Source: Thermoplasmata archaeon (lineage in GTDB: Archaea; Thermoplasmatota; Thermoplasmata; UBA10834). From it: a stretch of 32,747 bases of DNA. The stretch is from contig JAEHCN010000007.1 in the NCBI GenBank assembly GCA_020696395.1, positions 1 through 32,747 of the forward strand, given 5' to 3'. The notes beneath the pieces were generated by a model. That model made no database searches and was not told the DNA's origin. It saw only the letters and a list, made by a program, of their open reading frames with translations. The position numbers and the translations under genes were made by a program. Each line of letters starts with the position of its first letter. Position 1 is the stretch's first letter. Shown here piece after piece: positions 1 through 32,747 of this stretch.

Positions 1-806
1 ATCTCGCCCGAGTGGCTAGCCTGCTCCCAGTCGTCTATTATCACCCGTGCGTGCTTCAGTATCCCGGGGGACAGCTCCTGTTTGCCCGGAGCGTCCGCCC
101 CTATGCAGTTGATGTGGGTGCCCTCTCCGACCCACTCGTCCATGACTATCGGCGACCTGGAGGATGTCACCGTGACGACGATGTCGCATCCGGAGACGGC
201 GTCCTTGGCGGAGCCGACCGACCTGACCTTGCCGATCCTGTCCCCGTACACTCTTCTGAACTGCCTCGCGACGGCCTTGGATTTCTCCGGGTAGAGGTCG
301 AATATCCTCACCTCGTCGAAGCGCCCGTACTGCGTGATCAGAGCCAGCATCTGCGTCCTGGCCTGGTTCCCCGCTCCGATGATCCCGAGGACCTTTGGAT
401 TCGGGCGTGCGAGATATTTCGACGCTACCGCGCTGGCAGCTCCGGTCCTCATGTCCGTGATGTGAGTCGCGTCCATGACGGCTAGGGGCGCTCCTGTATG
501 AGGGTCTATCAGAACCAGAAGTCCCATGACGGTCCTTATGCCGTAGTTCTTGGAGTTCTGCGGGTGCACGTTGACGATCTTGACCGCCGAGACGTCCATG
601 TCCTCGACATACGAAGGCATGGTGCGCAGGTCACCATCGTATTTCTCGTAGAACAGGTAGGCCTTGGGCGGCATCTGCACCTTATCAAGTCCCTTGTGCT
701 TGAACGCGTCCTCGACGGCTCCAAGCACGTCCTCCATGGCAAGAAGTTTGATGACCTGCTTCCCCGTGAGGAGAAGGGTCTTCACCGGGGTATGATGTGC
801 GGACAT
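1..806 (-). CDS. Ornithine cyclodeaminase / mu-crystallin / archaeal alanine dehydrogenase family protein (3' end outside window)
   Basis: Reverse-strand translation from ATG at 806: MSAHHTPVKTLLLTGKQVIKLLAMEDVLGAVEDAFKHKG...MDATHITDMRTGAASAVASKYLARPNPKVLGIIGAGNQARTQMLAL...; Rossmann GxGxQAxxQ and TDxRTGA motifs typical of the family. No stop before window edge, so absent from the ORF track. Confidence 0.88.
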   Translation of the reverse strand, partial: MSAHHTPVKTLLLTGKQVIKLLAMEDVLGAVEDAFKHKGLDKVQMPPKAYLFYEKYDGDLRTMPSYVEDMDVSAVKIVNVHPQNSKNYGIRTVMGLLVLIDPHTGAPLAVMDATHITDMRTGAASAVASKYLARPNPKVLGIIGAGNQARTQMLALITQYGRFDEVRIFDLYPEKSKAVARQFRRVYGDRIGKVRSVGSAKDAVSGCDIVVTVTSSRSPIVMDEWVGEGTHINCIGADAPGKQELSPGILKHARVIIDDWEQASHSGE

Positions 807-1024
807 CACAATGCACGGCTCCGATGTTGCTCTATCGGATGCTGGGATATAAGGATATTCGACCTAAAGGATAATGGGATTACAGCGTCCAGGCGGTCAT
901 AGACCTGTGGCCGGAAGGTCGCTACGCAGTCATAGTTGACCGCCGTTTCTGAGGAAACGGATTTATTCGAGGACTGTGTATTATACCCGGTGAGATCCCG
1001 CCTCTCTGGGGAAGCTGGATTGTC

Positions 1025-3166
1025 ATGTCCGGAACCGGTGCATCAATGGACGAGTCCTTCAGGAACAGTGTTGTTGAGTATCTCAGGTCCAAGTCGGACA
1101 GTATAGTCGAGCTCTGGACGGCGGAGGTCACTTCGGCGCCGTACACGAGGATAGCCGACTTCTCCCTCCCGAAGGAGGTGCGCGCGGCCAGGCTGAGGTC
1201 GTGCCTGGAGGCCCTTCTTGAGCTGGCCGTCAAACCAGGAGACGCCCAAGCGAGGGGGCGCCTCAGGATCACTATCCGGAGCGAGCACATAAGGAGCGTG
1301 GGCCTCGTGAAGATCGTCTCGAACGACCACGCCCTGCGTAGGATTGTGCGTGATCTGATCAGAGAGCGGTTCGAGGCGGAGGAGGCCGATGAGGCGGAGC
1401 AGTTTCTGGAGAATGTCATCGACATGTGCGTCGAGGAGACTGTCATTCTGGTCGAGCAGCACATCGAGGCCCAGCGTACCCTCTCCAGGAGCGAGTGGGA
1501 TTCGAACGGCACGTTCTCGGACTCGGAGCAGATGTTCGCTTCCTTCTGTCGCATCACGATGGAGTACTTCGATGCGGACTTCGTAGCGTTGTTCAGGCTC
1601 AACAGGGGCGCGAAAGAACTCGCCTGCGTGTCATGCTTCGCGAAAGGGATCAGCCTGTCCAAGAATGCGAGGATACCTGTTTCCTCAGTCCCACTTGTCG
1701 ATATGGCTATCGCAGCGAACAAGCCTCTCTCCTGCCTCGACCGGGGCAGCGGGAGAGGAGAGAAGGTTAGACTCGTCGGCGGGGCGAGTTTCGAGCACTG
1801 CATGGTCGCCCCGTTGAGCATGCGGGGTGACGTGACCGGCATCCTGTTCATCGGCGACAATGGCCGTACGAACTATTTCACTCCAGAAGAGGTTAGCATG
1901 GCGGAGGATTTCTCGAAGCTCGTTGTCGGCGCCCTCGACAGCGCCGACACCCTCAGGATGCTGAGCTTCAGGTCACGGGCACAGAAGACGCTCATCGAGA
2001 CGGCTGCGAACATGCAGCAGGAGATTGACTCCGAGGAGATCTACAGGATACTCGCCACTAAGCTGCTCGAGCTGATTCCGAGCCACGAGGTTGCTTTCTA
2101 CGTGTTCGATTGGAAGCGGAATGTCGGAAACCCCGTCTACGCCACGGGTCCGTATGCGGACGAGATAATGGCGGACCGGGATTTCCCGACTGACGTGGGC
2201 GTCGTCGGCGTCGTCGGCAGGAGCAGGCGCGCGGAGATCGTGGCCGACGCGGAGCTTGACTCCCGCGCGGCAGTCATACCGGGCACTCCTGCGATTCACA
2301 CAGCTATGCTAGCGATACCTCTGCTGGGGAGAAAGGAGGTGCTCGGCGTCATAGAGCTGCAGAGGTACCTGCCGGAGGGCTTCGTCCAGGAGGAGCTCGA
2401 GATCGCGGTCATGTTCGCGAATCACGCGGCCGTCGCCCTGGAGAACGCCAGGCTGCTCAAGGAGATCACGAGGGTCAGAGACGAGGTCGAGCTCCACATG
2501 GACCTCCTCACGCACGATATCGCCAACTACAGCACCCCCCTCATGGGATATCTCGAGACCCTGAAGGGGCAGTCCGTGGCCAAACCGGTCGAGGAGACCG
2601 TCGAGAAGACCATCTCGCAGGTGGAGAATATATCGAGGATGGTCGACATGGTCAGGACGTTGGCGAAGCTGCGGAGCACCGCCCCACGCGAGCTGAAGCG
2701 TACGGACCTCAGAACCGCGATAGAACTGGCGGTGAACGTGGTCAAGAGCCAGATCGCGGGCGCGGGGATCGAGATGACCGTCGACCTGCCGGACGAGCCG
2801 ATGCCCGTCTTCGCGGATGAGCTGCTCCCGGAACTCTTCATCTGCCTGTTCTTCACCGCCGTCAAGCCTGAGAGGCACAAACAGGCGAAGTTGATTATCA
2901 AGGCCACATCCGTTGGAGACGGCCCGAAGCGCATGTGGTCCGTTCAGGTCACCCACCCCGGTAGGAGCATCCCCGACGAGTTGAAGAAGGAGATCATGAG
3001 GGTCGCCAAGGCGTCCAAGTCAGAGCTGTCAGGAGGATTCGGCATCGGGCTGGCATCTGCGAGAGGCATCGCCGAGAGGTACTCAGGAAGGATGTGGGTC
3101 TCCGATATCGACCCCAAGGACCCCGAGAAGGGTTGCGTGTTCAACCTCCGACTGCCCCAGCCATGA
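1025..3166 (+). CDS. Multidomain GAF sensor histidine-kinase-like protein (RsbRD_N-like N-terminus, GAF domains, LLTHDI H-box, degenerate HATPase)
   Basis: 713-aa ORF; GAF-like segments; H-box LLTHDIANYSTPLMGYLE; G2 box GGFGIGLASARGIAERYSGRMWV. TATA-like tgtattatac at about 977-985. Confidence 0.85.
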   Translation: MSGTGASMDESFRNSVVEYLRSKSDSIVELWTAEVTSAPYTRIADFSLPKEVRAARLRSCLEALLELAVKPGDAQARGRLRITIRSEHIRSVGLVKIVSNDHALRRIVRDLIRERFEAEEADEAEQFLENVIDMCVEETVILVEQHIEAQRTLSRSEWDSNGTFSDSEQMFASFCRITMEYFDADFVALFRLNRGAKELACVSCFAKGISLSKNARIPVSSVPLVDMAIAANKPLSCLDRGSGRGEKVRLVGGASFEHCMVAPLSMRGDVTGILFIGDNGRTNYFTPEEVSMAEDFSKLVVGALDSADTLRMLSFRSRAQKTLIETAANMQQEIDSEEIYRILATKLLELIPSHEVAFYVFDWKRNVGNPVYATGPYADEIMADRDFPTDVGVVGVVGRSRRAEIVADAELDSRAAVIPGTPAIHTAMLAIPLLGRKEVLGVIELQRYLPEGFVQEELEIAVMFANHAAVALENARLLKEITRVRDEVELHMDLLTHDIANYSTPLMGYLETLKGQSVAKPVEETVEKTISQVENISRMVDMVRTLAKLRSTAPRELKRTDLRTAIELAVNVVKSQIAGAGIEMTVDLPDEPMPVFADELLPELFICLFFTAVKPERHKQAKLIIKATSVGDGPKRMWSVQVTHPGRSIPDELKKEIMRVAKASKSELSGGFGIGLASARGIAERYSGRMWVSDIDPKDPEKGCVFNLRLPQP

Positions 3167-3236
3167 TGTGATAAGGGGCGTGGAGGCTATCGTCATTATC
3201 TAGTGCGTCGACGTTCGACAGGGCGAGGCGACAAGA

Positions 3237-3347
3237 GTGCCGCGACGTAAGTACGGAAGGTTGAGAAAGCCGATCCCCCCGGTACCCGAGGAGAAGTGCA
3301 GGTACTGCAGGCTCGGCATGAACTGTCCCGTGCACAAGAAGAAATGA
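3237..3347 (+). CDS. Small Arg/Lys-rich putative zinc-binding protein (36 aa)
   Basis: GTG-started ORF VPRRKYGRLRKPIPPVPEEKCRYCRLGMNCPVHKKK* with CxxCx5CxxH; below the ORF-track length cutoff. Confidence 0.5.
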   Translation: MPRRKYGRLRKPIPPVPEEKCRYCRLGMNCPVHKKK

Positions 3348-3377
3348 TTGCTCGTCGCAGGATAAGGCCGAAGTTTA

Positions 3378-4820
3378 TTGTCGGGGGAGGCCGATTCCGT
3401 TCCCGTGGGATCAGGAACGAAGGAGTACGGGCTGATTGTCATCGGCTCCGGCGCGGGCATGAACGTCGTCGGCTCCGCCCTGGAGCGCGGGCTCAGGGTC
3501 GCCGTGGTCGAGGAGGGCCCTCTGGGCGGCACATGCCTGAATCGGGGCTGCATACCCTCCAAGGTGCTCATCCACGCGGCGGACGTGGTGCGCGAGGCTG
3601 AGCATGCCTCTGCCGTGGGCGTACATATGAGGCTCGACAAGGTCGATTTCCCCCTCCTGAAGAAGCGTATGTGGGACATCGTCCTGAGAGGAAGGAACGA
3701 GATGGAGCAAGGCGTCAAGGCAGCGAAAGACATCGACCTCTACGGCTCGATCGGCAGCTTCGTGTCCGATTTCACTATCGAAGCGGGAGGGGAGAGCATC
3801 AAGGCCCCCCGCATCGTGATAGCGTCAGGTGCTAGGTCGAGGATACCCGAGATTCCCGGCCTGGACGAGGTGGGATACCACACATACCGGACTGTGTTCG
3901 ACATCGAGGAACAGCCGGAGAGCGTGCTCATCCTCGGGGGAGGGTACATCGGCTGCGAGTTCGCGCACTTCTTCTCGGCGGTCGGCACCAAGGTGACCCT
4001 CGTCGGAAGGAACGCGGCCCTGTTGCCGAAGGAGGAGCCCGAGACGAGCGCGTTGGTCAAGAAGCGTCTCTCGAAGCACGTCGAGGTGCATACCGGCGCC
4101 GATGTGCTGTCCATCGAGGGCCGTCCACCCAGGGTCGGAGCGGAGATATCCACCGACGGCGGGAAGAGCGTCACGACCGTCGAGGCGCAGCACCTGCTCG
4201 TCGCGACCGGTGTGCGGCCCAACTCTGACTGGCTCAGGCCGGAGAACACCGGCGTCAGGACCGACGACCGCGGGTGGATACTCACGAACCAGTATCTTGA
4301 GACATCGAAGCCGAACATATTTGCTCTGGGGGATGCCCTCGGTCGGAACATGTATCGGCATACGGCGAACTACCAGGCCGGAGTGGTGGAGCACAATCTG
4401 TGGGCGGACAAGAAGCTCGCGATGGATCTTCACGCCGTCCCCCACGCTGTCTTCACCGACCCTCAGGTGGGCCAGGTGGGGATGACCGAGGAGGAGGCGA
4501 AGGCCCAGGGCAAGGTGCTCGTCGGCAAGGCCCGGTATAGCGGCACCGCGATGGGATACGCCTATGGCGACGACGAATCGTTCGTGAAGGTCGTCGTGGA
4601 GCATCCGACCCGGAGGATCCTCGGGGCGACGGTCGTCGGCCCGCAGGCGCCGGTCCTCGTGCAACAGGTGGTGAACCTCATGTCCTCAGGCGACCAGACA
4701 TATCTTCCGTTGGCAAGGGTGCAGATCATTCATCCAACGCTCACGGAAACCCTGGCCGCGGCGTTCAGTCAGCTGAGGCCTGTCAACTTCCAGGCCGAGC
4801 ATGTTCACCGTCACGACTGA
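3378..4820 (+). CDS. Dihydrolipoamide dehydrogenase-like class I pyridine nucleotide-disulfide oxidoreductase
   Basis: 480 aa; FAD-binding GSGAGMNV, redox-active GGTCLNRGCIPSK, NAD-binding GGGYIGCEFA, FALGDALG, C-terminal HPTLTE. Confidence 0.92.
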   Translation: MSGEADSVPVGSGTKEYGLIVIGSGAGMNVVGSALERGLRVAVVEEGPLGGTCLNRGCIPSKVLIHAADVVREAEHASAVGVHMRLDKVDFPLLKKRMWDIVLRGRNEMEQGVKAAKDIDLYGSIGSFVSDFTIEAGGESIKAPRIVIASGARSRIPEIPGLDEVGYHTYRTVFDIEEQPESVLILGGGYIGCEFAHFFSAVGTKVTLVGRNAALLPKEEPETSALVKKRLSKHVEVHTGADVLSIEGRPPRVGAEISTDGGKSVTTVEAQHLLVATGVRPNSDWLRPENTGVRTDDRGWILTNQYLETSKPNIFALGDALGRNMYRHTANYQAGVVEHNLWADKKLAMDLHAVPHAVFTDPQVGQVGMTEEEAKAQGKVLVGKARYSGTAMGYAYGDDESFVKVVVEHPTRRILGATVVGPQAPVLVQQVVNLMSSGDQTYLPLARVQIIHPTLTETLAAAFSQLRPVNFQAEHVHRHD

Positions 4821-4945
4821 CGTGGTCGGCCACGGTAACCCCTTGCACCTGGCGTGTTTGGAGCGTTCGGGCGTAGTAGATATATATCGTCTTCACCAAT
4901 GTTATCGGAGTCCTGGACGGTGCCCAAACGATCAAAATCCTGCAC

Positions 4946-6724
4946 GTGGATGATGAGGAGTCTTTCCTCGAGGTAGCATCACATTTCATGCGTAAGGTGG
5001 GCGGCATGGAGGTGCACGGCACAACCTCTGTCCGTTCAGCCATGGATATGATGTCTGGGATTTCGTTCGATGTCATCGTGTCCGACTATCAGATGCCGGA
5101 GACGGACGGTATCGATTTCCTCAAGATGGTAAGAGCCAGGGACTCCGACATACCGTTCATCCTATTCACAGGGAAGGGTCGCGAGGACGTCGCGATCGAG
5201 GCACTGAACCAGGGTGCAGACTTCTACCTTCAGAAGGGCGGCGACCTCAGGTCGCAGTTCCACGAGCTCACCAGCATGATCTCCAAGGGGGTGGAGGGAC
5301 GGCGTTCCACCAGCGATCTAGTGGAGAGCCAGGAACGCTTCAGAGAGCTTGCCGACAGCATATCCGACTTGCTGGTCGGTTTGGACGACGATTTCCGGGT
5401 GACGTTCTGGAACAAGACAGCGGAGGAACTGCTTGGGGTCAAGTCGGCGGAGGCAATCGGAATGACGCCCTTCGACCTCGTCCCGGTGATCAAGGGCACT
5501 CCGGTCGAGGATGTGCTCAGGTCCGCGGCACGCAGCCGGACCATGGAGTCGGTGACGACCAATCTGCTTTCCGAGGATGGCGCGAGGATGTTCGAGGTCA
5601 GTGCCTATCCCGGCGTGGAGGGGCTGCTCGTCTTCGCCCGGGACATGACAGCTTCAGAGACTGCTAGTCGGCTGCTAGCAGAGAGCGAGGAGGCGTTCAG
5701 AGCACTTGCCGAAAACTCTCCTTATGCTGTAATCATCGGGGATGGAAAGGGCGGCCAGCTCTATGCGAACAGAAAGCTAGCGGAGTTGACCGGATACAGT
5801 GTCGACGAACTTCTCAAACTCAACGCCTTTGAGAAGCTGACGAGGCCAGAAGACGTGGAGGCCGTGGAAGAGCAGATGAGGAAACGCCTGGAGGACGGTT
5901 CTCCAGCCGAGGCACCGTACGAGAGGATTCTCCTACGCAAAGACGGCACTGAGGTGATTACGGAGCTGACGGCTACAACAATAATGTGGAAAGGTGAGAA
6001 GCGTCCTTTGGCTCTGATCCAGGACATCACCGAGCGCAAGAAGGCGGAGGAGGGGCTGCGGAAGGTCAACAAGAAGCTCAACCTTCTGGGGGGCATCACC
6101 CGGCATGACTCCCTGAACCAGCTGACCATCCTCAAGGGTTGGCTGACGACCGCGATCGAGCAGGAGGGCGATGATTCCGTCCGCGACATGTTGCTCAAGG
6201 TCGAGAAGGCCGCCGACTCCCTGAAGATGCACCTGGATTTCACATCGCGGTACAAGAATCTGGGTATGAAGAGACCCGCGTGGATGTCCCTCGCGGAGGC
6301 GGTTGCGAAGGTGACCGAAGGCCTCGGCCGACAGGGTATCTCGGTTAACACCGAGGTGGAGGACATCGAGGTATTCGCCGACCCCATGTTAGAGAACGTC
6401 TTCAGGAACCTCGTCAACAACTCCATCGCCCACGGTGGTGGCGACATGGACAGCATCTCCTTGTCGCTTGAGGAGGGAAAGGACGGCCTCGTGATCATCT
6501 ACGAGGACAACGGAGTGGGGATCCCGACCGATGAGAAGGCGAAGATATTCGCGGCGGGACACGGCAAACGGCACGGGTACGGGTTGTACCTGAGCTGGGA
6601 GGTGCTCTCCATAACGGACATGAGGCTGAAGGAGACCGGCATCCCCAAGAAGGGCGCCAGGTTCGAGATATTTGTACCTCCAGGCAACTACAGGAGACAG
6701 AGCGAAGCACCCGTCACTCCATGA
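4946..6724 (+). CDS. Response-regulator receiver - PAS - PAS - histidine kinase (start uncertain, see findings)
   Basis: HVDDEESFLEV...VSDYQMPETDG...LFTGKG (REC), two PAS segments, H-box GGITRHDSLNQLTILKGWL, intact N-box NVFRNLVNNSIAHG, DNGVGIP, GHGKRHGYGLYL. Confidence 0.9.
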   Translation: MDDEESFLEVASHFMRKVGGMEVHGTTSVRSAMDMMSGISFDVIVSDYQMPETDGIDFLKMVRARDSDIPFILFTGKGREDVAIEALNQGADFYLQKGGDLRSQFHELTSMISKGVEGRRSTSDLVESQERFRELADSISDLLVGLDDDFRVTFWNKTAEELLGVKSAEAIGMTPFDLVPVIKGTPVEDVLRSAARSRTMESVTTNLLSEDGARMFEVSAYPGVEGLLVFARDMTASETASRLLAESEEAFRALAENSPYAVIIGDGKGGQLYANRKLAELTGYSVDELLKLNAFEKLTRPEDVEAVEEQMRKRLEDGSPAEAPYERILLRKDGTEVITELTATTIMWKGEKRPLALIQDITERKKAEEGLRKVNKKLNLLGGITRHDSLNQLTILKGWLTTAIEQEGDDSVRDMLLKVEKAADSLKMHLDFTSRYKNLGMKRPAWMSLAEAVAKVTEGLGRQGISVNTEVEDIEVFADPMLENVFRNLVNNSIAHGGGDMDSISLSLEEGKDGLVIIYEDNGVGIPTDEKAKIFAAGHGKRHGYGLYLSWEVLSITDMRLKETGIPKKGARFEIFVPPGNYRRQSEAPVTP

Positions 6725-8504
6725 GCCTGCCCTCGAGGGACTTCTCCGAGACCTCCTCTGAGAGCACGCTCCTGTACCGGTCGAGTATGGCCTCTCTGTA
6801 GAGCATGCCCACCAGCCTGTTCGGCTTGTTCGGGTCGACAACGGGTAGATGGCCGAACTTGCGGAGCACCATCCTCTCCAACGCGGTCTGCAAGGTCTCG
6901 TCGGGATATACTGTCACGACGCGTTTGGTCATCACATCCCTGACCAACGCGGTCCTCCTGTCGTTCTCGAACGCTCTTCTCACATCCGTCAGGGTGATGA
7001 CTCCTCTCAACGTTCCGTCCGAGGATATCACGGGGAAGCCCTTCCTTCCAGTGTACAGATGCATGTCGACCACCTTTCTCAGTGGCGTGTCGTCCTTGAC
7101 GGCGACATAGTCCACCGTCATAGCGTCCCTCACCCTGCCTGACTCGAGCACGTTGACCGACAGGTCCTGCACATACCTTATCCCCTGCTTGGCCAGCTTG
7201 GCGGTGTATATCGTCTCCTTGGACAGCAGGCTGCTGACGGCGTCACTCACAACGCAGGCGAACATCAGCGGGAGGATGATATCGTAGACGGAGGTCATCT
7301 CGAACAGTATCAGGATGGCCGTGAGCGTTGCCCTGCTCGTTGCGGCGAACAGTGCTGCCATGCCGACCATCGCGTAGGCACCGTAGTTCGCCGACTCGAA
7401 CGGAGACACCAGGTTCACGAAGATGCCGAAGGCGGCCCCGAGCATCGCCCCCAGGAACAGGGATGGGCCGAACAGTCCTGCGGACCCCCCCGACCCGAGG
7501 GTCAGCGATGTGGCCACCATCTTGACTATGACGAGCAGGCCGAGGAACAAGATCGCCATGACAGGCGCCGACGGCATCTCCATGGTGCCGTTCAGCACGT
7601 TCGTCACGGAGTCATATCCGACGCCCAACGCCTGCGGGAAGAACAGGGCGACCGCCCCGACGAGCGAAGCACCGATGACCGGTTTGAAGTACATCGGGAC
7701 CGAGATCGCGTCGAAAGCGTCTTCCAGCCTGTAGAACACCTTGATGAACAACACCCCCGCGAGACCTGCCAGAAGGCCGAGGCCGAGGTAGAATACCAGT
7801 TCGTACGGGTTCTCGAGCCGGTACTCGGCTACGATGGCGAAGGTCGGAGCGTCGCCCAGGTAATGGCGTGACGCCAGTGTGGCGAAGACCGACGACACGA
7901 TGAGCGGGACGAACGATCTGGTCTTGAACTCGAGGAGGAGCAGCTCGAGGGCGAACACCGCGCCTGCGATTGGCGTGTTGAACGTGGCAGCTATCGCCCC
8001 AGCCGCCCCGCATGCCACCATGATCCTCAGCTCGGCCCTCGTCAGCTTGAGCTTCTGCCCGACGACGGAGGCGAACGATGCGCCTATCTGGACGATCGGT
8101 CCCTCACGGCCGCCTGAGCCGCCCGATCCCAGTGTGAGGGCGGAGGCCAACGCCTTGAGCGCCGGCACCCGCGCCCTGAACCGCCCCCGGTTCGCGACCA
8201 CACCCCGCATGACGTCGGCGACGCCAGCGCCCTTCACCTCCGGTGCGAGCCAGTATATGATCACTCCGACGAACACCGCGCCGATTGCCGGCACGGCGAT
8301 GATCCATATGCCGAGAGAATTATCGAGCGGTGACCCGCCTATGAAGAATACTTCCTGGAACGCATCGATCATCCATCTGAAGACTATCGCGATGAACGCG
8401 CCGAAGACACCGATTATCGCTGCGAGCACGTTGAGCTTGCCGTACTCCCTAATGAACTCGCTGCGGATGTATCCCCGCAATGTCTTCTGGAACTCTCCGA
8501 ACAC
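6714..8504 (-). CDS. ClC-family anion channel/antiporter with C-terminal CBS pair
   Basis: 596 aa; GSGGREGPIVQIGAS and GSGGSAGLFGPSLFLGA motifs, multiple TM segments, two CBS repeats (VRDAMTVDYVAV..., VRDVMTKRVVTVYP...). Confidence 0.93.
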   Translation of the reverse strand: MFGEFQKTLRGYIRSEFIREYGKLNVLAAIIGVFGAFIAIVFRWMIDAFQEVFFIGGSPLDNSLGIWIIAVPAIGAVFVGVIIYWLAPEVKGAGVADVMRGVVANRGRFRARVPALKALASALTLGSGGSGGREGPIVQIGASFASVVGQKLKLTRAELRIMVACGAAGAIAATFNTPIAGAVFALELLLLEFKTRSFVPLIVSSVFATLASRHYLGDAPTFAIVAEYRLENPYELVFYLGLGLLAGLAGVLFIKVFYRLEDAFDAISVPMYFKPVIGASLVGAVALFFPQALGVGYDSVTNVLNGTMEMPSAPVMAILFLGLLVIVKMVATSLTLGSGGSAGLFGPSLFLGAMLGAAFGIFVNLVSPFESANYGAYAMVGMAALFAATSRATLTAILILFEMTSVYDIILPLMFACVVSDAVSSLLSKETIYTAKLAKQGIRYVQDLSVNVLESGRVRDAMTVDYVAVKDDTPLRKVVDMHLYTGRKGFPVISSDGTLRGVITLTDVRRAFENDRRTALVRDVMTKRVVTVYPDETLQTALERMVLRKFGHLPVVDPNKPNRLVGMLYREAILDRYRSVLSEEVSEKSLEGRLME

Positions 8505-8782
8505 GTTCTAACCTCCTCTGCCTGGTCTTGGCCCATGCTCATCCTAAGTCACGGGCCTTGAAGAGGCAACGGGCACTTCGTTGAGCCTATCGGGGTCAGG
8601 CTAGTCACACACTGGGTGAAGCAACACGTCTGACATATTTCTTTCTGACTCGGAGGTCCGACATTCGCCCAGGGGCCGTCCTGCATATTTTGTCAAGGTG
8701 CCTGATTCCAACTCGCTGGGGATCCCACATCATCTCAGAATCTCTGGACGGCCAGCGAGGTCATCCGGGGGTCCAGAGGTGA

Positions 8783-9739
8783 TCAATCCTCGCTTTCGTC
8801 CAAGCTCTCAATGGTCTTTGCGACCTTGGCGAGAAGCTCTTTGTACTTCGCCCTGTTCGACGGTGTCACAGAGGGATCCTCGCTCCACATCCTGATGTGC
8901 TCCAGTCTCCATCGCAGGTGCTCCGCCTCCCCCATGAAAGTCGCGATCTGCAGCTCCACCTCAGCCGCCTTGAGATGGGCGTTATCGACCTTCTCGATGT
9001 TGTCGACTATGGCGTTCTTCGTAAGGGCGATGCCCATTCTCTTCACGTTGTCGATCTCGACGAGCTCGTGGACGACGATGAGCGGCCGGGTGATCACCTT
9101 GTCGAGCCCGAAATCCTCGTCATAGGGCGTGTCTGCCTGGAACCAGAGTATCATGTCTCCGGCTGTCGCCTGGCATTCGTAGCCATGCTCTGACAGGAGC
9201 CGTTTCGCCTCGGCAACCGCTCTGTCCAACTCGCCCTTTCCACGGGCCTTCCGATGCTCTCGATGGCCCTCTGAGTCCCTCGGGTGGTTGTCTCGAGTAC
9301 TCCATCGGTACAGTTTCTTCTTCCGTCTCAACTCGTCTAGGCCGCAGTCGAAGCATATGCCGTTGTGGCAACACACGACCCCGCCGCACCCCGGACATCT
9401 CCACTTGACTCTCTCAGCCTCGAGGAAACTCGAGATGCCATCATCTCTTATGCGCTCGAGGTTCTTGATCTCGCTCATTCTGTAGTGAGTCCTGTAGCGT
9501 TTGTCGATGGCGGATAGGTGCTCGCATGGGAATTCGTCGCATTCGAAGCAGTACTCAACCTTGTTCTCGAGCAACAGACCGCATCTCTTCCTCAGAAAGG
9601 AACACGCCTTGTTCCTCGGTCTGCATCCCTTGCAGTACGCCATCCGAATCCCTTCGCCCTTGACATCATGCGTGATCGCGAGATACGAGGCGCAGATGTT
9701 GCAGTTCATCCCGCAAGGGGCGATCAGCTCTTCCTTCAT
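8783..9739 (-). CDS. DUF3795-like Cys-rich protein with zinc ribbon and uncharacterised helical C-terminal domain
   Basis: From MKEELIAPCGMNCNICASYLA...YCKGCRPRNKACSFLRKRC...YCFECDEFPCEHL then CPGCGGVVCCHNGICFDCG, followed by a Cys-free C-terminal region containing VVHELVEIDN. Start set at the ATG just before the conserved domain (ORF track extends to 9958). Confidence 0.75.
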   Translation of the reverse strand: MKEELIAPCGMNCNICASYLAITHDVKGEGIRMAYCKGCRPRNKACSFLRKRCGLLLENKVEYCFECDEFPCEHLSAIDKRYRTHYRMSEIKNLERIRDDGISSFLEAERVKWRCPGCGGVVCCHNGICFDCGLDELRRKKKLYRWSTRDNHPRDSEGHREHRKARGKGELDRAVAEAKRLLSEHGYECQATAGDMILWFQADTPYDEDFGLDKVITRPLIVVHELVEIDNVKRMGIALTKNAIVDNIEKVDNAHLKAAEVELQIATFMGEAEHLRWRLEHIRMWSEDPSVTPSNRAKYKELLAKVAKTIESLDESED

Positions 9740-9776
9740 CTGCTGGAGGAACCGTATTGGACGATGATAAAACCAT

Positions 9777-9800
9777 TTGCGGAGAATAGTGCATCCGCAA
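9777..9800. promoter_or_regulatory. Inverted repeat TTGCGGA-N10-TCCGCAA in divergent intergenic region (possible operator)
   Basis: Perfect 7-bp arms: ttgcgga gaatagtgca tccgcaa, between starts of the - strand DUF3795 gene and the + strand GAF-like gene. Confidence 0.45.
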
Positions 9801-9924
9801 TAGAAACGCCGATATACCTTGCGATAGTATCTAGATTCAAGAATTGTCTGTGGTCGGAGCGTGGCTCGCCAAATCCCGCGAGGCCTCTCGTCGACCTTCG
9901 AAATTCCTGCAGGACGGCTACGCA

Positions 9925-10644
9925 ATGCCCTACACGACGCACACGGACAAGGTGACATCAGACCAGGTTGAGATATATCTCAAGATGGCTTATCTCAAGA
10001 CCCGGAGAGACCATAACTCTAGGGTTCTCGAAGAATTCGTGACGCTCCTGGAGCATTTTCAGAAGAACCACGTGGTCCTCTCCGAAATTCTGCAGGAGGC
10101 TGCGGACCTCATCAGGAGACTGTTCACGCTTAGATATGTGATGATCGGCTTGAAAGGCCGAGACGGGAAGTACAAGTACGAGTTCATGTCCGGGATGAGG
10201 GAGGATTCATGGGCTGCGCACAGGAAGAAGGTGTACACGCTAGAATCATTTGCGCAATCCGTCCCTGGGTGGTACAGTGCAGGCGTGATAAGCAAGTTGA
10301 GCAGGGTCTACCTTGAGGAGAAGAATCCCTTGGGCCCTGGGTATGAGACATCGGTGAATAGGCCCGTACTATTGAGCCAACAGAGGTCTTCGGTCGATTC
10401 GAGTCTGGAGGCGGATTTCTTTAACGCGCTCATCAAGGGCCAGAGGGATGAGTTGCTTGGATGGATAGAGTATTCCGGGACCGTAAGTGGCAAGCTACCC
10501 GACGTGACTGTAATCAGAAACGTCGAAGTGATAGCATCTATCCTGGGGGTCGCGATAACGTACCTGGAAAGGAAGAGGGCGACCCTCAAATCTGAATCTC
10601 AGCAAGACGATTCGACGCTTCCGTCCACGCCCAATCGAGGGTAA
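9925..10644 (+). CDS. GAF-like sensory domain protein, hypothetical
   Basis: ORF continues from 9844; ATG at 9925 gives MPYTTHTDKVTSDQVEIYLKMAYLKTRR...; GAF-like alpha/beta pattern only, low specificity. Confidence 0.6.
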   Translation: MPYTTHTDKVTSDQVEIYLKMAYLKTRRDHNSRVLEEFVTLLEHFQKNHVVLSEILQEAADLIRRLFTLRYVMIGLKGRDGKYKYEFMSGMREDSWAAHRKKVYTLESFAQSVPGWYSAGVISKLSRVYLEEKNPLGPGYETSVNRPVLLSQQRSSVDSSLEADFFNALIKGQRDELLGWIEYSGTVSGKLPDVTVIRNVEVIASILGVAITYLERKRATLKSESQQDDSTLPSTPNRG

Positions 10645-12775
10645 TCAGGTCTTCCTGCAACCACGGAATCAGCAAGTCGTCTCTCATGTCTTCGAGAACG
10701 ATTAACGCCTCGCAGCTAGAAAGAGACTCATCCTGGAGCCCGAGATAGACCCAATAGACATCGACGTAGGCCTGTTGCTGGTCGAACTCACCGGCCCAGT
10801 ACATCTGTTCCGGGTCGTCGCTGTACATGCTAGCCATCACAAGACTATAGGTCTCGGGGCTGCACAGAGGTGCCCATTCCATCGTATACACACCTTCGAG
10901 GGCCCCCATTGCGCGGTCAGTCGATTCGGCCATGAGCGCGGAGATTGCGCCCACAACGCCAACGAGGTCGTGAACATGCTGCTCTGAACGAAGGAACACT
11001 TCCTCGGTGCCTGTTGCTCCCCCTATGCCAACGCTCCACCGGTTTATGGTCTGACGAGCTTCGATGAGCGCCTGATTGAGAATCGACGCATCCGCAAGAA
11101 TCGCATCGCGCTCCTCATCGGTATCCGCTTGCTCATAGGCGGTCTCCAGGTCTTTACCGTAGGCGTTTGTGGCCATCACCTCTTCTCTGAGAGCCGTCAG
11201 GGCTACATCCGCCCTTTCGAATAGCTCAGCTTCGCCTGGGACCAATAATGCCTCGGAGTGAAGGAAGTTCTTCACCCAGGTAATAATCGTCGTGAAATCA
11301 AACGGCATCACCAACACACCGTCCAGCCGTATGGCCATAAGCGCAAAGAGGTCCAGCATGTCCTTTATCGATTCAGGGCTCGACCGAGACAGGTCGTCCA
11401 GCTGTGTGTGATAGGTGGACCATCCGCCCTCTACGAAAGAGCCGTACACTGCGGACCCTCCCCCGACCGCCGCGAACGACCATGCATCTGTATGCGAAAA
11501 CAACGGATACGAGAAAGTCGCAAGGTGGGTAGAATCCGCACACGCATCTATCAGAAAATCGTTAATCTCCCAAGTATTCTCAAGCCAGTATGGACCGTGG
11601 GTTCTAGCGCTCCCTATCATGTCGAGGTTGAAATCGACCACCAATCCGTCCAGAATCTCAGGGTGCGCAAGGACGAACTCGTACGAGCCGACTATCCAAT
11701 CATACCAGTCGGAAGGTCCTCCGCACTCTTCGGAGCCGAACGTACAGAACACGATGGTCCTCTCATTCACGAAAGAGCCATCGTCCCGGGACTCAGCGAA
11801 GTGCCGGGCAAGTTCGAGCACTCCGGCTACCCCCGAGCAGTCGTCACTAGCTCCCGCCCACCAAGTGTCCGCGTGAGCTGAGAACACGATGTACTGGTCC
11901 GGATGGGTCGTTCCGTAAAGATAACCGACGACATTTACGGACTCAGCGTGTTCGACCGAGTAGATGTCGGCAGACCCTTCTATCCGGACGGTGACGGTGC
12001 CGGAATCCATCAGGTCCTTGATACGCTCTGCCGAATCACGAGATATCGAGAAGGCGGGTATGGACCCCCCGACGGCGTCCTGCTTGATTGCCTCAGAGTC
12101 CGGGTACGGGCCGAAATACCCATAGAATAGGATTGCCGAAGCTTCATGGAGCGCGATCTCCTCTACCGTTATGGTCGGCCACGGGATAATCCAGTCATTT
12201 CTGAGCACAAGGACGATTGCGTCGTCGAGGTCGCCCGCTGCGTCAAGCTCAGTTGCCGTCGCAGTCCCAACATCCACGACTGGACCAGTCAGGATCTTGC
12301 CATCATTCTCGTTTCCGAAGAAGTACGGCTGATAATCATGCATCCCCCAAACGGAGTAGCTCCCGCCATATGTCGTGACCGGGATGTCTTCCTCCTCGGG
12401 CGAGGTCACGGTAAGGGAAGTTCCGTGGTGGTCCCAGCTAGAGGTGGCGAAAGTCTCCATCTCGACCTTGTCCAGCTCCAAATCGGTTAGATAATCGTAG
12501 ACGTATGTCTGGGCTACGAACTCCTCAGAGGTTCCCGCCACCTTCTCGCCCAGACCAGCGAGGTGCTCTAGATGCGTCCATGCTTCGTCGGCGTCGATTC
12601 CGCTCAGGAACTCCACTTCCTCAGGAGTCATCCCGCCAGACGCAGCAGCGCTGTACGCAGATTTGTAGTCCAACCCTCCCAATACGGGAGCGAGGGACAT
12701 TCCAGCCAGAATCAGGCACAGTGCCAACACAAGCATCTTTCGAATCATTCTCTTCCTCTCCGGCGGGGAGGTCAA
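10586..12775 (-). CDS. Secreted M28-family metallopeptidase with PA-like insert
   Basis: 729 aa; N-terminal signal peptide (KRMIRKMLVLALCLILAGMSLAPVLG); metal-site motifs VFSAHADTWWAGASDDCSGVAGVLELAR, CTFGSEECGG, NLDMIG. Confidence 0.9.
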   Translation of the reverse strand: MTSPPERKRMIRKMLVLALCLILAGMSLAPVLGGLDYKSAYSAAASGGMTPEEVEFLSGIDADEAWTHLEHLAGLGEKVAGTSEEFVAQTYVYDYLTDLELDKVEMETFATSSWDHHGTSLTVTSPEEEDIPVTTYGGSYSVWGMHDYQPYFFGNENDGKILTGPVVDVGTATATELDAAGDLDDAIVLVLRNDWIIPWPTITVEEIALHEASAILFYGYFGPYPDSEAIKQDAVGGSIPAFSISRDSAERIKDLMDSGTVTVRIEGSADIYSVEHAESVNVVGYLYGTTHPDQYIVFSAHADTWWAGASDDCSGVAGVLELARHFAESRDDGSFVNERTIVFCTFGSEECGGPSDWYDWIVGSYEFVLAHPEILDGLVVDFNLDMIGSARTHGPYWLENTWEINDFLIDACADSTHLATFSYPLFSHTDAWSFAAVGGGSAVYGSFVEGGWSTYHTQLDDLSRSSPESIKDMLDLFALMAIRLDGVLVMPFDFTTIITWVKNFLHSEALLVPGEAELFERADVALTALREEVMATNAYGKDLETAYEQADTDEERDAILADASILNQALIEARQTINRWSVGIGGATGTEEVFLRSEQHVHDLVGVVGAISALMAESTDRAMGALEGVYTMEWAPLCSPETYSLVMASMYSDDPEQMYWAGEFDQQQAYVDVYWVYLGLQDESLSSCEALIVLEDMRDDLLIPWLQEDLITLDWAWTEASNRLAEIQI

Positions 12776-13043
12776 CGCTGGGTTAACGAATTCCTGCCCT
12801 CTTCGTGAAGCTCATCACGGTGCTAAATGCTTTGCCTTCGAAATTCGAGTTACTGGTGCGGAGCGGAAGGAATCAGAGGAGTCTTCCTGAAGCTCGCTCC
12901 GGTCGGCATCCTGGAATCCGCTCCTCCTCTACCTGCTAGTGGGGCCCCCCTTGGCCTCAAAAAGGCGGCCGAACCTAACGAGGTTCAAGGACGGAGGGCT
13001 CTGCCCCTCAATGCCCCCCGACCTCTTCGAGGAGAATGGCAGC

Positions 13044-13066
13044 GGCCCGGCAAGCGGGCCTTGCCG
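13044..13066. other. Two overlapping, mutually exclusive perfect hairpins
   Basis: GGCCCG-gcaag-CGGGCC (13044-13060) and CGGCAAG-cgggc-CTTGCCG (13048-13066) share nucleotides. Confidence 0.6.
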
Positions 13067-13153
13067 TAAAAAGGATTTAACCACGAGGCGCTTGATGTCA
13101 GACTGCAAGAAAGAAGGGTTTAGGAGCGGGAGATGCAACAGAAGCCCTCTTGA

Positions 13154-13618
13154 TACTCGCTCCGCGGGGCTTACGCTACGCTCGCAATATCACTGTTACC
13201 TGCTCTTGCGTCTCTTGGTGTCTTGTCCATAAATGACGCCATTAAGGTTCGTGGCAGGGCCGAGCACCTTGAGAGCCACGGGTTCGACCCCGCATCCGTC
13301 GAGGCTCTCTTCCCATGCATCCGGCAAGATGGCAGCGTGGTCTACTGGACGCAGCAGCTTTGGACCAAGTTGAAGTCCCATGTGGAGACTGCATCGGGAG
13401 TTCGGTTCAAGTGGAAGGACTTGAGGCCCACGTTTGCTCATATGGCGAAGGACAAAGGAACCCTGATTGAGGACGTGAGCAAGGCTTTGAGGCATTCGAG
13501 CACGGTGACAACGGAGAGGTACTACTCGCGAGTGCGTTCGGAAACCGCGTTCTCCCTCATGCGACAGGCTTGGGAAGCGCCTGTCGCGGAAAAACCCAAA
13601 ACGCTGATAAGGATTTAG
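13154..13618 (+). pseudogene. C-terminal fragment of a tyrosine recombinase/integrase
   Basis: ...FKWKDLRPTFAHMAKDKGTLIEDVSKALRHSSTVTTERYYSRVR... matches catalytic C-terminal layout (LRxTFAxx ... LxHSSxxTTxxYY); in-frame stop at 13151-13153 removes the N-terminal half. Confidence 0.7.
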
Positions 13619-13633
13619 CCAGTAGTGTGAGAG

Positions 13634-13706
13634 TGGGCCCAACCGGATTCGAACCGGTGATTTTCTGCATGTCAAGCAGATGTCATAGCCACTAGACCAT
13701 GGGCCC
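13634..13706 (-). tRNA. tRNA-Val (anticodon GAC)
   Basis: Reverse complement GGGCCCATGGTCTAGTGGCTATGACATCTGCTTGACATGCAGAAAATCACCGGTTCGAATCCGGTTGGGCCCA: 7-bp acceptor stem, TCTGC-TTGACAT-GCAGA anticodon arm, ACCGG-TTCGAAT-CCGGT T-arm; CCA not encoded. Confidence 0.95.
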
Positions 13707-13816
13707 TGATGGAGCCGAGATAAGGCAAGGGGTTCTATAACCCTTTCTGTCGGACCCCCAGCAGCCAGTCGTCGGGATGATGCTTTCTTATCCTATCTCG
13801 ACAATGGCTGGTCATC

Positions 13817-14914
13817 ATGTCGGGAGGAGCGACGCTCGTCTACGCAGGCGAAGGTGCTTCGCATTCGTGGATTTGGCTGGCGGATTTGCTCGAGGCCAAT
13901 GGTGTGTTCCGGGCAGGCTTCGTCGACGCCGCAGGACTCGTTCGAGGGCTCGAGGATGCGCCTTCTTTGGTTGCGGTATCCGGTGGCGACGGGTTCGAGA
14001 TCGCCTCCGCTCTGGCGGAGCGGGGTTTCGCATCGCTCAGGGAGTTCGTTCACGGAGGAGGCAGGTATATCGGCATCTGTGCGGGAGCTTACCTCCCTCT
14101 GCCGTCCAGGATAGAACCGATGTCCGGATTCAACATCTCGGAGACGAGGATTATGAACATCCGATCGGAATCCGCGGAAACAGCGGCACCTTCTCCGCGA
14201 CTGTCAGTCAGATACGGTTCCTGCAGCGTGTTCCACCCTATCAGGGGGGAGGTCGAAATAGGCAACGGGGCCGAGCGGTTCGTCGCCCCCATCTACGGCG
14301 GACCGGTGTTCTCGGAACCACAGATTGACCACCCGGTTCTCCGATATCTCTCGTTCACGCATCGGACATCCTTCCAGACAGAACGACACGTTGCAGAACA
14401 GGTCATGATCAATCAACCTGCGGTGGTGACATGCGACTACGGGGATGGTCGGTTGGTGCTGGCAGGACCGCATATGGAGCATCCGGGTTATCCCCTAGCG
14501 AACGAGTGCTTCCTGCGGCTCGCAGGACTATCGGGCAGACCTCAACCCTGCTGCAGGTCCACCGACGTGACGAGCGAGTTCAAGTCGCTGGATCGGTCGA
14601 TGGCCGACTTGAAGGTCGCGGTGTCGGGAATGGAACGCGAGTCGTTCATTGTGGGCGCGAAGCAGTGGGACGGGAGCAGAATGCTGGAGCTAGCAGGGGC
14701 AATCGAAAGCCGCAAGGAGTCCCTCGACAGCGATTCCGCCCAGGCAGTGTCGGTCCTGCTCGACAGGTCGCGGGAGGATCTGATGTCCACCGGTCCTGAG
14801 AAGGTCGACGACTCGGATTCGGCTCCGGCTCTTCTCGTAGAAGCCGCCCGTCTATGTGTCGACCATCACTTCCGCGCCAAGAGGGATGAGTTTATACTTG
14901 GCCACCCTCATTAA
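13817..14914 (+). CDS. Glutamine-amidotransferase-like protein of biotin-protein ligase N-terminal (BPL_N) type
   Basis: 365 aa; VSGGDGFEI, GGGRYIGICAGAYLPLP (nucleophile-Cys elbow), YGDGRLVLAGPHMEHPG; C-terminal helical extension. Confidence 0.72.
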   Translation: MSGGATLVYAGEGASHSWIWLADLLEANGVFRAGFVDAAGLVRGLEDAPSLVAVSGGDGFEIASALAERGFASLREFVHGGGRYIGICAGAYLPLPSRIEPMSGFNISETRIMNIRSESAETAAPSPRLSVRYGSCSVFHPIRGEVEIGNGAERFVAPIYGGPVFSEPQIDHPVLRYLSFTHRTSFQTERHVAEQVMINQPAVVTCDYGDGRLVLAGPHMEHPGYPLANECFLRLAGLSGRPQPCCRSTDVTSEFKSLDRSMADLKVAVSGMERESFIVGAKQWDGSRMLELAGAIESRKESLDSDSAQAVSVLLDRSREDLMSTGPEKVDDSDSAPALLVEAARLCVDHHFRAKRDEFILGHPH

Positions 14915-14921
14915 AGCGGAC

Positions 14922-15836
14922 ATGCCTGACGGCAGGTATATGAGCGAGAAGGCGTGGCTGTATGTCCCGTTCTTCGCGTTCGTCGTTCTCGTCTCGGCCG
15001 TGATACTCCTTCTGCCGTACGACACGGTATATGTCAGGGACGAGGTGTACCTGTACCTGTTCCTCGTCACGGTGGTCGTGTGCACTGCGGTGTTTCTGCT
15101 TGGCACACTCTACAACATGCTCCTGTGGATGCACGGGAAAGGCCTCGTCACTACCCCTGAGCGAAGGCTCCTCCGGCTCAGTGCTAAGGCCTTGCGGCTC
15201 CTTTTCAGCAGGGCGTTCGCTAAGGCCATCGCCGTCTTCGTCAGGGATTCGCTCTACATCTCGAAGCTCAGGAAACTGAGCGCGACGAGATGGTTCATGC
15301 ACGTCATGATTCTCGGCGGGTTCCTCATGATGTTCGCCCTCGACCTGATCGTGACGCTGTCCCTCGATATCCTCAGGTACGGGCCCATGATTGACGAGGG
15401 CGGATGGGCCAAGCTGTGGATACGGGACGTCGGCTTCGAAGTCGCCGGCGCGATGATGCTCGTCGGCCTGTCGATCGCTGCCGTACGCAGGTTCGGCTTG
15501 AAGCCGAAGATCGTCAGGACGGAGCTGCCGGATGCCGCCTCCATACTCTTCCTGTTCGCGGTCGTCGCTGGCGGCTTCGTGCTGGAGGGGATGGGGATCG
15601 CAGGCGCCATTCCCGGACATCAGGAGAATGTCGAGTACTCGTTCCTCGGGTACGCGTTGTCATCGATCATGCCGGCCTCGTCAGGCGACCTGTACGACGA
15701 GGCGTGGCTCGTACACGGCGTCATGAGCGCCTTGCTTATCGCATACATACCGTTCAGCAAGTTGTTCCATATGATCGTCACGCCGATCGCCGTCGAGCTC
15801 GAGGGGCTCCTCGGCGATAAGGGGGCGGTCCCGTGA
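14922..15836 (+). CDS. Membrane cytochrome b-like subunit (HdrE/DsrM/NarI-like)
   Basis: Multi-TM protein with TM-embedded His (WMHGKG, FMHVMI, LVHGVM, LFHMIV), immediately upstream of and 4-nt overlapping an HdrD-like gene. Start uncertain (14886, 14922 or 14940). Confidence 0.75.
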   Translation: MPDGRYMSEKAWLYVPFFAFVVLVSAVILLLPYDTVYVRDEVYLYLFLVTVVVCTAVFLLGTLYNMLLWMHGKGLVTTPERRLLRLSAKALRLLFSRAFAKAIAVFVRDSLYISKLRKLSATRWFMHVMILGGFLMMFALDLIVTLSLDILRYGPMIDEGGWAKLWIRDVGFEVAGAMMLVGLSIAAVRRFGLKPKIVRTELPDAASILFLFAVVAGGFVLEGMGIAGAIPGHQENVEYSFLGYALSSIMPASSGDLYDEAWLVHGVMSALLIAYIPFSKLFHMIVTPIAVELEGLLGDKGAVP

Positions 15837-17062
15837 AGCGTAGGCTGGACATATCGAGCCTGAATGTCCGCGCGCTCATGTCCTACGACGCATGCATGCG
15901 TTGCGGCGAGTGCACCGAGACGTGTCCGACTGGCGGCGAGGCGCAGGATGTCGAAATCGTGACCCCGAGGGGAAAGATACTGTGCCTGCGGGAGTTCATC
16001 AGGAGGCAGTACGGGATTAAAGCGCGGCTGTTCGGGCCGAAGACGATAGCCGACGAGGACCTTAGAGAATTGTCGGAGCGCGCGTACGAGTGCACGATAT
16101 GCGGACAGTGCAAGACAGTCTGCCCCGCAGGGCTCGACACGATCGACATGTGGGAGAACATGAGGGAGTTCCTCGTTGTCAACGGTCTCGGTCCGCTGCC
16201 GGCGCACGAGCCTCTCGTGAAGAGCATCGAGAACTACGACAACCCATGGATGCAGCCTCGGACGCAACGCTCGAGATGGTCGAAGAGGCTCGGGAAGGAG
16301 GTCACCGTGGGCGACTCCTTGAACCAACCCCACGAGATACTCTACTTCGTCGGATGCACCGCGGCGTACGACCCCAACATACGCGCGATGGCCGAGAACA
16401 CCGCGCGCGTGCTCGCGCATGCGGGCGCCGATTTCGGCACGCTCGGGAACGATGAGGGTTGCTGCGGGTCCACGATGATGCGGACCGGCCTGTCGGAGGC
16501 CGCGGAGGGCATGGTGCTGAAGAACATCGAGCGGTTCGAGCAGGCGTCTCCGTCGGTGGTAGTCACGAGCTGCGCGGGGTGTTACAAGACACTCAGACAG
16601 GACTATCCAAGGTACGGCAGACTCCCCGCACCGGTCGTACATATCGCCGAGTTCGTGGGAGGCCTTATCGATTCCGGCAAGGTCTCCCCCGTCGTCCGGG
16701 TGGATAAGACTGTGTCGTTCCATGACCCGTGCCATCTCGGGAGGCACGTCGGTCTGTACGACGCACCGAGGAGGATAATCGAGTCCATCCCAGGAGCCCG
16801 CCTGGTCGAGATGGAGAGGAGCCGTGAGAACGCTCGGTGCTGCGGGGCCGGTGGCGGCGTCAAGACGGCCTTTCCCAAGCTGGCTGACGACATATCTGGG
16901 ATGAGGGTGGCTGACGCGGATGAGGTCGGATGTGAAGTCCTCACGACATCGTGCCCGTTCTGCTACCAGAGTCTGAAGTCCGCCATCGCCTCGCGCGGGT
17001 CCGAGATGGAGATGGTCGACCTTATGGAGCTGCTCTGGAGGTCGCTTCAGACTCCACGATGA
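15833..17062 (+). CDS. HdrD/DsrK-like iron-sulfur oxidoreductase (two 4Fe-4S motifs plus two CCG domains)
   Basis: CMRCGECTETCP, CTICGQCKTVCP, then GCCGSTMMRTG/SCAGCYKTL and ARCCGAGGG/SCPFCYQSL; GTG start overlaps preceding TGA. Confidence 0.88.
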   Translation: MKRRLDISSLNVRALMSYDACMRCGECTETCPTGGEAQDVEIVTPRGKILCLREFIRRQYGIKARLFGPKTIADEDLRELSERAYECTICGQCKTVCPAGLDTIDMWENMREFLVVNGLGPLPAHEPLVKSIENYDNPWMQPRTQRSRWSKRLGKEVTVGDSLNQPHEILYFVGCTAAYDPNIRAMAENTARVLAHAGADFGTLGNDEGCCGSTMMRTGLSEAAEGMVLKNIERFEQASPSVVVTSCAGCYKTLRQDYPRYGRLPAPVVHIAEFVGGLIDSGKVSPVVRVDKTVSFHDPCHLGRHVGLYDAPRRIIESIPGARLVEMERSRENARCCGAGGGVKTAFPKLADDISGMRVADADEVGCEVLTTSCPFCYQSLKSAIASRGSEMEMVDLMELLWRSLQTPR

Positions 17063-18213
17063 TGCTCCGAGACAGGCACGACCTCGCACCCCCTCCTGGC
17101 TTTCCGATCCTCAAATGCGGCGAGGCTGAGGGCCAGGAACGGTATGCACAGCAGGAAACACTCCTGCGGGGTGAAGTCGAAGTAGAGGAGCGTCATCAGT
17201 ATGGATATCGTGACGACTCTGCCGATGTTGAGGAAGAACTCCCTCCCCACGACAGAGTCGTTCTTCGCATCCTCCATCTTATCGGTGAGGATGGCGAACA
17301 GGAAGATAGGCAGGACGAAGCATGCTACCTCCAACAGGCCGTTGGTCAGCGCGAACTCCTCCACGGAGGAGGCGTAGGAGACGGCGATGACGCATGGTAT
17401 CGACGCGAGCGCGCTCACCCGCAGGAAGAACACCCTGTTCTGTATCTTGTCCGAGACCTTGCCGAGTACGATTGCCATCACCCCCGCGCACAACCCGAAT
17501 AGGGAGAACAGGGCGCCTATGGCGACCTCATCCTGCGTGAACACGTACGTCACGAGTATCAGGCCTACCCAGAACACCCCCTCGTACCCTCCTTCCCCTA
17601 GCAACGCCAGCACGTTCCTCTTGCCCAGGGCGTCTATGCGTATCCGCATGACCTGTTTCTTCGGGATGTAGTTCCTGTAGACGAACACCACGCCTATCGT
17701 CGAGGCGACAATGCCGATGCCGATGATGAACAGCAGAGAGTAGTTGGCGAAGCCGATTACCAGCCCTCCGAGGAGCGGCGCGACGAAGCCTGCAAGCGGC
17801 CATACGAAGAAGAATGCCCCGTATGTCACGCCCCTGTCGTCCTTGTCGGTCATTCTCGCCATGAGCAAGTTGACCGGGGTCCAGAAGAATGAGTAATGGA
17901 AGCCGAAGGCGACGCCGACCATTATGCCCAGGAGCCATCCTTCGTGAACGGTGAGGAACAGGGAGTACTCGATGCACAGGCAGGCCAAGCTGAACATGAT
18001 CGCGTTCCTGGGATCGAGGTGCGGCCGCCAGGACATCCAGAGGTTCGCGAGGGCCGATATGCTGAACCCGAGGACGAGGTATATCGGCCCGTACCACAAC
18101 GGCACCTCAAGTTCGTTGTACATATAGACGACATTGAACGACGCGGCAAACGTGATGCCGAAGGCGAGCATCGTCTCTATCAGCATCAGTCCGAAGAACG
18201 CGCGCCTGTCCAT
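17047..18213 (-). CDS. MFS-type transporter
   Basis: 388 aa, about 12 hydrophobic segments, MFS-like loop YVFTQDEVAIGALFSLFGLCAGVMAIVLGKVSDKIQNR. Confidence 0.75.
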   Translation of the reverse strand: MDRRAFFGLMLIETMLAFGITFAASFNVVYMYNELEVPLWYGPIYLVLGFSISALANLWMSWRPHLDPRNAIMFSLACLCIEYSLFLTVHEGWLLGIMVGVAFGFHYSFFWTPVNLLMARMTDKDDRGVTYGAFFFVWPLAGFVAPLLGGLVIGFANYSLLFIIGIGIVASTIGVVFVYRNYIPKKQVMRIRIDALGKRNVLALLGEGGYEGVFWVGLILVTYVFTQDEVAIGALFSLFGLCAGVMAIVLGKVSDKIQNRVFFLRVSALASIPCVIAVSYASSVEEFALTNGLLEVACFVLPIFLFAILTDKMEDAKNDSVVGREFFLNIGRVVTISILMTLLYFDFTPQECFLLCIPFLALSLAAFEDRKARRGCEVVPVSEHHRGV

Positions 18214-18268
18214 CAGCCACGGGAGAATGGAAGGTTCGTCTTAAACTTTGTTGGAGCGCACAGGCCCC

Positions 18269-18436
18269 TCACTCGCTCTTCAGGAGTTCCGATATGTCCC
18301 GCTTCTTGTGCCCGCCCGGGCCACCCCGCTCCATGCGCGCCTTCTCGATGCACTCCTCGTCGTCGCAGACGAACGTTGCGAACAGGAACCTCGTCGCGGG
18401 CTTCCCACAGATATGACACTTCTCTTCCTGTCTCAT
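18269..18436 (-). CDS. Small putative zinc-finger protein (55 aa)
   Basis: MRQEEKCHICGKPATRFLFATFVCDDEECIEKARMERGGPGGHKKRDISELLKSE*; CxxC...CX4C; below ORF-track cutoff. Confidence 0.65.
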   Translation of the reverse strand: MRQEEKCHICGKPATRFLFATFVCDDEECIEKARMERGGPGGHKKRDISELLKSE

Positions 18437-18459
18437 CCGTCACCCCAACGCAAGACGGG

Positions 18460-19191
18460 CTATCTAAGTTTCCTGTAGCGCTGCCCAACCTTCTGGGCGA
18501 CCAGCCTTCGGCCGACTTTGGATTCTGCCAGGGCGCTGTAGAACTCCAGGTCCGCCCCGCACTCCCCGCATATCGCCTGCCTGCCTCCGACTTCGGAGTC
18601 GCAGATTGGGCACGACGCAATCGAGGTGAGTCTCGAGCGCGACCTTCTCACGCCCCACACGAGGGGTCTTCGGCTCCGGTCGCCTGATGGCTCGTCGGAG
18701 ACCATTCTGACGACGAACTCGTGGAGGTTCTCGGGCAGCTCCTGCTCCTCCTTCTCCGCGCTCAGTTCCAGGCCAGATGCGACCCTCTTCAACGATTTGG
18801 GGGCGACCCACACGAAGCTGCTGTCGGAGTTGACTCTCGCGAACTGTGCGAGGCGATGCCTGAGCCGGTTGGGCGACCCCGTTCGTGGGAGGCCGTAGAT
18901 CGCGCAGAGTATCTCGAGGTCGCCCGGGTCGTCGAAGAGTTCGAGGTCCCCCTCGGGGACCAGCTCGACATGGTACCGCTTATAGACCACATAGAAATAG
19001 ACGGACAGGGCGACGACCACGAACGGCAGTACGAAGAATTCCTCTTCCCCGCGAGCGATCAGGAGCGCTGAGACGGTCGCGAGGGCTGAAACGAAAAGGA
19101 CAGTGACCGCTTTCCAGACCTCGCCTGCACGCATGATGTCCGATGCTGGAGGTGCGAGACGGTAGAAATACCTGCGGATGTACCTGCTCAT
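18460..19191 (-). CDS. Membrane protein with C-terminal double zinc ribbon, hypothetical
   Basis: From MSRYIRRYFYRLAPP...; two TM segments; C-terminal CPICDSEVGGRQAICGECGADLEF; ATG overlaps the nadC stop (ATGA-type). Confidence 0.7.
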   Translation of the reverse strand: MSRYIRRYFYRLAPPASDIMRAGEVWKAVTVLFVSALATVSALLIARGEEEFFVLPFVVVALSVYFYVVYKRYHVELVPEGDLELFDDPGDLEILCAIYGLPRTGSPNRLRHRLAQFARVNSDSSFVWVAPKSLKRVASGLELSAEKEEQELPENLHEFVVRMVSDEPSGDRSRRPLVWGVRRSRSRLTSIASCPICDSEVGGRQAICGECGADLEFYSALAESKVGRRLVAQKVGQRYRKLR

Positions 19192-20012
19192 TCCCCGATG
19201 ACCGTCATCGAGAAGTCCACCGAGCGGACCGAGTGCGTCAGCCACCCGAGCGATATGATGTCCGCGTACGAGGCGTACTGCTCGATGTTGTCTGGCCGTA
19301 TCCCGCCTGAGACCTCGATCATCACCCCGGGCCACCTTCCCTTGATGGCTTTCGCAACGCGGGCGCCGTCTGACGGATCGAGATTGTCCAGCATGATTAT
19401 GTGCGCACCCTCCTCGGCCGCGATGAGCGCGTCCTCTTCGTTCTCCACCTCGACCTCAATCTTCTTCGTGAAGCTGGCCGCCTTCGCCTTCCTGAGCGCC
19501 TCACGGACACCTCCTGCGAGGACGATGTGGTTGTCCTTGATGAGTATCGCGTCGTCGAGTCCGAACCTGTGCGGGTCGCCTCCTCCGAGATAGACCGCAC
19601 GCTTCTCGAACTCCCTGAACCCGGGGGTGGTCTTCCTGGTCGCGGCCACCTTAACATCCGGGTTCTTGCCCCGGCATGTCGCGAGAAGGTCGGCCGTCAA
19701 TGTGGCTATGCCGCTCATCCTCATGAGGAAGTTCAGGGCCAGCCGCTCGCCCGTGAGGATGGCCCTTGCAGGTCCTTTTACGACAAGGACGGCGTCTCCC
19801 TTCCCGACTCTGGTGCCCTCGGGCACGGGCAAGGTGGCCTCCGCCCCGAGCTCGGCGAAGACCCCCGCCGCTTCCTTCGCACCGGCCAGGACGCACGCCT
19901 CCTTCGCATTGACAGTCCCGACCGCCGTGCGGTCGGCTGAAAGCAGGAGCTCCGATGTGATGTCTCCGGAGCCGACGTCCTCGCGCAGGAATTCAGAGTA
20001 CTTCGTCCTCAT
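19188..20012 (-). CDS. nadC: Nicotinate-nucleotide pyrophosphorylase (quinolinate phosphoribosyltransferase)
   Basis: MRTKYSEFLREDVGSGDITSELL...LNFLMRMSGIATLTADLL...ATRKTTPGFREFEKRAVYLGGGDPHRFGLDDAILIKDNHI...; hallmark NadC motifs. Confidence 0.97.
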   Translation of the reverse strand: MRTKYSEFLREDVGSGDITSELLLSADRTAVGTVNAKEACVLAGAKEAAGVFAELGAEATLPVPEGTRVGKGDAVLVVKGPARAILTGERLALNFLMRMSGIATLTADLLATCRGKNPDVKVAATRKTTPGFREFEKRAVYLGGGDPHRFGLDDAILIKDNHIVLAGGVREALRKAKAASFTKKIEVEVENEEDALIAAEEGAHIIMLDNLDPSDGARVAKAIKGRWPGVMIEVSGGIRPDNIEQYASYADIISLGWLTHSVRSVDFSMTVIGE

Positions 20013-20065
20013 GACAAGCATAAACCAGAGGTGTGCGCCACCTCTTCTAGGTTTTCCCCCCACGG

Positions 20066-21301
20066 CTACAACATGAACTTCTCGCCGTTCTTGGGCAGGA
20101 GGACCTCGAACCCGTCCTCCCTGAGGTCTTCCGCCAACGCCTCCCTCTGGTCACCGTGGCAGAGGACGACCTTCTCTGGTGAGCAACCTCTGGCGAATTC
20201 AAGGAGCTGGTCGTGGTCAGCATGGGCGGAGAAATCGAACTTCTGTACCTCGCAGTTGACCTTCACGGTCACCCCATCGACGTCTATCATGCCGTCATTG
20301 AGCAGCCGTCTACCGTTACTACCCTCCACCTGGTAGCCCGTGAGAAGGATGGCGCTCTTGGGGTCGTCCTTGAGCTGGTCTAGATACCCAAGGACCGGGC
20401 CACCGTCCAGCATCCCGCTGGTCGTCACGATAACATCCGACTTGGCCGCCAGGGAGCGTCCCTGCTCGTTCCACACGAGCTTTGCCCTGTTGACCGCCTG
20501 TCGCAGCCTCTTTCCGGAGCGCACGTACTCGGGCATCGAAAGGTAGATCTTGCTCACCTTCCTGCCCATGCCGTCCACCCAGAACTCCCGCCTCAGGTCC
20601 TTGAGCAGCAGCACCATCTCCTGCGTCCTGCCGACGGCGAAGGCCGGGATGATGACCTTCCCTCCTCTCTCAAGGACTTCGTCCACCTTCTTCAGGAAGG
20701 TGTGTTCCGTTTTGGAACGGTCGGTGTGTCTCCGTCCGGAGTAAGTGGACTCCATGATCAGGTTGTCGCACTTGACCGGCTTGGCTCCTTTCACGAGACG
20801 GGTATCTACCGTGTGAATGTCGCCAGTCACGAGCGTCGTGGACTTGCCCCTCAATTCGTACATCGTCGCCCCGGGGATGTGTCCGGCCGGATGGGCCTTC
20901 AGCTGCAGCTTGCCAGCATTGGCGGTCTCGCCGAAGACGATCTCCCTGAACCTCCTCTCAGCGACCTTCACATCGCCGATGTCGTAATGTTCCGGGTAGC
21001 CTTCGGCCCGTCCCACCTTGATGCTGTCCTCCATGAGCAGAAGGGCCACCTCTCGCGAGGTGGGCGTGGCGACGACATCGACGTCGTACCTCGCGGTGAG
21101 CCACGGGATCATCCCGCAGTGGTCCAGGTGTGAGTGCGTGAGGAACATCTTATCTATCGGGGGCGAGGCCTTCGGATACTGGGGCGGTGACGTGGCCGTC
21201 ATGCCGTAGTCGAACAACATCCTGCTGCCGCCGCACTTGAGCAGGATGCCCAATCTGCCGACCTCATGTCCTCCTCCGAGGAATTCTCCTTGTATTTGCA
21301 T
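20066..21301 (-). CDS. Beta-CASP metallo-beta-lactamase nuclease (aCPSF2-like, no KH domains)
   Basis: MQIQGEFLGGGHEVGRLG...THSHLDHCGMIP...MESTYSGR...PAFAVGRTQE...FSAHADHDQL; starts directly at the MBL domain. Confidence 0.9.
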   Translation of the reverse strand: MQIQGEFLGGGHEVGRLGILLKCGGSRMLFDYGMTATSPPQYPKASPPIDKMFLTHSHLDHCGMIPWLTARYDVDVVATPTSREVALLLMEDSIKVGRAEGYPEHYDIGDVKVAERRFREIVFGETANAGKLQLKAHPAGHIPGATMYELRGKSTTLVTGDIHTVDTRLVKGAKPVKCDNLIMESTYSGRRHTDRSKTEHTFLKKVDEVLERGGKVIIPAFAVGRTQEMVLLLKDLRREFWVDGMGRKVSKIYLSMPEYVRSGKRLRQAVNRAKLVWNEQGRSLAAKSDVIVTTSGMLDGGPVLGYLDQLKDDPKSAILLTGYQVEGSNGRRLLNDGMIDVDGVTVKVNCEVQKFDFSAHADHDQLLEFARGCSPEKVVLCHGDQREALAEDLREDGFEVLLPKNGEKFML

Positions 21302-21305
21302 TGGG

Positions 21306-21321
21306 GGAGCCAACCGGCTCC
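21306..21321. promoter_or_regulatory. Perfect inverted repeat GGAGCC-aacc-GGCTCC between TATA box and start of beta-CASP gene
   Basis: Direct reading; reverse-strand TATA-like tattata lies just upstream (about 21323-21332). Confidence 0.45.
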
Positions 21322-21368
21322 TGTATAATATGTTTACCCCCCCCTAGCTGCCAACTGGTCCGTCCGCT

Positions 21369-21791
21369 CTATCGGTCGCCGACCACCTGCACATGGACCT
21401 CCCTCGTGCGGGGCTTGTTGTCCAGCTCCATGAACACTATCTGCTGCCAAGTGCCCAGCAGGAGGCGTCCGTCCACCACAGGTACGGTCAGCGATGGACC
21501 TATCATCGACGCGCGCACGTGCGAGTGGCCGTTGCCGTCCCCCCAGCGGCGATGGTGCTCGTAGTCATCGCCCTTCGGGTAGAGCCGGTCCATGACGTCG
21601 TGGAGGTCCGAGACGAGGCCTGGCTCGTGCTCGACCGTCGTTATGGCCGCCGTCGACCCTGCCACGAATACACAGGCAAGACCCTGCCGTATCTCCGACC
21701 CCGAGACGACCTTCTGTACGCCGTCCGTGATGTCGATTATCTCGTCCCTCGCCTCCGTTCTCAGGCGGAGGCTGTCTGTTGCCGTTGTCAT
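21369..21791 (-). CDS. YjbQ/UPF0047 family protein
   Basis: MTTATDSLRLRTEARDEIIDITDGVQKVV...GLACVFVAGSTAAITTVEHEPGL...HRRWGDGNGHSHVRASMIGPSLTVPV...GTWQQIVFMELDNKPRTREV. Confidence 0.95.
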   Translation of the reverse strand: MTTATDSLRLRTEARDEIIDITDGVQKVVSGSEIRQGLACVFVAGSTAAITTVEHEPGLVSDLHDVMDRLYPKGDDYEHHRRWGDGNGHSHVRASMIGPSLTVPVVDGRLLLGTWQQIVFMELDNKPRTREVHVQVVGDR

Positions 21792-21880
21792 CGTAAGAGG
21801 CTCCGGTCGTGCATCCAATCGCGCTCAAGAGGCATAAACAATGCCATTCTTCGATGATTGTACTACCATAGCCCCAGGAA

Positions 21881-21900
21881 GGAATGGTACGTACCATTCC
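21881..21900. promoter_or_regulatory. Perfect 20-bp palindrome GGAATGGTACGTACCATTCC (candidate operator)
   Basis: ggaatggtac is the exact reverse complement of gtaccattcc; about 25 bp upstream of a TATA box and between divergent genes. Confidence 0.75.
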
Positions 21901-21923
21901 CGCCAGACGTTTGCTGGGAAACC

Positions 21924-21933
21924 CTATATATTA
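21924..21933 (+). promoter_or_regulatory. Archaeal TATA box (ctatatatta)
   Basis: About 25-30 bp upstream of ATG at 21957, implying leaderless transcription. Confidence 0.65.
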
Positions 21934-21956
21934 GTTGTTGCCAATAATCCCCCGCA

Positions 21957-22331
21957 ATGAGCGTGGACAACGCCTATGTCTCGAAAAGGGTCCGAAATAA
22001 CGACAATCGAAGGGTCTGGCTAACCTCGTCCTTCAGGGTGGAGTTCATCAAGACTGGGATCGAGAAGGCTGGGAGCATAAACCGGCTCGCCCGCGAGCTG
22101 GGTTACCGGTCCAGGATCCATCCAGGATGGAGCGTGAGGCAGATTCTAGTCGGCGAGCAGCCGTTTCCGTACGAGCGCCTGCTCAAGATGACGGACTTCG
22201 TCGGCTATTCGATGGAGGAAGTGCTCAGGCACAGGACCGAGCCCGCCCGGGTCACGGTCTCGAGCACGAACGAGGCTCTGAGGGAGAACGGGCTCTGGTG
22301 CTATCACGTGGCGAGGATGCGACTGCGCTGA
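21957..22331 (+). CDS. Small putative helix-turn-helix DNA-binding protein
   Basis: 124 aa; SINRLARELGYRSRIHPGWSVRQILVGEQPFPYERLLKMTDFVGYSMEEVLRH resembles an HTH; basic overall; strong TATA upstream. Confidence 0.6.
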   Translation: MSVDNAYVSKRVRNNDNRRVWLTSSFRVEFIKTGIEKAGSINRLARELGYRSRIHPGWSVRQILVGEQPFPYERLLKMTDFVGYSMEEVLRHRTEPARVTVSSTNEALRENGLWCYHVARMRLR

Positions 22332-22346
22332 TTTCCGGCCGCAGCC

Positions 22347-22407
22347 GTCGGATTGCGGGTTCTCACGGCGTTATGAATGGCCGCTCCGGCGCCATTGGCA
22401 ATCCGAC
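22347..22407. other. Composite stem-loop (GTCGGATTGC...GCAATCCGAC with nested AATGGC...GCCATT)
   Basis: Outer arms 22347-22356/22398-22407 (10 bp perfect), inner arms 22376-22381/22391-22396 (6 bp perfect). Confidence 0.6.
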
Positions 22408-22444
22408 ATAAACCATAAATAGACTCTATCCACTACTATCGAAC

Positions 22445-22927
22445 ATGGCTCTAGGTGTGGACGTCGAGATATCACTGGCACTGGCGTTCGTCGTGGTGGG
22501 CGTGCTCATGCTATTGGCGGAGCTCGCCTCTCCGGGGGCGTTCATAATAGTCCCTGCCAGCGTACTCATCGTGCTGGGAGGCGTGGGTCTGATCTACCCC
22601 GATTGGCTGTTCACGTGGTGGGCGCCACTCGCGGCGGCAGTCATACTCGTCCCCATGACCCTGGTCACGATGAAGCTCTACCAGAATCTCTCGCCTCCAG
22701 CGCCGCCGGAGACGATTGTGGCGACTACTCTGGTGGGGCAGAAGGGCGTGGTGGATTCGGATGTCCATCCTGGCAACCTGAAGGGGAAGGTCAGGATAGA
22801 CCATGACACCTGGAGCGCGACGTCCGTCTCGGATGTCATCCCGGCTGGGAAGAAGGTCTTGGTGACGGCGAGCGAGGGCGTGCACGTGACCGTCGAGGAG
22901 ATACCTGAGACCACGCCGAAGGCGTGA
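22445..22927 (+). CDS. NfeD-like membrane protein
   Basis: 160 aa; TM segments then OB-fold-like ATTLVGQKGVVDSDVHPGNLKGKVRIDHDTWSATS; adjacent to stomatin-like gene. Confidence 0.85.
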   Translation: MALGVDVEISLALAFVVVGVLMLLAELASPGAFIIVPASVLIVLGGVGLIYPDWLFTWWAPLAAAVILVPMTLVTMKLYQNLSPPAPPETIVATTLVGQKGVVDSDVHPGNLKGKVRIDHDTWSATSVSDVIPAGKKVLVTASEGVHVTVEEIPETTPKA

Positions 22928-22970
22928 GCCAGACGACCCCGCGGTCTGAATCAAGGAGGAGGAAATAGGA

Positions 22971-24062
22971 ATGGATACAGGAATGATATTCGCGCTGCTT
23001 ATGCTCGTGATTATCGTGGTGATCGCAATAATGACGAGCGCGATCAAGATAGTACGGCCCTACGAGCAGGGAATCTACATGAGCCTTGGCCGGTTCATGA
23101 AAGTTCTCGACTCCGGCCTGACCATAGTGAGGCCGCTCATAAACGAGGTCGTCAAGCTCGACCTCAGGACGCAGGTGTTGGACGTGCCTCGTCAGGAGGT
23201 CATCACCAAGGACAACTCGCCCACGAACGTCGACGCGATAATCTACATCAAGGTGATCGACCCGAAGAAGGCGTTCTTCCAGGTCACGAACTATCGCACG
23301 GCGACCATATACCTCGCGCAGACGACGCTCAGGTCGAGGATCGGCGATATGGAGCTCGATGAGGTCCTCTCGAACCGCGACAAGATCAACCTGCACCTGC
23401 GGGACGTCCTCGATGAGGCGACCGACAAGTGGGGTGTGAAGGTCGAGGCCGTCGAGATAAGGGAGGTCGACCCGGCCGGCAAGGTCAAGGCCGCCATGGA
23501 GGACCAGACTTCGGCCGAGAGGCTCAGGAGGGCTGCGATCCTCAAGGCGGACGGACAGAAGCGCGCCGCGATTTTGAGCGCCGAGGGTGAGAAGCAGTCG
23601 AGGATACTGAACGCCGAGGGTATGCGGCAGTCGAAGATACTCGAGGCCGAGGGGCAGAGGGTCGCCATCATACTCGAGGCCCAGGGTGAGGCGCAGAAGC
23701 TCAGGGTGCTCGCCGTGGGTGCCGCTCCGCTCGACTCGAAGGCGTTGACCGTGCTCTCCCTCGACACCATGAGAGCCATCGGGGACGGCCAGGCTACGAA
23801 GATAATCTTCCCGTTCGAGCTCACGAAGCTCATAGAGGGCGCATCAGAGTACCTCGGCGTCGGAAGGCTCACACCACAGCGCGAAGTGACCGCCGTCGCG
23901 GACATCGAGGCTTCGGTCGGGAAGGCCGACGACGTGCTCGGCCCCATACCGAAGCCGGAAGAGCTGAGGAAGGAGATGAAGGCGGTCGAGGATGCCTTGG
24001 CGAAGGAGAAGAAGGAGGCGGAGAATATCGCCGAGATCGCCAAGAGGGAAAGAACCGCCTGA
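22971..24062 (+). CDS. SPFH/stomatin-like (band 7) protein
   Basis: 363 aa; N-terminal TM, IVRPYEQGIYMSLGRF...; SD-like ggaggagg upstream; pairs with NfeD gene. Confidence 0.93.
   Translation: MDTGMIFALLMLVIIVVIAIMTSAIKIVRPYEQGIYMSLGRFMKVLDSGLTIVRPLINEVVKLDLRTQVLDVPRQEVITKDNSPTNVDAIIYIKVIDPKKAFFQVTNYRTATIYLAQTTLRSRIGDMELDEVLSNRDKINLHLRDVLDEATDKWGVKVEAVEIREVDPAGKVKAAMEDQTSAERLRRAAILKADGQKRAAILSAEGEKQSRILNAEGMRQSKILEAEGQRVAIILEAQGEAQKLRVLAVGAAPLDSKALTVLSLDTMRAIGDGQATKIIFPFELTKLIEGASEYLGVGRLTPQREVTAVADIEASVGKADDVLGPIPKPEELRKEMKAVEDALAKEKKEAENIAEIAKRERTA
23532..23696 (+). repeat. Five tandem 11-residue (33-nt) repeats within the SPFH gene
   Basis: AAILKADGQKR/AAILSAEGEKQ/SRILNAEGMRQ/SKILEAEGQRV/AIILEAQGEAQ. 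Confidence 0.75.
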
Positions 24063-24138
24063 GCCTGATCGCATCGGTGCCGGGCCCACCACAAACCCTT
24101 TGCGGAAACCCTTTCCCATGTTTCTATTCGAGCGTGCT

Positions 24139-25467
24139 TCAGCCGGACAGCAGCTCCTGTGCACATGCGACCGCCTCGGCCGCGACCTTATGCTCGTCGG
24201 CCCTCGTGAACCTGCCGTCGCGGACGACGAACTTGCCGTCGACCATCGTGTCACGCACGGCTTTCGAAGGGCTCGCGTAGACGAGGTTCGCCACGATGTT
24301 ATCCGCCGTGGTCGGAGCCATGGCGGGATGCTGGCAGTCGATGATCACGATGTCCGCCCTCTTGCCCGGCTCGATCGAGCCTATCCTCTCATTCGCTCCG
24401 AGGCTCCTCGCGGCGTCGATGGTGGCGAGGTCCAGCGCCTTCTGCGCCGGCAGCACGGAGGCGTCCCACCTGCTGGACTTCTGCAGGAGCGCAGCGAACT
24501 TCATCTCGAGGAACATGTCGAGAGAGTTGTTCGAGGAGCACCCGTCCGTTCCTAGACACACGGTCGCATCGTTCTCGAACATCTCTGGTAGAGGCGATAC
24601 CCCCCCCCCTGCAAGCTTCATGTTCGAGGTCGGGCAGTGGACGGCGGAAACGCCGTGCCTGGCGAGGTCCCTCACCTCGTTGAGAGTCAGCCAGACGCAA
24701 TGTGCCGCCACGTCACCCCCGGACAGGAACCCTATGTGGGCTAGATGCTCCACCGGCCGCCTGCCCCTGCTCTTCTTGTATTCGTACACCTCGTGCCTCG
24801 TCTCCGACAGGTGGTAATGACAGAAAGTCCCCTTCGTGCGAGCGAGCTCCCTGGCGGCCATCAGCGTCTCGTCGGAGCATGCGTAGACACCCTGAGGCGC
24901 CACCACGGGCGTTATCAGAGGGTGGTTCCCGAACTGTTCGATGAACCGCGCGCAGTTGTCTACCGGTCTGCCCTTTTGGGTCGTCAGCTCCTCGTCTAGC
25001 ACCGCCCAGCCGAGGTACGCCCGCAGGCCGGCCTTCTCCACGCTCCGTGCGATGATGTCCTCTGAGTAGTACAGGTCCAGGAAGCTCGTAGTCCCTGAGC
25101 GGGCCATCTCCGCACAGCCGAGCAGCGCACCAGCCTCGATGTCCTTCGCCTTCCTCCTTGCGTCGACGGCGAATGTCCTCTCGAGGAACGGCCCGAGCCC
25201 GAGGTCGTCGGCCATGCCCCTCATGACCGCCATGGCCACATGGGTGTGGCAGTTGATCAGGCCTGGCATGACGACGCATCCGCCCGCGTCGACCTCTTGG
25301 TCCACGTCCCCCTTCGCCTCACCCACGTGCGAGATCACGCCGTCGTCGACCAGGACGTCTCCTCTTAAGACCTCCCTGCTCTCGTTCTGCGTGACGATCA
25401 GTCCATCCCTTATGACGGTCTTCAGAGCGTATTCCCCCTTGAAGTGGAAGGGTATTAAGGGGGTCAC
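24139..25467 (-). CDS. Amidohydrolase, 5'-deoxyadenosine/SAH/MTA deaminase-like
   Basis: 442 aa; PGLINCHTHVAM, CHYHLSETRHEV, AHCVWL, CLGTDGCSSNNSLDMF, GKRADIVIID. Confidence 0.9.
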   Translation of the reverse strand: MTPLIPFHFKGEYALKTVIRDGLIVTQNESREVLRGDVLVDDGVISHVGEAKGDVDQEVDAGGCVVMPGLINCHTHVAMAVMRGMADDLGLGPFLERTFAVDARRKAKDIEAGALLGCAEMARSGTTSFLDLYYSEDIIARSVEKAGLRAYLGWAVLDEELTTQKGRPVDNCARFIEQFGNHPLITPVVAPQGVYACSDETLMAARELARTKGTFCHYHLSETRHEVYEYKKSRGRRPVEHLAHIGFLSGGDVAAHCVWLTLNEVRDLARHGVSAVHCPTSNMKLAGGGVSPLPEMFENDATVCLGTDGCSSNNSLDMFLEMKFAALLQKSSRWDASVLPAQKALDLATIDAARSLGANERIGSIEPGKRADIVIIDCQHPAMAPTTADNIVANLVYASPSKAVRDTMVDGKFVVRDGRFTRADEHKVAAEAVACAQELLSG

Positions 25468-25487
25468 GCATTAAGGTTTGGCAGCTC

Positions 25488-26294
25488 ATGGTTAGGATAA
25501 CTTTTCTAGGGACGGGCGGAGGCCGCTTCGCGACCATATACCAGGCGAGGGCGACGGGTGGTGTCTATCTGGAGGATGGGAGAAACGTGCATATAGACCC
25601 CGGCCCAGGCGCGCTCGTGCGCATGCGGTCCGTCGGCCTGGACCCGATGGAGACGCATGGCATACTCGTCTCCCATTGCCATCCCGACCACTACCTAGAC
25701 GCTGAGATTCTGGTGGAGGCGATGACCGAGGGCGGTACGAGGAAGCAGGGAGTGCTCGTCGGCAGCAGGAGCGTCATCGAGGGGGATGGTGAGTTCGGCC
25801 CCGCGATATCGAAGTATCACCTCGCCAAGCCGAGGACCGTCAAGGTGATGACTCCCTCGACCAAGGTCTCCATCAAACCCCTGGAGATCACGGCGACGCC
25901 GTCCGCGCACAGCGACACGAGCTCGGTCGGCTTCAGGATACAGACATCCAAGGGCATCGTCTCATATGTCTCGGACACGCAGCTCGTCGAGCCGGTCATA
26001 AAGGCGCACAGACGGTGCAGGCTGCTGGTAGTCTGCATGACCCGTCCCCTGGGGAAGAGGATACCACATCATCTGAGCACCGAGGATGCGGGGTATCTCA
26101 TCGAGAAGGTCAAGCCGGAGCTGGCGGTCCTCACCCATTTCGGGATGCGGGTCGTGCAGGAGAACCCTGATACCCAAGCGAAGTGGATCGAGGACCGGTC
26201 AGGGGTGAGGACCGTGGCAGCGAGGGACTACATGATGCTGGAGATGGATGAAGACGATATCTCGATCACCGACCGGATACGCAACGGCGTGTAG
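25488..26294 (+). CDS. MBL-fold metallohydrolase (RNase Z-like fold)
   Basis: 268 aa; ITFLGTGGGRF, SHCHPDHYLDAE, ATPSAHSDTSSVGF, VSDTQL, LTHFGM. Confidence 0.85.
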   Translation: MVRITFLGTGGGRFATIYQARATGGVYLEDGRNVHIDPGPGALVRMRSVGLDPMETHGILVSHCHPDHYLDAEILVEAMTEGGTRKQGVLVGSRSVIEGDGEFGPAISKYHLAKPRTVKVMTPSTKVSIKPLEITATPSAHSDTSSVGFRIQTSKGIVSYVSDTQLVEPVIKAHRRCRLLVVCMTRPLGKRIPHHLSTEDAGYLIEKVKPELAVLTHFGMRVVQENPDTQAKWIEDRSGVRTVAARDYMMLEMDEDDISITDRIRNGV

Positions 26295-26320
26295 GGCCGA
26301 TCACCCGGTCAAGCCCTGTC

Positions 26321-26437
26321 TCACCGGGATCCGTCTTCGCCCGTCGGGTCCGTCTTGTTCAAGACGTCGTACATTCTGCACTCATCACAGGCCTGTATCA
26401 TGCCGCGAAACATTCGGCAATCCTTTTCAGAACACAT
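26321..26437 (-). CDS. Small Cys-rich protein (38 aa)
   Basis: MCSEKDCRMFRGMIQACDECRMYDVLNKTDPTGEDGSR*; CX4C...CxxC; below ORF-track cutoff. Confidence 0.45.
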   Translation of the reverse strand: MCSEKDCRMFRGMIQACDECRMYDVLNKTDPTGEDGSR

Positions 26438-26537
26438 GCTTACCCCATCCCGCTGATGACTGTATCGGGGTGGTGCGTAATAAAGAGCGCGCGTGCGGTG
26501 GGAAAAACGCTATCTATGCAGCCGGGAATCCCCGAGC

Positions 26538-26897
26538 ATGGATAGCGCATCGCTCGACTCCGCGTCGATGGAGGCGATCAGGAAGCATGTCTCGGGGTCT
26601 CGGATGAGCCTCGCGGTCGTCCGCACATCGGAGGCTCCTCAGCAACTCGGACCCGTTTTCGAAGCTGTTTCAAAGACATGTTCTCTCCCCTTAGTGAGGA
26701 CGCTATTCTCGCCCCTGTCCGATTTCGGATTTGCCGAATTTTATTCGAACGGAAGGATGCTCGTCATGTTGTTTATCGGAGGCGAGGGTACGGAACTCGT
26801 AAGCGTCTCGGACACAGATGAGATCACCGTCCGGGACCTCGAGGATTCAGTGGCCTCATCCAACATCCAGTCGTCCATTATTCGGGACGGGTTATGA
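26538..26897 (+). CDS. Hypothetical protein
   Basis: MDSASLDSASMEAIRKHVSGSRMSLAVV...; ORF extends to 26493, internal ATG preferred; fills gap between well-supported genes. Confidence 0.5.
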   Translation: MDSASLDSASMEAIRKHVSGSRMSLAVVRTSEAPQQLGPVFEAVSKTCSLPLVRTLFSPLSDFGFAEFYSNGRMLVMLFIGGEGTELVSVSDTDEITVRDLEDSVASSNIQSSIIRDGL

Positions 26898-26912
26898 CGA
26901 TTCCTCGAACCT

Positions 26913-26934
26913 TTGTCGGCCGCTTCGCCGACAA
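26913..26934 (+). terminator. Stem-loop downstream of hypothetical gene
   Basis: TTGTCGGC-cgcttc-GCCGACAA, 8-bp perfect stem 15 nt after the stop; no strong poly-U tract, so terminator role is tentative. Confidence 0.4.
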
Positions 26935-26976
26935 GTCTGGCATGTAAGCTAGAAACGCTCATATAGCACATGTCGA

Positions 26977-27104
26977 TTCGACAGAGTCGGTGTCTTAGGT
27001 CGGTGCTCAACTTTCCTCCTAAGCAAACAACTTTGACAATCCCCACTACATCGGCCTAAAGACACCATCCTTGTTTCTCGCCTGCACTCCCCCGACTCTG
27101 CGAA
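26977..27104. ncRNA. Candidate structured RNA or cis-element (two stacked long-range helices)
   Basis: Helix 1 TTCG(a)CAGAGTCGG (26977-26990) with CCGACTCTGCGAA (27092-27104); helix 2 GGTGTCTTAGGTCGGTG (26989-27005) with CATCGGCCTAAAGACACC (27049-27066), one bulged A and two G-U pairs; GG at 26989-26990 can belong to only one helix at a time. Confidence 0.5.
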
Positions 27105-27212
27105 GCTCGCGCCCACACCTTCACTTAGACGGTTTCTCCGATTCTCTGGAAATCGTCCAATTCTCCAACGGGCACCTGATTTAAGAGCCCGGGCAGTCAT
27201 CACGGGTATGAC

Positions 27213-28541
27213 ATGGGAAGTGTGGAGCGGGAGGTGCTGAAGAGGGTCAGGCCGTCTGCTGCCGAGGACCGGAAGGTGCTTAGAGCGGTCGAGGCGCTCG
27301 TGCCTCTGGTCGTGGATGCCGCGGCAGCGCTCGACGCGCGCATCGAGCCCATGCTCGTCGGCTCCGTAGCGAAAGGCACCCACCTCAGGGACCCGGACAT
27401 CGACCTGTTCATGCTGTTCCCGGAGAGCACCCCTGTCCAACAGATGAGGGATCTCGGGTTGGAGATCGGTAAGAGGGTGCTCGGCGGCGAGGAGCATTAC
27501 GCCCAGCACCCGTACGTCCGCGGTACCTTCAACGGTTTCCAGGTGGACCTAGTCCCCTGCTTCCACATCCGCGACCCGCGCAAGAAGCTGAGCGCGGTGG
27601 ACAGGACGCCGTTCCACACAGAGTTCGTGAAGGCGCACATGGAGCGCGACCAACACGACCAAGTGAGGTTGCTTAAGCGCTTCATGAAGGGAATAGGCTG
27701 CTATGGCGCGGAAGCGAAGGTCCAGGGGTTCTCCGGCTACCTGTGCGAGCTACTCATAATACGCTTCGGCACGTTCGAGCGTGTGCTCAGGGAGGCGTCC
27801 GGTTGGACGAAGGGTGTGACGCTCGAGCTGCCGGACCATCCGGGCAAGGAGTTCCCCGAGTCGTTGACGTTCGTCGACCCAGTGGACTGCGGGAGGAACG
27901 TGGCGTCAGCCGTCTCCACGGACGCCCTCAGAAGGTTCATATTTGCATCTAGGGCTTACCTGGCCCGCCCAGATGTGAAGTTCTTCTATCCGGAGGAGCG
28001 GAAGAAGTGGCAGAGGGCGAGGATCGCGAAGGCCGCAGGGGACCGGCTGGCGAACATGACCGTGGTGTCGTTCGAGCGGCTCGACCTCATCGACGACGTG
28101 TTCTACCCCCAGCTGAGAAAATCCCTGGCTTCCGTGACCTCCCTCCTGAAGCGGAACGACTTCGAGGTCGTCGGGACCACGGTGTTCGTCGAAGATGAAG
28201 TGGCCCTCCTGGTCGAGCTGTCGTCCATACAGCTGCCGCGTGAACGGGCCCACAGAGGCCCTCCCGTGGGTTCGCCGAACGAGCGTGAGTTCCGCGCGAA
28301 GTGGGATCACGCTGGACTCTCCGAGCCGTACAAGGAAGGGGGGAGATGGTACGTGGTCATCGAGCGTAAGCATGTCCGGGCCGACGTCCTCCTGAAGGAG
28401 AGGATATCCTCCCTGACGCTCGGCAAGGACGTCAAGAATATCAGTTCATTCAGGGTCGAGTCCGGCGACCAGCTACTGGCCAGAAGGTATGCCGGCGTCC
28501 TGACACACTACCTCGACGAGAGAAACCCCTGGGAGCGGTAG
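27213..28541 (+). CDS. cca: Archaeal CCA-adding enzyme (class I tRNA nucleotidyltransferase)
   Basis: 442 aa; VGSVAKGTHLRDPDIDLFMLFP catalytic motif, VDLVPCFHI, VRLLKRFMKGIGCYGAEAKVQGFSGYLCELL. Confidence 0.96.
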   Translation: MGSVEREVLKRVRPSAAEDRKVLRAVEALVPLVVDAAAALDARIEPMLVGSVAKGTHLRDPDIDLFMLFPESTPVQQMRDLGLEIGKRVLGGEEHYAQHPYVRGTFNGFQVDLVPCFHIRDPRKKLSAVDRTPFHTEFVKAHMERDQHDQVRLLKRFMKGIGCYGAEAKVQGFSGYLCELLIIRFGTFERVLREASGWTKGVTLELPDHPGKEFPESLTFVDPVDCGRNVASAVSTDALRRFIFASRAYLARPDVKFFYPEERKKWQRARIAKAAGDRLANMTVVSFERLDLIDDVFYPQLRKSLASVTSLLKRNDFEVVGTTVFVEDEVALLVELSSIQLPRERAHRGPPVGSPNEREFRAKWDHAGLSEPYKEGGRWYVVIERKHVRADVLLKERISSLTLGKDVKNISSFRVESGDQLLARRYAGVLTHYLDERNPWER

Positions 28542-28557
28542 CGGCCCGATGTGTCGT

Positions 28558-29337
28558 CTACGACACGAAAGGTATGCCCGTCACCGGTACGAACGTGATA
28601 TCGTTGCCGTGGTCGTCCACGGCGTGGATGAAGAATTTCAGCTCCGGCAAGGCAGCGAGGTCCTCCCCGCCTACCACATGATCGAACCTGTTGACGACGT
28701 CAGCATCCTCCACCATGTCCGAGTAGATGCCCTCCACGTTTCCGATGCATATCTCCGCGATCGTGAGGACCCCGTTGTCCGTCACGCGGGCGGTGATGTT
28801 CACCGTGAAGCTCTCGTTCGCCGCGATAAGGCTGTTCAGCTCCCCGCCGTGGCGTGGGACCCATCCGTAACTTCCCTGGCTGGGGATGTACTTGTAGTCG
28901 ATCGCTGTGATGTTGCCGGTGCTCTCGTTGGTCACCCAGACCGCGACGTTCTCGACCTTGGGGTTGGCGTGGTCCGATATGGGGAAGTTGAATGTCAGTA
29001 TCCACACGGCGAGGAATGTCAGGAAAAACCAAGCCACATTCCCGGCCCAGTTCTTCTTCTGGAAGTCCTCCGTTCTGATCTTCAGGAACGGATAGAAATA
29101 CTTGAGCGAGTAGAGGCCAGCGAAGACGAGGAGGAAGGACAGGCCTATGAGGTTGTTCGAGATGTGGGCGAGTGTCGTCGCGATGACCCCGAAGAGAGCC
29201 CCGTAGCCGACGGTGATCAGCACGGTCTTGGTGTCTCTCAGCTCCTTCTCAATGAACTCCTTCTCGTCGAACTCGGGAGGCCTGAACTCGTACTCCTCCT
29301 CCTTCTTCGCCTTGTCCTTCTTCCGCTTCTTGGCCAT
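28558..29337 (-). CDS. Membrane protein of unknown function
   Basis: From [28 protein letters not shown]...; Lys-rich N-terminus, three TM segments, extracytoplasmic beta-rich domain. ORF-track extension to 29877 overlaps radA and is rejected. Confidence 0.7.
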
Positions 29338-29515
29338 ACCACCCCTCGAAGAGCAAACTCTATTTAATACCTTTTGGTGCCAGCCAGCACCTGTCATGAC
29401 GGTCGCTCGGGATGATACCGGGGCGTGTGGCGCGGGGTTGTCCGCCCACTTTCGCGTACCTCCAATCAATACGCTTATATTCCGCGCGGCTGGTCTTGGA
29501 GGTTGCAGGTGTAGA

Positions 29516-30985
29516 ATGTCAACGTCCGAAGAGGAGGTATCTAGGCTCCCTGGTGTAGGCCCCGCGATCCTAGAGAAGCTGAAGGAGGCCGGATACAACG
29601 ACATCATGATGATTGCGGTAGATTCACCTAGGAACCTTGCCGAACTGACCGAGATAGGGGACGCCACCGCTGTGAAGATAATAGCCGCCGCCAAGAAGTT
29701 CGCGGATGTCGGCGGCTTCGAGACGGGCGATACGCTCCTCGAACGGCGGAAGAGCATCGCGAAACTTCCTTCCGGCTCGAAGTCGTTGGACGACCTGATG
29801 GGCGGTGGGTTCGAGTCTCGTGCCATCACCGAGTTCTTCGGCGAGTTCGGCTCGGGGAAGTGCGTCTCGCCGCACACCGAGGTGCTCTACCTGGCTGATG
29901 GCGAGCCACGGGTCGAGGAGATATCTCGGATGTACCAGCGGCTGGGGCGGGGGATGGCGGTGCCATTCGATTCGGGCCATGTCGTCCCTCTCAGCGACGT
30001 CGAGGTCCCTAGCCTCTCCGGTGGTAAGCTGGAGCGCACCTCCGCCGCCGCGATATACCGCGAACGCGTCAGACTCATGTTCGAGGTCTCGACGGTCGGA
30101 GGTAGGAACCTCGAGCTTACGGGGCCGCACAAGCTCCTGGTGATGCGCGGGTCGGATATATCCTGGATGCCGACATGGGATGTCCGTTCCGGAGACCTCA
30201 TCGCCGTGCCGGCCTCATCGACTTCGTATGACGATGCCCGTGGAGGACTGAACGATGATTCCCTCTCATGGGACGAGGTGTCGTCCGTCCTCCCGTTCAC
30301 ACATGACGATTTCGTCTACGACCTGGTCGTGCCAGACACCCATTCGTTCGTCGGGGGCAACCTGCCGACGGTGCTACACAACACGCAGATATGCCATCAG
30401 CTGGCGGTCAACTGCGCGAAGCCAGTGGACGATGGGGGGCTGGACGCGCACACCATAATGATCGACACTGAGCAGACCTTCAGGCCCGAGAGGATAATCC
30501 AGATGGCGGAAGCGGCCGACATGGACCCTGACGATGTTCTGAAGAAGATCCACGTGGCCCGCGCGTACAACAGCCACCACCAGATGCTGCTCCTGGATAA
30601 GGCGTTCGAAGAGGCGAGGGAGACGCCTGCTAGACTGCTGATAGTCGATTCTCTTACGGCCCATTTCCGGGCCGAGTACATCGGAAGAGGGGCCCTTGCC
30701 GAGAGGCAGCAGATGCTGAACAAGCACATGCACGCCCTCCTGCGTTTCGGCGACGTTCACAACGCCGTGATAGCCGTGACCAACCAAGTCTCGGCGAAGC
30801 CAGACGCTTTCTTCGGTGACCCCACCCGACCCATAGGAGGGCACATTGTGGGTCACACGGCCACATTCAGGATATACCTCAGGAAGAGCAAGGGGGGCAA
30901 GCGTATCGCCAGGCTCATCGACTCGCCGAACCTGCCGGAGGCCGAGGCCGTGTTCCAGGTGTCCGAGGCGGGCATCGGCGACTGA
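29516..30985 (+). CDS. radA: DNA repair and recombination protein RadA, intein-containing precursor
   Basis: [35 protein letters not shown]...GEFGSGK[intein][14 protein letters not shown]...[13 protein letters not shown]...[53 protein letters not shown]. Exteins total about 315 aa. Confidence 0.97.
29861..30382 (+). mobile_element. Mini-intein (174 aa) in RadA Walker A motif
   Basis: Starts [21 protein letters not shown] (block A), LTGPHKLLV (block B, TxxH), [25 protein letters not shown] (blocks F/G, terminal His-Asn) followed by Thr; splices GSGK to TQIC. Confidence 0.96.
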
Positions 30986-31024
30986 GGCGAAGCCTTTATT
31001 CAGATCGTAGCATCTCGTCGATCC

Positions 31025-32014
31025 GTGAGACTGCTCCTTGAGCTCTCGATGGAGTGCGAGTCGCTCGCACGGTCGGAGGCCCTTTCCACGGCGGAGACTC
31101 TGGGTGGCGCTGCATCGGTAGTATCCGAGGAGCCCGGGGTGGTCGTCATCGAGACCGGGGCGGACCCTGTAGCCCTCTCCGAGCGCCTGGCATTATGTCA
31201 CTGCGTCTCGGAACATCTCTTCTCATGTGCGCCGGACGGACTGGCGGATACTGTCAGGGACATCGACGTTCCTGGTCCTGTTCGCGTACATTCCACGAGG
31301 GTCGGCACTTCCTTCCCAGAGGTCGACCTGGAGCGCACCAATGCTGCAGTTGGCGAGCTGGTCCGTGATCGCCTTGGCGTCGACATCCATTCTCCTCGGT
31401 CGGAGGTCCGCGTAGTCCTTTCCGAGCAGGCGGACGTGGGTAGATGCATTGGACGGATAGACCGGTCGTCATTCGAGGGGAGGAAGGTTCGTAATCTGCC
31501 GTTCAACCATCCGATTTCAATCCATCCCAAGTTTGCGCGGGCTTTGGTGAACCTCACGATGACGCGACAAGGCGGTCGTCTATTGGACCCGTTCTGCGGG
31601 ACGGGCGCAATAGTCATGGAGGCGTCGCTAGCGGGTTGCGACGCGATAGGGTCGGACATATCGCAGAAGATGATCGAAGGCGCTAGGATGAACCTGCAGT
31701 CGTTGGATATCGACGCCGAGCTGCTGAGGTGCGATATCGGCGAGATATCGAGGGCCGTGGGGAACGTCTCGGGCGTCGCGACCGACCCGCCCTATGGCAG
31801 GTCAACGAGCACCGACGGAGAGCCGCTGCCGGAGTTGTTCTCCCGGGCGCTCGGTGCTTGTGCTGACGTGCTGGACAGCGGCTCTAGGATGGCGATGGCA
31901 GCGCACGATCCCAAGCTCCTCGAAGGGAGCGGCGATTTCGAGATAGTCGAGGTCCATCCTATGTGGGTTCACAGATCTCTGACGCGCCATTTCTGCGTTC
32001 TGAGAAGAGTCTGA
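31025..32014 (+). CDS. tRNA (guanine-N2) methyltransferase, TrmG10/Trm11-like (THUMP + Rossmann MTase)
   Basis: 329 aa; DPFCGTGAIVMEASLAGCDAIGSDISQKMIEGARMN and TDPPYGRS motifs; N-terminal THUMP-like region. Confidence 0.9.
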   Translation: MRLLLELSMECESLARSEALSTAETLGGAASVVSEEPGVVVIETGADPVALSERLALCHCVSEHLFSCAPDGLADTVRDIDVPGPVRVHSTRVGTSFPEVDLERTNAAVGELVRDRLGVDIHSPRSEVRVVLSEQADVGRCIGRIDRSSFEGRKVRNLPFNHPISIHPKFARALVNLTMTRQGGRLLDPFCGTGAIVMEASLAGCDAIGSDISQKMIEGARMNLQSLDIDAELLRCDIGEISRAVGNVSGVATDPPYGRSTSTDGEPLPELFSRALGACADVLDSGSRMAMAAHDPKLLEGSGDFEIVEVHPMWVHRSLTRHFCVLRRV

Positions 32015-32015
32015 T

Positions 32016-32747
32016 TCACTCTATGATTATGGTGATATCGCTGGTCGCTAGTTCGATCTCGTGATAGGTGGCCACAATGTGCAAAATCGTCTCTCCAGGC
32101 ACAGCCTCCAAGGAAACGAATATCAACACTTCGAAGGATGAATTGCTTTGTGCCGGAACGGTCAGGTTCAGTGTCCCTGTCGAGTCGACATCGGGCGAAT
32201 CTTCGTAGAGGGCCACACCCACCATCGAGGGAGGGTTCAGGGCCGTCATGATGATCTCGACGGTTCCGTTCTCCGTGTTGTTGACCTGGATGCTAGTCGT
32301 CACTTCCTCGCCTGCTGAGACGGACAATGTGTTCTCGGAAAGCCAGAATTCGAGTGCTGGACCTTCCACGGTCACGTTGAACTGGACGGCTCCCTCGAAG
32401 TAGACCTCCCCTTGCGGGGACATGGCATATCCCATGATGGTGATTGTCTGGTTTCCCGGCGCGGCCGTCTCAGAGGGGGTGATGCTCGCGTTGAAGCTCA
32501 TGCTCTCGGAGACGTTGAGCTGGTACGAGATTGCGCTGGAGTAGTCTGATAAGTTCGCACTGGACGGTTTGAGCAGGACGTCCCAATCTGCCGGGGGGTC
32601 CGTGAACTCGATGGTCAAGCTGCTCTTCACATTCCCGAGGTTCTCAACGTGGAAGGATAGCATGGCTGTTTCCCCAGGGGATAGTGCCCCTTCGATGCCG
32701 TCGCCGAGTGTCATCTCGAAAGAATGGTCGATCTCCGTTATCCACAT
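32016..32747 (-). CDS. C-terminal part of a secreted/surface protein with repeated Ig-like (CARDB/NEW3-like) domains, truncated at window edge
   Basis: LSPGETAMLSFHVENLGNVKSSLTIEFTDPPADW... and VSAGEEVTTSIQVNNTENGTVEIIMTALNPPSMVGV...; N-glycosylation-sequon-rich. True start probably lies beyond the window. Confidence 0.7.
   Translation of the reverse strand: MWITEIDHSFEMTLGDGIEGALSPGETAMLSFHVENLGNVKSSLTIEFTDPPADWDVLLKPSSANLSDYSSAISYQLNVSESMSFNASITPSETAAPGNQTITIMGYAMSPQGEVYFEGAVQFNVTVEGPALEFWLSENTLSVSAGEEVTTSIQVNNTENGTVEIIMTALNPPSMVGVALYEDSPDVDSTGTLNLTVPAQSNSSFEVLIFVSLEAVPGETILHIVATYHEIELATSDITIIIE

Follow-up and report, generated by a model that had tools for sequence, protein, structure and literature searches.

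The closest described relatives of the element reported here are the RadA inteins of Pyrococcus horikoshii (PDB 4e2t, 2lqm and 4e2u) and Thermococcus sibericus, which occupy a common insertion site in the P-loop of RadA (PMC5790916). In the P. horikoshii intein, residues 120-133 form a disordered, non-conserved segment that was formerly the seat of a homing endonuclease (PMC5790916). With its native exteins, this intein is blocked from splicing by contacts between the intein and the C-extein, including that of E364 with H312, and heat or single-stranded DNA releases the block; the T. sibericus intein splices at a lower temperature and carries a glutamine (Q361) at the contact position (PMC5790916). 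Regulated splicing is known from experiment for Pyrococcus and Thermococcus only. More distantly related are the V-ATPase subunit A inteins of Thermoplasmata, which are likewise inserted between the K and T of a GSGKT P-loop.

The window (the whole stretch of 32,747 nucleotides that was analysed) derives from an uncultivated Thermoplasmatota archaeon, and the genus to which it belongs is probably not hyperthermophilic. Its radA gene carries an in-frame insert, and the relevant features are as follows.

29516-30985, plus strand: radA with in-frame intein, 489 codons plus stop; NCBIfam RadA equivalogs PRK04301 and TIGR02236 at 466 and 461 bits, above cut-off
29516-29860, plus strand: N-extein of RadA, 115 aa, ending in the Walker A sequence ...GEFGSGK; aligned with intein-free RadA of sister genera
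29861-30382, plus strand: mini-intein, 174 aa, class 1 Hint domain, codons 116-289; PDB 2lqm/4e2t at E 3.2e-26, Pfam PF14890, AlphaFold (AF2) pLDDT 90.4
29861-29863, plus strand: Cys1, N-terminal nucleophile; present in 60/60 aligned RadA P-loop inteins
30119-30130, plus strand: block B TxxH (T87-G-P-H90); His in 60/60, Thr in 53/60, Ser in 7/60
30221-30256, plus strand: hypervariable loop, intein residues 121-132, the endonuclease position in relatives; mean pLDDT 57
30320-30343, plus strand: block F, Asp154 to His161; Asp in 60/60, His in 58/60
30377-30382, plus strand: block G, penultimate His173 and terminal Asn174; each in 60/60
30383-30982, plus strand: C-extein of RadA, 200 aa; Pfam Rad51
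30383-30385, plus strand: +1 Thr, second nucleophile and Walker A Thr of RadA, read from the sequence
30500-30502, plus strand: Gln at C-extein position +40, the alignment equivalent of the intein contact E364 of P. horikoshii (role from PMC5790916) and of T. sibericus Q361

The open reading frame begins with an ATG at 29516, and its stop codon ends at 30985. The insert splits the Walker A motif between Lys115 and Thr290 (GEFGSGK/C...HN/TQICHQ), and joining the flanks restores the motif of intein-free relatives (GEFGSGK-TQLCHQ). The exteins (115 + 200 aa) score far above the cut-offs of the RadA equivalog models. The neighbouring genes at 28561-29337 (minus strand), 27213-28538 (plus strand) and 31025-32011 (plus strand) code for an EMC6-arch-like membrane protein, a CCA-adding tRNA nucleotidyltransferase and a UPF0020/RMKL-like methyltransferase.

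A preliminary description had placed a 174-aa mini-intein at 29861-30382 within the Walker A motif of RadA, and these boundaries proved exact. The insert is no chance resemblance: it scores 43.0 bits with the Pfam Intein_splicing model (cut-off 35.8), and the NCBIfam intein_Nterm and intein_Cterm models each score above their cut-offs. The class 1 residue set named in that description (Cys1, block B TxxH, terminal His-Asn and +1 Thr) is complete, both in the sequence and in an alignment of 60 RadA P-loop inteins over which the conservation of splicing residues was counted. Because the same insert is present in six further genomes of the genus, three of which are single-contig assemblies, the intein is not an assembly artefact.

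The comparison with solved structures leads to the same family. The best PDB sequence match of the insert, obtained with phmmer, is the P. horikoshii RadA intein (E 3.2e-26). An AlphaFold model of the intein, computed with 14 natural relatives as input, has a pLDDT of 90.4 with only one weak stretch at approximately residues 121-132. In a Foldseek search with this model, four chains of the P. horikoshii RadA intein rank first (TM 0.84-0.90, the best being 4e2t at 0.90), and inteins stand at the top of 66 PDB matches at E <= 0.001, which identifies the fold as that of a Hint domain. By sequence and by fold, therefore, the closest solved relative is a RadA intein rather than an intein of another gene. 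The window intein shares with those of P. horikoshii and T. sibericus the host gene, the Lys/Thr insertion point, the Hint fold (TM 0.90), the mini-intein size (168-174 aa), the Cys1, His-Asn and +1 Thr residues, and a disordered loop at the endonuclease site. It differs from the P. horikoshii intein in having a Thermoplasmatota host, only about 34% identity, an unrelated loop sequence, a C-terminus that departs from the APNGLVLHN type and is one residue longer, and a glutamine instead of a glutamate at C-extein position +40. In site and fold, it is orthologous to the P. horikoshii and T. sibericus RadA inteins. The TvoVMA intein (PDB 4o1s) has a related Hint domain (E 2.4e-11) but resides in a different host protein and is only about 28% identical. 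Three loci from relatives in the class encode V-ATPase subunit A mini-inteins at the equivalent P-loop point (GSGK/C...HN/T). Such Thermoplasmata mini-inteins hint that inteins may have moved between P-loop genes with similar DNA.

The insert is thus in essence a known kind of element, a canonical class 1 mini-intein of the P. horikoshii RadA type and a previously unlisted member of a well-studied family. Splicing by class 1 chemistry is expected because C1, H90, D154, H173 and N174 are invariant among the 60 inteins and position 87 is always Thr or Ser. The precursor would be translated with its P-loop split at Lys115/Thr290. Cys1, aided by T87 and H90 of block B, would attack the Lys-Cys1 bond, the acyl group would pass to the +1 Thr, and Asn174 would cyclise with the aid of His173 and H161. 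Ligation of the exteins would then yield a RadA of 315 aa in which the GEFGSGKT motif is whole again. Before splicing, RadA would be without a working P-loop, and since the insertion splits this element, we infer that the unspliced precursor cannot bind ATP normally. The opposite reading, that the insert is an inert, degenerate sequence that leaves RadA inactive, is extremely improbable: the frame is intact and no splicing residue is missing, dN/dS lies well under 1, and this gene is the sole full RadA match found in the genome, the others being weak, RadB-like or from other RecA-fold proteins.

The preliminary description had stated that Thermococcales RadA inteins occupy the same P-loop site. 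This site was read directly in three Thermococcaceae mini-inteins, in agreement with published work (PMC5790916). The implication of that description that an intein at this position would be surprising here is not supported, as the site is occupied in many archaeal phyla. The equivalent junction, G..(G/S).GK/C...HN/(T/S)(Q/A), was read in about 60 parsed RadA loci. The bearers include the window genus, single members of two sister genera, Methanomassiliicoccales, other Thermoplasmata, Hadesarchaea, DPANN lineages, Desulfurococcales, another Thermoproteota MAG, an Archaeoglobaceae MAG and Thermococcaceae, the last with a P. horikoshii-type sequence among them. Of 12 pattern matches in viral contigs, none is a relative. 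Six Thermococcus and Methanothermococcus loci considered as RadA inteins were rejected, as they are replication factor C inteins. Six Methanomassiliicoccales loci carry RadA mini-inteins of 174-175 aa whose block B reads SxxH, with Ser in place of Thr. Two other radA genes (L077 and L103) apparently have a second intein in the C-extein besides that in the P-loop; the gene L103 is of archaeal type although its genome is assigned to the bacterium Calescibacterium, possibly owing to a binning error.

Across archaea, the RadA P-loop inteins comprise full, half-eroded and mini forms. Full-length versions with a LAGLIDADG endonuclease measure 420-483 aa in Thermococcaceae, mostly 503-518 aa in DPANN, 481-505 aa in Hadesarchaea and 450-517 aa in other Thermoplasmata. 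These share the site and a homologous splicing domain with the window intein, but they hold an endonuclease or its remains, of which the window copy has none. The extra residues of relatives of 285-517 aa are located at the hypervariable loop 121-132. In the window intein, a loop of about 12 residues takes the place of the endonuclease, which upholds the earlier statement that there is no room for a homing endonuclease. A Pfam search of the 174-aa insert returned Intein_splicing only, with no LAGLIDADG or other endonuclease domain, and a homing endonuclease is likewise absent from the inteins of the genus and of the family.

Stages of this erosion can be seen in close relatives. A 509-aa RadA intein in the class has an intact LAGLIDADG_3 domain (E 8e-13), and a 285-aa RadA intein of the same order (L042), with an SxxH block B, holds a half-eroded LAGLIDADG_3 remnant below cut-off (E 0.005). 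The 285-aa form stands midway between the full inteins and the mini-inteins of the RadA P-loop, and from its remnant we infer that the direction of change was loss. Mini-inteins of 168-187 aa are found at several places in the intein tree that lie apart from one another (the window family, Methanomassiliicoccales, Thermoproteota/Desulfurococcales and Thermococcaceae), and the distribution of the endonuclease on this tree requires at least 5-6 changes. Together with the 285-aa intein, this pattern suggests that endonuclease decay at the RadA P-loop has probably occurred repeatedly. The ancestral element would have been a homing intein at the P-loop site whose endonuclease has since gone.

Within the genus, the intein is present in 7/7 genomes. 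In the sister genera, it was found in 2/10 genomes with a detected radA, one in each genus, and the rest have a clean GEFGSGKTQLC. The extein tree unites the family in one clade, whether or not the genomes bear the intein; in this tree, the branch of 7.8 leading to a Micrarchaeota sequence is an artefact of a misaligned row whose C-extein seems to be interrupted again. In the intein tree, which tracks host lineage, the family's inteins group in a single clade with support of 100/100. For close pairs, dS of intein versus extein is 0.39 vs 0.44 and 0.31 vs 0.41, with dN/dS of 0.12-0.18 for inteins and 0.04-0.06 for exteins; against the sister-genus bearers, dS of both is similarly saturated. The GC content of the intein is 62.6 compared to 60.2 for the exteins. 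The complete presence in the genus, the similar dS values and the low dN/dS point to vertical co-inheritance under purifying selection within the genus.

These data also bear on the idea that a RadA intein of Thermococcales type was recently acquired by long-range transfer and then lost its endonuclease. Such an origin would account for the shared insertion site, and the best tree does set the inteins of the order beside those of Thermococcales, Archaeoglobaceae and Thermoproteota (97/85), although on long stems (0.91 for the inteins of the family), so that their deep placement is tentative. However, an approximately unbiased (AU) test rejected an exclusive clade of the window family with Thermococcales and Archaeoglobaceae (p 0.008), whereas a clade with other Thermoplasmata was not rejected (p 0.34). 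In addition, identity to the P. horikoshii intein is only about 34%, base composition resembles that of the host, and synonymous divergence resembles that of the exteins. Recent transfer from Thermococcales is consequently disfavoured and appears quite improbable. The preliminary description had offered long-range transfer with endonuclease loss or old inheritance, and of these the endonuclease loss and the old inheritance within the genus are supported, while the Thermococcales transfer is not.

The evidence instead points to old inheritance, accompanied by loss of the endonuclease and by scattered losses of the intein in the sister genera. The ancestor of the genus, and probably that of the family, would already have carried the intein, which would then have been inherited vertically in the genus and precisely lost from most members of the two sister genera. 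Precise loss is the simpler reading of their patchy distribution, with transfer of the intein within the family as a possible alternative. With high confidence, then, we regard the insert as a canonical class 1 mini-intein of the RadA Walker A motif that has lost its endonuclease, was kept vertically in its genus and was probably lost from most members of the sister genera.

This intein might in addition act conditionally, like its P. horikoshii counterpart: in the native exteins, contacts with the C-extein would restrain splicing until single-stranded DNA or stress releases it, and RadA would become active only on demand. Site and fold are those of an intein with published ssDNA- and temperature-stimulated splicing (PMC5790916), and P. 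horikoshii H312, which touches the C-extein, aligns with block F H161, so that this histidine is kept. Retention of an endonuclease-free intein in 7/7 genus members under purifying selection would also fit, but such selection is expected anyway, since failed splicing would inactivate RadA, and the sister genera manage without the intein. At the position of the partner residue E364 stands a Gln, which is shared with T. sibericus, where less heat suffices for splicing. Because Gln at +40 is also standard in intein-free RadA relatives, it gives no sign of co-adaptation. The AlphaFold model of the whole precursor (pLDDT 59, pTM 0.38) is too poor to reveal any interface. By analogy alone, a switch of this kind, and with it the preliminary suggestion that splicing could gate recombination, seems plausible but less likely than not. 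The more specific proposal, that in this probably non-hyperthermophilic genus the immobilised mini-intein, fixed in all members sampled, has come to control RadA after translation and holds it inactive until ssDNA signals damage, is more doubtful still. If true, it would extend conditional RadA splicing well beyond hyperthermophiles.

Other inteins were observed in the same group of organisms. The window genome encodes a second one, of about 260 aa, in a class II ribonucleotide reductase (L162, G000:C66:6000-11000), with the junction LIHK/CLVPET...SHN/SGGGTGFSFS. Its sequence was directly readable in G000 and G001, matches came from G002-G005, and G006 has a partial match at a contig end; it may be a second intein kept throughout the genus. 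In a sister-genus genome (G008), a small intein interrupts a DNA polymerase of family B (LLVT/CLDAAT...THN/CFGYTGYRNARFG).

The RadA locus provides a clear case of a non-homing intein kept through a whole genus, beside sister genera that have both intein-bearing and intein-free members. In the order and class, a single site additionally shows endonucleases at stages between intact and lost. With such close natural controls, the question of whether an intein of this type is a parasite relic or a regulator becomes testable.
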